From positions 2,378,253 to 2,442,252 of the forward strand of contig NZ_LT599032.1 of NCBI RefSeq assembly GCF_900079725.1: a stretch of DNA of 64,000 bases, written 5' to 3'. The notes beneath the pieces are model-generated. The model saw only the letters and a program-made list of their open reading frames with translations, was not told the origin of the DNA and did no database searches. Shown here in pieces: positions 1 to 64,000 of the stretch (the stretch's first letter is position 1; each line of letters starts with the position of its first letter). This DNA comes from an uncultured Dysgonomonas sp. (GTDB lineage: Bacteria; Bacteroidota; Bacteroidia; Bacteroidales; Dysgonomonadaceae). Position numbers and translations under genes: made by a program.

Positions 1-767
1 TTTTCCGGGTTGGCAATCGGCTTATCATTTATGTGAACAATATCATTTATTAGTTCTATAGTTTCTCCGGGTAATCCGACACACCGCTTCACATAATTTT
101 CCCGTCTGTCTACAGGTCTGTATACTATATCTCCATATGTCCTTTTATCTCTCCAGACTATATCTCGTCCAACCCTCTTAGCCAGCGTGTAATAATCTCC
201 ATTCTGATAATTAAGTGCTACCGTATCCCCGGACGGATAGTTGAACACAACTATATCGTTGCGCTCTATGTGCCCTATACCTGTAAACCGTTTATATTCC
301 AACTGCGGTTTTTCCAGATACGACTTAAATCCGCCAACAGGAAATGTATGCTGCATCAATGGAAGTGAAAATGGAGTCATCGGAGAACGCGCACCGTAAC
401 TAACCTTACTTACACAGAGGAAGTCTCCGACTAAAAGTGATTTTTCGAGAGACGAAGTCGGTATCTGGTAATTCTGGAAAAAGAATGTATTAATGATCCA
501 TACACCTACCAATGCGAAAACAATAGCATCTACCCAGTCGAGCACTTTCCTCACATGCGGATTCTTGGCATTGCGCCATGCTCCCCACGGGATAAATTTC
601 GTAATATAGATATCTATAAAAACGGGGATAAGAATCAATACTCCCCAGTAACCTGTCCAGATAACAAATAAGACACACAATATGCAAGCAAGGATGGCAT
701 ATATCCATTGTCTTACACCGGGTTTTCGTTTTTGCTGTGTGCTATCTTTTTTTGTGTTATTTTCCAT
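1..767 (-). CDS. lepB: Signal peptidase I (3' end beyond left edge)
   Basis: Membrane-bound serine protease that removes signal peptides from exported proteins. The gene is read leftwards from an ATG at 767 and its C-terminus lies outside the window. The N-terminus is a short polar, lysine-rich segment followed by two hydrophobic stretches, and then a third that leads into the catalytic region. The serine box reads IPTSSLEKSLLVGD, and the lysine box YVKRCVGLPGE follows further on. These are the Ser/Lys dyad motifs of the S26 family. The spacing between the boxes is longer than in E. coli, which is usual in Bacteroidota. It lies 32 nt downstream of dapB on the same strand, so the two are probably co-transcribed. 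The identification is firm. Confidence 0.9.
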   Translation of the reverse strand, partial: MENNTKKDSTQQKRKPGVRQWIYAILACILCVLFVIWTGYWGVLILIPVFIDIYITKFIPWGAWRNAKNPHVRKVLDWVDAIVFALVGVWIINTFFFQNYQIPTSSLEKSLLVGDFLCVSKVSYGARSPMTPFSLPLMQHTFPVGGFKSYLEKPQLEYKRFTGIGHIERNDIVVFNYPSGDTVALNYQNGDYYTLAKRVGRDIVWRDKRTYGDIVYRPVDRRENYVKRCVGLPGETIELINDIVHINDKPIANPE

Positions 768-799
768 ATTGTAAGCAAAAGCAGGTCTACGACCTTATT

Positions 800-1516
800 T
801 TAAAATTTAAGCATATCATCCATTCCCAGAAAGCCTTTTTTACCTTTGGTAAATTCGGCAGCAATCACTGCACCCAAAGCAAGCCCTTTCCGGCTTTTCG
901 AATCATGTTTGATGCTTATTACATCAACTTCCGATTCGTATGTTATCTCATGTATTCCGGGAACTTCTCCTTCACGGATACTATGAATCACCAGATCTTC
1001 TTTATTTTCGGCTGTTTCCAGTGCCCAACGATCTTTCCACCCTATGTTTTCCAACACACCTTCGGCCAATGTAATAGCTGTCCCACTGGGAGCATCCAGT
1101 TTATGAATGTGGTGGGTTTCGTCGATTTTCACATCATAGTCGGGATAACTATTCATTATCCGTGCCAGAAACTTATTCAATACAAAGAAAATATTTACTC
1201 CCAGACTATAGTTCGATGCATAGAAGAAAGTCTGTCCTCCTTCCGAACACGCTTTTTTCACTTCATCCATATGTTCGAGCCAGCCCGTTGTGCCTGCCAC
1301 CACAGGAACGTGTTCCACAAAACATTTCCTGTAATTATCTATCGCACTGTCAGGCGTAGAAAATTCAATCGCCACATCGGCACTCTTAAAAGCAGGAGAG
1401 TTGAAATCGTCCGGATTATTAACATCTATGATAGATACAATATTGTGACCTCTCGAAACAGCTATCTTTTCTATTTCATGTCCCATTTTACCATATCCGA
1501 TGAGAGCTATATTCAT
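800..1516 (-). CDS. dapB: 4-hydroxy-tetrahydrodipicolinate reductase
   Basis: Catalyses NAD(P)H-dependent reduction of 4-hydroxy-tetrahydrodipicolinate in the diaminopimelate/lysine pathway, in the cytoplasm. The N-terminal dinucleotide-binding loop GYGKMGHEI is at residues 8-16. GTTGW lies in the middle. The signature HHIHKLDAPSGTAI contains the catalytic His pair and the substrate-binding Lys and Ser-Gly-Thr. The C-terminal part carries the typical EVPGIHEI and GLALGAV stretches. At 238 residues it is slightly shorter than the E. coli enzyme, as is common in Bacteroidota. It is followed at once by lepB on the same strand. A TATATTTG box lies 36 nt upstream of the ATG. Confidence 0.95.
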   Translation of the reverse strand: MNIALIGYGKMGHEIEKIAVSRGHNIVSIIDVNNPDDFNSPAFKSADVAIEFSTPDSAIDNYRKCFVEHVPVVAGTTGWLEHMDEVKKACSEGGQTFFYASNYSLGVNIFFVLNKFLARIMNSYPDYDVKIDETHHIHKLDAPSGTAITLAEGVLENIGWKDRWALETAENKEDLVIHSIREGEVPGIHEITYESEVDVISIKHDSKSRKGLALGAVIAAEFTKGKKGFLGMDDMLKF

Positions 1517-1551
1517 ATTTGAGTATTTGTTAAATTAATCTATAAAGCCTA

Positions 1552-1559
1552 CAAATATA
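1552..1559 (-). promoter_or_regulatory. Putative -7 box of the dapB-lepB promoter
   Basis: The minus strand reads TATATTTG, matching the Bacteroidota -7 consensus TAnnTTTG, 36 nt ahead of the dapB start. No good -33 TTTG is visible at the expected distance, so confidence is moderate. Confidence 0.45.
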
Positions 1560-1818
1560 CATAAAAACTTATTTCCAGAGGATTTCCCTTTTAATTAATC
1601 CTTGATTATAAGCTTTTTTAAGGCCAGAGGCTTATATACTTGCCCCCTAAGTAAATCGGTCAGAATAAGTTACAAACAGATACCTATCTTTAAAATCCGG
1701 GTACCAGTTAGTTAAGCCACCTAACCTACATACAAAAGGTTAGTCGCCCAGACTTCCGATTTCTTACATCGATTAGCTATTCTTAACACTACGACGCGCT
1801 CACTGTATCTTCTGGAAA

Positions 1819-2322
1819 TCAGAAAATCTTTATCCCCAGATCTTTGATCTTCTTTATCTCCTTCACACTCTTCTTCCGAAAAACGAGAGCTGCAATGCAA
1901 ATACCAATCGCCAGACAAAACAATAGTGAAGATGTAAGGATAAAATTGTATGCTGTATCCTGCAACAAAGACGAGCCTTCATCACTCGTTCCTTCTTCAT
2001 ATATCCTGATGCAACCAAGCATTGTGCGATAGGCGTATAATCCGGGAATCATCGTAATACAAGCCGGAAGCGTAAATACAACAGGCGGTGTATGTATGCG
2101 ATGAGCACAATATATACCGGCAAGCCCGATGAACACAGTCCCACAAAGTGTAGAAGCGACCAAACCATAATCCGATTGCAACAGTGCAAAACGGATGCAA
2201 TGCCCTACCCCTCCCAACAATCCTGCAATGAGCAAAGCTTTCCGGGGAGTCTCGAAAAGAAGCGCGAAGCCTATTGCCACAAAAAAGCTCAAAAATGCAT
2301 CCCTTACTATATCTGTTATCAT
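1819..2322 (-). CDS. Threonine/serine exporter family, C-terminal half (ThrE-type, DUF3815)
   Basis: A small integral membrane protein of 167 residues with about five hydrophobic segments. It corresponds to the C-terminal transmembrane half of the ThrE threonine/serine exporter, which in many bacteria is encoded as two separate proteins. Its ATG lies 2 nt after the stop codon of the N-terminal half, so the two are almost certainly translated together and form one transporter. The last residues, KKIKDLGIKIF, are polar and cytoplasmic in character. Substrate and direction of transport are inferred from the family only. A cobalamin riboswitch precedes the pair, which is unusual for this family. 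Confidence 0.75.
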   Translation of the reverse strand: MITDIVRDAFLSFFVAIGFALLFETPRKALLIAGLLGGVGHCIRFALLQSDYGLVASTLCGTVFIGLAGIYCAHRIHTPPVVFTLPACITMIPGLYAYRTMLGCIRIYEEGTSDEGSSLLQDTAYNFILTSSLLFCLAIGICIAALVFRKKSVKEIKKIKDLGIKIF

Positions 2323-2324
2323 CT

Positions 2325-3119
2325 CTAAAAATTATTGATACCGATTAATGACATACTCATAAACATACCGATAGCTATACATAGCAAAATAAAGCCGCCG
2401 AATGCTCCACGCGCAATACCTGTGGGTATATACCCCTCCAGCAAATCTATAATACAATTTATCAACGGGACACCCGGTATAAGGAACAGCACAGCTGTTG
2501 CTACCGATATATCCGGCGATAAGCCGCAACCGAACAATACATTCATGCCGGAAACGGTTGTAGTCACAAAAGCAGAACATACAATAGCAACCATCAGATT
2601 AAATTTTTTCTTTATCATCTCCTGACGTACAGTAAGCCCCATAAGTGATGCTATAAAGGCAAAAGCCCCATCCACCCAGTCGCCTCCGGCAAGCAAACAC
2701 AGGCAACCACATGCTACCCCTATAAAAACACGTATCAGCCATACAGGATGTTTCGGTGCCACTTTTATCTCATTCAGGCAATTTTCGAGCTCATCCAACG
2801 ATATTTTATTCTCGAAAAGATCCCATGTGAGCAAACTGGTATTGGTCAACACACCGAAATGTGCCCCGTGATGTCTCACCCGCCTGTTTCCTGTCACTGT
2901 ATTTTCGGGATTTTTACGATCTGTAACCGTTACCGATACAGCAGTAAAGGTGAGAAGTATCTCCACCTTATAGCAAGTCGTATCGGCAATACGCTGCACA
3001 TTGCGGTTTATACGTTCACAGTGAGCTCCCGATTCCAGAAGAATTGTACTTACTTCCAAAATCAGATCTACAAATCTTGTAACGGACATACCTTTGTCCT
3101 CTGACGAAACATTTTCCAT
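2325..3119 (-). CDS. Threonine/serine exporter family, N-terminal half (ThrE-type, DUF1212)
   Basis: The N-terminal half of a split ThrE-family transporter. A soluble region of roughly 100 residues (TRFVDLILEVSTILLESGAH, then a region with HHGAHFG) precedes about five transmembrane segments. This matches the DUF1212 layout. I chose the ATG at 3119 because it sits 13 residues ahead of the conserved domain. In-frame ATGs at 3188 and 3200 are possible and would add an unconserved extension. A cobalamin riboswitch on the same strand ends about 190 nt upstream, with no other gene between. The transporter pair is therefore likely repressed when B12 is plentiful. Threonine is the precursor of the aminopropanol arm of B12, which could explain the link, but this is inference. 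Confidence 0.75.
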   Translation of the reverse strand: MENVSSEDKGMSVTRFVDLILEVSTILLESGAHCERINRNVQRIADTTCYKVEILLTFTAVSVTVTDRKNPENTVTGNRRVRHHGAHFGVLTNTSLLTWDLFENKISLDELENCLNEIKVAPKHPVWLIRVFIGVACGCLCLLAGGDWVDGAFAFIASLMGLTVRQEMIKKKFNLMVAIVCSAFVTTTVSGMNVLFGCGLSPDISVATAVLFLIPGVPLINCIIDLLEGYIPTGIARGAFGGFILLCIAIGMFMSMSLIGINNF

Positions 3120-3304
3120 TTTGTTCGCTTTGTATAAATTAATCTCGTGGAGAATAAATAATTCAGTTAATTGTCTTGTGTAGTGCATCCTGTTATGCAT
3201 ACATAACTAAATAATACAACCTCAATAGTTGCATAAATCAGTTTTATCCGAACATGAATTTTTAATTCTCCGACTTGCCTCTAATCCTCGAAAGACAAAA
3301 TCAT

Positions 3305-3507
3305 ACGATCATTGGCAGGTCTTCTGACTCACTCTTGTTTCTTGCAGCCTTCCCATTTTTCAGCTAACTTATAGCTTATCAAAATAGTGGCATTGGGTAT
3401 CGCTCGAAACTATTCAAAAGAGTTTACAGCAGCGGGTCTGTTCAGGACTTACACCTGATTCCCTTTTCATTACTTATCCGAAGATGCGGACTTGTAACAC
3501 CAATAAT
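3305..3507 (-). ncRNA. Cobalamin riboswitch upstream of the ThrE-type pair
   Basis: Read on the minus strand, the element shows the standard order of conserved parts. First is AAAAGGGAATCAGGTGTAAG, then GACCCGCTGCTGTAA, then TGGGAAGGC, and finally the B12 box GTCAGAAGACCTGCC at about 3329-3314. The 3' end points towards the ThrE-type genes. Its 5' end lies about 70 nt beyond the stop of the DUF2284 gene. A CAACTTTG sequence at 3514-3521 is close to a -7 promoter box and would start transcription just ahead of the aptamer. The two other cobalamin riboswitches in the window share all the conserved blocks. Confidence 0.92.
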
Positions 3508-3577
3508 CGGATACAAAGTTGGAATAAAAAATTGAGATATTTTGAGATTATGAGAACAATTTTTCCGTATTCTTTAA

Positions 3578-4231
3578 TTAATTATGAGGAAAACATTCTT
3601 TTATATCCTGATTATCAATACTATAATTCGTAAAGAAACCACTAACCAGAGTCAGATATTCAGGCAATAATCCGTTATTGCTCCATTTAAGTTCAATGTG
3701 AAGTAAATCCGTTGTCGTTTTCGCGATATCAAAGCCAAAAGATTCTAATGAGTGACGTATTTTATCAGGATAGCGGCATAGTTGCCCTTTAATCCGTGTA
3801 CAATCGTTATCGGGACAGAGATGGCAAGTACCCGCAAAGAATGCTTTACTATCCGGATACTTAGATTCGAGCTTCAATAGCTGCTTATCTAGTTCGTGCC
3901 TTACATCAGCAATGATCCCAGCACCTGTCCGACGGCTTATTTCAGCCTCCACACATTTCAACCGTACATTTTCCGAGAGACTTATCTTCGTTCCTATAAT
4001 ATATACGCTTTCATAGCCGGATAGATAACCATCCATATCGAAATCATAGGGAGGACATGCCCAGCAATTATTATACTTATTGCATTGTTTGCAGAATACG
4101 ATAAACTTACTTACATCCCTGTAATTTGTTATATAATCCGTTGCAGAAATATTCGATACAAAATTATTTATCAAGTACATCCTTTTATTAAAAAAGTTTT
4201 CAACAAAGGTATATTTATTTAAATCAATCAT
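3578..4231 (-). CDS. DUF2284 predicted metal-binding protein
   Basis: A 217-residue cytoplasmic protein rich in cysteines. An N-terminal cluster reads CKQCNKYNNCWACPPYDFD and a second cluster is CHLCPDNDC followed by QLCRYPDKIRHSLESFG. This is the signature of the DUF2284 family of predicted metal- or Fe-S-binding proteins, whose function is unknown. I chose the ATG at 4231; a TTG further upstream only adds eight unconserved residues. The gene sits between two cobalamin riboswitches. One lies downstream in its own direction, and the other lies divergently upstream. Neither is placed to control it directly. Its position suggests, but does not prove, a link to corrinoid metabolism. Confidence 0.75.
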   Translation of the reverse strand: MIDLNKYTFVENFFNKRMYLINNFVSNISATDYITNYRDVSKFIVFCKQCNKYNNCWACPPYDFDMDGYLSGYESVYIIGTKISLSENVRLKCVEAEISRRTGAGIIADVRHELDKQLLKLESKYPDSKAFFAGTCHLCPDNDCTRIKGQLCRYPDKIRHSLESFGFDIAKTTTDLLHIELKWSNNGLLPEYLTLVSGFFTNYSIDNQDIKECFPHN

Positions 4232-4368
4232 ACCATTTAGAAAACTTTTCAACAATACCCAAAATTTATTTAGCTGATAATATGAAACTTAAAATTAGTT
4301 TTGGAAAACTTCAGTATTATTTTAAGATAAATAAATCTCATTTCTGAAAACCATATAAAAAAATAATT

Positions 4369-4376
4369 TACCTTTG
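4369..4376 (+). promoter_or_regulatory. -7 promoter box of the nrdDG riboswitch transcript
   Basis: TACCTTTG fits TAnnTTTG and lies just ahead of the first riboswitch helix. The identical octamer occurs in the same relative place before the pflB riboswitch at 7515. Confidence 0.55.
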
Positions 4377-4379
4377 TTG

Positions 4380-4556
4380 TCATATACGGTTCTGAAATAA
4401 AATCGGATGAAAAGGGAATCAGGTGTAAGTCCTGAACTATCCCCGTAGCTGTAAATTTCAAGAAAAAGCGAGGCTCTCACGCCACTGATTAACAGACAAC
4501 TGAATATTGGGAAGGCGCCTAGCAGAGAAATGAGTCAGAAGACCTGCCGTGTATAC
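4380..4556 (+). ncRNA. Cobalamin riboswitch upstream of nrdDG
   Basis: Conserved blocks appear in order: AAAAGGGAATCAGGTGTAAG, CCCGTAGCTGTAA, GCCACTGATTAACAG, TGGGAAGGCG and the B12 box GAGTCAGAAGACCTGCC at 4532-4548. Flanking segments TATACGG and CCGTGTATA can pair to close the aptamer. About 180 nt of leader separates it from the nrdD start and may hold the expression platform. B12 binding would be expected to lower nrdDG expression, which makes sense if the cell also has a B12-dependent class II ribonucleotide reductase. None is visible in this window. Confidence 0.93.
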
Positions 4557-4739
4557 ATTCGTAGCTTTCGGGAGAAAAGCGATAGAATAGGATATGCGGT
4601 GACTTTACATCATTAATCTCTCTTCGCCTATTTTGCTCTCTTTCCCCGTCAGTTACATTGAAACAATGTATCATTAATTAACAATTGACTACGCGAAAGC
4701 GGGTCGAATACTTTCTTTTACTTATAACATAATACAACC

Positions 4740-6947
4740 ATGATCCAGACAGTTGTAAAAAGAGACGGACGCATCGTCGGCTTCAATGAAGAAAAGATAA
4801 TGGCAGCCATTCGCAAAGCCATGTTACACACCGAACAAGGAGAAGACTCTTCCCTGATAAGACGCATCACGGATTTTGTTTCTTGCCAGGGAAACGAACA
4901 AATGACTGTAGAACAAATTCAGGACATGGTAGAGGTGGAGCTGATGAAAAGCCCACGCAAAGAAGCCGCCAAGAAATATATCGCTTACCGCGATCAGCGG
5001 AGTATTGCCCGAAAAGCCAAGACCCGCGACATGTTTCTCGAAATCATAGAAACCAAATCGAACGATATCACACGCGAAAACGCCAATATGAACGCCGATA
5101 CCCCGGCAGGAATGATGATGAAATTCGCGAGTGAAACAACCAAGCCTTTTGTCGACGACTACTTGCTGCTGCCGGAAGTAAAAGAAGCCGTCCGCCGAAA
5201 TTATTTACATATTCATGACAAGGATTATTATCCGACCAAAAGCCTCACCTGCGTACAACACCCGCTAGATAAGATACTTCAACATGGATTCAATGCCGGA
5301 CATGGCGAATCACGCCCTGCTAAACGTATTGAAACTGCAAGCATGCTCGGCTGTATATCTATGGAAACAGCCCAGAATGAAATGCATGGCGGTCAATCCA
5401 TCCCTGCTTTCGATTTTTATCTGGCACCTTTTGTCAGGCGCAGCTTTATTGAAGAGATAAAAGTGCTGGAACAGATAAACGGACTTGACTACAAACACCT
5501 TTACGAAACACCGATAGAAGATTACCTATCAAAAAATTTGACAGGATTACAGGGTGACGAAAAAATTGTCCAGCATGCCATAAACCGTACTGTGAGTCGT
5601 GTACATCAGTCGATGGAAGCCTTCATCCACAACATGAACACCATACACTCCCGGGGAGGCAACCAGGTGGTATTCAGCTCTATCAATTATGGAACGGATA
5701 CTTCTGCCGAAGGAAGGTGCATCATGCGGGAACTGTTAATCAGCACAGATGAAGGCGTGGGCAACGGAGTAACAGCCATTTTCCCGATACAGATATGGAA
5801 AAAGAAGCGGGGAGTAAGCTATTTACCAACAGACCGGAATTACGATTTATACCAACTGGCATGCAAGGTGAGTGCGCATCGTTTCTTCCCTAACTTCCTG
5901 AATCTGGACGCGACATTCAACCAACATGAAGAATGGAATGAGAACGATCCCCGCCGCTTTGAGTACGAGGTGGCAACAATGGGCTGCCGTACCCGTGTAT
6001 TCGAAAACCGCTTTGGAAAGAAAACTTCGGTAGGCAGAGGCAATCTTTCTTTCTCTACACTCAATCTGGTACGCATTGCACTAGAATGCAGAAACATAGA
6101 AAACGAGAAGGAAAGAATCGTCTGTTTTTACAGGCAACTGGATCAGATGCTCGATCTGGCCGCTCTCCAATTACATCGCCGCTTCGAATTTCAAAAGACA
6201 GCTGCTCCCAAACAGTTTCCGTTACTTATGTCGGTGCTGTGGGAAGGATGCGAACAACTGGCAGGCGAGGATACGATAGAGAAAGTTATCAATCAGGGTA
6301 CATTGGGCATAGGTTTCATCGGGCTTGCCGAGGCTTTGGTCGCCCTCATCGGCAAGCACCACGGAGAAGATGAAAATGCGCAGAAACTGGGTCTGGAAAT
6401 AATAACATATATGAGAGACCGGGCAAATGAGTATTCTGATAAATATCAGCACAACTATAGTGTACTGGCTACTCCCGCCGAAGGGCTCGCCGGAAGGTTT
6501 ACACGACGCGACAAAAAAGACTTCGGACTTATCGAAGGAATTACAGACCGGGAGTATTATACAAACTCAAACCATGTACCTGTATATTATCCATGTAGCG
6601 CACATCAGAAAGCCAAGGTTGAAGCTCCATATCACGATCTCACACGTGGTGGACATATATTCTATGTTGAAATGGATGGCGATGCCACTCATAATCCCGA
6701 AGCCATTATGACTGTCGTAGATATGATGGATAAATACAATATTGGCTATGCTTCGGTGAACCACAACCGGAACCGTTGCCTGAAATGCGGATACGAAAAT
6801 GCTGCTACACAGATAAATGAGTGCCCTCGTTGCGGAAGTATGCAGATAGACCGTCTGCAACGCATAACAGGCTATCTGGTAGGTACTACCGATAGATGGA
6901 ATAGTGCAAAACTAGCCGAACTTAACGACCGCATTGTCCATGAATAA
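4740..6947 (+). CDS. nrdD: Anaerobic (class III) ribonucleoside-triphosphate reductase
   Basis: Glycyl-radical enzyme that reduces ribonucleotides to deoxyribonucleotides under anoxia, in the cytoplasm. An ATP-cone domain occupies about residues 1-95, starting with VVKRDGRIVGFNEEKI. The large catalytic barrel follows. Near the C-terminus a zinc site is formed by C680, C683, C695 and C698. The radical loop is RITGYL, with G711 as the radical residue. At 735 residues it has full family length. The stop codon overlaps the start of nrdG, so the enzyme and its activase are co-translated. It is preceded by a cobalamin riboswitch, implying expression mainly when B12 is scarce. Confidence 0.97.
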   Translation: MIQTVVKRDGRIVGFNEEKIMAAIRKAMLHTEQGEDSSLIRRITDFVSCQGNEQMTVEQIQDMVEVELMKSPRKEAAKKYIAYRDQRSIARKAKTRDMFLEIIETKSNDITRENANMNADTPAGMMMKFASETTKPFVDDYLLLPEVKEAVRRNYLHIHDKDYYPTKSLTCVQHPLDKILQHGFNAGHGESRPAKRIETASMLGCISMETAQNEMHGGQSIPAFDFYLAPFVRRSFIEEIKVLEQINGLDYKHLYETPIEDYLSKNLTGLQGDEKIVQHAINRTVSRVHQSMEAFIHNMNTIHSRGGNQVVFSSINYGTDTSAEGRCIMRELLISTDEGVGNGVTAIFPIQIWKKKRGVSYLPTDRNYDLYQLACKVSAHRFFPNFLNLDATFNQHEEWNENDPRRFEYEVATMGCRTRVFENRFGKKTSVGRGNLSFSTLNLVRIALECRNIENEKERIVCFYRQLDQMLDLAALQLHRRFEFQKTAAPKQFPLLMSVLWEGCEQLAGEDTIEKVINQGTLGIGFIGLAEALVALIGKHHGEDENAQKLGLEIITYMRDRANEYSDKYQHNYSVLATPAEGLAGRFTRRDKKDFGLIEGITDREYYTNSNHVPVYYPCSAHQKAKVEAPYHDLTRGGHIFYVEMDGDATHNPEAIMTVVDMMDKYNIGYASVNHNRNRCLKCGYENAATQINECPRCGSMQIDRLQRITGYLVGTTDRWNSAKLAELNDRIVHE

Positions 6948-7503
6948 TAATATATCGATACTGAATATCATACGCGACACGACTGTAGATGGCCCCGGAT
7001 TCCGGACTGCCATCTACGCTGCCGGATGCACACACCTTTGCAAAGGGTGCCACAATCCCCATTCGTGGAATATTGAGCACGGTAAAACATATCCTATCGA
7101 TAATTTATTGGAGGAAATTAAAGAATCGGAGTTTGCGAATGTGACTTTTACAGGAGGTGATCCCTTTATGCAGGTAGAAGGGTTTACAGAACTGGCCCGA
7201 CGGATCAAATCTGAAACAGATAAAGATATCTGGTGTTACACCGGGTATATATATGAGCAAATCATAAGGTCAGAAAGGCTATCCCGGATACTTCCCTATA
7301 TAGATGTACTTGTAGACGGGCGATATGTTGAATCACTGAAAGACGAATCCCTTATCTTCAGAGGCAGCAGCAACCAACGGTTAATCGATGTCGAAAAATC
7401 ATTAAAAAGTGCAACGGTCGTTATTTGGAATAATCGCCGTATAGAATTATCGCATATACATATGCAAAATAAATTTTCTACTGCCAGTCATATAGCTATT
7501 TAA
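6940..7503 (+). CDS. nrdG: Anaerobic ribonucleotide reductase activating protein
   Basis: Radical-SAM activase that generates the glycyl radical on NrdD. The 4Fe-4S motif is C30-x3-C34-x2-C37 (CTHLCKGC). A TFTGGDPF segment provides the glycine-rich SAM-binding part. I chose the ATG at 6940, which overlaps the last codons of nrdD in another frame. A TTG six bases earlier is possible but less likely. Its length of 187 residues is slightly above the E. coli protein. A short tail after VVIWNNRR is not conserved in the family as I know it. It shares transcription, and hence presumed B12 control, with nrdD. Confidence 0.95.
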   Translation: MNNNISILNIIRDTTVDGPGFRTAIYAAGCTHLCKGCHNPHSWNIEHGKTYPIDNLLEEIKESEFANVTFTGGDPFMQVEGFTELARRIKSETDKDIWCYTGYIYEQIIRSERLSRILPYIDVLVDGRYVESLKDESLIFRGSSNQRLIDVEKSLKSATVVIWNNRRIELSHIHMQNKFSTASHIAI

Positions 7504-7514
7504 GATAAAATAGC

Positions 7515-7522
7515 TACCTTTG
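7515..7522 (+). promoter_or_regulatory. -7 promoter box of the pflB riboswitch transcript
   Basis: TACCTTTG starts 12 nt after the nrdG stop codon and directly before the riboswitch. It is the same octamer as before the nrdD riboswitch. It indicates that pflB has its own promoter rather than depending on read-through from nrdDG. Confidence 0.55.
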
Positions 7523-7525
7523 TCA

Positions 7526-7795
7526 CGGTTTTGGTGTCATCCTTTATGTTCTTGAAGGATGGTGAAAAGGGAACCGGGTGAGAATCCCGGGCAGACCCGC
7601 TGCTGTAAGCTCTTTTCAGTGAACTGTTAATACTAATCACTGATATTTTTGAACAAAACTTATAGCCACTGATTAACAGCCATCGATCATCAGTTATTCG
7701 TTATCATTTTTGTTAACTGTTAACTGCTCACTGTTGACTGAATATTGGGAAGGCGATTCAAAAACGGAGTAAGCCAGAAGACCTGCCAGAATTGA
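7526..7795 (+). ncRNA. Cobalamin riboswitch with long peripheral arm, upstream of pflB
   Basis: The conserved blocks are GGTGAAAAGGGAACCGGGTG, GACCCGCTGCTGTAA, GCCACTGATTAACAG, TGGGAAGGCG at about 7746-7755, and the B12 box AGCCAGAAGACCTGCC at 7773-7788. Between GCCACTGA and the GGGAAGGC block lie about 65 extra bases that can fold back on themselves (TAACAG with CTGTTA). A further extra segment lies at about 7615-7665. These make it clearly longer than the other two riboswitches nearby. The next gene is pflB, about 210 nt downstream. Confidence 0.92.
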
Positions 7796-8007
7796 TCAAT
7801 TAAAAAGCTTTCGGGAAATAAGGCTTGAGAACCATAAAAAGATTCTCTCACTACAAGGTGAGGATTTATTATTATTTTTTCTGTTTCCTTAAGTTCCGAG
7901 AGCCATGTTTATTCTTTTTTAGAAGAAATTGGGCATGCTTTTTGTGATTTATATATGTGTCCAGTTTTAGATTATTGAAACGCCAAATTGAATTTAAATA
8001 ATAACAA

Positions 8008-10239
8008 ATGGAAGCATATAAAGATTTTAAAGGAACCAAGTGGAAAGAAAAAATCGAAGTAAATGATTTTATCTTAAAAAATTATACAGAATATACAGGG
8101 GACGAGTCTTTCCTGGAAGACGCAACAGAAGCTACTACAAAGCTATGGGATAAGCTAAGCGAGATGTTCAAGGTAGAAAAAGAAAAAGGTGTGTATGATG
8201 CCGAAACTAAAATCCCTTCACAGATCGATGCTTATGGTGCTGGCTATATCGACAAAGATCTGGAAAAAATAGTAGGTGTACAGGCCGACAAACCTCTCAA
8301 AAGGGCCATCTTTCCTAACGGAGGCCTCCGCATGGTACAGCAAAGCCTTGAAGAATACGGCTACAAACTGGATCCCGTTACAACAGAAATATTCTCAAAA
8401 TATCGTAAAACTCATAACGAAGGAGTATTTTCGGCATATACCGACAGTATCCGCCGCGCCAGAAGCAACGGCTTATTAACGGGCCTACCCGATGCATACG
8501 GACGTGGTCGTATTATCGGAGACTATCGCCGTATCGCACTCTATGGCGTAGACCGGCTGATTGCAGAACGTGATAAGCGTTACAAGGAATGTGATCCTAT
8601 CGTTATGACAGATGATTTGATCCGTCTTCGTGAGGAATTGAATTCACAGATTCAGGCATTGAAGGCATTGAAACGCATGGCTGCTGATTATGGGTTCGAT
8701 ATTTCAAATCCCGCAACTAATGCACAGGAAGCTATCCAGTGGACATACTTTGGATATCTGGGTGCCATTAAAGACCAGAATGGCGCAGCAATGAGTCTGG
8801 GGCGTGTAACCACATTCCTCGACATTTATATCGAACGGGATTTGAAGGAAGGCGTTATCACAGAGAAAGAAGCTCAGGAGATGATCGACCATTTTGTGAT
8901 GAAACTCCGCATTGTTCGCTTCCTTCGTACAAATGAATATAATGAACTATTCTCAGGAGATCCTGTTTGGGTGACTGAATCTATCGGAGGTATGACAAAT
9001 AACGGGCGCACGATGGTAACCAAAAACAGTTACCGTATGTTGCACACCCTGTACAATTTAGGTCCTGCACCGGAACCGAATCTTACAATCCTGTGGAGCG
9101 ACCGCTTACCCGAAGCATGGAAAAAATATTGCGCGAAAGTATCTATCGACACATCTTCTCTCCAATACGAAAATGACGACCTTATGCGTCCGCAATTGGG
9201 AGATGACTACGGTATCGCATGTTGTGTATCGCCAATGCGTATCGGACAGCAGATGCAGTTCTTCGGAGCACGTGCCAACCTGCCTAAAGCATTGCTTTAT
9301 ACTATTAACGGAGGTAAGGATGAGAAAACAAAAGCTCAGGTATTGCCAAAACACTGGGTAGAAAAGATTTCGGGCGATTATCTTGAGTTTGATGAAGTAT
9401 GGGAAAAATTTGACCGTACTCTCGACTGGGTTGCCGAAACTTATGTGAAAGCACTGAATATTATCCACTATATGCACGATAAATACTCTTACGAAGCTCT
9501 CGAAATGGCTCTGCATGATGTAGATATTGTACGCACACAAGCCTTTGGTGTATCCGGCCTATCTATTATCGCAGACTCGTTTGCCGCTATTAAATATGGA
9601 AGAGTACGTATTGTTAGGGATGCTGACGGAGATGCGGTAGATTATATACAGGAAAAAGATTATGTTCCTTTCGGAAACAATGACGATAATACAGACCAGT
9701 TTGCCATAGATATCGTAGAAACGTTTATGAAAAAAATCCGTAAACGCAAGATGTATAAAGATGCAATCCCTACTCAATCGGTATTGACGATCACATCGAA
9801 TGTCGTTTATGGAAAGAAAACGGGAAATACGCCTGACGGACGCCGCGATGGTACTCCTTTTGCACCGGGTGCTAATCCAATGCACGGACGCGATACCAGA
9901 GGAGCAGTAGCATCATTGTCGTCTGTTGCTAAACTTCCGTTTGAGCATGCAAACGATGGTATATCTTATACATTCGCCATTACTCCAAGTACACTGGGCA
10001 AGAACCGCGAGGAAGAAGCTCAGAACCTTGCAGGATTGATGGATGGATACTTCTTACAAACAGGCCATCACCTGAATGTAAATGTGTTCGACCGTCAACT
10101 ACTGGTGGATGCAATGGAACACCCTGAGAAATACCCTCAATTAACAATACGGGTATCGGGTTACGCGGTTAATTTCACCAAGCTGACTAAAGAACAGCAG
10201 CTGGATGTTATCAACAGAACAATCACAACTACTTTTTAA
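8008..10239 (+). CDS. pflB: Formate C-acetyltransferase (pyruvate formate-lyase)
   Basis: Glycyl-radical enzyme converting pyruvate and CoA to acetyl-CoA and formate during fermentation, in the cytoplasm. The active-site cysteine pair is C405-C406 in GIACCVSPM, which is diagnostic for true PFL rather than other glycyl-radical dehydratases. The C-terminal radical loop is RVSGYAVNF, with G718. Its length of 743 residues is close to the E. coli enzyme. The activase gene pflA and a formate channel gene follow on the same strand. A cobalamin riboswitch precedes it, which I do not recognise as a usual arrangement for pflB. A hairpin after the stop codon may reduce expression of the downstream genes relative to pflB. 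Confidence 0.97.
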
Positions 10240-10257
10240 GTCCATATACAGCTAATA

Positions 10258-10290
10258 AATCAGGCAGTTAGAAATTTTCTGCCTGATTTT
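10258..10290 (+). terminator. Hairpin with T run between pflB and pflA
   Basis: AATCAGGCAG (10258-10267) pairs perfectly with CTGCCTGATT (10279-10288), with a further TT after it. It lies in the 58-nt gap between pflB and pflA. It probably acts as a partial terminator or an mRNA stabiliser, keeping activase levels below enzyme levels. Full termination would require a separate pflA promoter, and none is obvious. Confidence 0.65.
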
Positions 10291-10297
10291 CTTCAAT

Positions 10298-11014
10298 ATG
10301 AAAGGTCATATTCACTCCCTTGAAACATTCGGCACCAAGGACGGGCCGGGCATCCGCTTTGTATTCTTTATGCAGGGTTGCCCTTTGCGTTGCCTCTATT
10401 GTCACAACCCCGATACATGGAAGCCAAATGAAGGGAAATATGAACTAACACCTCAACAGGCTTTAGACGAAGTAATGAAGGTGAAAGCATTTGTAAAAGG
10501 AGGTGTCACCGTTTCGGGCGGAGAACCTATGCTTCAACCGGAATTTGTATTGGAATTATTCAAACTGTGTAAAGCCGCTAACATACACACAGCCATCGAT
10601 ACGTCAGGATTTTTATTCAACGACAAGACGAAGGAGATCCTTACCTATACCGATCTTGTCTTATTGGATATCAAGCATATAAATCCCGATAAATATAAAG
10701 AACTAACAGCAAGGCCTCTTGAGCCAACCCTCAACTTTATAGAATATCTCGCCGAAATAAATAAACCGGTATGGCTAAGGTATGTCCTTGTCCCTCATTT
10801 TACAGACAACGAGAAAGATTTGCATCAGTGGGCACAATATGTAAGCCAGTTCAAGAATGTGGAACGGGTAGATATCCTGCCTTTTCATCAGATGGGAATA
10901 CATAAATGGGAGCAGATCGGGCAAGAATACAAGTTGAAGGATATAAATCCTCCATCAAATCAGGAATTGAACAAGGCGGAAGCGATTTTCAAAAGTTATG
11001 GACTTAATGTATAA
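10298..11014 (+). CDS. pflA: Pyruvate formate-lyase activating enzyme
   Basis: Radical-SAM enzyme that abstracts the hydrogen from the PflB radical glycine. The cluster motif C28-x3-C32-x2-C35 reads CPLRCLYCHNP. SGGEPMLQPEF is the SAM-binding GGE motif. At 238 residues it has typical family length, and it shows the N-terminal SLETFGTKDGPGIR found in true PFL activases. It lies downstream of pflB and 32 nt upstream of the formate channel gene, so it is part of one fermentation operon. The start ATG is clear. Confidence 0.96.
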   Translation: MKGHIHSLETFGTKDGPGIRFVFFMQGCPLRCLYCHNPDTWKPNEGKYELTPQQALDEVMKVKAFVKGGVTVSGGEPMLQPEFVLELFKLCKAANIHTAIDTSGFLFNDKTKEILTYTDLVLLDIKHINPDKYKELTARPLEPTLNFIEYLAEINKPVWLRYVLVPHFTDNEKDLHQWAQYVSQFKNVERVDILPFHQMGIHKWEQIGQEYKLKDINPPSNQELNKAEAIFKSYGLNV

Positions 11015-11046
11015 CCTCTATTCTTAATTTAAGTAAGATACGAATA

Positions 11047-11835
11047 ATGAAGAACTACAACACTCCGAAAGAAATCACAGTGGAGTTTGCCAATTCAGGT
11101 ATTTATAAAAGTAATTTACCATTATCTAAATTCAGTCTGATAGCCATACTAGGCGGTGTATTCATCGCTTTCGGCGGATTACTATCTATTATGGTCGCAG
11201 GAGGAATGCCCGGAGTAGGTTCAGAAAACCCCGGACTAATCAAGTTTATTGCCGGAGCACTTTTCCCTGTGGGGCTTATTATAGTGTCTATCACCGGGGC
11301 AGATTTATTTACCAGTGACTGTACTGCGTTTACACTTCCCTTATTGGAGAGGAGATTAAAGGCTTTTACCTTTGTTAAACTTCTTATCCTTTCTTATCTG
11401 TTCAACTTTATCGGCTCCCAGGTAGTCGCCTACCTGCTCTCTTCAGGAGTCGGTCTATTTGACAAGGACCCCTGGCAGCATTATCTGCATCACTATGCAG
11501 AAGTAAAGGTAAACCAAGACTTCCTAACTGTCTTTATCAAAGGAATCGGAGCTAACTGGCTGGTTTGTCTGGGAATGTGGATGGGATATGCAGCAAAAGA
11601 TATTATAGGGAAATGCATCGGTATATGGATTCCTGTTATGCTCTTTGTTACTCTGGGTTATGAACACTCCATAGCCAATATGTTCTTTATCCCTGCCGCT
11701 ATTTATTCGGGTGCGGACATTCTTTGGAGCAATTTCATTCTCCACAATTTAATTCCTGCTACATTAGGAAACCTTATTGGAGGAGTAGTGTTAGTCGGAT
11801 GTGTTTATTGGTATCTGTACACCAGAGAAAAATAA
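11047..11835 (+). CDS. focA: Formate/nitrite family channel
   Basis: An inner-membrane pentameric channel of the FocA/NirC family, 262 residues, with about six hydrophobic segments. The conserved early stretch contains FGGLLSIMVAGG, and GADLFTSDCTAF corresponds to the typical family loop. The position after pflB and pflA points to formate export or uptake. In many bacteria focA precedes pfl, whereas here it follows. A bidirectional terminator lies just after its stop codon. Formate as the substrate is inferred from context, because the family also contains nitrite and hydrosulfide channels. Confidence 0.88.
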   Translation: MKNYNTPKEITVEFANSGIYKSNLPLSKFSLIAILGGVFIAFGGLLSIMVAGGMPGVGSENPGLIKFIAGALFPVGLIIVSITGADLFTSDCTAFTLPLLERRLKAFTFVKLLILSYLFNFIGSQVVAYLLSSGVGLFDKDPWQHYLHHYAEVKVNQDFLTVFIKGIGANWLVCLGMWMGYAAKDIIGKCIGIWIPVMLFVTLGYEHSIANMFFIPAAIYSGADILWSNFILHNLIPATLGNLIGGVVLVGCVYWYLYTREK

Positions 11836-11862
11836 CCTCCTATTTCATTAAATATCTAAAAA

Positions 11863-11894
11863 ACAGGCCTTTTATTTACACATAAAAGGCCTGT
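11863..11894. terminator. Bidirectional terminator between focA and the arginase-family gene
   Basis: A perfect 13-bp stem pairs ACAGGCCTTTTAT (11863-11875) with ATAAAAGGCCTGT (11882-11894) around a six-base loop. It lies between two convergent genes and is flanked by A- and T-rich sequence, so it can terminate both. Confidence 0.85.
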
Positions 11895-11902
11895 AAATAT
11901 AT

Positions 11903-12778
11903 TTAATCTTTCAGTAAAGGCAGTTTACTAAGCATATTTCTGATTTTAATAGCTACACGTGGCATCGGCTCTGCAACAGTAAGGCCTACAATATCATATT
12001 CGGAAGCTATATCATTGATAACACGTACAGCCTCATCGATCTTCATTCCGTCGGGGTCTGTACCTACAGCGGCAATTATCTCGGCAGGGTCTAATACATC
12101 CATATCAAAATGGATAACAACTTTAGATACTCCGACCTGTTTCAGCCATTCCATTACTACAAAACTATTATCAGACACTTCAGCAGGGGACAAACCTTTT
12201 ATTCCTAATTTATTTTGTCTCTCTTTCATTCCCTTATCCCATGAACGTACTCCTACTAACAACGCTTTAGAGGCATCTACCTTTCCGGGTAATACGTTCA
12301 TTATTTCTTCATCACCTATTCCAAGGCAAGCAGTAAGCGCCATTGCATGATAACCTTTATAGTCGTCATAAGGCAGACTTACATCAGGATGAGCATCTAT
12401 CCATACAATAGCTACATCATCCGGATATTTTGCTGCCAGATATGTGAAAGGAACAACACTGACAGCACAGTCACCTCCAAGAGTTATGATTCGTTCCGGA
12501 GTCTCGTTATTTAGTATTTCAAGAGCAGCTTTAGTTTGTTTCAGGATAACCTGATACGAGTTTATCCCTTTCTCTGTTTCCCTGTCGTTTATATCCAGTG
12601 ATACAGGCACTTCAATCATTCTTTGTCCTGTATCAGGAGCCAGAAAATTTAATAAATATGCGCCTAAATAATATCCACGTGATGCATCATCAGGAGGGAG
12701 GTCAGGCATCCAGTGAGCTACTATTCCTCCCTGCCATTGAGGATATATAAGGCGGAGTGCAGATGTTTTATTTGTCAT
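11903..12778 (-). CDS. Arginase/agmatinase/formiminoglutamase family hydrolase, atypical GGDC
   Basis: A member of the ureohydrolase fold family, 291 residues, cytoplasmic. Family motifs are visible: GGDC at 101-104, DAHPD at 128-132 and HFDMDVLDP around 223-231. These carry aspartate and histidine ligands of the binuclear manganese site. The first motif is normally GGDH, whose histidine binds one manganese. Here C104 replaces it. Specificity is therefore uncertain: it could cleave arginine, agmatine, formiminoglutamate or another guanidino compound, or it may have drifted. It stands alone, with a DEAD-box helicase gene upstream on the same strand and a convergent focA downstream. Confidence 0.8.
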   Translation of the reverse strand: MTNKTSALRLIYPQWQGGIVAHWMPDLPPDDASRGYYLGAYLLNFLAPDTGQRMIEVPVSLDINDRETEKGINSYQVILKQTKAALEILNNETPERIITLGGDCAVSVVPFTYLAAKYPDDVAIVWIDAHPDVSLPYDDYKGYHAMALTACLGIGDEEIMNVLPGKVDASKALLVGVRSWDKGMKERQNKLGIKGLSPAEVSDNSFVVMEWLKQVGVSKVVIHFDMDVLDPAEIIAAVGTDPDGMKIDEAVRVINDIASEYDIVGLTVAEPMPRVAIKIRNMLSKLPLLKD

Positions 12779-12866
12779 GTTTTGGTTGTTTATCTTTATT
12801 TTTTCATTTAGATAGTGGGGAAAAGAACTTATTATATACTGACTTAATATAGTATTATTCTACTAA

Positions 12867-14207
12867 TTAATCTGTTTTTTTAATAACGTTCCTAGCCAAT
12901 TCTATCTTATACTTTTTCCCTTTCATCTTCTCATCCTTAATATTAGCCAGAAGAGTTTTCACAGCCGAAGAACGGACAGCTACAAAAGAGATAAAGTCTT
13001 TCACTTCTATCAATCCCAAATCGGCTTTATCCAGTTTTCCTTTCTGTAAAAAGAACCCGACAATATCACTTTTATTCAGTTTGTTTTTCTTTCCTCCACT
13101 CACATAGATTGTCTTGTATTGGGGATGCTTTGGCAAAGATTTTACAGCTTTTAGCTCTAATATATCCGTATCTTCAGGAATGTAGTCCGGAGTTTTATCT
13201 TCTTTATACATTATAATATATGCTGTACCGGAAGCATGCATACGAGCTGTACGCCCATTACGATGGACAAATTCACTCCCTTTGGAAGGAAGATGGTAAT
13301 GAATCACATGTTTCATTTCGGGGATATCCAGTCCTCTGGCTGCCAAATCTGTTGTAACCAGATAATTCAGACTGCCATTTCTGAATTGAATAAGAATTTT
13401 TTCCCTGTCGTCCTGATCCATTCCTCCGTGATAATATCCGGTCTGAATTCCTTTCTTATTTAATAAATCGCTGATGCGTTCGGCTACTTCCCGGTGGTTA
13501 CAGAAGATAAGCGCCGGCTCGGAATCGAGAGAACATATAAGCTGAAACAATGATTGGATCTTATCTTTTTCAAGAGACAGGACAAGCCTAATGGAAAGAG
13601 CATCGTTCTTTTCTTCTTGTGTATAATCAAGGACTGCAGGTGATTCCATCTTTACAAAATCAGGGATTTCCACATTGGATGTTGCGGAAAGTAAAACCCT
13701 CTTCTGCAAGTTTGGGAATTGACCTATAATTGTATTCATATCATCCTGGAAGCCCAGTTGCAGGGATTTATCAAACTCATCCAATACTAATATTTTCGCC
13801 GAACCGGTATCAAAGGATTTCCGCTCCAAGTGGTCTTTCAGCCTGCCCGGTGTTGCTATAAGTATAGCCGGAGGATTACTCAGATTATTAAGTTCCGTCT
13901 CAATGGAATGCCCTCCATAACAAACATTCACTTTAAATTTTGTTCCCATCTTTTTCCAAACCTGCTCTATCTGGAGAGCTAATTCACGGGAAGGGACAAT
14001 AACGAGACATTGCACGCTTTTTACATCTTCCTTTAATAACCGGAGAACAGGCATTAAATAAGCAAGTGTTTTCCCTGAGCCCGTAGGGGATAACAGGATT
14101 GTATTTTGCTTATTGATAATTGCATCCTCAGCGGCAATCTGCATTTCATTCAGGGCTTCAATTCCCAGATTAGACAATATGCTGTTTGTTTGATCTTTTG
14201 TTTTCAT
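12867..14207 (-). CDS. DEAD-box RNA helicase, DbpA-like
   Basis: An ATP-dependent RNA helicase of 446 residues. Motifs in order are the Q-motif region ALNEMQIAAEDA, the Walker A SPTGSGKT, PSRELALQI, TPGR, VLDEFDKS (DEFD in place of DEAD), SAT, and the motif VI HRNGRTAR. The last 75 or so residues resemble the DbpA RNA-binding domain, which recognises 23S rRNA hairpin 92, so a role in large-subunit ribosome assembly is likely. I chose the ATG at 14207; an upstream ATG would add a hydrophobic and unconserved leader. It is downstream of the secreted 678-residue protein gene but separated from it by a terminator. Confidence 0.88.
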   Translation of the reverse strand: MKTKDQTNSILSNLGIEALNEMQIAAEDAIINKQNTILLSPTGSGKTLAYLMPVLRLLKEDVKSVQCLVIVPSRELALQIEQVWKKMGTKFKVNVCYGGHSIETELNNLSNPPAILIATPGRLKDHLERKSFDTGSAKILVLDEFDKSLQLGFQDDMNTIIGQFPNLQKRVLLSATSNVEIPDFVKMESPAVLDYTQEEKNDALSIRLVLSLEKDKIQSLFQLICSLDSEPALIFCNHREVAERISDLLNKKGIQTGYYHGGMDQDDREKILIQFRNGSLNYLVTTDLAARGLDIPEMKHVIHYHLPSKGSEFVHRNGRTARMHASGTAYIIMYKEDKTPDYIPEDTDILELKAVKSLPKHPQYKTIYVSGGKKNKLNKSDIVGFFLQKGKLDKADLGLIEVKDFISFVAVRSSAVKTLLANIKDEKMKGKKYKIELARNVIKKTD

Positions 14208-14287
14208 TATGCAAAGGTAAGGTATTAACCAATCAATAAAAATTAATGGCATATTTTTCAATACTAAGTATATAGATAAAAATAATC

Positions 14288-14322
14288 AGCCCATCTTGTA
14301 CGTTTAAGTGGCAAGATGGGCT
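14288..14322 (-). terminator. Terminator after the 678-residue secreted protein gene
   Basis: AGCCCATCTTG (14288-14298) and CAAGATGGGCT (14312-14322) form an 11-bp stem. On the minus strand the stem is followed by TGATTATTTTT. It lies 25 nt past the stop codon of the upstream gene. Confidence 0.85.
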
Positions 14323-14346
14323 AAGCTATTTCATTGATATAACGTT

Positions 14347-16383
14347 CTATTTCCCTTTCAGAAGAAACACTTCGGCCCGTCCGGGACTCATCAGTTCCCA
14401 TAATGAAGCGACAACCCACCCCGGAGCAAAAATATCATTATAGAACCCTTTCCCGTTTTTACCATAATCCCAATTGGTATGCTGCACTACTTCGGGGTAA
14501 TAGCCGACCTTGGCAATACCGCACATATGCCCTTCATATGGAAGCAGTTGCCCCATAGACGAACGGATAACCTTGATAAAGTTTTCGAAACGAGGTTCTT
14601 TAAATTCCATTGAGAGCCAGTCTAATACTGAACCGAACTCAAAAATGAATACATCGATATGATTGTTCTCTACAGATACATTACCCCATCCGCGGGTCTT
14701 CAATCCGATATCCCCTAACATCTGTCCTTTGGCAAAAGGAACATCCCACAGATAGTACCATGACAGCGTGAAATATGCAGCCTTCCTACACAAACCGGCA
14801 TAATATTGCCTTTCCTTACCCTCCGAAACAAGCGCTAGATAGTAAGTGGCAGTGGCTGCATACAAGGAAGCCTCCTTATCTTCGCAATTAGCATCGAGTG
14901 TAGATGAGAAATAATCGGCCTTATCTATCAACTCTGTTTTCAGATATTCGGCTGTCTTTTTCGCACTCTTCAGATATTTAGCATCACCAAAGTATTTATA
15001 GGCCATTACCAGCGGAAGGGTTGCCGATGGAGTGCTACCGCCGCTCTTGTCGACAATACTAAAATCATCCTTAAATTTACGGGGAAAACTACCGTCTGCA
15101 TTCTGCAAACGGAGTATCCTATCCAAAATAGTTTTTATGCGGGCTTCCCATTCCGGATGCTTTCGCCCTTTGTTTTTCTCATATTGCAGATAATGAAACA
15201 TAGCGTATATGCCTTCAGACTGCCGACGTATGCTGAAAACATCTGTTTCCTTTCCTGCATCCTGATCGACATATTCCCTGAAAAAGCCATTCTTAGTAAA
15301 ACCATGTTCTAAATAGCTCGCAAATACTGAATTGCTATTATTCACCAGATCGGGCCGTCCATTGAGTTCTCCATATTCATAGGCATTGAATGAATTAAGT
15401 AATACCCGCCCGATAAATCCGACCTCCGCAATGCCATTCTTCTCACAGGTAGCAACCATAAGATGTGCGCCGGAAGGGAATTTCAATTCTTTCTCGCTAA
15501 CAAAACTGTCGGCAAAATACGAAACTATCGTTTGTTTCATCTTTTCGGGAGTAAAAGAATATTGGGGGGCGAGCGGCTTTGGCTGATAGGTGTCGTAACT
15601 ATATTCCCACACCTGCTTCACAAAATCGGAATAATCGGTGGCTTGCCCCATAAATACTTCCCACTCCAGATTGATAGTTTCCCCTTTCTTTATTTCCTGA
15701 AAAGCTTCTATAGACGGAGCTAATGTCAGTTTCCTGATATAGCTTTTAGGAGTTTCCTGAAAAGGATAGCCGAATGAAAGATTTGCATTGCCGTTTATCT
15801 CTTCAAAGCCGGTATAGCCCAGAGAGGTTTTTCCCGAAACAATAACTTCTCCTTCTTTATGGGTAGTGAGAGCATCATATTGGGGAAGATCGATACGTGT
15901 TACTGACATATACATCCCGTTTCTCTCATTATAGATACCTGTGAGCGGTGTGCTCAGGCGGTCTTCCCTCACTGTCCAACCGAACGATGTATGAAACGAA
16001 GGAGCTTCCTTCGGAGATAATAAATTGCGGCGATACCAGAATCCGGGCATCAGAAACTGGCAATCGGAATGTAAATATCCTGTGGATATATTCTGTGAAT
16101 ATTTAAAGTATGTATCTTCATCGGCCGCAATAGATACTTTGATCCGTATTTTATTATCCATTTCATTTACTTGTCCCGATATATGTATAGGTAACGATTC
16201 GACGGGTTCCATACTATAGTTTCCGTTACCGGCATCATTCATCTTTAACTCATAGGTCACAGCAGGATTACCCGGAACTTTCACAGACAGGCTTGCGTCC
16301 AATCTGAAAGGATGATGCGTCGTGGCATAACTTGCACATACAGTCAATAGACCGGTACAAAAAATAAATAATTTTGTTAACAT
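14347..16383 (-). CDS. Secreted protein with alpha/alpha-toroid-like C-terminal half, family not recognised
   Basis: A 678-residue protein with a cleavable signal peptide (residues about 1-20, ending near ASYA). The N-terminal half, roughly to residue 280, looks beta-rich. It contains aromatic patches such as PGFWYRRNLLSP and YGYPF-like stretches. The C-terminal half is helical, with repeated motifs such as RILRLQNADGSFPRKF, and SGGSTPSATLPL in between. This resembles six-hairpin glycosidases and polysaccharide lyases. I cannot assign a CAZy family. It lies downstream of HTCS1 on the same strand, separated by 424 nt containing a degenerate copy of its own 5' end. It probably acts on a glycan in the periplasm or at the surface as part of locus 1, but this is inferred from context. 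Confidence 0.6.
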   Translation of the reverse strand: MLTKLFIFCTGLLTVCASYATTHHPFRLDASLSVKVPGNPAVTYELKMNDAGNGNYSMEPVESLPIHISGQVNEMDNKIRIKVSIAADEDTYFKYSQNISTGYLHSDCQFLMPGFWYRRNLLSPKEAPSFHTSFGWTVREDRLSTPLTGIYNERNGMYMSVTRIDLPQYDALTTHKEGEVIVSGKTSLGYTGFEEINGNANLSFGYPFQETPKSYIRKLTLAPSIEAFQEIKKGETINLEWEVFMGQATDYSDFVKQVWEYSYDTYQPKPLAPQYSFTPEKMKQTIVSYFADSFVSEKELKFPSGAHLMVATCEKNGIAEVGFIGRVLLNSFNAYEYGELNGRPDLVNNSNSVFASYLEHGFTKNGFFREYVDQDAGKETDVFSIRRQSEGIYAMFHYLQYEKNKGRKHPEWEARIKTILDRILRLQNADGSFPRKFKDDFSIVDKSGGSTPSATLPLVMAYKYFGDAKYLKSAKKTAEYLKTELIDKADYFSSTLDANCEDKEASLYAATATYYLALVSEGKERQYYAGLCRKAAYFTLSWYYLWDVPFAKGQMLGDIGLKTRGWGNVSVENNHIDVFIFEFGSVLDWLSMEFKEPRFENFIKVIRSSMGQLLPYEGHMCGIAKVGYYPEVVQHTNWDYGKNGKGFYNDIFAPGWVVASLWELMSPGRAEVFLLKGK

Positions 16384-16469
16384 ATATCGATTATGAAGTT
16401 TGATTCCCCCGATGTCTTTCGAAGGAACTATTAATATTTCTTTTCTTTAAAAACAGAAATCCGGGCAGG

Positions 16470-16580
16470 TCGTGATGGGGATATGTCTCGCGCGCAGTAT
16501 AACCTGTATATACAGCCCATAGACCCTTGCGAAAAGTAAATAATCTTGTTGACATAAATATATCAGTATGAAGTTAAATT
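16470..16580 (-). pseudogene. Degenerate duplicate of the 5' end of the 678-residue gene
   Basis: On the minus strand an ATG at 16555 opens a short frame beginning MSTRLFTFRKGLWAVYTGY. This resembles the start of the intact gene, MLTKLFIFCTGLLTVCASY. The DNA similarity extends into the upstream flank: TATGAAGTT occurs at equivalent offsets about 172 bp apart. The copy has lost its hydrophobic core and leads nowhere, so it looks like a remnant of a partial tandem duplication. Confidence 0.5.
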
Positions 16581-16807
16581 GCCGGATTCGATTACCTGCC
16601 AGGCCTTTCACGCAATTGCTTTCACAAAAAGCAATTAAATCCCGTATAGAGTAATATTATCAGTCGGTTATCTTATTTTAATAGTCTGAATTGAAACAGG
16701 TATTTTTCAAAATATTTATACAATTAAATTGCCTTACAAAGATGAAAAATAGGAGACAAGCAATACAACATAATTATTCCAATTGATACAACATTTGTTT
16801 CACCTAC

Positions 16808-19800
16808 TCAATCTCTAGACATTTGCTTCTTACTAGTGACAAAATCTTTGGGTAAAATACCAAATTGCTTCTGAAAACATTTGGCAAAATATGAAGGCGA
16901 ATTGAATCCAACCAAATAACAGACCTCATTAATACGGCTGTTTCCGGCAAGTAATAATTCAGCAGCTTTTTTCAGGCGTTCGAGACGTAAATATTCATTC
17001 GGGTTCATATTCAGGATTCCCTTGATCTTCCTGTAAAAAACGGAGCGGCTCATATGCAGTATTCCAACCATGTCATCCATATTAAATTCAGGATTATCTA
17101 TATTGTCAAGTATAATTTCATTCATCTTTTTCAAAAAGTCTTCGTCAGCCTTGGTAAATGCCATGGAGTTGGCAGCCACAAGAGGTGAATTGACAAAAAT
17201 TTCTTTCAGCTTTATCCGATTATGTATCAGATTAGATGCGCAGGCTCTCAAGTACTCTACCGAGAATGGTTTTTCAATATACATATCAGCACCGGCTTCC
17301 AGCCCTTCTATCTTGGACCGGAGGTTGGTTTTTGCCGTGAGAAGGATAACGGGTATATGGCTATAATCGATATTTGACTTCAATATGCGGCATAATTCAA
17401 AGCCATCCATATGGGGCATCATAACGTCAGTTATAATCAGATTCACAATGTTAGAGTCGAGCACATTTAATGCTTCTTTTCCATCTGTGGCCGTAAATAT
17501 AGTATATGCCGATAGTTGCTTAACAATAAAAGCGAGCAATTCCGGGTCATCCTCGACAATCAGGATCGCCAATCTGGAAGAAGGGTCTTCCGGCTGAACG
17601 ATAGCGGGAAGTGGAAGCGCCTTTTCATCATAAGCGGTCGTAGGTAATACCAGGCAAAAACTGTTGCAATCTATATAGTCTTCGATATACAGACCCCCTT
17701 GATGAAGTTTCGCCAACGAACGAGATAAGGCCAATCCTATTCCCGTCCCCGGAAGTGGCTTAGAGGTTTCAAGATTATTGAGCCTTACAAAAGGCTTAAA
17801 AACTTCTTCCCGCATGTCCGGCGAGATGATATTTCCATCATTCTTTATAACCACCCGCAACTCTCTTTTTTCATCATCAACATCCAGTTTTACCTCTATA
17901 TACGTCTGCGCATACTTCATTGCATTACTGAATAAATTACTGATGATCTTGGTAAATGCTTCCTTATCTATATGAGCATACAAATCCTTGTCCGGCAAGC
18001 GAAGCATAAAATTCAAATTCATCTGTTGGGTAGATAGTTTGAATTGCAGATAACATCCCCGCAAAATATCAGAGATATTACATTCGGTAAAACTGAGCTG
18101 AAGTCCTTTACTCTCTATTTTCTGGAAGTCAAGCAACTGATTTGTCAGATTCAACAGACGATCTGTATTATGATTCATAATATTCAAATCATCCCTTATC
18201 ATATCGTCTATATAATCTGTTAACAGAATATTTTCCAGAGGCCCCTTTATTAGTGTCAGAGGGGTTCGTATTTCATGTGCAACATCGGTAAAAAAACGGA
18301 TCTTGGCATCGTATATCTCCAATGCTTTCCGCTGTTCGAATTTCTCCATTTCCCTTCGTTCACGCATTGTCGACCGCTTTCTTATATTATATACAGTATA
18401 GTAAACAAAGGAGCCAAATATCAGAACATAAAAGACGTATGCCCATGGCGACAAATAGAACGGCGGTAAAATCCTTATAAAAAGTATCTTCTCGTTCCCT
18501 ATTGAAGGCATTGTGGGATCAGATATTTTCAACCGAAATACATAATCCCCGTATTTGAGATTAGAATAATTGATTAGCGGGCTTTCTGTCATCGACAGCC
18601 AATCCTTATCGAACCCTTCGAGCTTGTACTTTAAAATATTTGTATGAGGAGACAGATAACTCAAAGCAGCTACCCTGAAGCTGAATGAATTTTGCTTCGA
18701 GCTGAGAATAAGGCTGTCTGTATAGATAATACTCCGGTACAAAGGAGATTTCCTCTCCCCTACACTAACCCTTTTGTTATACAATAGAAAATCTGTTATA
18801 ACGGGGGTGGGCTTATATTTACTTTCGGAAAAATCTTTCGGCTCGAATCTTATAAAACCATCTATACTGCCCATAAAAAGGCTTCCGTCGTCAGACTTAA
18901 ATCCTGACCTGTAATTGAATTGATTACTCAGAATCCCATCTACCACTGTATAGTTTTTTATAAAATTATCACTCGGATTGAAGCAAATGAGCCCTTTATT
19001 AGATGTGATCCAGAAAAAACCTTTGTCGTCTTCTACAATCTGATATATAACATCGTTAGGTAAGCCGTTTCGCTCATCATACCTTATAAAAGTTTCTGTT
19101 GACGGATCGAACCGGCAAAAACCACGGCCTTGTGTGGTGACCCATATCTGGTGGCGGCTGTCTTCAAATATACTGGTCACCTTATTGTAAGGTAAACTAT
19201 GCTCGTCCGCTTCATTATGCAGGTAGTTTTTCCATTTCTTCTTATTTATATCGTAACAGAAAACTCCATCGGAATAGGTTGCCAACCAGAGATCGCCGTG
19301 CCTGTCTTCTTTAATATCATATATGAATTTACCATTCAGTTCAGGAATTGCAAAAAAATCGTCAGTAGTCCTGTTATATTTGAGCAGCCCGAACAAAGTT
19401 CCCAAATAAATAGTTCCGTCGGATGTACGCAGCATGGCAAAAATATTGTCATCGTTCAATGAATTGGGTGTATTTCCTTTATTATAAGATTTTATATGCC
19501 CTGTATTTCTGTTTATTACTTTTACTCCTTTCGAGAATGTACCTACCCATAGGTTATCACCATCGGGTAAAAGGCATTGAACATTGGAAAAAGCCCTGCT
19601 GGGTTCAAAAAACGAAATCTTATTTGTCTGTGGATTATAGTTGCTAAGTCCTCCGTCTTCTGTACTGATCCAGATAAGCCCCGAAGAGTCTGCGCAAAAC
19701 TCCCTCACTCTCTTTCCCCGCAGGCCGTTAGAAGTATCCGTAGGATAATATTTGTTGAAATGTGTATATTGCTTCGGATAATAATTCAGACCGCCGAAGT

Positions 19801-20797
19801 ATGAACCTATCCAAATACCTTCTTCCCTATCCTTGCACAAACAATAGATAGCATTGTCTGACAAAGAATAGGGATCGTAAAAAGAACTCTCCAGATGCAG
19901 ATAGCTATTGGTTCGCAAATTATAGACATATATACCCGATTCGGTTCCCAGCCACAATTCATTATCCGAATTTATCATTATATCGCGAATGAAAATCTTC
20001 TCGTTGTTATTATCTATTTGCAACAAATCGCGCACCTTTCCGGAAGAAAGGCTTAGTTCCTTAAGGCCTTCTTTTACCGAGCCTACATACAAACAATTAT
20101 ATGCTCCCGAGATAATTTTGAGAATAACGTCGTCGCGAAATACCTTTTCACCTTTATCATCTGTAAACTCACGAATGGTTTTCAGATTATCCTTTGAGTA
20201 AAACAACCCTTCCCCGTAGCTTCCCAGCCATAAAACACCATTTCTGTCTTCTTTAAGGCATTCGATATTAGAGGATATATCATGGCTTTTGAGATCAAAG
20301 TTTTTGAGTAAACCCGACTGTACATCGTAACAAAAAATTCCCTGCGATTCGACTGCGATCCAAATATATGACCCATTGCCTTCTATTGCCGATATCGTCT
20401 TATTAATAATTACTTTATTATCCGCCTGCACCAAAAATTGATTAAATTGCTCTGTATACGGATCATATACATATATACCGGCATCGGTTCCCACCCATAT
20501 TTTGCCCCTATTATCTTCATGCAGAACCTTTATATAATTATTACCAATACTGTTTTTGTCGAGAATATCGCGTTTAAATGTGCGAAAAGAAAAGCCATCA
20601 AACCGGTTTAACCCATCTTTAGTTCCTACCCATAGAAAACCTGTCCGGTCTTGCAGTATAGCATTCACAGTATTTTGCGAAAGCCCTTCCCGTATTCCGT
20701 AATGACTAAAATAATATTGCGTCGATTGAGAAGAAAGACCCGTAATAACAAAACACAGTGACAGGCAGAGAAAAAACTTCAGAGTATTCAATCTCAT
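16808..20797 (-). CDS. Hybrid two-component system sensor/regulator (HTCS1)
   Basis: A single 1329-residue protein combining sensor kinase and response regulator. It has a signal peptide, then a periplasmic sensor made of about fourteen beta-propeller repeats (motifs such as GFLWVGTKDGLNRFDG), then a Y_Y_Y domain near 690-780. One transmembrane helix lies at about 785-810. The histidine kinase has H841 in VAHEIRTPL and the ATP-binding GTGIGLALS. A receiver domain has phospho-acceptor D1124 in IITDVMMPHMDG. A C-terminal AraC-type DNA-binding domain covers roughly 1230-1325. Such proteins sense oligosaccharide breakdown products and activate the neighbouring Sus-type operon. It is the probable regulator of locus 1. 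A pair of 21-bp-spaced repeats lies about 310 nt upstream of its start. Confidence 0.95.
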   Translation of the reverse strand: MRLNTLKFFLCLSLCFVITGLSSQSTQYYFSHYGIREGLSQNTVNAILQDRTGFLWVGTKDGLNRFDGFSFRTFKRDILDKNSIGNNYIKVLHEDNRGKIWVGTDAGIYVYDPYTEQFNQFLVQADNKVIINKTISAIEGNGSYIWIAVESQGIFCYDVQSGLLKNFDLKSHDISSNIECLKEDRNGVLWLGSYGEGLFYSKDNLKTIREFTDDKGEKVFRDDVILKIISGAYNCLYVGSVKEGLKELSLSSGKVRDLLQIDNNNEKIFIRDIMINSDNELWLGTESGIYVYNLRTNSYLHLESSFYDPYSLSDNAIYCLCKDREEGIWIGSYFGGLNYYPKQYTHFNKYYPTDTSNGLRGKRVREFCADSSGLIWISTEDGGLSNYNPQTNKISFFEPSRAFSNVQCLLPDGDNLWVGTFSKGVKVINRNTGHIKSYNKGNTPNSLNDDNIFAMLRTSDGTIYLGTLFGLLKYNRTTDDFFAIPELNGKFIYDIKEDRHGDLWLATYSDGVFCYDINKKKWKNYLHNEADEHSLPYNKVTSIFEDSRHQIWVTTQGRGFCRFDPSTETFIRYDERNGLPNDVIYQIVEDDKGFFWITSNKGLICFNPSDNFIKNYTVVDGILSNQFNYRSGFKSDDGSLFMGSIDGFIRFEPKDFSESKYKPTPVITDFLLYNKRVSVGERKSPLYRSIIYTDSLILSSKQNSFSFRVAALSYLSPHTNILKYKLEGFDKDWLSMTESPLINYSNLKYGDYVFRLKISDPTMPSIGNEKILFIRILPPFYLSPWAYVFYVLIFGSFVYYTVYNIRKRSTMRERREMEKFEQRKALEIYDAKIRFFTDVAHEIRTPLTLIKGPLENILLTDYIDDMIRDDLNIMNHNTDRLLNLTNQLLDFQKIESKGLQLSFTECNISDILRGCYLQFKLSTQQMNLNFMLRLPDKDLYAHIDKEAFTKIISNLFSNAMKYAQTYIEVKLDVDDEKRELRVVIKNDGNIISPDMREEVFKPFVRLNNLETSKPLPGTGIGLALSRSLAKLHQGGLYIEDYIDCNSFCLVLPTTAYDEKALPLPAIVQPEDPSSRLAILIVEDDPELLAFIVKQLSAYTIFTATDGKEALNVLDSNIVNLIITDVMMPHMDGFELCRILKSNIDYSHIPVILLTAKTNLRSKIEGLEAGADMYIEKPFSVEYLRACASNLIHNRIKLKEIFVNSPLVAANSMAFTKADEDFLKKMNEIILDNIDNPEFNMDDMVGILHMSRSVFYRKIKGILNMNPNEYLRLERLKKAAELLLAGNSRINEVCYLVGFNSPSYFAKCFQKQFGILPKDFVTSKKQMSRD

Positions 20798-21103
20798 AAT
20801 CCGGTATAGATTATATATTAGCTATTTACATTAATTTCATCCAGACTGAGGCAGATCGATGGGAGATTTTCCAATTAGGTGGTCCGGATATTTCTGCGTT
20901 TCAAATACAGATTGTTCTAAAAGAGTGATTTGGCCGTTGTCTTTTTCTTTTTTGATTCCTTTCTCCCTTCGTCTTTCATTTAGCCTACACTATATGGTAT
21001 AAAAAATAAGACATGCGATAAATAAATTATGATTTCCACATTATTATTTTCATTTGGTTAACGATATTCGCATAAATGAGTATATACAAATGTATTGTTA
21101 TAT

Positions 21104-21151
21104 ATTATCCCAAAATGAAAATATCATCCCTTATAATGAAAGTTTCATCCC
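21104..21151 (-). promoter_or_regulatory. Candidate HTCS1 operator, 21-bp-spaced direct repeats
   Basis: On the plus strand ATGAAAATATCATCCC (21115-21130) and ATGAAAGTTTCATCCC (21136-21151) start exactly 21 bp apart. A partial third copy, ATTATCCC, lies at 21104-21111. AraC-type DNA-binding domains commonly recognise direct repeats two helical turns apart. The site lies about 310 nt upstream of HTCS1 and could control HTCS1 itself. Confidence 0.5.
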
Positions 21152-21667
21152 ATACCGACCCTGGTCTATCAACTCTTCAAAATTGAAGGATTGATACATC
21201 AACAAACAGGTTAAATTTGATATTACCTTAGATCAACCTTTTATATTTTCACCAGATGCTTTATAAAATGAGAGATTATCTATTTTTATATTTCTCCCGG
21301 GGCAAGTTTTGAGAAACCGCCTATAAAAAGATAAATACTTATTCTAAAAAGAGGCTTAGCCAAGAGCCACTTTAAATTTTATCAAAATATTTTAAATGAA
21401 AAGAATTTTATTTCTGTCTCCATTATTCGGCCTATCATATTACTAAAATTTGTCAGGACAAAGATACCTATCCGAAGAATAACCACGATATTTCTTCATT
21501 AAATTTATAGGGTAGACCAAAATTTAACCTTTTCTGAAAAAGTTTATCTATATAACTATAGCCAGTGGCCTTTTGCTGTTAGCTTACAGTTCTTTGATGT
21601 ATTGATCTGCAGATTTGTGAATTATTGAATTAGTATATTAACAAATGAGTAAAAAGTGTAACCTTTT

Positions 21668-21836
21668 AGCCCCCTCCAACCTCCTTGAGGAGCAGGGCTG
21701 TTAAGTTCTCTGCTGTCATTCTGAACGAAGTGAAGAATCCCGACCTTGAGAAACGAGATGTTTCACTCCGTTCAACATGACAAAGAGGGTATAAGAATTC
21801 AGAGCTTAACAGTCCTCCCCAAAGGGAGGCTACAGA
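21668..21836. repeat. Long imperfect inverted repeat (MITE-like intergenic element)
   Basis: The outer arms pair CCTCCTTGAGGAGCAGGGCTG with the reverse complement of AACAGTCCTCCCCAAAGGGAGG. The inner arms pair TGTCATTCTGAACGAAGTGA with the reverse complement of TTTCACTCCGTTCAACATGACA. Nested imperfect arms of this kind, with a TCATTCTGAACGAAGTGAAG core, are typical of dispersed non-coding repeats in Bacteroidota genomes. No open frame lies inside. Confidence 0.6.
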
Positions 21837-21896
21837 GAGAGTAAAAAGCTAATTGGCTCCACTGACCGTTGGCTCTTAATTTTTCATCCTTTCGTC

Positions 21897-21975
21897 CTTT
21901 CGGATTTGCAATCCGAAAGTTATAATGGCGGATTTAAAATCCGCAAATAACAAATCATCGGATTACTAATCCGAT
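21897..21975. repeat. Three consecutive CGGATT...AATCCG hairpins
   Basis: Three short perfect or near-perfect palindromes follow each other. They are CTTTCGGATTTGCAATCCGAAAG minus its last bases at 21897-21919, GCGGATTTAAAATCCGC at 21928-21944, and ATCGGATTACTAATCCGAT at 21957-21975. All share the CGGATT core with different loops, so they look like related repeat units rather than a terminator. Confidence 0.6.
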
Positions 21976-22114
21976 GAAACGGAAGTATAAAGAAGTTCTA
22001 ATTGTTGACTATTTACTGATATATGTGTAACCTTTGTTACTTTTTAACTATATATGGTTAATTAATGCAAAACAGACTGCGTGAAAATAGTAAGAAATGT
22101 GTCAGAAGTGTCAG

Positions 22115-22148
22115 GTTTTAACGTTATTGAGTTAACTAACGTTAAAAC
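22115..22148. other. 12-bp perfect hairpin downstream of GH43
   Basis: GTTTTAACGTTA (22115-22126) pairs with TAACGTTAAAAC (22137-22148). It lies 77 nt beyond the GH43 stop on the minus strand and has no T run. It may terminate or stabilise the 3' end of the locus 1 transcript. Confidence 0.5.
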
Positions 22149-22225
22149 AAAGAGAAAGCAACTCCACATTTCAATACTCCTGTTACTAAAACAGAGTACT
22201 TTTGATATCTATCATTTTTTAGTAT

Positions 22226-23869
22226 CTATTTGAAGACCGGAACTACGTCAATTGAATACGAAGGGGTACCATTGCCTACTATAGGCCATCCTTCATCGTC
22301 CCATTTTACTCTATCCAACATTAAATTGCGCTGGCTACTACCATTATCGATATAAGCATGATAAAGCATCCAATCTATTCCATTATCATCAGTTATAATC
22401 CTTGCGTTATGCCCGGGTCCGCCAAATGTAGCATCTCCCTTCACTACAACAGGCTGGTAGTTAGAGGGATTCCATGCATCGAATGTTTTCATGTCTGTTC
22501 CTGTCTTATTCAGATATGGACCGGACAGACTTTCGGACCTTCCGACCATTACTTTATATGAACTGGTCATACCTTCGCAACATGCCCCGGTAGATACAAA
22601 CAAATAGTAGTATTTCCCCCTTTTATGAATATAAGGAGCTTCAAATGATTTGCCCGCAATCAGTGTTTTCTTTGTTAAATCTTTCACTGCCATGCCATCT
22701 GCCGTTAATTCTGTCATGTATATTCCATAGAAGCTGCCCCAGAATAAATAGCGCTTGCCATCTTCTTCGACGAAACAAGGATCGATCGAGTTATGAACCC
22801 CTATTTCAGCACTGACAAACAGTTTTCCATTAGAATTGCCTGCAGGCGGCACAAAAGGCCCTTCAGGTTTATCTGAGACTCCCACGCCTATACCACATGT
22901 AGCGCCTCCGCTCCACTTAGATATAGCATAATACATCACATATTTTCCATCATAATAATTAATATCCGGAGCCCACATTCCTGTATCGTTCACATCATCA
23001 TCCGTGAAATCGGGCCTTTTATCAAATACCTCACTTTTACTGCCTCCGATGCGGGGCCAGTTTATCAGATCGGTAGATTTGTAACCCCTCACTCTTCCTG
23101 ATGTCACATATAGGTAAAACTCTTTTCCTACACGGATAACTGTAGGATCAGCATAACTGCCCACAATGACAGGGTTTGTCAAGATAGCCTGATTTCCTTG
23201 TTTTAACGTCACTCTGTATTGTTTCGATGTACCATCCTCTCCTTCTATATTATATGTAATTGGCTTAGTGAAATCATGCCTGGCGTTTCCGCTTTTTTGC
23301 ACTACTCCGTTTACCTTAACGACCGAACTTTTTTCGGATGTAGTGAATTCGGGTTGTAAAGAGGTAATATCTATATTTGACGGAATTTCATTTCCATTCG
23401 AGATTTCCCCGGTTTCAGTATTTATTGCCGGTTGATACTGCTCCATTTGTTTTTCAGGAAAGGTAAATGTCTGAAAACTATTCGATAATTGAGGTTTGGT
23501 TATTTTGACTGTATATGACTTCTGCTTGGTATCGCCTACGTAAAGATCATAGATACATTCCTTCGAAAAGTCATTTTTATTACCTCCGCTTTGCTGAACC
23601 TTACCGTTAAGCTTGAGTATCACATCTCCGGTATTGACTTTGAATTCTATAAGCAGTTCCTTAAGATTGACATATGTGGGGAGCTCTTCTTTATTACTGA
23701 TGACATTATTCACATTATCGACATGAAGTATATGATTAACCGATTTCTGGTCCCATACAGAGAAGCTAGTAATTTCTCCTTCAGTCATTTTATTCTCCGA
23801 ATCTTTACACGAATATATATGCGACGTGAAAACAATCAGAAACAGCTGATATATAAATATTCTTTTCAT
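22226..23869 (-). CDS. Glycoside hydrolase family 43 lipoprotein (arabinanase-like)
   Basis: A 547-residue surface or periplasmic lipoprotein. The signal ends at a cysteine in HIYSCKD. Two related Ig-like (DUF5018-like) modules follow at about 30-125 and 130-225, each ending in YTVKI or YRVTL. The rest is a five-bladed GH43 propeller. The catalytic base is the Asp in YADPTVI (about residue 240), the pKa modulator is the Asp in WAPDINYY (about 298) and the general acid is the Glu in SFEAPYIHKR (about 413). The GPGHN motif and the C-terminal WPIVGNG resemble endo-arabinanase-type members. Substrate is uncertain, because GH43 also includes xylosidases and galactosidases. It is the last gene of locus 1 and its only recognisable glycosidase. 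Confidence 0.88.
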   Translation of the reverse strand: MKRIFIYQLFLIVFTSHIYSCKDSENKMTEGEITSFSVWDQKSVNHILHVDNVNNVISNKEELPTYVNLKELLIEFKVNTGDVILKLNGKVQQSGGNKNDFSKECIYDLYVGDTKQKSYTVKITKPQLSNSFQTFTFPEKQMEQYQPAINTETGEISNGNEIPSNIDITSLQPEFTTSEKSSVVKVNGVVQKSGNARHDFTKPITYNIEGEDGTSKQYRVTLKQGNQAILTNPVIVGSYADPTVIRVGKEFYLYVTSGRVRGYKSTDLINWPRIGGSKSEVFDKRPDFTDDDVNDTGMWAPDINYYDGKYVMYYAISKWSGGATCGIGVGVSDKPEGPFVPPAGNSNGKLFVSAEIGVHNSIDPCFVEEDGKRYLFWGSFYGIYMTELTADGMAVKDLTKKTLIAGKSFEAPYIHKRGKYYYLFVSTGACCEGMTSSYKVMVGRSESLSGPYLNKTGTDMKTFDAWNPSNYQPVVVKGDATFGGPGHNARIITDDNGIDWMLYHAYIDNGSSQRNLMLDRVKWDDEGWPIVGNGTPSYSIDVVPVFK

Positions 23870-24084
23870 AGATTTTCAATTATAGTCAGTTTATTTCAAT
23901 TGAACTTAGCAAATCCTAATTGCCGGGTTATTTTTATAAGTAGTAAGCGTGTGAAAATGGGCTTCGCGATACAATCCATTGGTTCTTTGATTGAAAGCGA
24001 AGTAGAAGCAATACTGGTAATTGTTTGAGCATTTGCGCCTTCACAGGCATCAACCTTACCAAAACATACCGATAAGGATTATAC

Positions 24085-24112
24085 GGGGTTACCAATTATC
24101 TTAAGTAACCCC
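24085..24112 (-). other. 8-bp hairpin between the DUF1735-like lipoprotein and GH43
   Basis: GGGGTTAC (24085-24092) pairs with GTAACCCC (24105-24112), 27 nt past the stop of the upstream gene. There is no T run. It may protect the upstream SusCD message or attenuate transcription into the GH43 gene, which lies 269 nt further on. Confidence 0.5.
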
Positions 24113-24138
24113 ATATTGCTAAAATGTATACCGTTCTT

Positions 24139-25134
24139 CTACCATTGGATCTGTTGGTCTTCGTCCGGAATCAATGTATTCAGGTCACGCTGCATTGACA
24201 ATATCCCTGTTACTGTATATTTAAGCGGAGTACCGGAGATTGTCGTATAGTCTTCAAATGTATAACTCAATCCCAAAGTAATATATATATGCTTCATATA
24301 TACCTTTGTAGCATCCATTTCTTCTTCTACTGTATAATATGGTTGCCCTTGTACATTTAAGTTTATCTCCGGATTATCAGTATAAATCTCCAGCTTCTTT
24401 TTCTGGATATCAATCATCTCATCTGTAAACCTGATAAATATCTTATATAGTTTCCTATCCAGGTAGTCTATATCCCTGATTCCGGCATAAAGGAAGATAG
24501 TGTTTTCGTCCACCACATAAGTCCTTACCGACGACATATTCAATGCTGTTTCCATATCGGGAGCCAGATATATTTTGTATAAGGTGCCACTGTATGTACC
24601 CGAATAATCATTGAACGGATTAATATGTAACATAGCCCTCTGATAGTACTTATGGGGGTTAGCCTGATAATTGTATGAAGGGTCACTCAATATCCTCAAA
24701 GGTAATACCCATTTATCAGTCTGATCCAAATTCCCTAGTGTAAACTCGATAGGAACGGTGGTAGTGTATTTATCCGCAGGAATATCTATCGTTTCCGACA
24801 TACCATAATAGGTTGTCCCCAGTTGCTTAAAATACAGCTCATTACGATGACCATATGCTTCTTGATTCAATACAGCCAGCGTATCGGGATCCAGACCGAT
24901 ATGTACAGTACGGTTTTGAGAATTCATTGTCGAACCACTGATAATGACCGGAAGATTATAGACCACTTTCCCCTCAGACTTATAGCGTACATACACAGGA
25001 GTTACCCCCAGGCTGTTAGGAATGGCTTTGAAAGAGGCTGTCTGTATATATTGCTCATCTTTCCATTCATCGTTGCATGATACACAACACATTATTGTGA
25101 ACATGGCTAAAAACAGATAATATATATATTTCAT
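24139..25134 (-). CDS. DUF1735/DUF4973-like surface lipoprotein
   Basis: A 331-residue lipoprotein with lipobox CCVSC at about residues 16-20. The region after it (VTPVYVRYKSEGKVVYNLPV) resembles the BT_3987-type N-terminal domain, DUF1735. The second half, beginning at about residue 170 with NDYSGTYSGTLYK, resembles DUF4973. Such proteins accompany SusC/SusD pairs and are thought to bind glycans at the cell surface. It lies 19 nt downstream of the SusD gene and belongs to the same transcript. No catalytic residues are recognisable. Confidence 0.7.
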   Translation of the reverse strand: MKYIYYLFLAMFTIMCCVSCNDEWKDEQYIQTASFKAIPNSLGVTPVYVRYKSEGKVVYNLPVIISGSTMNSQNRTVHIGLDPDTLAVLNQEAYGHRNELYFKQLGTTYYGMSETIDIPADKYTTTVPIEFTLGNLDQTDKWVLPLRILSDPSYNYQANPHKYYQRAMLHINPFNDYSGTYSGTLYKIYLAPDMETALNMSSVRTYVVDENTIFLYAGIRDIDYLDRKLYKIFIRFTDEMIDIQKKKLEIYTDNPEINLNVQGQPYYTVEEEMDATKVYMKHIYITLGLSYTFEDYTTISGTPLKYTVTGILSMQRDLNTLIPDEDQQIQW

Positions 25135-25153
25135 TTTCTTCGAATTATAAGAG

Positions 25154-27244
25154 TTATTCAGGATTAGTCCAGCCCGGATTTTGAATTAGTTTCGAGTTAC
25201 GTCTCAACTCGGTATGATGAATAGGTAAAAACCACATCTTACGGGCAAATATAGTAGGCAGCGAAGGCACTACGACAGGAGTATGGAAAGCCTCAGGCAT
25301 ATCTTTAGTTGCATATGCATTACATCCGTAAATCTGAGCTGCTTCTTCTACCGGAGCATCCATCCAGCGGCGAAGATCGAAATAACGGTGTCCTTCTGCA
25401 AACAATTCAATCTGCCGTTCACGTTTCAGTTTCTCACGGAATTTATCCTGATTGCCATAAACATCTTCTGCATAATCAGGAACTCCGGCACGAATACGAA
25501 TTGGCTGTATACCTTTCTTTAATTCACTGGTAGTACGGCTTATCAAATGCGTCTTAGTCCCATCCCATGATGGCACATTATATTGTCCATTCAACTCATT
25601 CAACGCTTCTGCATAGATTAACAGTATCTCAGCATAACGAATGGCCGGGTCTACCTTTTTTGTAAACCGTGATTTATCATAAGCTGTAGAAGTTGTGTTG
25701 CTTATATCATACGGACTTACATATTTTTTGATCCCTATGCCAGTACGCAACCAGTAAGTAGCATTCGTGTACCCATTCCCACTTCCGCGATAATAAAACA
25801 CCTGCTTGTTACTTTCCTCATCTTTATCCTTTTCGGCATTCAGCAAATTCCAAGTACATCCATTGTATGCTACGGATGCGTAGAAACGCGGTTCACGATT
25901 CACATATTGTTTTGATACTCCTACACCCAAAGGACCTAGTTCCGGATAATTGGATAATTCTCCTGAAGTAACCAAACCTGCTTCACGGGGACGGCTATCG
26001 TAGCGGCCGGCATATCCCGGCACTGCCCCATACATAGAGTTCATACCCGGGCAGTCTGTGCCATCTGCCATATAATAGGCATCACATTGTTTCTGAGTCA
26101 TACCATGGGAGCTATATCCTTTCCCATAAAGGCGAGGTAACTGGTGAAGGACCAGAGTTGACACATCTTCTCCAGAGCCATTCTGACCACGGGTAAAAAT
26201 AAGTTCAGGATTCTCGTGAGCAAGAACATCCCCATTAAACAAGGCACGATACGATTCGAGCGGGTCTATGTTTTTATAGCCATTCGGCCAATCCTGATTT
26301 ACAAAATTACCATCATTATAGGGAGTGATAGTGGCCGGATAAGCAATATCTCCACTACTCTTAGAATATGCGAAATATAAGCTATAATGGTTCATATCCA
26401 TGACATCCTTGGCTGCAGCGGCGGCTTTAGCCCATTTAGACTCATCATAAGTCTCCGGAAGCAGACGCTTACTTTCTTTGTCTATCAGAGCTGCAGCAAC
26501 ATCAGCCGGAGCTTTCCCATTATATAACGGACTGGCAGCAAATAACAGTACCTTTGCACGGAGTCCCAAAGCTGAACCACGAGTAGGACGAGCTAGCTCC
26601 TGTACTGCACGGGAGGTGGTTGGAAGCAGTTCTGCCGCTTTCACCAAATCCCCGATGATATAATCCACACATTCGTCATACGTATTTCTAGCTTGAGCCA
26701 CTTCATCGTATTCTTTCATATAGTCTACTGTTTCATCCGGTATAATAGGCACAGGACCATATAAGCGTAGCATGAACCAATAGAAATAAGCTCTTAAAAA
26801 ATAAGCCTGGCCTTTTAAGTCAACAATCTCCGATGTGCTAAATTGTTTGTTTTTATCAATGTTATTCACAAAGATAGAAGCCTGACGGATTCCCCTGTAA
26901 GCATTCTGCCAGATATATTGGGTTTCATTATGATCGCCACTTTCAGAGTAACGCCCACTTTTCCATCTCATGTATCCATCCGATTCATCTCCGTAATACA
27001 TATCGTCAGCAAAATTGAAAGGGATATTCTTTTTACTGGATACATCTTGTAAATAACCATTTCCTAAATAGGAATAAGCCTGAGCCAGCCATTCATTTGT
27101 ATAGTCTCTATTCTGGAAGACATCTTCTATAGACATACGTTCGTCAAACAGATAATCCGAGTCCAGATAATCCGAGCATCCGCCAAGGGCCAAACCCAAT
27201 CCTGTTACTATAGATAAAATTATAATTATTTTCTTCATATGCAT
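25154..27244 (-). CDS. SusD/RagB-family glycan-binding lipoprotein (locus 1)
   Basis: A 696-residue outer-surface lipoprotein that caps the SusC transporter and binds the glycan. The lipobox is ALGGC near residue 22. The helical TPR-like scaffold is evident from LKGQAYFLRAYFYWFMLRLYG and the C-terminal signature RERQIELFAEGHRYFDLRRW. It is longer than most SusD proteins, with an insertion region between roughly 330 and 480. It lies 6 nt downstream of the SusC gene. The translation start could be the ATG at 27244 or the next one at 27238. Confidence 0.95.
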   Translation of the reverse strand: MHMKKIIIILSIVTGLGLALGGCSDYLDSDYLFDERMSIEDVFQNRDYTNEWLAQAYSYLGNGYLQDVSSKKNIPFNFADDMYYGDESDGYMRWKSGRYSESGDHNETQYIWQNAYRGIRQASIFVNNIDKNKQFSTSEIVDLKGQAYFLRAYFYWFMLRLYGPVPIIPDETVDYMKEYDEVAQARNTYDECVDYIIGDLVKAAELLPTTSRAVQELARPTRGSALGLRAKVLLFAASPLYNGKAPADVAAALIDKESKRLLPETYDESKWAKAAAAAKDVMDMNHYSLYFAYSKSSGDIAYPATITPYNDGNFVNQDWPNGYKNIDPLESYRALFNGDVLAHENPELIFTRGQNGSGEDVSTLVLHQLPRLYGKGYSSHGMTQKQCDAYYMADGTDCPGMNSMYGAVPGYAGRYDSRPREAGLVTSGELSNYPELGPLGVGVSKQYVNREPRFYASVAYNGCTWNLLNAEKDKDEESNKQVFYYRGSGNGYTNATYWLRTGIGIKKYVSPYDISNTTSTAYDKSRFTKKVDPAIRYAEILLIYAEALNELNGQYNVPSWDGTKTHLISRTTSELKKGIQPIRIRAGVPDYAEDVYGNQDKFREKLKRERQIELFAEGHRYFDLRRWMDAPVEEAAQIYGCNAYATKDMPEAFHTPVVVPSLPTIFARKMWFLPIHHTELRRNSKLIQNPGWTNPE

Positions 27245-27250
27245 TTATGA

Positions 27251-30200
27251 TTATAGATTAACTGATATTCCTAATGAAATGGTTTTGCTAAGCGGGTATT
27301 TTTTTCCATCAGAACTTCCCATTTCCGGATCCCATAACTTGAATTTAGAGAATGTGAGTAGGTTGGTACCTATAAAGAAAATGCGTACATTACTCATATG
27401 CATTTTATTCACTAAAGCCGTAGGAAATGTATAACCGATATCCAGCGTTTTCAGTCGTAAATACGAGCCGTCTCTGAGCCAATATGTAGAACTTTGGTAA
27501 TTATTCGAATTAGCGCCATAGGTCAGACGCGGATATTCTGCATTCGGATCTTCATTCTCACCTAGTATCCAACGATTCGAGTTAGCCAAGTCGCTCAGTA
27601 TATTACCCCACCCGTCACCTAAACTAAACATATGAACGGAAGAGCCTCCGATTTGGAAAGTCGACTTCCCAACTCCCTGGAAATGCATGCTCACATCCAA
27701 TCCTTTCCACTTGGAAGAAATACCAAACCCATAAGTAAGGTTCGGTTTCGTTGTTGCACCTATAGCAACCCTGTCATTGTCATCAATTCTTCCATCACCA
27801 TTAATGTCCTTGTATTTTATATCTCCGGGCATCACGTCGCCAAAAGTTTGTGTCGGGCTGTTACGTATCTCTTCATAATCTTCAAACAACCCCAAAGCAA
27901 CCAGCCCACGGGCTTGATTCACACGATGTCCTTTCTGTAGCTTATACCAATAAATAGAGTTTTCCTCATCTCGTTCAATTATCTCATTTTTGCTGTAGGT
28001 CATATTACCACGTAAAGTAAAATCAACATTTCCGGCTTTTTGTTTGAAAACGAAGTTTCCATCAAATCCCCGGGCTTTCACTTCACCTACATTCGCATAA
28101 GGATTACTCTCTACGCCTACTGACCATGGGAGATACGCACGTTCCATATATATACCCTTACGATGTTCATAGAAATAATCGATTGTTCCTGATAATCTGT
28201 TTCCTAAAAAAGAGAGGTCTATTCCGAGATCCTGTTTGGTCGCAATCTCCCAAGAAACATTTGTAGAAGCTATTTCAGAATAGTATTTGCCGGCATATTC
28301 TCTGTTATAGCCATAGTCCCCAAAGTTATAGGCATTGTTTGCCGTTGTATTAATCGTGTAGAGATAAGGGAAGCGAATATCTTTATTATCCTTTTTACCT
28401 AAATTGTCACTACCTGTTTTTCCCCATGAATAACGTACTTTGAACATATCCAACCAGCTGATATCTTTCAAGAAAGGCTCTCCAGCAATATTCCATGCTC
28501 CTGAAACAGCAGGAAAGAAACCAAACCTGTGATCTCTGTGGTAGTTCTCAGATCCTGTATATCCAAAGTTGAAATCGACAAAATAACGACTCGACCAGTT
28601 ATAATGGACTCGACCGGCCAAACCTTGATTACGACGGGCTATACCTTGTTTAAGGTCATCTCCAATATCTACTGTTTGCGTTTTAGATGCTTGGGTGTAT
28701 TTTAAAACTCCACCAATATTATGGTTGTTAAATCTGCGGTCGTAACGAAGTTCCCATTCAAAAAATTCATTTCTTTTTCCTCCGGCTCCAGAAGATTGTG
28801 TCATTGGAAACTCCTTTACAATCTCATTAAATACAAGGTCTCCGTTTATATCCCGCGATTTTTCTGCCTTATGCATTGCAGGATATTTATATCGCCTGAT
28901 CCAATTACTATTCTCGGTATCATATCCAAATCGTCCGGTAAAGAAGAGACCTTTCGTAATAAAGTCCAGTTTCTGATCCAGGACTACGCTAGTCTGAATA
29001 TTATTATCCCAGTTTTCCCGGTATCCGGTCATCGTGGCCTGCACCCATGGGTTGAAACGGTCTCCGTTATCATTACCATAGGCAGGTACAAGTCCATTAG
29101 AATATAATATAGGAGCCATAATCGGGTTATATCCCATTAATGCTGTCCAGATAGCATCACTTCCTATTCCGGCATCATTTTGTTTGCGCAACGAACCTGA
29201 AACACCTACTTTCAACAAGGTCGTTTTTGTAATATCGATATCGACATTCATACGGTAAGTATATTTTCGGAAGTTGGCATTCGTATTATAGTCTTTCAAT
29301 GACTTATCCACCTTGTACATGCCTTGCTGATCCTGATAGCTTCCCGATACAAAATAACGCGCAGTTCTTCCTCCTCCACTCATATTCAACGTAGCACGAG
29401 AACTCCAAGATCCATCCCGCAAGAGAACATCCATCCAATCTACATCCGGATACAAATCCGGATCCAATCCTAAACGAAATATTTCCAACTCTTCAGGTTG
29501 ATAGAGGACATCCTGATTACGTGTAGTCTTGGCTTCATTAGCCAGGGATGCATATGTATATCCGTCTGCAAAATCCGGTACTTTAGTAAGCATACTATAG
29601 AATCCTTCCAGCTTTGCACTAATATTAATTTTCCCTTCTTTCCCCCGTTTCGTATTAACCAAGATAACACCATTAGCTCCTTTACTACCATAAATAGCTG
29701 TAGCAGAAGCGTCTTTCAATACGGTAAAGGACTCTACATCTTCAACACTGACTTCATTTAAATCACGTTCGAAACCGTCGATCAATACTAATGCCGCATT
29801 ACTGCCACCAAACGTAGAAATACTGCGTATCCAAAACTCGGAAGTACTACCTGGCTTACCGGATGTCTGCATTGCCATAATACCCGGTACAACGCCTGCC
29901 AGACCATCTGCTATAGATGAGGTCGGATTTGATTTCAGTTCCTCAACATCGACAGTTGTAATAGCCCCGGTCACAGCAATTTTCTTCTGGACTCCTGTTC
30001 CGGTAACAACTACTTCGTTAAGTACACTTCTGTCCGACTCCTTCATAACTATATTGACTACACGCTGTTCTTTTACTAATACCTCCACTTTATCAAAGCC
30101 GACATAAGTAAAAACCAGTGTATGGTAAGGTGTCATATTAATCTTATATTTTCCCTCTATATCGGTAATAGTCCCCAATCCCGGCATATTACTTATGGAT

Positions 30201-30328
30201 ACACTCACTCCGATCATAGGTTCATTATTCGTATCGGTCACGATACCTGTTACTTCTATAGTTTGCTGAGCCAAGGCACTGACCGAAAACGTGAGTAACA
30301 ACATACATGTTAATAAAAAGTTTCTCAT
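27251..30328 (-). CDS. SusC/RagA-family TonB-dependent transporter (locus 1)
   Basis: A 1025-residue outer-membrane importer for oligosaccharides. It has a signal peptide ending at SALAQ and an N-terminal carboxypeptidase-regulatory-like domain (VTGIVTDTNNEPMIGVSVSI). The TonB box region and plug (LNEVVVTGTGV) follow, then a 22-strand barrel ending in ISLGISVNL with a terminal-strand pattern. The SusC plug motif LKDASATAIYGSKGANGVI is clear. It forms a pair with the SusD gene that follows. The gene before it encodes a surface lipoprotein with IPT and NHL repeats, so transcription starts further upstream. Confidence 0.97.
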   Translation of the reverse strand: MRNFLLTCMLLLTFSVSALAQQTIEVTGIVTDTNNEPMIGVSVSISNMPGLGTITDIEGKYKINMTPYHTLVFTYVGFDKVEVLVKEQRVVNIVMKESDRSVLNEVVVTGTGVQKKIAVTGAITTVDVEELKSNPTSSIADGLAGVVPGIMAMQTSGKPGSTSEFWIRSISTFGGSNAALVLIDGFERDLNEVSVEDVESFTVLKDASATAIYGSKGANGVILVNTKRGKEGKINISAKLEGFYSMLTKVPDFADGYTYASLANEAKTTRNQDVLYQPEELEIFRLGLDPDLYPDVDWMDVLLRDGSWSSRATLNMSGGGRTARYFVSGSYQDQQGMYKVDKSLKDYNTNANFRKYTYRMNVDIDITKTTLLKVGVSGSLRKQNDAGIGSDAIWTALMGYNPIMAPILYSNGLVPAYGNDNGDRFNPWVQATMTGYRENWDNNIQTSVVLDQKLDFITKGLFFTGRFGYDTENSNWIRRYKYPAMHKAEKSRDINGDLVFNEIVKEFPMTQSSGAGGKRNEFFEWELRYDRRFNNHNIGGVLKYTQASKTQTVDIGDDLKQGIARRNQGLAGRVHYNWSSRYFVDFNFGYTGSENYHRDHRFGFFPAVSGAWNIAGEPFLKDISWLDMFKVRYSWGKTGSDNLGKKDNKDIRFPYLYTINTTANNAYNFGDYGYNREYAGKYYSEIASTNVSWEIATKQDLGIDLSFLGNRLSGTIDYFYEHRKGIYMERAYLPWSVGVESNPYANVGEVKARGFDGNFVFKQKAGNVDFTLRGNMTYSKNEIIERDEENSIYWYKLQKGHRVNQARGLVALGLFEDYEEIRNSPTQTFGDVMPGDIKYKDINGDGRIDDNDRVAIGATTKPNLTYGFGISSKWKGLDVSMHFQGVGKSTFQIGGSSVHMFSLGDGWGNILSDLANSNRWILGENEDPNAEYPRLTYGANSNNYQSSTYWLRDGSYLRLKTLDIGYTFPTALVNKMHMSNVRIFFIGTNLLTFSKFKLWDPEMGSSDGKKYPLSKTISLGISVNL

Positions 30329-30350
30329 ATCAATATGTGTCTATCATTTA

Positions 30351-31718
30351 TTATTCTTCATAAGCAACTTTGCGGATACGACGATTATTGGAATCTCCGA
30401 TATAGAAACATTGCCTTTCTTCATCATATGCTATTCCGGCCGGATAAGCAAAACGGGCATCCAGACGTAGATCTCCATCTCTGTATCCACTAGCTTGAGG
30501 TGTACCGGCAAATGTGGAGACTCTTCCCTGAGGAGTCATAATACGGACCACATGATTCGCTTTATCACAGAAATAGAAATCATATTCATCTTCCTGGCCT
30601 TCATATTCCGGATTTTTCACAAAAACTCCCTGCTGGGGCTCATTTACACGAGCATAACTACCCACTCCATCTGCATAACCTCCGGTTTGATCTTTTCCGG
30701 CTATCAGATAAGGCTCAGTAAAATTTTTGGTCGCCCAATTATAATCGGAACGCATAATATACTGCCTGTTATTCACTATTATATATGCATAGTTCCCCGT
30801 AGGATGAATGATAATAAAAATCCTTACCGATGCATTCGGAACCCTGAATATATTCACACCTTCTTTTGTGCCTACCTCACCTCTCCATACCATACCCGTA
30901 TTATAGAATGCATAATAGTACTCTCCATTTATCGGATGCACAGCAGCAGCTCTGGTTCCACGACCGGCAGCCATTGGAGTCAGGCTTTTAAATCCCGATT
31001 CACGGGTGAGCAGATAATTTCCCGGTTGAGTATCATTAGATTGGTCATGTGTGACAATCATATCGCCTCCCAATGTCCAATTAATACAAGGAATTCCATT
31101 TTTATTAGGATTAGGTATACCTGTATTGAAAGTGCTTACATATTTTTTCTCAAAATCGATAAGCCTACATGATTTATCATAACCGGCGACATACAGATGG
31201 TTGTGGTTCAGAGGATCGAATACTAACCACTCCATTTTTTCGAATCCCCCGCAGTCGTCAAACGGGCCATCCTTTACATCAAACTTCGTATTATTTTCAT
31301 ATGTTTCCCCCAAGAAAGAACTGACAAGCATTTTCTTTTGATAAGCATAATGTTCTCCGGCTTCTGCATAAGCAATCTTTTCGCCACTCTCGTCAACGAT
31401 ACTTACTTCAATATCTCCATCGTAAGCTTTTGCAGGGACAATACAATATAAAGATTGATGATTAACTCCGATTATCCTTGCATTTTGCCCACCAATAGTA
31501 ACTTTGATCTTAGAGAGGTCATTTCCAAAGTTTTCACCATAAATAATCATTTTCTGATTGGCACCTCCCTCTTTCGGTGCGAAATCAGAGACCACAACAG
31601 GCTTCGAAGGATCGAAGGCTTGCGAATCCGTGTCGGATTTATCGTCTTTGCACGATACGCAAAGAACGATCAGCAGCATCAACCAATGCTGAATTTTCAT
31701 TCTGTTTTTCATTTTCAT
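30351..31718 (-). CDS. IPT/TIG and NHL-repeat surface lipoprotein
   Basis: A lipoprotein of about 455 residues with lipobox LCVSC shortly after the start. An IPT/TIG immunoglobulin-like domain follows (SDFAPKEGGANQKMIIYGENFG). The rest is a beta-propeller of NHL type. Its last repeats read GRVSTFAGTPQASGYRDG and GIAYDEERQCFYIGDSNNRR. I chose the ATG at 31718, which gives a normal lipoprotein signal; the longer frame upstream would place extra residues ahead of it. Proteins of this build often sit beside SusCD pairs and are thought to be surface glycan-binding proteins. It is the first gene of the locus 1 operon, 22 nt before SusC. Confidence 0.75.
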   Translation of the reverse strand: MKMKNRMKIQHWLMLLIVLCVSCKDDKSDTDSQAFDPSKPVVVSDFAPKEGGANQKMIIYGENFGNDLSKIKVTIGGQNARIIGVNHQSLYCIVPAKAYDGDIEVSIVDESGEKIAYAEAGEHYAYQKKMLVSSFLGETYENNTKFDVKDGPFDDCGGFEKMEWLVFDPLNHNHLYVAGYDKSCRLIDFEKKYVSTFNTGIPNPNKNGIPCINWTLGGDMIVTHDQSNDTQPGNYLLTRESGFKSLTPMAAGRGTRAAAVHPINGEYYYAFYNTGMVWRGEVGTKEGVNIFRVPNASVRIFIIIHPTGNYAYIIVNNRQYIMRSDYNWATKNFTEPYLIAGKDQTGGYADGVGSYARVNEPQQGVFVKNPEYEGQEDEYDFYFCDKANHVVRIMTPQGRVSTFAGTPQASGYRDGDLRLDARFAYPAGIAYDEERQCFYIGDSNNRRIRKVAYEE

Positions 31719-32166
31719 AAGAATAGGGTCTGAATTTAGTTTGTTAAAACATTTCACAATTGCATCCAAATACAGCATGAGCTGTCTTATCTGCATGTTT
31801 ATCGTAAATTAAGTATTTGTTAATTTCCCTTATTTCCTGGCTTTTTTCAATTCAATTAAATGGGCGAGACGTATTTTATCGGTATTTCATAGATTGTAAT
31901 TTATGATTTGTTAACGTCACAAAGGAATGGGAATTTAAATTAGAAAGATGACAGAAAAGTAGCTATAAATAGCACATTTTTCCCATTCGTCGTTTTAGAG
32001 GGAAAATAAGACTAAGCAGAAAGCAAGTATTGCGTTTTCAGCTTCTTATAAATGCAGATGTGGATAGTTGTGTAGGTTTGGGTTGTGGATAAACTCCGGT
32101 TATGAAATAGAAGTAAGTTTATCAGGAGGGAATCATGTGGAATCTCCAATTTCACTAAAAAGAACA
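31719..32166. promoter_or_regulatory. Intergenic region holding the locus 1 operon promoter
   Basis: About 450 nt between the terminator of locus 2 and the first gene of locus 1. It contains no credible gene. TGTGGATA occurs twice (32059-32066 and 32084-32091), 25 bp apart. I could not find a good match to the 21-bp repeats seen upstream of HTCS1, and no convincing -7 box stands out. Confidence 0.4.
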
Positions 32167-32194
32167 ATCCTGCCCATATCATTATCGGCAGGAT
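32167..32194 (-). terminator. Terminator of the mannan-type operon (locus 2)
   Basis: ATCCTGCC (32167-32174) pairs with GGCAGGAT (32187-32194). On the minus strand the stem is followed by TGTTCTTTTTAG. It lies about 50 nt past the GH92 stop codon and ends locus 2. Confidence 0.75.
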
Positions 32195-32243
32195 CGTTTA
32201 TCTAATGTCCTAGATTAAATTTATAACAGTAAATAACGGATGA

Positions 32244-34397
32244 TTACTTTGTCGAGATAACAAGCTCCTTCCCTTCTTTCAATTGTTGGTGCGTAATAAA
32301 ATAACTATCTATCTTCTTACCACCATAGCTTATATCGGTAATTTTTTCTCCTTTACCCTTTCTCTTAATGGTAAAGTTCTTCCCATCCAGATTAAATACT
32401 ACTTTATCAAATAATGGCACAGTGATTATATACTGCGGATCTGCAGGAGAATAGGTATATAGACCAATCGCATTCAGTACATACCACGACGACATTTCAC
32501 CTGCGTCATCCATGCCGCAGTATGCTAACCGTTCGGGCCCCATACGATATTGTTCGTTCAGTATCTTATTCAGTATCTTTTGGGCTTTTTCCTGTTTATC
32601 AATAAAATAATACATATACGGAATACTATGTCCCGGCTGATTACCATGGCAATACTGCCCAATGAATGTAGTCAGATTATGTGCCTCATAGTTTTTCCAT
32701 GGAATAACAAATAAGGAATCGAGTTTTGTCTCAAAGGCCTCTTTATTTGGGTATAAAGCAATAAATTCTTCAGGATTATGCAAGGCAAAGAATGTCGACT
32801 GCCATCCGTTGGCTTCACGGTACATGTATTCATAAAAAGGACGTTCAGGGTTGAAAGGCGTTATCCATTCTCCATTTTCCAGACGGCCACGCATAAGTTG
32901 GGTAGACGGGTCGAACAGATGTTTGTAACTTTCTGTCCTTTTCATCAGTCTATCGTAGTTTTCCTTATCTCCGAGTTCCTTTGCCAGCAATGCCGTGGCA
33001 TAATCGTCATAAGCATATTCCTGGGTTTTAGTCACAGCCGCTTTAGCTACGGTCTCCAATTTGGGGTCTTTAATATCCATTTCGGATATCCATCCCCGCT
33101 CCATATATTCTTTTATGTGCGGACGTCCACCCTTGCCCTCAACAAAAGCATTGTTGAGAAGTAATTTGTATGCCGCCTGCACATCAAAGTTCCGTATACC
33201 TCTCAGATAGCTTCCTGTAACAAATGTAGAGGCATGGTCTCCATGAAAGAAACTCGGCATGAACCCTCTGATCTCACCCCGGTCTGTAATAGACCTGATA
33301 ACATCGGCTGCAACATCCGGTGAAATCATTCCCAGCAAAATCAGTTTATTACGGTAATCGTCCCAAAAAGACGGATCACTGTAATAGCGGAATCCTTTGT
33401 TTACTACTTCACCTCTGTCATTTACAAACTCTCCGTTGACGTCACTCAATAGTATCGGCCACAAGAAAGCACGATAGAGAGTAGAATAGAATGTTTCTCT
33501 CTGTTCATCGGTACCACCCGATACCTGTATTTTCGATAGTAAGGTATCCCATGTATTTGTAGCTTCATTTCTTACCTGATCAAAATCTTTAGCAAGCATC
33601 TCTGCCTCAAGATTCATTCTGGCATTTTCGATACTCACATAGGAAAAACCGACTTTCATCTCCAGCGGATCGTTTATATCCTTATTGTCTAGGAAATTAA
33701 CAATGCTGACTTCCGCATCATCCTCTTTCAGTTTTTCCACATCTTTTATCTTATGGTTGGTCACAGCATAAAAATAAAATGTAGGGCCGGTTTGCTGATA
33801 GCCTGTGAATACATTGTCTGTCGTTTTTTCTATTTTCCAATCCCTTACATGTTCGTTAGAACGAGCCAGATCTGCCAGCAGCCTTTTATTTTTCCCTTTT
33901 TTATAAGTGTATCTGTGAAAGGCACATCGCAACGTAGAGGTCACTTCTGCATTTATATCATATTTTTGGAGATATACCTGATAGTAGCCCGGACTGGCCG
34001 ACTCCTTGTCATGGCTGTAAGCCGAGTAATAAGACTTAGGCGCAATCTCTCCGCTAACAGCAACAAGAGGAACATAACAAAGATTCCAATGCCCCTTGCT
34101 GGTATGGGCAAAAGCATATATAACCGTATCTTCGTATTGGTATCCTGAGCCACTTCGCCACATGGTGACAGGTGTTACCTGAACCATCGAATTTGGTACT
34201 GATGCTCCCGGATAGGCTTCGGCTCCCCATGCCCTGCGGGTTGGCTTATACCCAAGATCGATACTGTCCCAAAGGGTGGTAGTACCAATAAACGGATTGA
34301 CATAACTGGTTAGACGTTTTTTACTCTCCTGAGCATAACATCCAACTATAATCAGCATTATTGCTCCGATGATGATAAACTTATTTTTTTTATACAT
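32244..34397 (-). CDS. Glycoside hydrolase family 92 alpha-mannosidase, lipoprotein
   Basis: A calcium-dependent exo-alpha-mannosidase of 717 residues with lipobox IIVGC at about 16-20. The N-terminal beta-sandwich begins with YVNPFIGT and contains YPGASVPNSMVQVTP. The helical barrel carries GNQPGHSIPYMY and DDAGEMSSWYVLNAIGLY, which holds the catalytic Asp region of the family. The N-terminal motif around the family SGYxYxD is altered, with HTSKGHWNLCYVP following, so linkage specificity (alpha-1,2, -1,3 or other) cannot be told. It is the last gene of the mannan-type operon and would trim mannose from side chains released by GH76. Confidence 0.92.
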   Translation of the reverse strand: MYKKNKFIIIGAIMLIIVGCYAQESKKRLTSYVNPFIGTTTLWDSIDLGYKPTRRAWGAEAYPGASVPNSMVQVTPVTMWRSGSGYQYEDTVIYAFAHTSKGHWNLCYVPLVAVSGEIAPKSYYSAYSHDKESASPGYYQVYLQKYDINAEVTSTLRCAFHRYTYKKGKNKRLLADLARSNEHVRDWKIEKTTDNVFTGYQQTGPTFYFYAVTNHKIKDVEKLKEDDAEVSIVNFLDNKDINDPLEMKVGFSYVSIENARMNLEAEMLAKDFDQVRNEATNTWDTLLSKIQVSGGTDEQRETFYSTLYRAFLWPILLSDVNGEFVNDRGEVVNKGFRYYSDPSFWDDYRNKLILLGMISPDVAADVIRSITDRGEIRGFMPSFFHGDHASTFVTGSYLRGIRNFDVQAAYKLLLNNAFVEGKGGRPHIKEYMERGWISEMDIKDPKLETVAKAAVTKTQEYAYDDYATALLAKELGDKENYDRLMKRTESYKHLFDPSTQLMRGRLENGEWITPFNPERPFYEYMYREANGWQSTFFALHNPEEFIALYPNKEAFETKLDSLFVIPWKNYEAHNLTTFIGQYCHGNQPGHSIPYMYYFIDKQEKAQKILNKILNEQYRMGPERLAYCGMDDAGEMSSWYVLNAIGLYTYSPADPQYIITVPLFDKVVFNLDGKNFTIKRKGKGEKITDISYGGKKIDSYFITHQQLKEGKELVISTK

Positions 34398-34482
34398 ACT
34401 CTTTTTTTTAAGCAGGTGAAAACCGAAGATTCTTTAAAGTCTGTTTAAGGCTAAATATAATCTAAACAGGCTCTATTGCCTC

Positions 34483-37125
34483 TTACTTTAATGCAAATTT
34501 GTATTTATGCTCTCCTGAGCCTACATTATACTTATTATCTCCGGCATAAATAGTTGCAGTAGATCCTGCCGGAATTTTCACGGTCATTTCTATATTTTTC
34601 CCGTCAGCCTTCCATTCAGAGGATATTTTTCCGCGTACAGAATTATATTCGCCTTTTACCCATTCCAGATCGGCAATGAAATATGGCTTTATAATGATAT
34701 TTTCGAATCCGGGCTTGGATATATCGTAATTAATGCCAGCCAGATAGCTGGACATCCATGCACTGACATCACCCATAAAGACATGGTTTAACGAGGCGTC
34801 GTGGAATTCGGGACTTAACAGCCATGTTTCGGCAAGTGTTGTATAGCCTTGGGTCTCTACCCAGTATCCCCATGAGGGAGCTTCTGTTTTGGTTGCCATT
34901 TTATAGGCATCCTCCACATAGCCATATTTACTCAGCATGCGAAGAACTGTTTTGCTTCCAAGCAATCCGAAATCAAGGAAATGATTATTCTCCGCCACAA
35001 TTTTTTGAAGATAATCGGCCACCGCCTGTTCTTTACCATCCGGAACTATCTCCAGATAAAGGGCTATTGCCTGTGCTGTCTGAGTACCATTTGCATAAAC
35101 TGCCGTTTCGGGGTTGAAGAACTTGTCGTTGATTATTTTTTTCAGCGATTCCGCCTTTTCTTTATATATACTTGCATCTTTGCCCAATATAGTTGCAAAA
35201 CGTGCCATAAGCATGTAATCGAGATAATAATAAAGCGTGGAGGTATAATCGTTAGGGGTCTGAGCTTTGTAATATACCCAATCACCTAATCCGAAAGTAA
35301 GAAGCCCGTCTTTTTCCTGATTCTTCAGATACTCCAGATAATTTAGCATTGTAGGATATAGCCGTTCTATACAGCGTTTGTCTGCATAATAATCGTATAA
35401 TGCATTCGGTACGATAAACAGTGCGGCATCCCACACAGGACCCGGCCAATCGCCAAAGCCCCATCCCGATGATGGTATGATACCCGATATACCTCCGTTA
35501 GGACGCTGGTTATCTATGAAGTCGTTCATCCATTTCTCGTAAAATGTAATACCATCGAAATTGAGAAGAGCCAGATCCATGGCAATATGTGCGTCGGCAG
35601 TCCATCCATTCTTCTCCCGTTGAGGGCAATCGGTAGGTATGCTATGAATATTCCCCCGGTAACTTTGATTGGTTGCAGCCCATATTTTGTTCAGTAGCTC
35701 GTTGGAACTGCTGAAATGTCCCACTTGCGGTATATCCGTATGCAGGAACAGCCCCGTGATATTATCTTCAGTAAACGTTACAGGGTGGTCGGTTTTTACT
35801 TCTACATATCTGAAACCATGGTAGGTAAATTGTGGTGTAAATTCTTCTTGCTTACCAGAGCCTTTTAGTATGAATATATCTGTCTGGAACACCTCTCCCG
35901 GTTTCTCCGGACGATAATAGACATCGATATTGCCCGGTTGCAAGCGGCCATCGTCTTTCAGCAATTCTCCATGCTGCAGAGTAAAGGTTGTCCCTCTTTC
36001 TCCTTTTACATTCAGACGGCATACTCCTGCTATATTTTCTTTTAAGTCAAAAACAAAGACGGTATCACCAAAGGATTTTAATAACACAGGCTTTATTTCT
36101 TTTGTTATACGTATCGGCGGCATCTGCTGGGAAACTATTAATGGTGCAGGACTGTCTGTTATCTTAGCTGTTATCCAGTTTTTTTCATCGAAATCTGTAT
36201 TGTTCCAGCCTTCCTCTTCCAGGCGACCGTCGTATCTGTCACCACTGTATATATTGTTATAGATATACGGGCCTGTATTGGTCTTCCATGTGTCATCCGA
36301 GGCAATTACGTCCGTAGTACCATCTGCATAAGTAATTCTTAATTCGCATAACAAACGAGGACGGCCACGCCAGTCGGCCCTTTCAAAATCCCAAACAGCC
36401 TTGCTCTGGGAGTTATAGAAGCCATTACCTAATACTACGCCTATGGCATTGCCGCCTCTGTTTATTAATGACGTGATATCGTGAGTCGCATATAATATGC
36501 GTTTGTTGTAGTGTGTATATCCGGGATCCAGATAACTATTGCCTACCCGATCTCCGTTGAGAAACATCTCGTAATAAGCAGTTCCTGAAATATAGAGAGT
36601 AGCATGGGCTATATTTTTTTCTACTTTGAATTCTTTTCTGAAAAGTGGCGCCGGCTCGTATTCTTTATCGTGGGTATCGGATATCCAGCTGGCAACCCAG
36701 TCGGATTGAGATAGTTTTCCCATACCGAACATATTGATTGAAGAAATACAAGAGTCTCCCTTATTGCTCCAGACAGTGACGTCCCAATAGTAACGCTGAT
36801 GTGATTGCAGCTTTTTATTTCCAGAGTATTCTGAAGAAAGAGACTGACCGTTAGTCATTCCGGAATCCCATATATCAGGAGTACCGGACAGTAATAATGA
36901 GGAATCAGTAGCGATTCTGATGCGATACGTTTCCTGAAGAAAGTCTTTAGCATCATTGAGCTTCCAGTTGAACCGCGGTTGAGGTGTATCCAGACCTAGC
37001 GGGTTATTGAGATATTCGCATTGGACATTTGTAATTGATACTGTTGCATCTTTCTGGCAAGAAGCAAATAAAATCGCTATACATATAGCTAGTATATTCA
37101 GATGTATCGACCGGATATTTGTCAT
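34483..37125 (-). CDS. Glycoside hydrolase family 78 alpha-L-rhamnosidase, lipoprotein
   Basis: An inverting alpha-L-rhamnosidase of 880 residues. The lipobox is LFASC at about 19-23. Domains in order are an N-terminal fibronectin-like region with NPLGLDTPQPRFNWKL, a carbohydrate-binding-like sandwich (AHATLYISGTAYYEMFLNG), a concanavalin-like region, and the six-hairpin catalytic barrel. The barrel carries TDCPQREKNGWTAD with the general acid Glu region. The C-terminal sandwich follows DVSAWMSSYLAGI. Its presence inside an otherwise pure alpha-mannan operon is unexpected, because it cleaves terminal L-rhamnose. It suggests the target glycan is a mannan carrying rhamnose. The gene is 74 nt downstream of GH125 and in the same direction. 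Confidence 0.93.
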   Translation of the reverse strand: MTNIRSIHLNILAICIAILFASCQKDATVSITNVQCEYLNNPLGLDTPQPRFNWKLNDAKDFLQETYRIRIATDSSLLLSGTPDIWDSGMTNGQSLSSEYSGNKKLQSHQRYYWDVTVWSNKGDSCISSINMFGMGKLSQSDWVASWISDTHDKEYEPAPLFRKEFKVEKNIAHATLYISGTAYYEMFLNGDRVGNSYLDPGYTHYNKRILYATHDITSLINRGGNAIGVVLGNGFYNSQSKAVWDFERADWRGRPRLLCELRITYADGTTDVIASDDTWKTNTGPYIYNNIYSGDRYDGRLEEEGWNNTDFDEKNWITAKITDSPAPLIVSQQMPPIRITKEIKPVLLKSFGDTVFVFDLKENIAGVCRLNVKGERGTTFTLQHGELLKDDGRLQPGNIDVYYRPEKPGEVFQTDIFILKGSGKQEEFTPQFTYHGFRYVEVKTDHPVTFTEDNITGLFLHTDIPQVGHFSSSNELLNKIWAATNQSYRGNIHSIPTDCPQREKNGWTADAHIAMDLALLNFDGITFYEKWMNDFIDNQRPNGGISGIIPSSGWGFGDWPGPVWDAALFIVPNALYDYYADKRCIERLYPTMLNYLEYLKNQEKDGLLTFGLGDWVYYKAQTPNDYTSTLYYYLDYMLMARFATILGKDASIYKEKAESLKKIINDKFFNPETAVYANGTQTAQAIALYLEIVPDGKEQAVADYLQKIVAENNHFLDFGLLGSKTVLRMLSKYGYVEDAYKMATKTEAPSWGYWVETQGYTTLAETWLLSPEFHDASLNHVFMGDVSAWMSSYLAGINYDISKPGFENIIIKPYFIADLEWVKGEYNSVRGKISSEWKADGKNIEMTVKIPAGSTATIYAGDNKYNVGSGEHKYKFALK

Positions 37126-37199
37126 GGTATTTTAGGTCTTCAGTATTATACGATAAGTGACAGGAGGTTTTTCCCGCTCCTGCCACTTTGGTATTCTGT

Positions 37200-38684
37200 T
37201 TATTTAATGCTATTCAGTAGTTCCACTTTCCCTTCATTAATCTGCTTCAAAATCAACTCTCCGAACAGAGTGTTTTGCCATGCAAACCAAGAGCGGGTAA
37301 AGTTTTTCGGATCATCTTTATGAAAAGATTCATGCATAAAGCCTGTACCTGCATCGGTATTCATCAACATTTCTATGCATGTCTTGATTTCTTCATCGTT
37401 TTGGCTGGTAAAAGCCTTCATCATAATACTCATCGGCCAAACCATATCGTAGCCAATGTGAGGTCCTCCAATTCCTTCTCCAGCGGTACCTTTAAAGAAA
37501 TATGGATTGTCTTTGCTCCATACAAATTTCCGTGTATTCTGATAGATAGGATCATTAACATCCATATCTCCTAAATAGGCCAAAGATAAAAGGCTGGGAG
37601 CATTAGAGTCGTCCATCAGATACTGGTTGCCAAATCCATCTACTTCGAAGGCATAGATGGTACCGTATTTCGGATGATTGTAAGTTGCATATTTCTTCAA
37701 GGCTGTTTCAACTTCCTGGGCCAAGTCGCGACATTCCTGAGCTTGTGCGGGACGGTTACTTACCTCGGACAATATCTCGGCAGCTTTTCTGAGCGATGTT
37801 ACAGCAAAGAAATTGGAAGGTACCAGAAACTGGAACGTCGTAGCATCATCAGACGGACGGAAACAGGAGACAATCAGTCCTACAGGATTTACAGGATTAC
37901 CTAATCCGCCATTGTTCAAAGTATCTAACTGGCGTTCGGTTTTCCTTTGGAATTTGTAAGGCCCAACTCCATCTTTACGTTGCTGTTCTTTGAATGTTTT
38001 CAGAATATTTGTGATAGCTTGCAACCATTCTTCGTCAAATATACTGGTATCGCCTGTGGTTTTCCAATAGTGATATGCCAAACGGAGTGGGTAGCAAAGA
38101 GAATCTATTTCCCATTTTCGTTCATGCAATTCCAGCTTCATATCTGTCAGGTCACTCATCCACTGGTGATCGGGATTAGGATCGTGCGGATCTATAAAAG
38201 CATTGGCATAGGGATCAATTATAATACATTTGAACTGGCGGCGGATAACACCCGCAAGCATCGCTTTGAGCTCAGTATCACTGTTAGCCAGTTGTACATA
38301 AGGCCAAACCTGTGCTCCGGAATCGCGCAACCACATGGCATGAATATCACCGGTATATACCACTGTATCGTCCTTACCATCTGTTTTTCGGTAACGAACA
38401 GTTGTATCCAGCGTATTAGGAAAACAATTTTCGAACATCCAGGCCAACTTTTGGTTGGTGAGCAATTTTTTTACGCGAACAATTTCATTCTCCACCGCGT
38501 TCGACTTAAAAAAACGTTCTTTCTGAGGAGGACGATTAGTCTTGTATTTGCTGTCCGCTTTAAAAATATTCTCGATATTCGTATTGTCTTTAGGGAGAGC
38601 CAACGCATTCGAAGCATGTGCTTCCCCAGCCATAGAGAGTGCTGCCACTACACTGCACAATAGTGTAAGCTTTTTCTTTTTCAT
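37200..38684 (-). CDS. Glycoside hydrolase family 125 exo-alpha-1,6-mannosidase
   Basis: A secreted 494-residue enzyme that removes alpha-1,6-linked mannose from the non-reducing end. It has a Sec signal peptide (cleavage near EAHA) but no lipobox, so it is probably periplasmic. The alpha/alpha barrel begins with a characteristic GDIHAMWLRDSGAQVWPYV. Later hallmarks include YGFGNQYLMDDSN-like VDGFGNQYLMDD, and MVWPMSIMMKAFTS. It lies 37 nt downstream of the first GH76 gene in transcription order. It would process the alpha-1,6 backbone fragments made by the GH76 enzymes. Confidence 0.94.
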   Translation of the reverse strand: MKKKKLTLLCSVVAALSMAGEAHASNALALPKDNTNIENIFKADSKYKTNRPPQKERFFKSNAVENEIVRVKKLLTNQKLAWMFENCFPNTLDTTVRYRKTDGKDDTVVYTGDIHAMWLRDSGAQVWPYVQLANSDTELKAMLAGVIRRQFKCIIIDPYANAFIDPHDPNPDHQWMSDLTDMKLELHERKWEIDSLCYPLRLAYHYWKTTGDTSIFDEEWLQAITNILKTFKEQQRKDGVGPYKFQRKTERQLDTLNNGGLGNPVNPVGLIVSCFRPSDDATTFQFLVPSNFFAVTSLRKAAEILSEVSNRPAQAQECRDLAQEVETALKKYATYNHPKYGTIYAFEVDGFGNQYLMDDSNAPSLLSLAYLGDMDVNDPIYQNTRKFVWSKDNPYFFKGTAGEGIGGPHIGYDMVWPMSIMMKAFTSQNDEEIKTCIEMLMNTDAGTGFMHESFHKDDPKNFTRSWFAWQNTLFGELILKQINEGKVELLNSIK

Positions 38685-38721
38685 TTTGCTTGATTTGATT
38701 AATTGCTATTAATAACGTTAC

Positions 38722-39918
38722 TTATATTTTTTTCAGATTAGCCAGACGCCCATACATTTCAACTATGGCAGCTTGTGTCAGCAACCATTTTTTAGCATCT
38801 TTATTTTCACCACTAAAATCTGTACTGAACAAACCGTTTTCATCCCTGGCATTATTCCACGCATAGTCTAAACTTTTGTCGAAGGCTTCGATATATGTTT
38901 TATTATTATCCAGATTATATAATTCAATAAATCCTCTTAACATGACTGCAGTAAACCAAACATCGCCTTTCTTTATCATACGGAATTTTTGGCCGTCTTT
39001 TCCTGCGAAATCTGAAAAGAAATAATTGTAACAGCCCTGCGCTATGTTTTGCGCTTCGACAAGATATTTTTTGTCATTTGTCAGTTTATATAATAGTGCT
39101 GCCGATTGCATCATCTGGCCACTATTGTATGCATATTTGGCTTTGCTTATTTTGCCGTCTAAACTGATATTATCAAAATATAAATAGTCTGTATCCTGCA
39201 AATGGAGTTTAGTCCATTCATACAGTTCTTTTCCCTTATGGAAATAAACGCTGTCATTTGTCGCCTGAAAAAGCTTAAATGCATACACAGCCCCGGGAGC
39301 ATTGGAACATGTGTTTTTTGACTCTTTTTTTTGTTCGCACCAGTAAATTCCTCCATCCAGCTTTTCATCAGTCCCGCTTAAAATAAATTCCCATATCAGT
39401 TTGGCTTTATCAAGATAAGCTGGTGTTTTAGTTAACATATAAGTATCGGTGAAGTCAATTCCCAACCATACATTGTCGTCGTAAAAGCGGTCGGATACTG
39501 GAGCCGAGCTTATATAAGAAGCATAACCATAGGGAGCTCTCTTTGTATCGAAATATTCTTCAAGCCCCGGTAATACCTGCTTCTCGAGAATCTCGTGGAA
39601 TTTGTTCTTATCTCCGGCTTCCATCATTACATTGACGGCAGAGAATGTGCCTGAATAGGGCCAAAGATACGAATATTGATTCGGTCTATTATTTTGCTCA
39701 TCCGCAGCAAGATAAGTCGCAGTATATTTATTGTCGAAGGGAAAGGTCTCGTGCAATAAATGAGTATCGGGCGCTGAATAGTTTTTATAAAGAGAGTCCA
39801 GTGTAACCTGGGCTCTCTCTAAGTTTTTATTTCCAGTACCTGCATCATTTACTCTGCCTGCACAACTTATCAGTGTGAAAACACTAAGAAATGAGAGAAG
39901 AGCATAGGAAATTCGCAT
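38722..39918 (-). CDS. Glycoside hydrolase family 76 alpha-1,6-mannanase, lipoprotein (copy B)
   Basis: A 398-residue lipoprotein with lipobox LISCA. The alpha/alpha barrel carries the double-aspartate catalytic motif in FYDDNVWLGIDF. YLWPYSGTFSAV and KYAYNSGQMMQSAALLYKL are typical GH76 stretches. It is expected to be an endo-alpha-1,6-mannanase acting on the mannan backbone. It differs considerably from the neighbouring GH76 and is probably not a recent duplicate, so the two may work in different compartments or on different chain lengths. It lies 22 nt downstream of copy A and just before GH125. Confidence 0.93.
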   Translation of the reverse strand: MRISYALLSFLSVFTLISCAGRVNDAGTGNKNLERAQVTLDSLYKNYSAPDTHLLHETFPFDNKYTATYLAADEQNNRPNQYSYLWPYSGTFSAVNVMMEAGDKNKFHEILEKQVLPGLEEYFDTKRAPYGYASYISSAPVSDRFYDDNVWLGIDFTDTYMLTKTPAYLDKAKLIWEFILSGTDEKLDGGIYWCEQKKESKNTCSNAPGAVYAFKLFQATNDSVYFHKGKELYEWTKLHLQDTDYLYFDNISLDGKISKAKYAYNSGQMMQSAALLYKLTNDKKYLVEAQNIAQGCYNYFFSDFAGKDGQKFRMIKKGDVWFTAVMLRGFIELYNLDNNKTYIEAFDKSLDYAWNNARDENGLFSTDFSGENKDAKKWLLTQAAIVEMYGRLANLKKI

Positions 39919-39940
39919 AACGCTAGTTTTTATTATGTTT

Positions 39941-41131
39941 TTATAAAATACCTTTCTTTTCCAGCAAAGCCATAGCTTCGATTGTAGTTGCAGCGCTTAT
40001 TGCTGAACGAAGATCACCCCATGCCTCTGTTTCTGCCGGCGTTAACCACCAGGTATAACTAAATTTAATATCCGGAGTTTTTTGAGTCCCCTTAATCCAT
40101 AGGTATTCCGCGTTATTTTTAAGGAACGCCACATAACGGGCTTTATCCGACTGAGAAAGATCGGGATGCTGGATCAGAATGGTGAAATAACGCACAAATA
40201 TCCCTTTGAACAGATTACAGTCATGACCTCCTCCATTATCTGATTGTTCGCCATAATCTCTCATTATTCCATTTGTCTTATTTATATTATAAGTAATATG
40301 GTAATTGGTAATGCTAAGTGCGTCGTTCCAGTAAGTCTTATCGCCCGTAATATCATACAACTCCAATGCTGCTCCAAGATATGTACCCACATCGTAAGAA
40401 TAATCATTGTTGGTATCATTTACATTTTCAAATACCCTACCCGAAGAAATTATTGTACGATAATATTTCATCCAGTTATATATCCTTTTGGCCCATTCAA
40501 GATCGTTCAGTCCTTCTACTACTTCATCCGGATATTTCTTGTATCTGCGGGCAGCGATAATAGCAGCAGGGCCATTGGCTGGAATTCCTTTACCATCACC
40601 TTTTATATCAGAATCTTTGCGCCATTGAATACCACCTCCTTCATAATCGGTCCATCCTTTGGCAATCCAGTTCCATAAGTCTCTTGAAGATGCTTCGTAT
40701 CTTGTATCTCCGGTAGCTTCCAAGGCTCTCATATGAGCCAGCCCATGCCAGCCCATATCATCATAATATTCATTCTCCCAATTATTGCTATACCAGTTTT
40801 TTTTCCTTACTCCTTCATACCAATCATAAATAGCCTGCTTGTATTTATTGTCATTGGTACGCAGATAGGCATCTACCAATACATCCAAGCCGTGTGCTTC
40901 GGGCCAATAGTCGTTCCATGTAACCTGCCCATCATAAGTATTATTGAAGCAATGACTCGTCGTATTCCAATATCTATTCACAAACGAAGTGGTACTACTA
41001 TCTACTGCCGCAGTCCAGTTTATGTTATATTTATCAATCTTGGGCGTTTCCATTATAGGATCATCGTAATCTACACAAGAAACCAGACTCAATAATATGA
41101 AGCTATATAGTAAAAACAATTTGCTTTTCAT
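39941..41131 (-). CDS. Glycoside hydrolase family 76 alpha-1,6-mannanase, lipoprotein (copy A)
   Basis: A 396-residue lipoprotein with lipobox LVSCV. The catalytic double Asp lies in ENEYYDDMGWHGLA. EGGGIQWRKDSD and the loop GEQSDNGGGHDCNLFKGIFVRYF complete the typical GH76 pattern. It follows the SusE-like gene directly and is the first enzyme of the operon. It is therefore a good candidate for the surface endo-mannanase that makes fragments for SusC import. Surface location is inferred from its order in the operon. Confidence 0.93.
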   Translation of the reverse strand: MKSKLFLLYSFILLSLVSCVDYDDPIMETPKIDKYNINWTAAVDSSTTSFVNRYWNTTSHCFNNTYDGQVTWNDYWPEAHGLDVLVDAYLRTNDNKYKQAIYDWYEGVRKKNWYSNNWENEYYDDMGWHGLAHMRALEATGDTRYEASSRDLWNWIAKGWTDYEGGGIQWRKDSDIKGDGKGIPANGPAAIIAARRYKKYPDEVVEGLNDLEWAKRIYNWMKYYRTIISSGRVFENVNDTNNDYSYDVGTYLGAALELYDITGDKTYWNDALSITNYHITYNINKTNGIMRDYGEQSDNGGGHDCNLFKGIFVRYFTILIQHPDLSQSDKARYVAFLKNNAEYLWIKGTQKTPDIKFSYTWWLTPAETEAWGDLRSAISAATTIEAMALLEKKGIL

Positions 41132-41196
41132 ATATTTTTCTTTTTTAAGAAGGGATACAACCTTTACATAAAGGCCTGTATCCCTTTATGTTTAGA

Positions 41197-42351
41197 TTAA
41201 TATTTCTTTACTATTTCGTTGGTATATCCTTTCTCGGCATTCATATAGAATATCATATCAACAACTACCGATCCCGGATTTGAAGTTCCGTCATTTCTAA
41301 AAGATTGGGGGAATTTGAAACAATAATCCCAGTCATTACTATCCAGTCCGATATATCCGATATTGAAGTAAGCACCACTAGTTGAACCCGGAGCCGAACT
41401 ATCTTTATCTTTATTACCTGCTTTGTGTTTCACTCCATTTATATACATAAAATAGAAGTAACGGTCATCATCCCAATTGGTTTTGAAATCTGGTTTCAAA
41501 TTTTCACCTTTCCAAACACCATTTCCAATATAAGGTAAATCTATTACTTGTTTAGGGGTACACATATTGAATTGAACCTTATCAATCTTGTCTACTTTAC
41601 CTCCTTTGGATGTAAAATCAAGGCTAATGCAATAAACAGCTTCTTCCGAAACAGATGATGTTTCGTTATTGTCTGCATCAGCTAAACTTCCTGCTGCATC
41701 AATGTAATATTCTTCAGGATTTTCTGTAAGTCTGTCTACGAATCTGTAAGTCCCCTGATTGCTCAGTTTTGTATAGATTTCAAATTTACCATCATCTATT
41801 TTTCTCAGCACCATTGCATTTGAAATATCAGCACCTCCTTCTGTTGCATCACCAACGATATATACATTATTGGGAATAACTTCAAAACCTTCTAGGCGTG
41901 TTACAACCAGCTTGTTTTTCTGTTGGCAAACCTCAGAACTGATTCCACGCCAGGAAACAACCGACCAATAGATTACACCTGTCTCGCCTGTCGGAACTCC
42001 TGCAGCAGAAGCTGCTTTATTTATATCAATATGTGAAATATTAGCAAATAGCTCCTTACCATTATTATCAGAAGATATTCTATAAACAGGATTCTCTTTA
42101 TCTGACTCTTTATAGAAAACAACTTCATATGCAACAAGTTGTCCATCCTGAGCGTGGCTTTGAGACCATTGGAAACGGAATGATGCACCCTGTTGAGAGC
42201 TTAGCTGCAAATCCTGATTGTCTACAGGTGCATATAAGTTGTCTACAGGCGTTACTTTCGGGTCATGATATTCCATATCATCACTTTTGCAGCCAACCAT
42301 TACAAGTACGGCAGAAAATAAGATAAGAGCTTTATATATTATAGTTTTCAT
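41197..42351 (-). CDS. SusE-like surface glycan-binding lipoprotein
   Basis: A 384-residue lipoprotein with lipobox LVMVGC. The N-terminal domain contains SFRFQWSQSHAQDGQLVAYEVVFYKESD, the pattern of the SusE outer-membrane domain. Two further beta-sandwich modules follow, starting at about residue 160 with NNVYIVGDATEGGA and at about 270. This is the build of SusE/SusF-type starch-binding proteins adapted to other glycans. It sits between SusD and the first GH76, the usual place for such proteins. No enzymatic role is expected. Confidence 0.85.
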   Translation of the reverse strand: MKTIIYKALILFSAVLVMVGCKSDDMEYHDPKVTPVDNLYAPVDNQDLQLSSQQGASFRFQWSQSHAQDGQLVAYEVVFYKESDKENPVYRISSDNNGKELFANISHIDINKAASAAGVPTGETGVIYWSVVSWRGISSEVCQQKNKLVVTRLEGFEVIPNNVYIVGDATEGGADISNAMVLRKIDDGKFEIYTKLSNQGTYRFVDRLTENPEEYYIDAAGSLADADNNETSSVSEEAVYCISLDFTSKGGKVDKIDKVQFNMCTPKQVIDLPYIGNGVWKGENLKPDFKTNWDDDRYFYFMYINGVKHKAGNKDKDSSAPGSTSGAYFNIGYIGLDSNDWDYCFKFPQSFRNDGTSNPGSVVVDMIFYMNAEKGYTNEIVKKY

Positions 42352-42396
42352 ATTATTTTATATTTTAATATTTATTTAAATAGCTTATAACTAATA

Positions 42397-44061
42397 TTAA
42401 TATCCTGGATTATTCGGTTTAAGATTCGGATTTATATCCATTTGCGACAATGGTACAGACCATAAATAATCACGGGTATTATTAAATTTATATTCTCCCG
42501 CACGCAGGTAACCGCCATCGATACTTGAGGAAGAGCCTCCAAACTTAAATCCATGCAGATATCCATTGAGAACCTGATCCCCTATCTTCCAGCGTTTGAT
42601 ATCGAACCAACGCAGACCTTCGAGAGCAAGCTCGACACGCCTTTCATTCCTGATAATGTCCTGTAACTGCTGCTTACTTTTTGCACCAGGATAATCCAGG
42701 GCAACTGCAGTTGTATGCCCGGCCCGTGCACGGATAGGTTTAATAGTAAGTCCCCAGTCTTCCGAACTGATTTTATCTAATTCATTACATGCTTCGGCAT
42801 ACATCAACAGTACATCAGCATAACGAAACATGATGATATTCGTACTATTTTTCATATTCGCTCCCATGTTCCAGTCGTAATACTTGCGTACATAATATCC
42901 GGTTTTGGTTTGCAGTTCCAACATTCCTTTGTAAGAATCGCTTGTTCCTGAACCCAGTTTTGTTTTTATAATATCAATAGAGCCATCTTTATTGAGCCAC
43001 TCGTAATTATCATACACTACTGTTCCCCACAAACGGGAATCCCTATTTACATACGGATTGTTTTCATCATACTCAGGATCTTTATCAGCGCCTTTTACCG
43101 GAAGTCCGTTAATTGTCAGATAAGAGTCTACCAGTTCCTGTGTAGGGTTGTCTGCTGATATTTCCGCATGTTTAGAAATCGGAGCCATGCCCTTCATGTC
43201 TGTCCATGTCTTTAATTCGGGAACATAAGTGATATCCAGAATAACCTCCCTATTATATTCCTGTTCAGGAGTAAAAAGCCTGAAATAGCTTTGCTCAGGA
43301 TTTTGGGAATATTCAAACAACTTGTATTGACCATACTTATCCTGTTCTTTTATAAGGCGTCCTGCATATAATTTTACCTTTTCGTAATTGTTTTCGTAAA
43401 GATATGCCCGTGCCTGAAAAGCACATGCAGCACCGAGAGTTATACGTCCGTTTTCAGCAACAGGAAGATTATCAACCTTAGGCAGATAGCCTCTGTTAAG
43501 AATATCTTCGAGTTCGGTATGTATAAACTCCATTATAGTTGCTCTTGATGTACGGTTTATATCATAGGAGTCTTCTAAAGAGAGTTCGGAGGTAAAGAAT
43601 GGTACATCTCCATAATAATTGGTCATTCTGAAGTAGATGAAAGCTCTTATAAAACGTATTTCGTCGATCATCCTGTTCTTTGCATTATCACTTAAACCCG
43701 GAATTCTGTCTATATTTTTAAGGAATACGTGACATGTTTTGATACCCCCATAAGAATCTTTCCATTCATTTTTGAACAGATCTAAAGAAGGGGTAGCCTG
43801 ACCTCTACGTATAGTACTGGGATCACTTGAGCCATAGGTATGTACCATATTATCACCAAGAAATTCGTCCCGCCACATTATGCCGGCATTGTACATTTGG
43901 TTGTATGCCATATTTACAACCAGCATGGCCTTGGACTCAGATGTCCAATATTTAGCATCCGTAAATTTGTCGCGGGGTTCTCGGTCTAGGTCTTCACAAG
44001 AAGAAAAGAACAAAATGCCTGCGAGTATGGTTGCGATATATAATAATTTTCTCATATTCAT
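42397..44061 (-). CDS. SusD/RagB-family glycan-binding lipoprotein (locus 2)
   Basis: A 554-residue surface lipoprotein with lipobox FFSSC at about 18-22. The SusD helical core contains RMIDEIRFIRAFIYFRMTNYYGDVPFF with the family's aromatic cluster, and the C-terminal RNERRVELALEGLRWFDIKRW is the family signature. It caps the SusC transporter and captures mannan oligosaccharides. The gene starts 8 nt after the SusC stop codon. Start may be at 44061 or at the second ATG, 44055. Confidence 0.95.
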   Translation of the reverse strand: MNMRKLLYIATILAGILFFSSCEDLDREPRDKFTDAKYWTSESKAMLVVNMAYNQMYNAGIMWRDEFLGDNMVHTYGSSDPSTIRRGQATPSLDLFKNEWKDSYGGIKTCHVFLKNIDRIPGLSDNAKNRMIDEIRFIRAFIYFRMTNYYGDVPFFTSELSLEDSYDINRTSRATIMEFIHTELEDILNRGYLPKVDNLPVAENGRITLGAACAFQARAYLYENNYEKVKLYAGRLIKEQDKYGQYKLFEYSQNPEQSYFRLFTPEQEYNREVILDITYVPELKTWTDMKGMAPISKHAEISADNPTQELVDSYLTINGLPVKGADKDPEYDENNPYVNRDSRLWGTVVYDNYEWLNKDGSIDIIKTKLGSGTSDSYKGMLELQTKTGYYVRKYYDWNMGANMKNSTNIIMFRYADVLLMYAEACNELDKISSEDWGLTIKPIRARAGHTTAVALDYPGAKSKQQLQDIIRNERRVELALEGLRWFDIKRWKIGDQVLNGYLHGFKFGGSSSSIDGGYLRAGEYKFNNTRDYLWSVPLSQMDINPNLKPNNPGY

Positions 44062-44069
44062 ATACTTAT

Positions 44070-47000
44070 TTAAAATTCGATGTCAATACCAAATCCATAA
44101 TATTTAAGAGTAGGATAATTTCGTCCACTATTTGTTCCGCTTCGTCCCATGTTATTATCATACTCCGACGATTCGGGATCGATGAACGAATTCTTTGACA
44201 AAGTGAATAAATTCTGAGCGTTTACATAAGCTCTGGCTTTGCCTAGGCCTATCTTTTGTACGATTTTCTTAGGAATAGTATATCCCACTTGAATATTTTT
44301 CAAACGAAGGTATTTTCCATCCAGGATAAAAATATCTGAACCCCGTTTCCAGTTGTTTGCAAAAGAATCCGAAGAATCGTCTGTCAGACGTGGATATTTC
44401 GCACCAGTATTTACCGGAGACCAGGTGTCGAGCTGGTGCTTAAACATTACCGGATACCAGGCACCACTGTGAAACGGTACATAGATATCACCACGAAGCG
44501 CTTGTTGACGCTTGCCTACACCTTGTATCAGCATCGACAGGTCGAAGCCTTTATAATCAACATTGTAGGTAAATCCGAAAGAATAGTGAGGGAAGCCATC
44601 ACCCAAGTAAAAACGGTCATCATCATTTATTACACCATCGCCGTTGCGATCAACAAATTTCAGGTCGCCCGGCTGGATATTTTTCACATTATCAGGGATG
44701 GCGGAATTTTTGATTTCATCATAGCTTTGGAAAAATCCATCCGTTTTTAATCCATAATACGCACCTAAAGGTAAGCCTGCACGTGTAATATATCCTACAT
44801 TGCTATCGACTGTTTCAATCTGATCTTGTGGAACATCGACAACTTTGTTTTTTGAATTTGCTATATTGAATGAAAAATTATGATTAAAGCCAGCTGCGCT
44901 TAGTCTATAATTCAGAGTGACTTCCCATCCGCGGTTTATCATTGACCCGATATTGACCTTTTCCAATTCAGTACCATATACACTTGGAGTTATCGGTTTA
45001 TCGAGCATATCGGTCGTTTTCTGATCGAAATAATCGAGATTAACGACTAAAGAGTTGTTTAAGAATGTTAAGTCAGCTCCAATATTGAACGTTTTTACTT
45101 TTTCCCATTTCAGGTCAGGACTAGCTTCTGAAAATCCGGTTCCCGAGAAGGCATTATTATTGAATCCGACACTGTTGGTATAGGCTGTATATGTTGTAAA
45201 AAACAGATAGTCCTGTATTTCCTGATTACCAAGTATACCCCATGAACCACGGATTTTGAGATCTCCTATTTTGTCTCGATAGAAGTCCATAAAAGATTCT
45301 TCGGAAGGACGCCAACCTAATGAGACAGAAGGGAATGTCCCCCAGCGGTTATCTTTAGGGAAGCGGCTCGAGCCATCGGTACGCACTGTCGCTTCTGCAT
45401 AATATTTATCTGCATAATTGTAATTTACACGGCCGAAAACAGATTGGATTACACGTTCTGTAGTACCATTTACCTCAGTTCTACTATCATTAAATACTGT
45501 TTGCGTCTCTCCTTCAGCAATCGGTATTCCCAAGTCGATATCAGTATATTTTGTTTTTACGTCTATTCCCTTATTATTCAAATACTCCTGCGAAACTCCG
45601 GCCATTGCCGTTAGTGTATGTTTGCCAAACTGCTTATTATAATCGAGTAGAAACTGTGCATTTAAGAATGTACCTTTAAATGAATAATTTTCGGTATCGC
45701 GGTCGGTATTTTCAGTTCTCGCTATTTCTGAACTATTCTGTTTATAAAGATCATACTGGAGCCTGCGTATAAAACGGGAATTGGATGTCATATCCCAACC
45801 GAATACACCTTTGGCTTTAAGGTTGTCGATTATCTTAAAGTCTAAACTAACACCAAGGTTTACTAAGTCATTATTATGCTTGTTGTAGCCCCCCAATTCG
45901 AGAGCAGCGGCAGAATTTGTACTAATAGAACTTTGAATATATCTTCCCGATGCATCTCTTGGTGCATTGTAATAATATTTCGGTGTACGGGCTGCATCGG
46001 CGATTTTAAAACCGGAATTCGCTTCATCCCCCTTTATATCATTTCTTGTATATCCTAGTATTACGTTCAACTTCATACGTTTATATTCAGTAGTGAGATT
46101 GGTCCGTAAATTATATCTTTTTACACCATAATCAGGACCTATGAAGTTACTCCCCTGATTGTAATATCCACCGGAAACCATATATGTCGAATTTGTTGTT
46201 CCACCGGAAACACTCACATTGTAGGATTGTTGCAGGGCTGTTTTGAAAATATAATCCATCATCCATTCAGCATCCTGATGATCTCTCAGATCCTGAATCT
46301 GCTGAGGGCTATAAGCAAGGCTATTTCCTCCATTTGCTAATGCTACATTCATCATCGTTGCATTTTGCCATCCATCGAGAGGTGTATACAAAATGTTAGG
46401 AGATTCAAACCCTACCGATCCGTTGAAACGAACTGTTGGCTTGGCGTTTTTCTCTCCTTGTTTAGTTGTAATCAAAATAACACCACTGGCCGAACGCGAC
46501 CCGTAAATAGCAGTACTACCGGCATCTTTAAGTACAGATATGTTTGCTACATCGGCAGGGTTCAGCTTATTCATATTGTCTATATCGGTGATCATACCGT
46601 CGATAACAACCAATGGAGTATTATTTGTCTTAGTTTTGACCCCGCGAATATTTATATTCATAGTGTTGTCATTCGGGTTCATGCTCCTCTGCTGGATTAC
46701 AAGATTGGGGGATGCCCCTTGCAATGCCTGTGTCAGATTAGCAACAGGACGATTTTCTATGGCTTTGGAAGTTATCTGGTCAACAGCTCCTACAACGTGT
46801 CTGCGTGTAGTAGTTCCATATCCGATAACAATTACCTCATCGAGCATTTTGGAGTCTTCTTCCATTACAATATTGAAGAATGAGGTGCTTCCGGCTTTTA
46901 CTTCCTGAGTAAGGAATCCAACGTACGAAAAGACCAGAATATCGTTTTCATTACAGTTGATAGTAAAACCACCATCGATATCTGTTACTGTTCCATTGGT

Positions 47001-47198
47001 TGTACCTTTTACAGTCACACTTACCCCTATCAGAGGCTCTCCTGCACCATCTTTTATAATACCTTTTACGGCAGCCTGTATAGATGGTGGAGTAACTAAA
47101 TTGTCAGTTTGCTTTGCATACACTCCTCCTGTGGTTAGGGACAGAACGAATGCCAGCAGCAAGCTAAAAATCAAAGATTCACACTTTTTGCAAGTCAT
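44070..47198 (-). CDS. SusC/RagA-family TonB-dependent transporter (locus 2)
   Basis: A 1042-residue outer-membrane oligosaccharide importer. Signal peptide to about residue 28 (GGVYA). The carboxypeptidase-regulatory-like domain reads VKGIIKDGAGEPLIGVSVTV. The plug contains LDEVIVIGYGTTTRRHVVGA and LKDAGSTAIYGSRSASGVIL. The barrel ends with a typical aromatic C-terminal strand, YYGFGIDIEF. It is the first gene of the mannan-type operon and is divergent from HTCS2, whose likely binding repeats lie in the 455-nt gap. Confidence 0.97.
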   Translation of the reverse strand: MTCKKCESLIFSLLLAFVLSLTTGGVYAKQTDNLVTPPSIQAAVKGIIKDGAGEPLIGVSVTVKGTTNGTVTDIDGGFTINCNENDILVFSYVGFLTQEVKAGSTSFFNIVMEEDSKMLDEVIVIGYGTTTRRHVVGAVDQITSKAIENRPVANLTQALQGASPNLVIQQRSMNPNDNTMNINIRGVKTKTNNTPLVVIDGMITDIDNMNKLNPADVANISVLKDAGSTAIYGSRSASGVILITTKQGEKNAKPTVRFNGSVGFESPNILYTPLDGWQNATMMNVALANGGNSLAYSPQQIQDLRDHQDAEWMMDYIFKTALQQSYNVSVSGGTTNSTYMVSGGYYNQGSNFIGPDYGVKRYNLRTNLTTEYKRMKLNVILGYTRNDIKGDEANSGFKIADAARTPKYYYNAPRDASGRYIQSSISTNSAAALELGGYNKHNNDLVNLGVSLDFKIIDNLKAKGVFGWDMTSNSRFIRRLQYDLYKQNSSEIARTENTDRDTENYSFKGTFLNAQFLLDYNKQFGKHTLTAMAGVSQEYLNNKGIDVKTKYTDIDLGIPIAEGETQTVFNDSRTEVNGTTERVIQSVFGRVNYNYADKYYAEATVRTDGSSRFPKDNRWGTFPSVSLGWRPSEESFMDFYRDKIGDLKIRGSWGILGNQEIQDYLFFTTYTAYTNSVGFNNNAFSGTGFSEASPDLKWEKVKTFNIGADLTFLNNSLVVNLDYFDQKTTDMLDKPITPSVYGTELEKVNIGSMINRGWEVTLNYRLSAAGFNHNFSFNIANSKNKVVDVPQDQIETVDSNVGYITRAGLPLGAYYGLKTDGFFQSYDEIKNSAIPDNVKNIQPGDLKFVDRNGDGVINDDDRFYLGDGFPHYSFGFTYNVDYKGFDLSMLIQGVGKRQQALRGDIYVPFHSGAWYPVMFKHQLDTWSPVNTGAKYPRLTDDSSDSFANNWKRGSDIFILDGKYLRLKNIQVGYTIPKKIVQKIGLGKARAYVNAQNLFTLSKNSFIDPESSEYDNNMGRSGTNSGRNYPTLKYYGFGIDIEF

Positions 47199-47419
47199 AC
47201 ATGTTTGATTTAATTAATTATTCGATAAAATATTAGATTCAGTAAATAAATAAGATTATCGCTGAGTAAGCGATAAGAAAGAAATAGGTTAACTCGAACT
47301 TTCTTTTTCCATAAATATTAGTCTTTTAGGATTATTAGATTAATGTGTTCTTTAAAAGTCTACTTTGGTATTTTAAACTTTAATTAACACAAAAATAGAC
47401 TTGATAACTTTTTTCTTTA

Positions 47420-47496
47420 TACGAATTTGCGACATAAAAATACAGGAAACTGTTTTGGTATTTGATTCGTACTTTTTAGTCTCAAATTCGTACTTT
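47420..47496. promoter_or_regulatory. Candidate HTCS2 operator, 21-bp-spaced direct repeats
   Basis: ATTCGTACTTT occurs twice, at 47465-47475 and 47486-47496. The starts are exactly 21 bp apart. An inverted copy of the core, TACGAAT, lies at 47420-47426. The repeats sit between the divergent SusC and HTCS2 genes, where the AraC-type domain of HTCS2 would be expected to bind. The rest of the 455-nt gap is A+T-rich without a gene. Confidence 0.55.
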
Positions 47497-47653
47497 CCTC
47501 AATGTTAAAGCACTTGGAAGTGGCCTCTATATATCAGTTTTTATATTAAACAATACCTAAAAAGTACTATATTTGTAATACTTTGTTATCTAACTATACA
47601 ATATTCCACTCTTGTATTTAAAGATGGAGTCGTTCTAAATAAAAGCCAATACT

Positions 47654-50600
47654 ATGAAATACAACTCACAATTTAATAGGCTTGTATTGTTTACAATCTT
47701 GATAATTTTATCCAACTCTATATGTGCTTATAGCCTTCGACAATATTCAAGTAAAAATGGGCTTTCTAACAGTGCTATATTATCCATGTATCAGGATAAA
47801 GGCGGCCTCATGTGGTTTGGGTCATGCGAAGGTTTAAATATGTTTGATGGCCTGAATTTTCAGGTCTTCATGCCATCAAATGAAGAGAATATCCTGTCCG
47901 GAAATATAATTGAAAGTATTCTTGAGGCAGAGGATAATACACTCTGGATACAGACAAATTATGGATTAGACCTTTTAGACAAACAGCTTAAGACCGTCCG
48001 CACCTTTAAAGAATTTAAGGGGAAAAACTGGATTATTAAAAGTCCGGCAAACGATATTTTTGTTGTAAAGAACGATAATTACCTTTACTATTATGTAGCA
48101 AAAGAAAATAAATTCCATAATATATATATAGAGGATCTGGTATTTGATGATATTCTGCAAATTGTTATTGATAAAGAAAATACCTTATGGGTTTTCATGA
48201 AAAACGGTAAATATTTCAGTTACAATATCCATTTGGATGAGAATAAAAAGCCAGCTCTTATCAAAAAGAACTATTTTACTAATAAAGAAAATATTATCTG
48301 GTGTTTTTATGAGGATGGTATCTTTTATTTTGTTGACGACACCTATGCGCTATATGAATTTGACCCGATTTCAAAGAATAAATACTATATACATGATATA
48401 TCTGCCGAAGTGGTCAAATATGGAGATATATCATCTATCATCAAGTATAAGGATAACTATTTCATCGGATTTAAAAATAGTGGCTTGATCATACTACAAC
48501 ATATGCCAGAACAAAAAAAACGGTTCTCTATATATGAAGTAGATATAAAATCGGGTATTTTTTGCCTGATGAAAGATAAGTATCAGGATATTGTATGGGT
48601 TGGTACTGATGGACAGGGAGTATATATGTATTATACCGATTCGTATACAATAAAGGCAACACTATTCCGGGATCTTCCCCATAATATAAACAATCCTATA
48701 AGAACATTTTATCTCGATGATAAAAATACATTCTGGATTGGGACAAAAGGGGACGGGATCGTTTCTCTTGGCGGTTATGATATTGCAACAGGCAGCCAGA
48801 CTACATCGACTCATTTTCAGACGATGAATAGTCAGCTAAAAGACAACTCAGTATATACGATAGTTCCCAGCAAAAAAAATATCTTATGGATAGGAAGCGA
48901 AAAAGGAATAAATTATTATTCATATAAAGATAGGAAAATTAAAAATATAGATGTATCCATAGACGGTAAACCGGTACAATATGTTCATTCGATATGCGAA
49001 TTTAACGACTCTACACTTTGGATAGCCACTGTTGGCGAAGGTATTGTTAAAGCACGTCTGGGTGGAGACAACGATAATCCGGTGATAAGCAATGAGAAAT
49101 TGTTTTTGTTTGATGAAGGTAAATTTTCTTCAAACTATTTTTTTACCACATATAAAGAAAACGATTCTATTATCTGGTTTGGAAATAGAGGATATGGCGC
49201 TTACAGGATCAATAATCATACTGAGGATATTGAAACTTTCACCTTCGACCAAAACGATAAAAATCAGACACTAAATGATATTTTTTCAATTCTGAAAAAC
49301 AAGGACGGCTATTGGTTTGGAACAAGTTATGGGCTAGCCCGAATGTATGATGACGGAAAGAAACAAACTTTTGATAAAGATAACGGATTTCCTAACAACG
49401 CTATTCATGGCATCCTGCAAGATTATTATAACAACCTATGGCTAAGTACAAACCAGGGGCTTATCAAATTTAATATTGCACAAAATACATTTCAGACATA
49501 TCGGCAACACAACGAGTTGGAAGTGACAGAATTTAGTGATGGAGCTTACTTTAAACACGAAAACACAGGCGTCTTATTCTTTGGCGGTATCAACGGTTTT
49601 GTAACAATTATCACTAACGAATTACCGAAAGAAGATTACAGCCCACCTATACATTTCAATGGCTTATCTATATTTGGTAAAGAGAATAATATATTCGACT
49701 TTTTAGAAATAGACAATGAGGATAAAACTCTGAAACTAAATTACAGGCAAAATTTCTTTTCAGTATCTTTCACCGCTGTCGATTATATACATGGCAACGA
49801 TTACACTTACTTCTATAAATTGGATGAACTGAGTACTAACTGGATTGATAATGGTACTTCCAATACAGCAGCATTTACTAATATTTCTCCAGGTAAATAT
49901 ACCTTGTTGGTCAAGTACAGAAATAATATAACGGGGAAGGAAAGTCCTGTTCAATCTTTATTTATTGATATACTCCCTCCCTGGTATCTTACCAACATAG
50001 CTTATCTTGTATATGCCATACTTTCCCTTTGCATTCTGTTCATTATTATACGGTTTTCTATCAAATGGTATAAGATGAAAAAGGATAACATTATAGAAAG
50101 GTTAAACCGTCAGCAACGGGAAGAAATTTATGAGTCTAAACTTCGCTTCTTTACCAATATTACTCACGAACTATGTACTCCTTTGACTCTGATATATGGC
50201 CCATGCGAAAAGATACTTTCATACAAAAATACAGATAATTATATAAACAAATATGCAACCCTTATTCAGCACAATGCCGAAAAACTAAATAGTCTAATCT
50301 CCGAACTCATCGAATTCAGGCGATTGGAAACAGGCAATAAGACCCTTGAGATAAGGAATCTTTCTGTATCGGAGTTAACCCGCAATATAACAGATTCGTT
50401 TGTAGAATTAGCTGAAGCTAAAGGCTTCGAATATGAAGTTAGAATTGAAGAAAATGTTTTGTGGAATACCGATCCGAGTTGCTTATCCAAGGTTGTAACC
50501 AATCTTATTTCCAATGCTTTTAAGTATACATCCGATAATGGAAAAATAGGTTTAGAGCTATTTGTCAAAGGGGGAAAACTTAAGATTGTAGTCTCTAATA

Positions 50601-51739
50601 CGGGAAAAGGCATTAAGAAAGAGAATATAGCTAAGATTTTCGACCGCTATACGATTCTTGACAATTTTGAGGAACAGAATAAGAATAAAGTGTCTCCAAG
50701 AAATGGCTTAGGGCTGGCGATTTGCAATAATATGGTAAAACTACTGGAAGGGGAGATAAATGTATCCAGCACTCCTAATGAAGTGACCATATTTACGGTA
50801 ACTCTTCCTGTTTTGGAGGCTACCGACGACTCATCGGTTTACGATAGTACAGAACTGAGCCTTATAGAAGACCCCCTGCCTGTTAATCTGGAAAATTCAC
50901 CCATACCGGATGATTATTTACTGCCTGGATATGATAAAGAAAAGAAAACAATAATGATTGTAGACGATGATCCGTCTATGTTGTGGTTTGTAACGGAGAT
51001 TTTTATAGAACAGTACAATGTAATACCTATAAACGATCCGAAGGAAGTAATACCTTGCCTGAAAAAGAGTCTTCCCGATCTTATAATTTCGGATATAATG
51101 ATGCCTGATATCGACGGCCTGTCACTAACAGCCTCAATAAAGGCGGATAAACTCCAAAACCATATACCGTTAATTCTTTTGTCAGCTAAAAATACCGAGG
51201 AAGACCAGATCAGGGGGATTGATTCAGGAGCTGAAGTGTATATCACCAAGCCATTTAATGTGAAGTATTTGGAAAAAGTGGTTGAGCGGTTAATTAAAAG
51301 AAAAGAAGATTTACAACAGTATTTCTCTTCGGCCTTAAGCTCCTTTGAAGTAAATGAAGGGAAACTTACGCATGAGGAAGACCGGAGATTCATGGAAAAA
51401 GTTTATGAAATAATAGATACAAATATTGCAAATCCAGATCTTTCTGTAGAGACTATCAGTTCCTCGTTGGGATATAGCACCCGCCAATTTTATCGAAGGC
51501 TAAAAGATATTACTCCCAAAAAAACAGTTGATATAATTAAGGAATATAAACTGGATATGGTAAAAAGGTTGTTGATCAGTACAAATTTATCTGTAGATGA
51601 AATTATGGATAGAACAGGCTTTGCTAATAGGGGAAACTTCTTCAAGATATTTTTTCAAAAGTTTGAAACAACTCCTAAAAAATACAGGGAAGAAGTCCGT
51701 AAAAATGCAGGAAAATCTAAAGAAGGCCCGTACTGCTAA
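47654..51739 (+). CDS. Hybrid two-component system sensor/regulator (HTCS2)
   Basis: A 1361-residue one-protein sensor and transcription factor, the likely activator of the mannan-type operon opposite. It has a signal peptide, then two beta-propeller halves of about fourteen repeats (GGLMWFGSCEGLNMFDG is the first), a Y_Y_Y domain before the membrane, and one transmembrane helix at about 769-800. In the kinase core, H838 lies in THELCTPL, where most family members have HE[LI]RTP. The ATP-binding region has NGLGLAICN. A receiver domain has D1147 in IISDIMMPDIDG, followed by an AraC-type DNA-binding domain in the last 110 residues. The gene is divergent from SusC. Confidence 0.95.
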   Translation: MKYNSQFNRLVLFTILIILSNSICAYSLRQYSSKNGLSNSAILSMYQDKGGLMWFGSCEGLNMFDGLNFQVFMPSNEENILSGNIIESILEAEDNTLWIQTNYGLDLLDKQLKTVRTFKEFKGKNWIIKSPANDIFVVKNDNYLYYYVAKENKFHNIYIEDLVFDDILQIVIDKENTLWVFMKNGKYFSYNIHLDENKKPALIKKNYFTNKENIIWCFYEDGIFYFVDDTYALYEFDPISKNKYYIHDISAEVVKYGDISSIIKYKDNYFIGFKNSGLIILQHMPEQKKRFSIYEVDIKSGIFCLMKDKYQDIVWVGTDGQGVYMYYTDSYTIKATLFRDLPHNINNPIRTFYLDDKNTFWIGTKGDGIVSLGGYDIATGSQTTSTHFQTMNSQLKDNSVYTIVPSKKNILWIGSEKGINYYSYKDRKIKNIDVSIDGKPVQYVHSICEFNDSTLWIATVGEGIVKARLGGDNDNPVISNEKLFLFDEGKFSSNYFFTTYKENDSIIWFGNRGYGAYRINNHTEDIETFTFDQNDKNQTLNDIFSILKNKDGYWFGTSYGLARMYDDGKKQTFDKDNGFPNNAIHGILQDYYNNLWLSTNQGLIKFNIAQNTFQTYRQHNELEVTEFSDGAYFKHENTGVLFFGGINGFVTIITNELPKEDYSPPIHFNGLSIFGKENNIFDFLEIDNEDKTLKLNYRQNFFSVSFTAVDYIHGNDYTYFYKLDELSTNWIDNGTSNTAAFTNISPGKYTLLVKYRNNITGKESPVQSLFIDILPPWYLTNIAYLVYAILSLCILFIIIRFSIKWYKMKKDNIIERLNRQQREEIYESKLRFFTNITHELCTPLTLIYGPCEKILSYKNTDNYINKYATLIQHNAEKLNSLISELIEFRRLETGNKTLEIRNLSVSELTRNITDSFVELAEAKGFEYEVRIEENVLWNTDPSCLSKVVTNLISNAFKYTSDNGKIGLELFVKGGKLKIVVSNTGKGIKKENIAKIFDRYTILDNFEEQNKNKVSPRNGLGLAICNNMVKLLEGEINVSSTPNEVTIFTVTLPVLEATDDSSVYDSTELSLIEDPLPVNLENSPIPDDYLLPGYDKEKKTIMIVDDDPSMLWFVTEIFIEQYNVIPINDPKEVIPCLKKSLPDLIISDIMMPDIDGLSLTASIKADKLQNHIPLILLSAKNTEEDQIRGIDSGAEVYITKPFNVKYLEKVVERLIKRKEDLQQYFSSALSSFEVNEGKLTHEEDRRFMEKVYEIIDTNIANPDLSVETISSSLGYSTRQFYRRLKDITPKKTVDIIKEYKLDMVKRLLISTNLSVDEIMDRTGFANRGNFFKIFFQKFETTPKKYREEVRKNAGKSKEGPYC

Positions 51740-51901
51740 TAATAAAAGGATATTTGTTCTGTTGGGAACACTTATCCGAAATAAGCTTCCCTACTGCAGG
51801 TGCATAATTAATTCCCGAATAAACACACTCCACCCCATCTATTTATTTTTCTAATTTACAGCAAATTACATATTGTCTTTCAAAAATAATCGCAAAAATA
51901 C

Positions 51902-51948
51902 TTTGTTGTGACCGAATAGTTACATATATTTGTATCCGAATGGTCACA
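51902..51948 (+). promoter_or_regulatory. tetR promoter overlapped by a double palindromic operator
   Basis: TTTG at 51902-51905 and TATATTTG at 51925-51932 are 19 bp apart, a textbook Bacteroidota promoter. Two copies of TGTGACC-N5-G-N-TACA flank the -7 box in opposite orientation: 51907-51924 forward and 51931-51948 reverse, separated by 6 bp. Each copy is itself a partial palindrome (TGT...ACA). A TetR dimer at each copy would block the promoter, so autorepression is likely. Confidence 0.75.
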
Positions 51949-51965
51949 ATTAGGCAATAAATAGC

Positions 51966-52562
51966 ATGGAAAAAAGAAAAGAACGCGACCGCGATAATAC
52001 AGAAGAACGTCTGATAGGTGCAGTCGGTGAGTTGATAGTAGAAGTCGGATTTGAGAATCTGGGTATCAATCAGGTAGCCAAACAAGCAGGATTTTCGAAG
52101 AATCTGATATATCGTTATTTTGATTCGCTTGACGGATTGATATATGCTTATATGAAAAAGCATGATTTCTGGCTTAATACACCTTTAGAGCAACCGGATA
52201 TTTCGGATATCAAAGGTTATCTGAAAGCCTTTTACCGCAGGGAGATAGCTGAATACAGAGAAAATATTGTTCTCAAAAGATTAAAACGGTGGGAGCTCTC
52301 CTCGGACAAAGATTTCGTAGTGGAAATCCGTGCCCAGCGGGAAAAGAATGGAGTGCAATTTATGGAGATGATGTCCGGATTCGCAAAGATAGACAAAGAG
52401 CAATTACAAGCCGTATCCACCCTTATGGATGCCGGAATATCCTATTTGGCAATTTTTGAAGATAACTGCCGGATGTATAATGGTATTGACATTCAAAGCG
52501 ACAAAGGATGGGAGCAAATAATCGAAGGTATAGATACACTTATAGATATTATAATAAAGTAA
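51966..52562 (+). CDS. TetR-family transcriptional regulator
   Basis: A 198-residue DNA-binding regulator. The N-terminal helix-turn-helix reads NLGINQVAKQAGFSKNLIYRYFDS, split here as helix 2 (INQVAKQAG) and recognition helix (SKNLIYRYF). The C-terminal part is the ligand-binding dimerisation domain and contains no recognised family signature. It starts 18 nt after a palindromic operator and is followed 6 nt later by a DUF2271-like lipoprotein gene, so both are co-transcribed. The same operator sequence recurs before apbE and before the second lipoprotein, which suggests the regulator controls the whole flavin module. The effector is unknown. Confidence 0.9.
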   Translation: MEKRKERDRDNTEERLIGAVGELIVEVGFENLGINQVAKQAGFSKNLIYRYFDSLDGLIYAYMKKHDFWLNTPLEQPDISDIKGYLKAFYRREIAEYRENIVLKRLKRWELSSDKDFVVEIRAQREKNGVQFMEMMSGFAKIDKEQLQAVSTLMDAGISYLAIFEDNCRMYNGIDIQSDKGWEQIIEGIDTLIDIIIK

Positions 52563-52568
52563 CCAATA

Positions 52569-53297
52569 ATGAAAAAAGTAGTTTTAAACATGGTTTTAGC
52601 AGCGACAGTATTGAGTTGTAGCGGACAAAGTCCTGCTCCCTCCCAATTCGAAACCGGCAATATACAGGTTCGTGTGGAAGAAGGGAAAAACTGGTTACAT
52701 GATTTCCCTATATTCTTTTTTATCAAAAAGAAGAACGCGCCGCAGATTGCTATCTGGACAGAAGATACGAAAGGTAATTTTATCTCGACCATCTATGTCA
52801 GTGAAAAACTTGCCAAACAGACGTGGATAGGTGCCAGAGGAAACAGACGGAAAGAATCCCTCCCTTGTTGGAGTCATGCACAGGGGGAACAATATTCGGA
52901 CGGTTTATATCTTCCTACTAAAGAAGAGCCACTTACCGATGCGGTAACAGGAGCGACACCGAAAGGCAGTTTTTCGGCTAACCTGCAAATGGATGAAACA
53001 GTAAAGCACTTCATTGTTAAATGCGAGTTTAACCACTCTGTCGATTTCAACGAATACTATCCTAAGGATGCCAAAGAGGGCGACAGCAATTATTCCGGCG
53101 GGAAATTAGGAAGCGGACAGCCTGCTGTAGTTTACAGCATCGAAGTCGATATGACTAACGGACAAAAGGAATTTACCGGGAAATTAATTGGGCATAGCAG
53201 CCCCGATGGTTCAGACGGAAAAGTTTATCCCGATACTTCAAAACTGACTACAGCCCTTGATATTGTGAAAGGGATTACGGTTTCAGTCAAGGAATAG
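52569..53297 (+). CDS. DUF2271-like lipoprotein with ApbE flavinylation motif (copy 1)
   Basis: A 242-residue lipoprotein, acylated at C17 (VLSC). The core PQIAIWTEDTKGNFISTI resembles the start of DUF2271 periplasmic proteins. It is followed by the arginine- and serine-rich GNRRKESLP and the motif DAVTGAT at residues 124-130. D-x-x-S/T-G-A-T is the consensus where ApbE attaches FMN to the threonine, here T130. The C-terminal part ends in GHSSPDGSDG. It lies directly after tetR and is about half identical by eye to the second copy at 54385. It is probably an extracytoplasmic flavoprotein. Its electron partners are unknown. Confidence 0.75.
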   Translation: MKKVVLNMVLAATVLSCSGQSPAPSQFETGNIQVRVEEGKNWLHDFPIFFFIKKKNAPQIAIWTEDTKGNFISTIYVSEKLAKQTWIGARGNRRKESLPCWSHAQGEQYSDGLYLPTKEEPLTDAVTGATPKGSFSANLQMDETVKHFIVKCEFNHSVDFNEYYPKDAKEGDSNYSGGKLGSGQPAVVYSIEVDMTNGQKEFTGKLIGHSSPDGSDGKVYPDTSKLTTALDIVKGITVSVKE

Positions 53298-53322
53298 GCA
53301 GCATCTATTTTTTTAATCCAAA

Positions 53323-53340
53323 TGTGACCGATTGGATACA
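53323..53340 (+). promoter_or_regulatory. Operator copy upstream of apbE
   Basis: TGTGACCGATTGGATACA matches TGTGACC-N5-G-N-TACA, shared with the tetR promoter. The TACATTTA overlapping its end is one base off a -7 box. The spacing to the apbE ATG is 18 nt. A TTTTTTTAATCCAAA stretch precedes it, almost the same as before the fourth copy. Confidence 0.7.
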
Positions 53341-53358
53341 TTTATAAAACAAACGATC

Positions 53359-54324
53359 ATGTTTCCATTTATATTATTCGGAGAGATAGGGCAGGAAAAG
53401 AAATGTCCATATCATGTACTGTCAGGGGAAAGGCATACTTATTACAGGATAACCTATAGCTATCCTTACGATTTAAACGAAGACATACTATTCATTTATG
53501 ATGTCTTTTACGAATCGCTTAACCCGTTCGATCGACAATCGACGGTATCAAAAGTGAATAACAACGAACCGGTTATTCTGGATAGTATGTTTATCGAAGC
53601 CTTCAATCACTCAATAAGTCTTGCCCAAAAGACGAAAGGTGTATTCGATCCCACCATTGCACCGCTCATAAACCATTGGGGTTTTGGTTTTGAAGCATCA
53701 AAAGATAAAGAGATTGACAGTATAAAAGAGTATGTCGGATATGAGAAAATAAGCATTGAAAACGAACGGGTAGTGAAATCAGATCCCCGTGTACAGCTTA
53801 ATTTCTCGGCGATGGGAGACGGTTTCTCCTGTGAATTGATAGCACGTTATCTCGACAGAAAAGGAGTGGAAAACTATATGGTAGATATAGGCGGGGAAAT
53901 AATTACCAAAGGAAAGAATAGAACCGGCTCCGATTGGTCTGTCGGCATCCTCAAGCCTCCCGTAGACTTAGGGCAGGAAGCATCCCGATTTGAAGCGATA
54001 GTCCGGCTCAATGGCAGGATTTGTCTTGCCACTTCGGGAAACTATAACAACTACCGAACGAAAAATGGCAAAAAGTACGGACATACTATTAATCCATTGA
54101 CGGGCACACCTGTGGACAATGATATTCTCAGTGCAACGGTTATCGCTTCCGATTGTGTTACGGCAGATGCTTACGCTACTGCTATTATGTCTGTCGAAGA
54201 TGATAAACTAGATGACCTGTTAAAAACAGAACCGTCACTGGATTATTATCTTATCTGCAAGGAAAAATCCCAATCCGATAACTACAGTATAAAACAATCC
54301 ACAGGGATGCGTAAATACCTCTGA
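53359..54324 (+). CDS. apbE: FAD:protein FMN transferase, no visible signal peptide
   Basis: ApbE transfers FMN from FAD to a threonine of target proteins outside the cytoplasm, with magnesium. Family motifs: NPFDRQSTVSKVNN (substrate side), GVFDPTIAPL, LNFSAMGDGF, MVDIGGEI, TSGNYNNYRTKNGKKYGHTI and SDCVTADAYATAIM. The last carries the metal-binding aspartate. I chose the ATG at 53359, giving 321 residues; a TTG at 53332 would add nine. The protein starts MFPFILFGEIGQEKK, which is not a clear export signal, whereas most ApbE proteins are exported. The flanking DUF2271-like lipoproteins carry its target motif. The gene has its own operator copy. Confidence 0.92.
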   Translation: MFPFILFGEIGQEKKCPYHVLSGERHTYYRITYSYPYDLNEDILFIYDVFYESLNPFDRQSTVSKVNNNEPVILDSMFIEAFNHSISLAQKTKGVFDPTIAPLINHWGFGFEASKDKEIDSIKEYVGYEKISIENERVVKSDPRVQLNFSAMGDGFSCELIARYLDRKGVENYMVDIGGEIITKGKNRTGSDWSVGILKPPVDLGQEASRFEAIVRLNGRICLATSGNYNNYRTKNGKKYGHTINPLTGTPVDNDILSATVIASDCVTADAYATAIMSVEDDKLDDLLKTEPSLDYYLICKEKSQSDNYSIKQSTGMRKYL

Positions 54325-54341
54325 TATTTTTTTACCCAAAT

Positions 54342-54359
54342 TGTGACCACCGGGCTACA
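54342..54359 (+). promoter_or_regulatory. Operator copy upstream of the second DUF2271-like gene
   Basis: TGTGACCACCGGGCTACA matches TGTGACC-N5-G-N-TACA. It is preceded by TTTTTTTACCCAAA, as at the apbE site. The lipoprotein ATG is 25 nt downstream. Confidence 0.7.
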
Positions 54360-54384
54360 TAATTAATAACATAAAAACAAAGAA

Positions 54385-55113
54385 ATGATGAAAACAGAAA
54401 TTTTAGCAGCATTAGGCATTACGGCAGTCGGAATGCTTACTTCGTGTGATAAAGACCTGGTAGATTACCGCCAGGGCGATATCAAAGTGTATGTAAAAGA
54501 GGGGAAGGAGTACCTGCATGACTTTCCGGGACTTCTGGGGATTAACAAGAAAAATCCACCACAGATAGCCATGTGGATAGAAGACCTGAGCGGCAACTAC
54601 ATCAGTACTATTTATGTGAGCCATAAGATAGCTACTGAGTCGTGGCAGGGAAACAGTGGCAACCGGAGAAAAGAATCGCTTCCTGTATGGTGCCATTCGC
54701 GGGGCATACAATATCCTGATGGGTTATATCTGCCGACAAAAGGTGAACCGATGGTCGACGGCATTTCAGGAGCAACCCCTCACGGCAATTTCGATGTGAA
54801 AATGACTCCGGTAGGAAACTTAAAGCAGTTTGTTGTTAAGGTAGAATTAAACCATTCAACAGACTGGAACGACTATTACCCAAAAGGAGCAAAGGAAGGT
54901 GATTCCAACTGGACGGGTGGCAAAGATGGTAGCGGACAGCCTGCGGTTGTATATGCGGCAACCATCAACCTTGATTCGGATAAAAAGCAATATACCGCAA
55001 CCCTGATTGGACACAGCAGCCCTGACGGGTCAAACGGTGAACTTTATACCGATTTGTCTTCCCTGACATCGGCTTTGGAAATAGTAAAAGAAATAACAAT
55101 AAACATTGAGTAA
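54385..55113 (+). CDS. DUF2271-like lipoprotein with ApbE flavinylation motif (copy 2)
   Basis: A 242-residue lipoprotein acylated at C21 (LTSC). It aligns with copy 1 over its whole length: HDFPGL, PPQIAMWIEDLSGNYISTI, GNRRKESLP, LYLPTKGEP, and the target motif DGISGAT at residues 125-131, with T131 as the predicted FMN site. The C-terminal NHSTDWNDYYPKGAKEGDSN and GHSSPDGSNG match the other copy. The pair looks like a duplication around apbE. An outer-membrane barrel gene follows after one base, so translation is coupled. An extracytoplasmic redox role is inferred from the motif and neighbour. Confidence 0.75.
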   Translation: MMKTEILAALGITAVGMLTSCDKDLVDYRQGDIKVYVKEGKEYLHDFPGLLGINKKNPPQIAMWIEDLSGNYISTIYVSHKIATESWQGNSGNRRKESLPVWCHSRGIQYPDGLYLPTKGEPMVDGISGATPHGNFDVKMTPVGNLKQFVVKVELNHSTDWNDYYPKGAKEGDSNWTGGKDGSGQPAVVYAATINLDSDKKQYTATLIGHSSPDGSNGELYTDLSSLTSALEIVKEITINIE

Positions 55114-55114
55114 A

Positions 55115-55648
55115 ATGAAGAATTTAATTTTAATTGCGCTTTTGAGCTTATCGGTCATAACGGCTAAAGCACAAACAAAGGAAAAAGAATGTAAGATATC
55201 ATTCGCCACGACAATCGGAACAGGATTGTCTATGAGCACACCGTCAAAGACACCGTTTACATGGCAGGTACTGGGCTATTATAACCTGACTGACAGATGG
55301 GCTGTAGGAGCCGGAACAGGGTTGTCTTTCTATGAGAAAACGCTTATCCCGGTATTCGGTGATGTGAAATTTCAAATCGGCAGGACACGTAAATTCACTC
55401 CTTATGCAGAACTGGCAATGGGGTACTCTTTCGCTCCAGCCAACGACGCTAACGGAGGATATTTTGCAAACCCTTCTATCGGTATTCAGTACCCGTTAAA
55501 GAATAGAATGAGGCTGCAATTTGCCGTTGGCTATGAATGGCAGGATTTGAAACGACTGAAGAAACAAACCGACAACTACTTTCATAAAGAATTTGAAGAA
55601 AAGTTGTGGCATCAGGCGATCTCATTTAAGGTGGGTTTAACTTTCTAA
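55115..55648 (+). CDS. Small outer-membrane beta-barrel protein
   Basis: A 177-residue protein with a Sec signal ending at TAKAQ, followed by alternating aromatic and polar strands typical of eight-stranded outer-membrane barrels (FTWQVLGYYNL, AELAMGYSF, LQFAVGYEWQ). The last strand ends in FKVGLTF, the terminal-phenylalanine signature for Bam insertion. I chose the ATG at 55115, one base after the stop of the second DUF2271-like gene. A TTG upstream overlaps that gene. It is probably the last member of the flavin module. Its function is unknown, with a structural or anchoring role possible. Confidence 0.75.
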   Translation: MKNLILIALLSLSVITAKAQTKEKECKISFATTIGTGLSMSTPSKTPFTWQVLGYYNLTDRWAVGAGTGLSFYEKTLIPVFGDVKFQIGRTRKFTPYAELAMGYSFAPANDANGGYFANPSIGIQYPLKNRMRLQFAVGYEWQDLKRLKKQTDNYFHKEFEEKLWHQAISFKVGLTF

Positions 55649-55813
55649 AGATTCTACGAGTAAGGATAGAGTAACACATGGAAAAGCAGGTAAAAAATAT
55701 CTCCCCGTTGCGAACAGCAGGGAGATTCCACCCTTAGAGATCAGAATGTCCTTTTTGTACATAGAGAAAGTAGGATAAAGCCCATATTTTTGCAGCCATT
55801 ATTAGAGAATTAA

Positions 55814-56608
55814 ATGAAAGAATACAAAGTCATATTACCAAGAAAAGAGCTTATGCCATTCATTAGCTACTATTGGATATTTGAAGAAGATGGTATAAAC
55901 AACTATACGGAAATAGTTATTCCTATCGGTTGTATGCAACTCGTTTTCCATATGGGAACGCCGCCATTTTCTACATTGACAAATGATTACCAGCCTATCA
56001 CATTTGTAGAAGGGCATATGGCTTCTCATTCTAATTTGACATACCATAATCATTGCAAGCAGGTCGTAGTTGTTTTTACACCTCAAGGCTCACATGCCTT
56101 TTTCAATATTCCTATGCTTGAGTTTTACAATAGATATGTATCTGTTGAAGACCTAAATGATAAATCACAGGTAGAGCTGCGTGATAAAATATTGGATATG
56201 CAGGATAAATGTTCTGCTATTTCAATGATTGAAGATTTTTTTATGAATAAAATTCAAACGAATTACAACTTCAATCGGATTTGTTTTGCTGTTAATGAAT
56301 TAGAAAAGGTTAATCCTGTAAGTATAAAGGAACTTTCAAAAAAAAGCTGTCTAAGTTATAAGCAATTCAAGAGAATATTCTATAATCACGTTGGCATTAA
56401 TCCCAAAGAATTTGCGCGAATAATCCGCTTTCAGCGATCAATGAATTATATGCAAACAAATAAAAATATAACATCCACCTTATTGGCAGAGAAGGCAGGT
56501 TATTATGATGAATCGCACTTATTGCGAGAATTCAAACTACTCACAGGCTATACGCCTAATGAGTATGCACTTAATTGCCTGACTTATTCCGATTATTTTA
56601 TAGTGTAA
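55814..56608 (+). CDS. AraC-family transcriptional regulator
   Basis: A 264-residue regulator. The N-terminal 130 residues (LPRKELMPFISYYWIFEEDG) resemble the DUF6597-type sensing domain. The C-terminal AraC DNA-binding domain has SIKELSKKSCLSYKQFKRIFY and the second helix-turn-helix around LLAEKAGYYDESHLLREFK. It may control the small membrane proteins and enzymes that follow on the same strand, which it precedes by 54 nt. Target and ligand are unknown. Confidence 0.85.
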   Translation: MKEYKVILPRKELMPFISYYWIFEEDGINNYTEIVIPIGCMQLVFHMGTPPFSTLTNDYQPITFVEGHMASHSNLTYHNHCKQVVVVFTPQGSHAFFNIPMLEFYNRYVSVEDLNDKSQVELRDKILDMQDKCSAISMIEDFFMNKIQTNYNFNRICFAVNELEKVNPVSIKELSKKSCLSYKQFKRIFYNHVGINPKEFARIIRFQRSMNYMQTNKNITSTLLAEKAGYYDESHLLREFKLLTGYTPNEYALNCLTYSDYFIV

Positions 56609-56662
56609 TTATGAATCAATATACTTTAAAAAATTATATCCATTTTAATACTACATCATATT

Positions 56663-57112
56663 ATGAGAATCTTTAATATAATCACCAACGGCGTACTTCT
56701 AATAATAATCGCCATAATACATAACCTTACGGTAATAGAACCCGATAACGGAGGCACACAATTTTCAAGAATGGCTGAGACATACTTCTATAAAGTCAGT
56801 CCCGGAGCCGAGCTTTTACCGATAGTTGAGGCAAAGACAAGTTTTGCAGACGTTGAAATACTTGTAATCTTCTGGTTCTTATATTTTGGATTGCTTTTAA
56901 TACCTCTCGGGTTATTAATACATTCTATTGAACGGAAAGGTGGGACTTTACCACTCGTATTTACTATATCATATCTTCTGTTTGTGCTTGTCGGAGTTTA
57001 TATGATGCCTAATTCCGGAATGACATTCATCATGTTACCTCATGCTATTTACATGTTGGTAATAAATCAGATAAGAGCCCGGAAAAATCGGAATGTAGAG
57101 GTCAAAGATTAA
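56663..57112 (+). CDS. Small four-helix membrane protein, unknown function
   Basis: A 149-residue integral membrane protein with about four hydrophobic segments (VLLIIIAIIHNL, VIFWFLYFGLLLIPLGLLI, PLVFTISYLLFVLVGVYM, TFIMLPHAIYMLVI). I do not recognise a characterised family with certainty; it resembles DUF6463-like small membrane proteins. It is followed 6 nt later by a second small membrane protein with a similar beginning, so the two may form a complex. Confidence 0.6.
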   Translation: MRIFNIITNGVLLIIIAIIHNLTVIEPDNGGTQFSRMAETYFYKVSPGAELLPIVEAKTSFADVEILVIFWFLYFGLLLIPLGLLIHSIERKGGTLPLVFTISYLLFVLVGVYMMPNSGMTFIMLPHAIYMLVINQIRARKNRNVEVKD

Positions 57113-57118
57113 AACAAT

Positions 57119-57481
57119 ATGAAAACTAAACTGATTAAACTTGATGGTATATTATTGATATTACTGGCCATATTTCACCTTTCATTTTGGGAGTTATTCA
57201 ATTGGCAGGAAGAATTGCCCAAGTTAAGCGACACAAATAGTGGAATTATGCAAATATCTACTATTGGGTTTGCATCTATTCTTTTCCCTTTGGGAATAAT
57301 TTTGATACGTTATTGTATTGAAATAGCTAATACAAAGTTAGGAAAAGCCCTATTATTGGCTCTGTCATTCTTTTTTCTTATAAGGACTATTGTCGAATAT
57401 ATATTCCCGGGAAGTTCTATCGAATTGGGTGTATTCCTGTTTTTATGTACACTTTTGTTCCTAGTGCCTGCCCTGCATTGA
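57119..57481 (+). CDS. Small membrane protein, unknown function
   Basis: A 120-residue protein with about four hydrophobic segments. The beginning, LIKLDGILLILLAIFHLSFWELF, parallels the start of the preceding gene (TNGVLLIIIAIIHNL), which suggests the two are distant paralogs. Translation is probably coupled to that gene. No further family is recognised. Confidence 0.55.
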   Translation: MKTKLIKLDGILLILLAIFHLSFWELFNWQEELPKLSDTNSGIMQISTIGFASILFPLGIILIRYCIEIANTKLGKALLLALSFFFLIRTIVEYIFPGSSIELGVFLFLCTLLFLVPALH

Positions 57482-57618
57482 TAAAGGCTAAAAATTAAAG
57501 AAAATCATTAAGCTTTACTTTATACCCCTAAAATCTGCTCACAAGATTCCAGTTAAATCACAATAAAAAAAGGAATGGCGAAAATAAAGTGAAACTTTCC
57601 TTAATACTAAAATAGAAT

Positions 57619-58047
57619 ATGACTGAATATTTTTATGATGATACGAAAAAAGAGCTGCCTTCTTATCAACTGCATAGATTATTCCTGTTAGCTGGTTGGT
57701 CGGATGGTTCAGAAAGCCCTGAAATACTGGATAAATTCAATTTGCCGTTTATAAATTCAACTTTGGTTATATCAGCATGGCGAGATGATAGACTTCTTGG
57801 TGTTGTCAGGGTGCTTAGTGATAAAACAGTAAGATCAGTAATTTATGATTTGGTGATCGAACCGGAGTTTCAAAGAAAAGGTATAGGCCGTGAGTTAATA
57901 AAACGGTGTATTCAACAATACCCAAAATCGGAATGGTTAGTTCAAACCGAAGAAGATACCGCAGGTTTTTACGAAAAGATGGGATTTGACAGATATAAAA
58001 ATTCCATTTTAAGAATTCCTTCCAAATGGTTTAAAAAAGAAACTTAA
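57619..58047 (+). CDS. GNAT-family N-acetyltransferase
   Basis: A 142-residue cytoplasmic acetyltransferase. The acetyl-CoA loop reads VIEPEFQRKGIGRELIKR, matching the family motif A (Q/R-x-x-G-x-G/A). The following DTAGFYEKMGF is the usual motif B tyrosine region. The substrate cannot be told from sequence. It starts 137 nt after the membrane protein gene and is followed by a flavodoxin gene. Confidence 0.85.
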   Translation: MTEYFYDDTKKELPSYQLHRLFLLAGWSDGSESPEILDKFNLPFINSTLVISAWRDDRLLGVVRVLSDKTVRSVIYDLVIEPEFQRKGIGRELIKRCIQQYPKSEWLVQTEEDTAGFYEKMGFDRYKNSILRIPSKWFKKET

Positions 58048-58087
58048 ATTATAGAATTGACCGAAATAAATGTCAAATGTATAAGAA

Positions 58088-58570
58088 ATGAATAAAACAG
58101 CAATTATCTATACATCAAAGCATGGAACGACTGAGAAAGTAGCCCGATTGGTTGCCCAAAAAAGTGAAGGTAAAATTGCTCTGATGTCATTGGAACAAAA
58201 TAGTAATAATGATATCGACACCTTCGATATCATTATACTGGGAACGCCTATTTATGCAGGAACACCCCGAAAAGCGATGACTAATTTTTGCAAAATGAAT
58301 CAAGAGAAGCTATTAGAAAAAACAATCGGGCTTTTTATTTGTGGAATGGAACCCGGCTTAGATATCCGGAATAAACAAATAATAAACGCTTATTCTGAAC
58401 CATTACGTCAACATGCCAGAACAGCCACATTTTTAGGCGGTGAATTCTTATTTGATGAAATGAATTTCTTTGAAAGACTTATTGTCAAAAAGATATCAAA
58501 AGCAACAAGTTCCATTTCTTCAATAGAATATAGCGCCATTGAGAAGTTTGCAAAAGAAATTAAAATATGA
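58088..58570 (+). CDS. Flavodoxin-domain protein (HemG-like)
   Basis: A 160-residue flavodoxin-fold protein. The FMN phosphate loop is TSKHGTTEKVA near the N-terminus. DIIILGTPIYAGTPRKAM follows, as in flavodoxins and in menaquinone-dependent protoporphyrinogen oxidase HemG. The C-terminal part (GGEFLFDEMNFFERLIVKKI) matches the HemG type more than electron-carrier flavodoxins. A role as a quinone-linked oxidase is possible. It is not part of a heme operon here. Confidence 0.75.
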   Translation: MNKTAIIYTSKHGTTEKVARLVAQKSEGKIALMSLEQNSNNDIDTFDIIILGTPIYAGTPRKAMTNFCKMNQEKLLEKTIGLFICGMEPGLDIRNKQIINAYSEPLRQHARTATFLGGEFLFDEMNFFERLIVKKISKATSSISSIEYSAIEKFAKEIKI

Positions 58571-58589
58571 AAACGAAAAATAACGAATT

Positions 58590-59366
58590 ATGAAATCATT
58601 AGAAGAAAGTGTTGTCATAGCAATGGATACAACAGACACCGCGATTTTCCCTTACCTTCCCTATATTTTACAGGATTTTTGGGAAATAGGTACTTCACCC
58701 AAAGAAGTCATAACACTACTTGAGAGACAAAAATTGAATCACGCGCAATTAGACGTGCTAGATTTAGGCTGCGGGAAAGGAGCAGTTTCAATAGGGCTGG
58801 CTGATAAATTAAGGCATCACTGTTTAGGAATTGATGGTATAGAGGAATTTATCAGTGAAGCAAACAGCGCGGCAAAAGAACATGCAGTGGATACTCTATG
58901 TGAATTCAGGGTTGGCGACATTAGAAAGGAGATCAAAGATTTAGGTAAATACGATATTATAATACTTGGCGCAATCGGGCAGGTATTCGGGAACTATTAT
59001 GAAACCCTTACTACCATGCTACCCCATTTGAAAGATAGCGGTGTAATCATTATTGATGATGGCTATATTGAAAATAATGATGAAGTATCACAATCTTCGA
59101 TACTGAACAAGGAAGAATTGCTGTATCAGGTAGAGGAAGCCGGAATGGTAATCTGTGACGAAATAAAAGCCGGTCAGGAAGTATTTGATAACAATGAAGA
59201 AGACCTTCGGTTATTAGTACAAAGATGCGAGGAACTAAAGGTTAAATATCCGGAGAAGACATCCCTATTTCAGAGCTACATTGAAAATCAAAGAAAAGAA
59301 TACACAACACTGGAACAGGATATCATTTGTTCGATCATGTTGATAAAAAGAAATGTAATAGCCTGA
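58590..59366 (+). CDS. SAM-dependent methyltransferase
   Basis: A 258-residue class I methyltransferase. The SAM-binding motif I is DVLDLGCGKGAVSIGLA at about residues 55-70, and CEFRVGDIRKE provides motif II. DIIILGAIGQVFGN and SGVIIIDDGYI follow in Rossmann order. The substrate is unknown. It lies 19 nt after the flavodoxin gene and closes this run of plus-strand genes before a terminator. Confidence 0.8.
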   Translation: MKSLEESVVIAMDTTDTAIFPYLPYILQDFWEIGTSPKEVITLLERQKLNHAQLDVLDLGCGKGAVSIGLADKLRHHCLGIDGIEEFISEANSAAKEHAVDTLCEFRVGDIRKEIKDLGKYDIIILGAIGQVFGNYYETLTTMLPHLKDSGVIIIDDGYIENNDEVSQSSILNKEELLYQVEEAGMVICDEIKAGQEVFDNNEEDLRLLVQRCEELKVKYPEKTSLFQSYIENQRKEYTTLEQDIICSIMLIKRNVIA

Positions 59367-59438
59367 TGATGAGCATTCATAATTTAAAATCCGGACAATA
59401 GCTAATCATCATATCCGTGCTGTATGGAAGAACCGAAA

Positions 59439-59487
59439 GCCCGAATTCCGTCTTTGTATAAAAGAAACTTTTCCGGGCGTTTTTTTA
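59439..59487 (+). terminator. Terminator after the methyltransferase gene
   Basis: GCCCGAA (59439-59445) pairs with TTCCGGGC (59471-59478, one base bulged), followed by GTTTTTTT. It separates the GNAT-flavodoxin-methyltransferase group from the adhesin-like genes. Confidence 0.75.
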
Positions 59488-59641
59488 GCGCTCATCACAT
59501 TATTAATGAAGAATTAATAATGAAAGATAAAAATTAACTATGGAGAACGAAGAATTTAATAATAAGCTAACGACTATCAGCTAAAAGCTATCAACTAACA
59601 TATAAACAAATAATCATTTCATAAATTAAACCAAATCTGTT

Positions 59642-61991
59642 ATGAAAATAACCAAAACACAAAACAAACGAGTAAAGTGCTGTACCGAATGGCAGATATA
59701 CGCCCTTGTGCTGGTCTTGTTCCTGTTACCTCTCTTCTATGCGGGGGCAGGTAACAGTCGGGGACGGAACCCCTCCGCAGGACTTTTCCATCCTGGAGGT
59801 CGTGTCCAACGGTACGGGAGGTTTCCGCCTGCCACGTCTTACAAACGGGCAGCGCCAGACCCTCGAAGAATCCACAGCCTTCCAGACCGAGATTGTTGGC
59901 AAGGGCAAGGGGCTGACTATCTACAACACCTCTGTCGACTGTGTGGAATACTGGAACGGTATCAGGTGGATTAGCATCTGTACGGGAGGCTCTTCCTTTA
60001 TAGGAGGAGACTGCGCCAGCTCCAACTCCCTGGCCGGAGGGGAAACGATCCACTGTGAGATAACTGACTCCAACTGCCTGACAGACGGGGAATATGTCTT
60101 TACCATTGTCTCAGGGACTGACTATATCTCCCTGAGGGTTATTGATGCCGGGGCAGGTGAGTTTGACCTGACCTTTGAACCCAATGACCGTGCCAGTGAC
60201 CGCCAGGCTATTGTAATGGTCACCAGTCCCTGCGGTACCAGTGAATTTTTCGTCTATACCCAAAAGGGCGACGATACAGGTTGCGGAACAACGACCGTAC
60301 CCGCTATCAAAAGCCTGGATGATATTACAGCGATGTGCTCTGGCGGAGCTGTCTACCTTTATCTGGAGGGATACCCGGCAGCAGGTACTTACATATGGAC
60401 ACTCAATGGGCAACAGGTAGGTACAGGCTACAACTATACGGCTACACAACCGGGAAAATATATTGTATACGGAGATAAAATAGGCTGCGATAACAACCGG
60501 TCGATACGCGTGACACTGGACGGTACGGGAGCGCCGTCACCTATATCCATTATCGTGAGGGGTAACAACGGACTTGTCTGTGGAGCAGGTGGTACAACCA
60601 CCCTGATAGCATCCTCGCCAGCTTCAGGTATCGTGCGTTGGTTTAAGGACGGGGTATTGCAGCCACTTACCTCTCCCCATAACGAGGTAGAGGCTGGTGT
60701 GGGCTCATGGTTTGCTGTGGTCAGTGATGGCAGTTGCTGGTCGACACCGTCTGAAACGGTAACAGTATCAGAGGCGCTTAACTGCGCGCTGGGCATCCAG
60801 CTATCGGGCGGGAGTGTGAATGCTGCCGGACAGACGGAACTTGTCTTTGTTTCCGCGGTGGGTATTGCCCCTGCCTCGCAACCGCTTACGGTAAGCTGGC
60901 AACCGAATGATGCAGACCTTATCGTTAGCAGTATGGTGATTGGCGCAAACGGTTTCCCATCTGGCGTGGGTGAGCCACACGGCAATATTGTGGGTGGGAA
61001 CGGCGGCACGGGTACGGTAACCTATACGATACAACCCGCAGGGTTCACTGCATTGGAAGTGGATGAGTCGCAGGGTGGCAATCCTTTCCTGGAGAAAGTA
61101 TCGAAAGTGGACTTTACCACTACTAACGGTATTTCGTATGCAACGGCAAGCGTATTCTTACGGCAGATAAACTATAACCTGCTTACCGATGTAAGAGGCG
61201 GTTATATCCTGGACGCACAGACGGAAACCCTGAGAGTACGTGCCAATTTCGGCTGGACGATAACAGCAGTGGCAGACCCTGACAATATCCTGCAAGACGG
61301 AAGCAGCCTTGTCGGTAGGACAGGTGGTAACAATACCACAACGGGCGATGCAGTCAATTTTACTATGGTGGCGAAGGATTTGCAAGCTCCCAAAATCGGC
61401 AAGACGGCAACGATCACCTTTTCCCGTAGGCAAGACGGCTCGACGTGGGATGTGGTTATTACGGCGGAGGAAGCCCTGTATGTGGGTTACTTTGGCGGCG
61501 CACTCGTGGCAACGATCGAAGGAGTTTGGCAGTTTCAATACCCGTTGTATGTGCAGAGCGAGGATGAATCGGAGGGCAGTCAATGGAAAACGTCAAATAC
61601 TATTTCGCCACCAACAAGCGAATGGAATGGCAAGAGGAATACATATAACTTGAACTCAACGGCTCACCCGGCAGCTTATCTGTGTATGCAAAAGAACGGA
61701 GCGGCAATAAGCAGTGTTTACGATCCGAATTATAACTGGTATCTACCTGCCCAGCAACAGCTAATGGCCATTTGGGTAGCCCATGCCAGCTTTGAAAGCC
61801 AATATCAATTCAACTCTACATTCTTAAATTCGATCTATTGGAGTTCTACGACGGACAGAACCAGGGACATCAATGTCGGTGTCAGGGACATCAATGTCGG
61901 TGTCAGGTACGTCAACTTCGAGAATGGAACCAGTAGCTACGACGAGAGGACTAATCCGCGCCGTGTGCGTTGTGTCAGGGAATTACCATAA
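59642..61991 (+). CDS. Secreted Ig-like adhesin with DUF1566-type C-terminus, frameshifted near the signal peptide
   Basis: The signal peptide (MKITKTQNK..., hydrophobic ALVLVLFLLPLFYAGA) is read from ATG 59642. The mature body is read in another frame, from about 59745 to 61991, beginning GQVTVGDGTPPQDFS. A run of five G at 59743-59747 marks the shift; with four G the frames would join as LFYAGQVTVGDG. The body has cysteine-paired Ig-like modules (for example GTYIWTLNGQQVGTGYNY) and a final domain resembling DUF1566/Fib_succ_major folds (NWYLPAQQQLMAIW, YWSSTTD, then RRVRCVRELP). The block is richer in G+C than its surroundings. It is probably a surface or pilus-tip adhesin. The frameshift may be real, a slippage switch or an assembly error. 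Confidence 0.65.
61863..61904 (+). repeat. Perfect 21-bp tandem repeat inside the adhesin C-terminus
   Basis: A 21-bp unit starting AGGGACATCAATGTC occurs twice without a mismatch, encoding RDINVGV twice. A third, diverged unit (AGG TAC GTC AAC TTC) follows. It lies in the variable part of the DUF1566-type domain and adds a loop of seven residues. Confidence 0.9.
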
Positions 61992-62030
61992 CCTTATTTT
62001 GAATTTAATAAACTTAAAAAAACATAGAAA

Positions 62031-62642
62031 ATGAAACGGATTTTGATCATGGCATTATTCATCGGACTGTTGGTTCCGGCGGGGCTTAAGGCGCAAAAGG
62101 TATATAGGGATGCAAGCGACCGGCTTATCCTTGACCTGACGGTCGCTGCCGGAATGCCTGCGGATGCGGTAACAAACACATCCAAAACATCGGTTTACGC
62201 GTTATTTAATCCCAGCGCTTCTTCGACTTTGATACCAAATAATGACCATAACGGCACTATAAACGCGGATGTATTCCAGAAGTTGGAAGTAGCTCCGCAT
62301 GACATGAACGATGCCGGAGTAATAGGTACGACAGGGCCATTTACGATGAACTGGATAACGGCATTCAACGGGTGTAAGAATTCTTCTTACAACGGCGGCG
62401 GCTGGCGGTTACCGACACAGCGGGAACTGATGCTTATTTGGATTTTCTATCCTGCGTTTAAAAGCCTCTTTGTCTACGAAACGATGTTCACAGCTGATGG
62501 CAACTATTTGAGTTCTACGCAGGGCAGCAGTGACAGTAGCAGCTGGTTCATATGGTACATCAACTTCTATGATGGGAGCGCACATCAAGTCGGTAATACG
62601 GCTCAGGGGTACCGTGCACGTTGTGTCAGGGAATTACCATAA
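62031..62642 (+). CDS. Secreted DUF1566/Fib_succ_major-type protein with variable C-terminus
   Basis: A 203-residue secreted protein. The signal peptide ends near GLKAQ. After a short repetitive N-terminal part (ILDLTVAAGMPADA) the conserved domain starts with MNWITAFNGCKNSSYNGGGWRLPTQREL. It ends in YLSSTQGSSDSSSW..., then YINFYDG and RARCVRELP. The final eight codons are the same as those of the preceding gene (RCVRELP), and so is the 3' flank. The stretch between the conserved blocks is quite different and rich in AGC, AGT, GAC, TAC and TTC codons. Such domains have a C-type-lectin-like fold and can be binding surfaces. It is a paralog in a tandem array with its neighbours. Confidence 0.7.
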   Translation: MKRILIMALFIGLLVPAGLKAQKVYRDASDRLILDLTVAAGMPADAVTNTSKTSVYALFNPSASSTLIPNNDHNGTINADVFQKLEVAPHDMNDAGVIGTTGPFTMNWITAFNGCKNSSYNGGGWRLPTQRELMLIWIFYPAFKSLFVYETMFTADGNYLSSTQGSSDSSSWFIWYINFYDGSAHQVGNTAQGYRARCVRELP

Positions 62643-62683
62643 CCCTATTTTGAATTTAATAAACTTAAAAAAAGGCATAGAAA

Positions 62684-63025
62684 ATGAAATGGATTTTGAT
62701 TATGGCATTATTTATCGGGCTGTTGGCTCCGGCGGGGCTTTACGCCCAGAAGGTATATAAGGAGGGCAGTAAGGCTATCCTCGATTTGACCGTAGCCGCC
62801 GGTATGCCTGCAGATGCGGAAACAAACACGTCCAAAATATTGGTTTACGCCTTATTATTTCTTTTATTATTAGAAATAGAATGTGATATAAACTATTTTG
62901 GAGATATAGTGGAAATTCTATCAAATGCTTTTGCTATTGCTGTTTTCGGGTATTTTTTAGAAGCTATTTATGATATGGGGCAGACTTTATTTACTTTAGT
63001 CGATTTCGACAATAAAAAAGAGTAG
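62684..63025 (+). pseudogene. Truncated third tandem copy fused to unrelated sequence
   Basis: The first 60 or so residues (MKWILIMALFIGLLAPAGLY, then TVAAGMPADAETNTSKILVYAL) match the beginning of the preceding gene, as does the 5' flank. After about position 62855 the sequence changes to LFLLLLEIECDINYFGD and continues to DFDNKKE with A+T-rich, hydrophobic coding. The conserved domain and the C-terminal RCVRELP are missing. The frame remains open for 113 codons, but it looks like a recombination product rather than a functional member. Confidence 0.6.
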
Positions 63026-63137
63026 TATACACTAAAATTGTGCATCTTCCTCGCAAGGAGTAAGAAATGATGAGAACTGAAAAGATGAGAAAGATTTTTC
63101 ACTCTGTCCCCTACAACTGCCCCCTTGTGATAAAATA

Positions 63138-63178
63138 AAAAACTCAATCATCTGATACACAGGATAATCGAGTTTTTT
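63138..63178. terminator. Bidirectional terminator-like hairpin
   Basis: AAAAACTC (63138-63145) pairs with GAGTTTTT (63170-63177), with T and A runs on either side. It lies after the truncated adhesin copy and may close this region. Confidence 0.55.
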
Positions 63179-63184
63179 CGTGGT

Positions 63185-63217
63185 GCCACCAGTAACAGAA
63201 CTATACTGTTAAGTGGC
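63185..63217. other. Two-part hairpin next to a tRNA-end-like sequence
   Basis: GCCAC (63185-63189) and TAACAG (63193-63198) pair with CTGTTA (63206-63211) and GTGGC (63213-63217). Just before it, the complement of CGTGGTGCCACCA resembles a tRNA acceptor end. No complete tRNA is present. The remaining 280 nt to the next gene hold nothing else I can support. Confidence 0.4.
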
Positions 63218-63473
63218 TTATTTTATGAAAGTTATATTTTACAAAAAGAATTGTATCTCCTATTGAGTCACCATGAACTTACTTCAATTTGCTATAGTTT
63301 TCTGATGGTCGGACTCTAAGTACGAAGATAAGCAATATTCAAAAGATACAAACCATTTTACTCAATAATATTTTAAAACTAACTAAACGATATTAATACT
63401 TTCGGAAAAGAAGCCAACAGAAACTAAAACCAATAAACGCTATCTGAAATTTTCGAGTATAAAAGAATATTAT

Positions 63474-63481
63474 TACATTTG
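63474..63481 (+). promoter_or_regulatory. -7 box of the ATPase gene promoter
   Basis: TACATTTG fits TAnnTTTG and lies 17 nt ahead of the ATG. A TTTT stretch about 20 bp upstream could be a weak -33 element. Confidence 0.5.
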
Positions 63482-63498
63482 TGTAAATATTTTCAGCT

Positions 63499-64000
63499 AT
63501 GGAGGATAAATTTTCAGCGTTAGAGAAATTTAATTTTTGGAATGGTAATGTACCTGAACTAGGATTTGCCAGAAAGGATTATACAGACAGGATATTTGAT
63601 TATACTGGTAATAAGCTCGTGAAAGTACTGGTCGGCCAACGTCGTGCCGGAAAAAGCTACATTCTTCGCCAAATAGCAGACAGACTAATAAAGAGTGGAG
63701 TAGATTCCCGGAATATATTTTATATAAATAAAGAATTTATCGATTTTGATTTTATTAATGATTATAGAGAGTTGGAGTCTGTATTGAAATTATATAAGGA
63801 GAAGCTTCGTCCGGAAGAGAAGGTATGGCTATTCATTGATGAGATACAAAATATTGACGGTTGGGAACATTTTGTTAATTCTTATTCTCAGAATTTTACG
63901 GATGTTCACGAGATATTTATAAGTGGTTCCAATTCAAAAATGTTATCCGGAGAACTGGCTACACTTCTCTCAGGGCGCTATGTCAATTTTGAGATATTCC
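63499..64000 (+). CDS. AAA_14/DUF4143-type ATPase, 3' end beyond right edge
   Basis: The first 167 codons of an ATPase start at ATG 63499. The Walker A loop is VGQRRAGKSYI and the Walker B is VWLFIDEIQN, followed by the sensor-like IFISGSNSKM and LSGRYVNFEI. This is the pattern of the AAA_14 family, usually fused to a C-terminal DUF4143 domain and of unknown cellular role, sometimes linked to mobile elements or toxin-like functions. The C-terminal part is outside the window. Coding base composition is A+T-rich, unlike the adhesin block before it. Confidence 0.85.
   Translation, partial: MEDKFSALEKFNFWNGNVPELGFARKDYTDRIFDYTGNKLVKVLVGQRRAGKSYILRQIADRLIKSGVDSRNIFYINKEFIDFDFINDYRELESVLKLYKEKLRPEEKVWLFIDEIQNIDGWEHFVNSYSQNFTDVHEIFISGSNSKMLSGELATLLSGRYVNFEIF

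Follow-up and report, generated by a model that had tools for sequence, protein, structure and literature searches.

A putative self-regulated, mobile operon combining two DUF2271-related lipoproteins, an ApbE-family flavin transferase, and an OmpW-like barrel in Dysgonomonas

DUF2271 (PF10029) proteins are established substrates of ApbE. According to the accessible portion of Meheust et al. (2021, PMC8238504), they are flavinylated at an [S/T]GA[S/T] motif, and a Thr-to-Ala substitution abolishes this modification. Their fold is described as an immunoglobulin-like beta-sandwich in the available part of another study (PMC7190382). Flavin attachment by ApbE to proteins of this family has thus been on record since 2021, so that the core idea considered here is not new, and only the arrangement of the genes can be. 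The window analyzed in the present study, a stretch of 64,000 nucleotides from an uncultured Dysgonomonas sp. (a bacterium of the gut type), contains an operon (51966–55648) that the initial annotation regarded as a possibly undescribed extracytoplasmic redox system. The cassette itself appears to be undescribed: no description of this operon was found in the open-licence literature on DUF2271, ApbE flavinylation, TetR, and Bacteroides lipoproteins (supplements aside), and nothing linking ApbE with Dysgonomonas was found in the open-licence literature. However, its predicted chemistry is of a known type.

Two forward-strand genes encode lipoproteins of 242 aa each, LP1 (52569–53297) and LP2 (54385–55113). 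They are paralogues with 54% identity over 237 aligned positions, in agreement with the duplication noted initially. Each contains a single copy of D-x-x-[ST]-G-A-T: DAVTGAT at residues 124–130 of LP1 (52938–52958, forward strand) and DGISGAT at residues 125–131 of LP2 (54757–54777, forward strand). The predicted FMN sites are T130 and T131, which confirmed the positions in the initial annotation. The motif arose in only 12 and 17 of 20,000 shuffles of LP1 and LP2, respectively, and D..[ST]GA[ST] was present in 2 of the 83 stop-to-stop frames of at least 100 residues in the window, namely, LP1 and LP2 themselves. Therefore, the motif is not due to chance; however, because the two proteins are paralogues, they do not represent two independent hits. 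The D, G, A, T, and P of D...GATP were invariant in all 50 aligned relatives. Two motifs within one lipoprotein were observed in the relatives L006, L035, and L037.

The description "DUF2271-like" was fair. DUF2271 was the only Pfam match listed for LP1 and LP2 at E<=10; the two scores, 17.6 and 20.2 bits, fell short of the cut-off (27.3 bits), and a PF10029 search of the whole genome gave no match at E<=0.001. The PF10029 model matched 48 of the 50 relatives at E<=1 (best 1.3e-6). Since LP1 and LP2 are both under the Pfam cut-off while two members of their branch, G106:C29 (28.7 bits) and G189:C41 (30.3 bits), pass it, we filed the pair as related to DUF2271, not as members. By these comparisons, LP1 and LP2 are a divergent DUF2271-related branch. 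The protein of L166 (PF10029, 68.8 bits) matched the lipoprotein profile with an E-value of 1.9e-9 (13 sequences searched), and its [ST]GA[ST] motif was in register with those of LP1 and LP2 in the alignment. A profile comparison with the canonical DUF2271 protein of L165 gave a probability of 0.6% (E 0.099), with the motif lined up. Among the 20 DUF2271 loci scanned for the motif, only 12 had a motif-bearing central frame.

The AlphaFold2 model of LP2 was beta-rich (pLDDT 84.2, pTM 0.82). A Foldseek search of the PDB with this model found no match at E<=0.001, VIA-align gave Z scores of 6.7 at most, with many C2-type domains among the best rows, and the PDB sequence search returned a single match (E 0.37). 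Read by eye, LP1 and LP2 both open with a charged n-region that leads into a hydrophobic segment ending in a Cys (MKKVVLNMVLAATVLSC; MMKTEILAALGITAVGMLTSC). The initial annotation placed both proteins at the surface or in the periplasm. The lipoprotein signals themselves are borne out by the sequence, whereas the known signal for surface export is matched only in part, and by LP2 alone. The export signal of Bacteroidota surface lipoproteins is given as C-X-K-(D/E)2 after the lipid-bearing Cys in the consulted part of PMC5080379. In LP2, the Cys is followed by DKDL (C-D-K-D-L), with Lys at +3, one acidic residue at +4, and none at +5. Among 37 lipoproteins of the LP2 or single type read by eye, 29 had Lys at +3 and 33 had Asp or Glu at +4, but only 1 had an acidic residue at +5. 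The corresponding SGQS of LP1 does not fit this signal, and neither protein fits the B. fragilis form SDDDD.

In a set of 393 Bacteroidales genomes, the branch profile had matches in 120 at E<=0.001, 108 of these at E<=1e-10. In a phylum-wide sample, it matched 4 of 395 genomes at E<=1e-10, and two of the four were Bacteroidales. When the PF10029 model was applied to 149 Bacteroidales genomes, only 2 branch loci exceeded the cut-off. Since the published flavinylation survey, in its available text, assigned domains by Pfam (PMC8238504), it probably missed much of this lipoprotein branch. If the motif works, there would be a large uncounted set of outer-membrane flavoproteins in Bacteroidales, of which the cassette would be a compact, inducible, transferable version with a directly testable operator.

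As initially proposed, LP1 and LP2 flank an apbE gene. This forward-strand gene (53359–54324) encodes an ApbE-family FAD:protein FMN transferase of 321 aa from ATG 53359, or of 330 aa from TTG 53332, and matched PF02424 with 232.6 bits (E 7.8e-69). Solved ApbE relatives were also matched (best E 4.2e-44). The residues of ADAYAT and GHTINP align with those of solved ApbEs and Bacteroidales ApbEs; we take the D and T of the former and the H of the latter to be active-site residues of the flavin transferase. Judging from this alignment, the enzyme is intact.

The first gene (51966–52562, forward strand) encodes a TetR-family regulator of 198 aa (PF00440 TetR_N, 38 bits; cut-off 24), presumably an autorepressor. 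Pattern scans located operator-like site 1 (TGTGACCGAATAGTTACA, 51907–51924) and site 2 (TGTATCCGAATGGTCACA, 51931–51948), which are spaced 24 bp start to start, a spacing shared by 17 of the 31 TetR-type loci. Another site precedes apbE (TGTGACCGATTGGATACA, 53323–53340) and overlaps the alternative TTG start, and a pattern scan located one more before LP2 (TGTGACCACCGGGCTACA, 54342–54359). Since the palindrome was originally recognized by visual inspection of the window, these four sites are not independent support. Across loci, the palindrome TGTnnC-N6-GnnACA precedes tetR and/or the lipoprotein gene in 31/31 TetR-type loci, with one to four sites per locus. It occurred 73 times across selected promoter regions totaling 13,873 bp versus 4 times in 469,004 bp outside them, in a count that left out duplicate or short loci (L001, L002, L012, L013, L041–L048, L059–L089, and L110–L165) and lost L026, in which the lipoprotein frame was not picked. 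The 35 TetR-less control loci, which include three places twice (L050/L056, L051/L057, and L054/L058), contained 7 sites in 437,977 bp. We interpret the palindrome as a conserved putative TetR operator. This supports the earlier proposal that the operon has its own repressor, and the operator before the tetR and lipoprotein genes is new to the present study.

The last gene (55115–55648, forward strand) encodes a protein of 177 aa with an N-terminal signal, modeled by AlphaFold2 (pLDDT 85.9) as an 8-strand outer-membrane barrel with an OmpW/NspA-like fold. Foldseek matched the model to OmpW (8qxp, E 1.8e-5, TM 0.61). No Pfam sequence family was over its cut-off (PF13505, 23.8 versus 28.7 bits).

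The lipoprotein adjoins the barrel in 45 of 50 loci, and apbE occurs with a second lipoprotein in 8. These 50 loci omit L001, L002, L012, L013, L042, L047, L048, and L050–L055 as well as L026, which was lost, and include near-identical relatives (e.g., L031/L034, L036/L095, and L020/L023). No apbE was found within 5 kb of the lipoprotein in the other 42 loci, of which 26 have 5 kb on both sides and 16 have less on at least one side. The LP1 copies form a single clade (support 100/100), and LP2 is the counterpart of the lone lipoprotein of other loci. By these comparisons, LP1 has one origin, the lipoprotein and barrel are the conserved core, and apbE and the second lipoprotein are a later addition, a relationship that is new here. 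Isolates of Dysgonomonas and Bacteroides carry the block with 95% identity at the DNA level. RteC is encoded directly after the barrel in L003, L004, L005, and L008 and after the lipoprotein in L094, and a tyrosine recombinase (integrase) is located upstream in L003, L005, and L008. We concluded from these sequences that the block is mobile, which is also new. In the window, the operon is preceded by a hybrid regulator and followed by AraC-type, GNAT-like, flavodoxin, and methyltransferase-like genes.

None of the genes of the operon codes for an electron donor. Four PepSY_TM matches were found in the genome, all more than 300 kb from the operon, with none in or near it. PepSY as an obligatory partner was rejected: PepSY_TM was present in 18 of 26 lipoprotein-bearing genomes (absent from 8) versus 7 of 12 others. 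The lipoprotein also did not predict ApbE, which was present in all 38 genomes, of which 26 carry the lipoprotein and 12 lack it; therefore, co-occurrence gives this link no support. FMN_bind proteins were found in 0/6 genomes of the genus. Outside it, they were found in 2/2 genomes in one search and 9/9 in another, the two misses of which were again genomes of the genus. Seven genomes have a local apbE, that of the window and G488–G493. The proposal that a local apbE is confined to genomes lacking any other extracytosolic ApbE was rejected because G488–G491 have FMN_bind proteins and a signal-bearing ApbE; only three local-apbE genomes fit this rule, all of the genus of the window.

In our view, the locus is probably a small mobile operon that regulates itself and serves a flavin-dependent redox step at the outer membrane. 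TetR, the binding of which to the palindromes we infer from the conserved operator, would bind before tetR, apbE, and LP2 and keep the operon silent as long as no small ligand displaces it. LP1 and LP2 would be exported as outer-membrane lipoproteins, as their signal peptides suggest. The ApbE encoded between them would, very probably, transfer FMN from FAD to the motif threonines, T130 in LP1 and T131 in LP2, as demonstrated elsewhere for DUF2271 proteins, and leave a covalent flavin on each. The weakest step follows: the bound flavins may accept electrons from a carrier encoded elsewhere, and may exchange electrons, in either direction, with a small molecule passing or docking at the OmpW-like barrel. 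LP2, the barrel, and the regulator would be the ancestral core, to which LP1 and apbE were added once. The added apbE would be the cassette's own flavinylating enzyme and may matter in a genus in which no FMN_bind-type substrate was found. A bolder arrangement, to which we attach very little probability, is a bridge that carries electrons through the outer membrane without heme, in which LP1 faces the periplasm (no export signal follows its Cys), LP2 faces outward (C-D-K-D-L), the barrel joins them, and the two covalent flavins relay electrons. If true, this would amount to a flavin-based equivalent of porin-cytochrome conduits that is both inducible and transferable, and the two-motif lipoproteins would shorten the electron hop.

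The proposed flavinylation has two competitors. In one, the D...GATP loop is an element of the fold and the lipoproteins have no cofactor. W64, W87, R95, P100, W102, S183, Q185, P186, and A187 are as invariant as the motif in the same 50 aligned relatives, and among 16 more distant relatives, 7 carry D...GPTP (the GPT loci L103, L106, and L109 being L074, L077, and L082 again), which keeps the loop and breaks the published [ST]GA[ST]; the alanine of the site is thus not always kept. However, the 50 loci that lack a TonB receptor, several of which are closely related to each other, contain 60 lipoprotein ORFs; 59 of these have D...GA[TS], and the sole exception (L099) is half of a stop-broken gene. 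ApbE was acquired into the operon together with the second lipoprotein copy, and homologous DUF2271 proteins are flavinylated at the same motif according to the available text of PMC8238504. We regard a purely structural motif as improbable. A less remote, although still rather unlikely, explanation is that ApbE has lost its export signal and is cytosolic. Its substrate would then be either a different protein of the cytosol or the nascent lipoproteins, and LP1 and LP2 would be flavinylated before export or never in this host. From ATG 53359, no convincing conventional signal peptide was seen by eye. The N-terminus MFPF is shared by 8/8 loci with a local apbE, and L005, L006, and L009 have a stop 1–6 codons upstream of it without a start codon between; therefore, only approximately 17 residues, with no Lys/Arg n-region, precede the conserved [YF]H.LSG. 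Furthermore, the best-scoring ApbE of the genus has no N-terminal hydrophobic stretch after a possible start in 7/8 genomes versus 21/21 with one outside the genus (by eye), and the absence of FMN_bind in the genus points the same way. In contrast, L141, the closest relative found, carries a complete lipoprotein signal, 6 of the 8 local ApbEs keep a Cys at residue 12 that resembles a shortened lipobox, and longer Lys-bearing in-frame starts exist in the window (TTG), L003, L004, L007, and L008.

Two other explanations concern what the operon is for. The flavolipoproteins may act in iron uptake by reducing ferric iron at the outer membrane, a role already suggested for DUF2271/PepSY clusters, with TetR sensing a metal chelate or siderophore-like compound. 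DUF2271 genes of Alteromonas adjoin iron-responsive TonB receptors (PMC7190382, in part), and the accessible text of PMC11870441 reports that a Caulobacter PepSY/DUF2271/DUF4198 operon is induced in iron-starved mutants and that insertions in it reduce fitness with EDTA. A more distant lipoprotein branch is paired with a TonB-dependent receptor in 10/10 loci read (7 of the 16 distant loci L074–L089 were read, as L103–L109), and L056 and L057 also have a Fur-family gene at a distance of a few genes. However, none of the 50 barrel-branch loci has a TonB receptor beside the lipoprotein, no PepSY match is near the operon, no Fur gene lies within 2.5 kb of any lipoprotein, and the regulators are TetR, LytTR, or Crp-like. 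A role in iron or metal reduction is thus doubtful to us. Slightly more plausible, but still short of an even chance, is a role in detoxifying or exporting a small redox-active compound (a quinone, nitro compound, or antibiotic) that TetR senses, the barrel passes, and the flavolipoproteins or a nitroreductase-like protein reduce. The TetR control with its operator-like sites, the OmpW-like barrel, and the mobile-element surroundings in relatives are consistent with this role. Moreover, in 7 of 31 TetR-type loci (L014, L015, L020, L023, L030, L091, and L092), a nitroreductase-family protein (PF00881 by Pfam for L014, L015, L030, and L092; by BLAST for the others) is encoded between tetR and the lipoprotein, in the place of LP1 and apbE in the window, and in L040, it is just downstream. 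However, this gives a nitroreductase in only 8 of 50 loci, and the barrel resembles OmpW in fold alone (TM 0.61).

In comparison with known systems, the operon of the window, which we prefer to regard as a self-regulated flavin-dependent cassette, has relatives (L003, L004, L005, L008, and L094) that resemble cargo of RteC-bearing conjugative elements of the CTnDOT type, whereas its own neighbors read include neither RteC nor a tyrosine recombinase. The barrel shares 8 strands with the small barrels OmpW, NspA, and OprG and has a fold match to OmpW, but with approximately 15% identity, the likeness is at the fold level only. LP1 and LP2 resemble DUF2271 proteins in a sub-threshold match that covers the motif, an [ST]GAT in register, secretion, and an apbE alongside. 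However, they are longer (approximately 240 aa versus 135 for the Pfam domain), their branch pairs with a small barrel, or a TonB receptor in the distant branch, and the operon has no PepSY partner. The PepSY-like DUF2271-ApbE cluster at L165 of G010, from the same genus, shares an exported [ST]GA[ST] protein and an ApbE. In that cluster, the DUF2271 protein is canonical (124 bits), a PepSY-flavodoxin protein is encoded, and ApbE has an ordinary-looking signal peptide, whereas the operon of the window has no PepSY or flavodoxin domains and instead adds a TetR regulator, a barrel, and a second lipoprotein.

Two DUF2271-related lipoproteins, LP1 (52569-53297) and LP2 (54385-55113), are encoded in the window and are 54% identical to each other. 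As described in the initial annotation, each contains one D-x-x-[ST]-G-A-T motif with a predicted FMN site (T130 and T131, respectively), and a gene of the ApbE family (FAD:protein FMN transferase) separates them. The motif was restricted to these two proteins among the 83 long frames of the window, and arose by chance in 12 and 17 of 20,000 shuffles of the two sequences. The genes for TetR (51966-52562), LP1, ApbE, LP2, and a small barrel (55115-55648) follow one another on one strand with short gaps, in a host genome of 5.2 Mb on one contig. A 1361-aa hybrid two-component regulator (47654-51739) with propeller repeats and histidine kinase, receiver, and AraC-type domains lies directly upstream, beyond the block shared with related loci. 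Downstream, the operon is followed by an AraC-type regulator containing DUF6597 (55814-56608) and by a Flavodoxin_5 protein (58088-58570).

DUF2271 was the sole Pfam match listed at E≤10 for LP1 and LP2, below its cut-off; it was also matched at E≤1 by 48 of 50 relatives, two branch members exceeded the cut-off, and L166, a DUF2271 protein found with the Pfam model, matched the lipoprotein profile with the motifs in register. Based on these sub-cut-off matches, the two passing members, and L166, the family is, as judged from sequence, a divergent DUF2271-related branch. One published study (PMC8238504) showed that a DUF2271 protein is flavinylated by ApbE at the same motif, and by analogy LP1 and LP2 would also carry flavin. 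D125, G129, A130, T131, and P132 were invariant in an alignment of the 50 relatives. Among 16 distant relatives (L074-L089), GPT replaced GAT in seven (D-[A]-x-[ST]-G-P-T-P in L074, L077, L082, L083, L084, L085, and L089; G-A-T-P in the others). The neighborhoods of seven of the 16 were examined, and all were linked to a TonB receptor; three had GPT (L103, L106, and L109, which are three of the same seven GPT loci, re-read), and these adjoin the receptor. Three relatives (L006:9770-10528, L035:7929-8669, and L037:4327-5097) have two DxxxGAT motifs 13-18 residues apart and are perhaps doubly flavinylated.

The LP1 copies formed a single clade in the tree (support 100/100), and the LP2 copies with L092 formed another (91/100); LP2 of L006 was an unplaced long branch. 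Single lipoproteins were closer to LP2 than to LP1, except for five of the six most distant, and LP2 retains both features seen in single-copy loci, the barrel and the operator-like site. Since LP1 is one clade, single lipoproteins match LP2, and LP2 keeps the site and barrel, LP1 and apbE were most likely inserted once between tetR and LP2. The local ApbE clustered with ApbEs that carry signals, from Parabacteroides, a Tannerella MAG, and the family to which the window belongs. In the same tetR-lipoprotein interval, seven TetR-type loci have a nitroreductase-family protein (L014, L015, L020, L023, L030, L091, and L092); TetR of L092 (genome G433) is 79% identical to that of the window. In L022, apbE is absent and LP1 is shortened to 194 aa (L022:8001-8585), with LP2 and the barrel intact.

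The lipoprotein family was present in 120 of 393 Bacteroidales genomes (order-level profile search, E≤0.001); a phylum-level search detected it in 4 of 395 genomes at E≤1e-10, two of which were Bacteroidales. A TonB-dependent receptor adjoins the lipoprotein in all 10 weaker-scoring loci with an examined neighborhood. In the closer branch, a small barrel adjoins it in 45 of 50 loci; the others have another gene in its place (L027 and L102), a contig edge (L037), RteC next to the lipoprotein (L094), or a broken lipoprotein gene (L099). The regulator of this branch varies: TetR in 31 of 50 loci, a LytTR protein encoded on the other strand in seven, and a Crp-like protein directly upstream in seven (L036 and L095-L100).

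The operon has spread horizontally. The longest DNA alignments with nine related loci start at approximately 51844-51883 and end at 55602-55654, covering the operon and operator-like sites and little beyond. Over 3.7 kb, approximately the operon span, the DNA of L007 (Dysgonomonas sp. 25) is 95.3% identical to that of L008 (Bacteroides sp. 519), and this is their sole match longer than 400 bp. The Bacteroides genome carries the operon twice (L004 and L008). RteC, a regulator of conjugative transposons, directly follows the barrel in L003, L004, L005, and L008 and the lipoprotein in L094. Three of these loci (L003, L005, and L008) also have an upstream tyrosine recombinase.

In the 31 TetR-type loci, selected promoter regions flanking the tetR and lipoprotein gene starts (13,873 bp) contained 73 copies of the palindrome TGTnnC-N6-GnnACA, compared with 4 in the 469,004 bp outside these regions; 35 loci lacking TetR had 7 in 437,977 bp. 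All 31 TetR-type loci carried one or more, and 17 of them had a pair 24 bp apart before tetR; the window has four, two before tetR and one each before apbE and LP2. Measured against whichever of two reference sequences is closer, TetR identity falls to 32% (L094); therefore, palindrome conservation does not merely reflect recent copying. We infer that TetR binds these sites and, from established work on such regulators, it would repress the operon.

LP1 and LP2 would be exported, as are established lipoproteins, and the N terminus of ApbE bears on where flavin is added. A start at MFPF is possible in 8/8 loci; L005, L006, and L009 have no longer start via ATG, GTG, or TTG, and the alternative TTG start in the window falls within an operator-like site. 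Cys at residue 12 is kept in 6/8 loci. By eye, the best-scoring ApbE of the genome (G000:C1:2299010-2299840) also begins without a signal, as do the best-scoring ApbEs in 7/8 examined genomes of the genus (the window genome and L110-L116); 21/21 examined ApbEs from outside the genus have a charged start and hydrophobic stretch. A search for FMN_bind proteins in six genomes of the genus found none; outside the genus, they occurred in 2/2 and 9/9 of two genome sets. Either the short N terminus is still functional, flavin is added before export, or ApbE serves another target.

LP2 has a predicted beta-rich domain (pLDDT 84.2), with no solved structural relative at E≤0.001. The system may act in iron reduction, in the detoxification of redox compounds, or as an electron bridge; the electron donor, the partner molecule, and the role of the barrel are matters of guesswork. 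Regarding known systems, the barrel model has eight strands and resembles OmpW and NspA. In the same genus, genome G010 has a standard DUF2271-PepSY-ApbE cluster (L165:3880-6862) with a PepSY-flavodoxin protein and a signal-bearing ApbE. LP2-type proteins tend toward C-x-K-[DE]-L after the lipid Cys, a trend that LP1-type proteins do not follow and that is near, but not identical, to the published surface signal C-x-K-(D/E)2.
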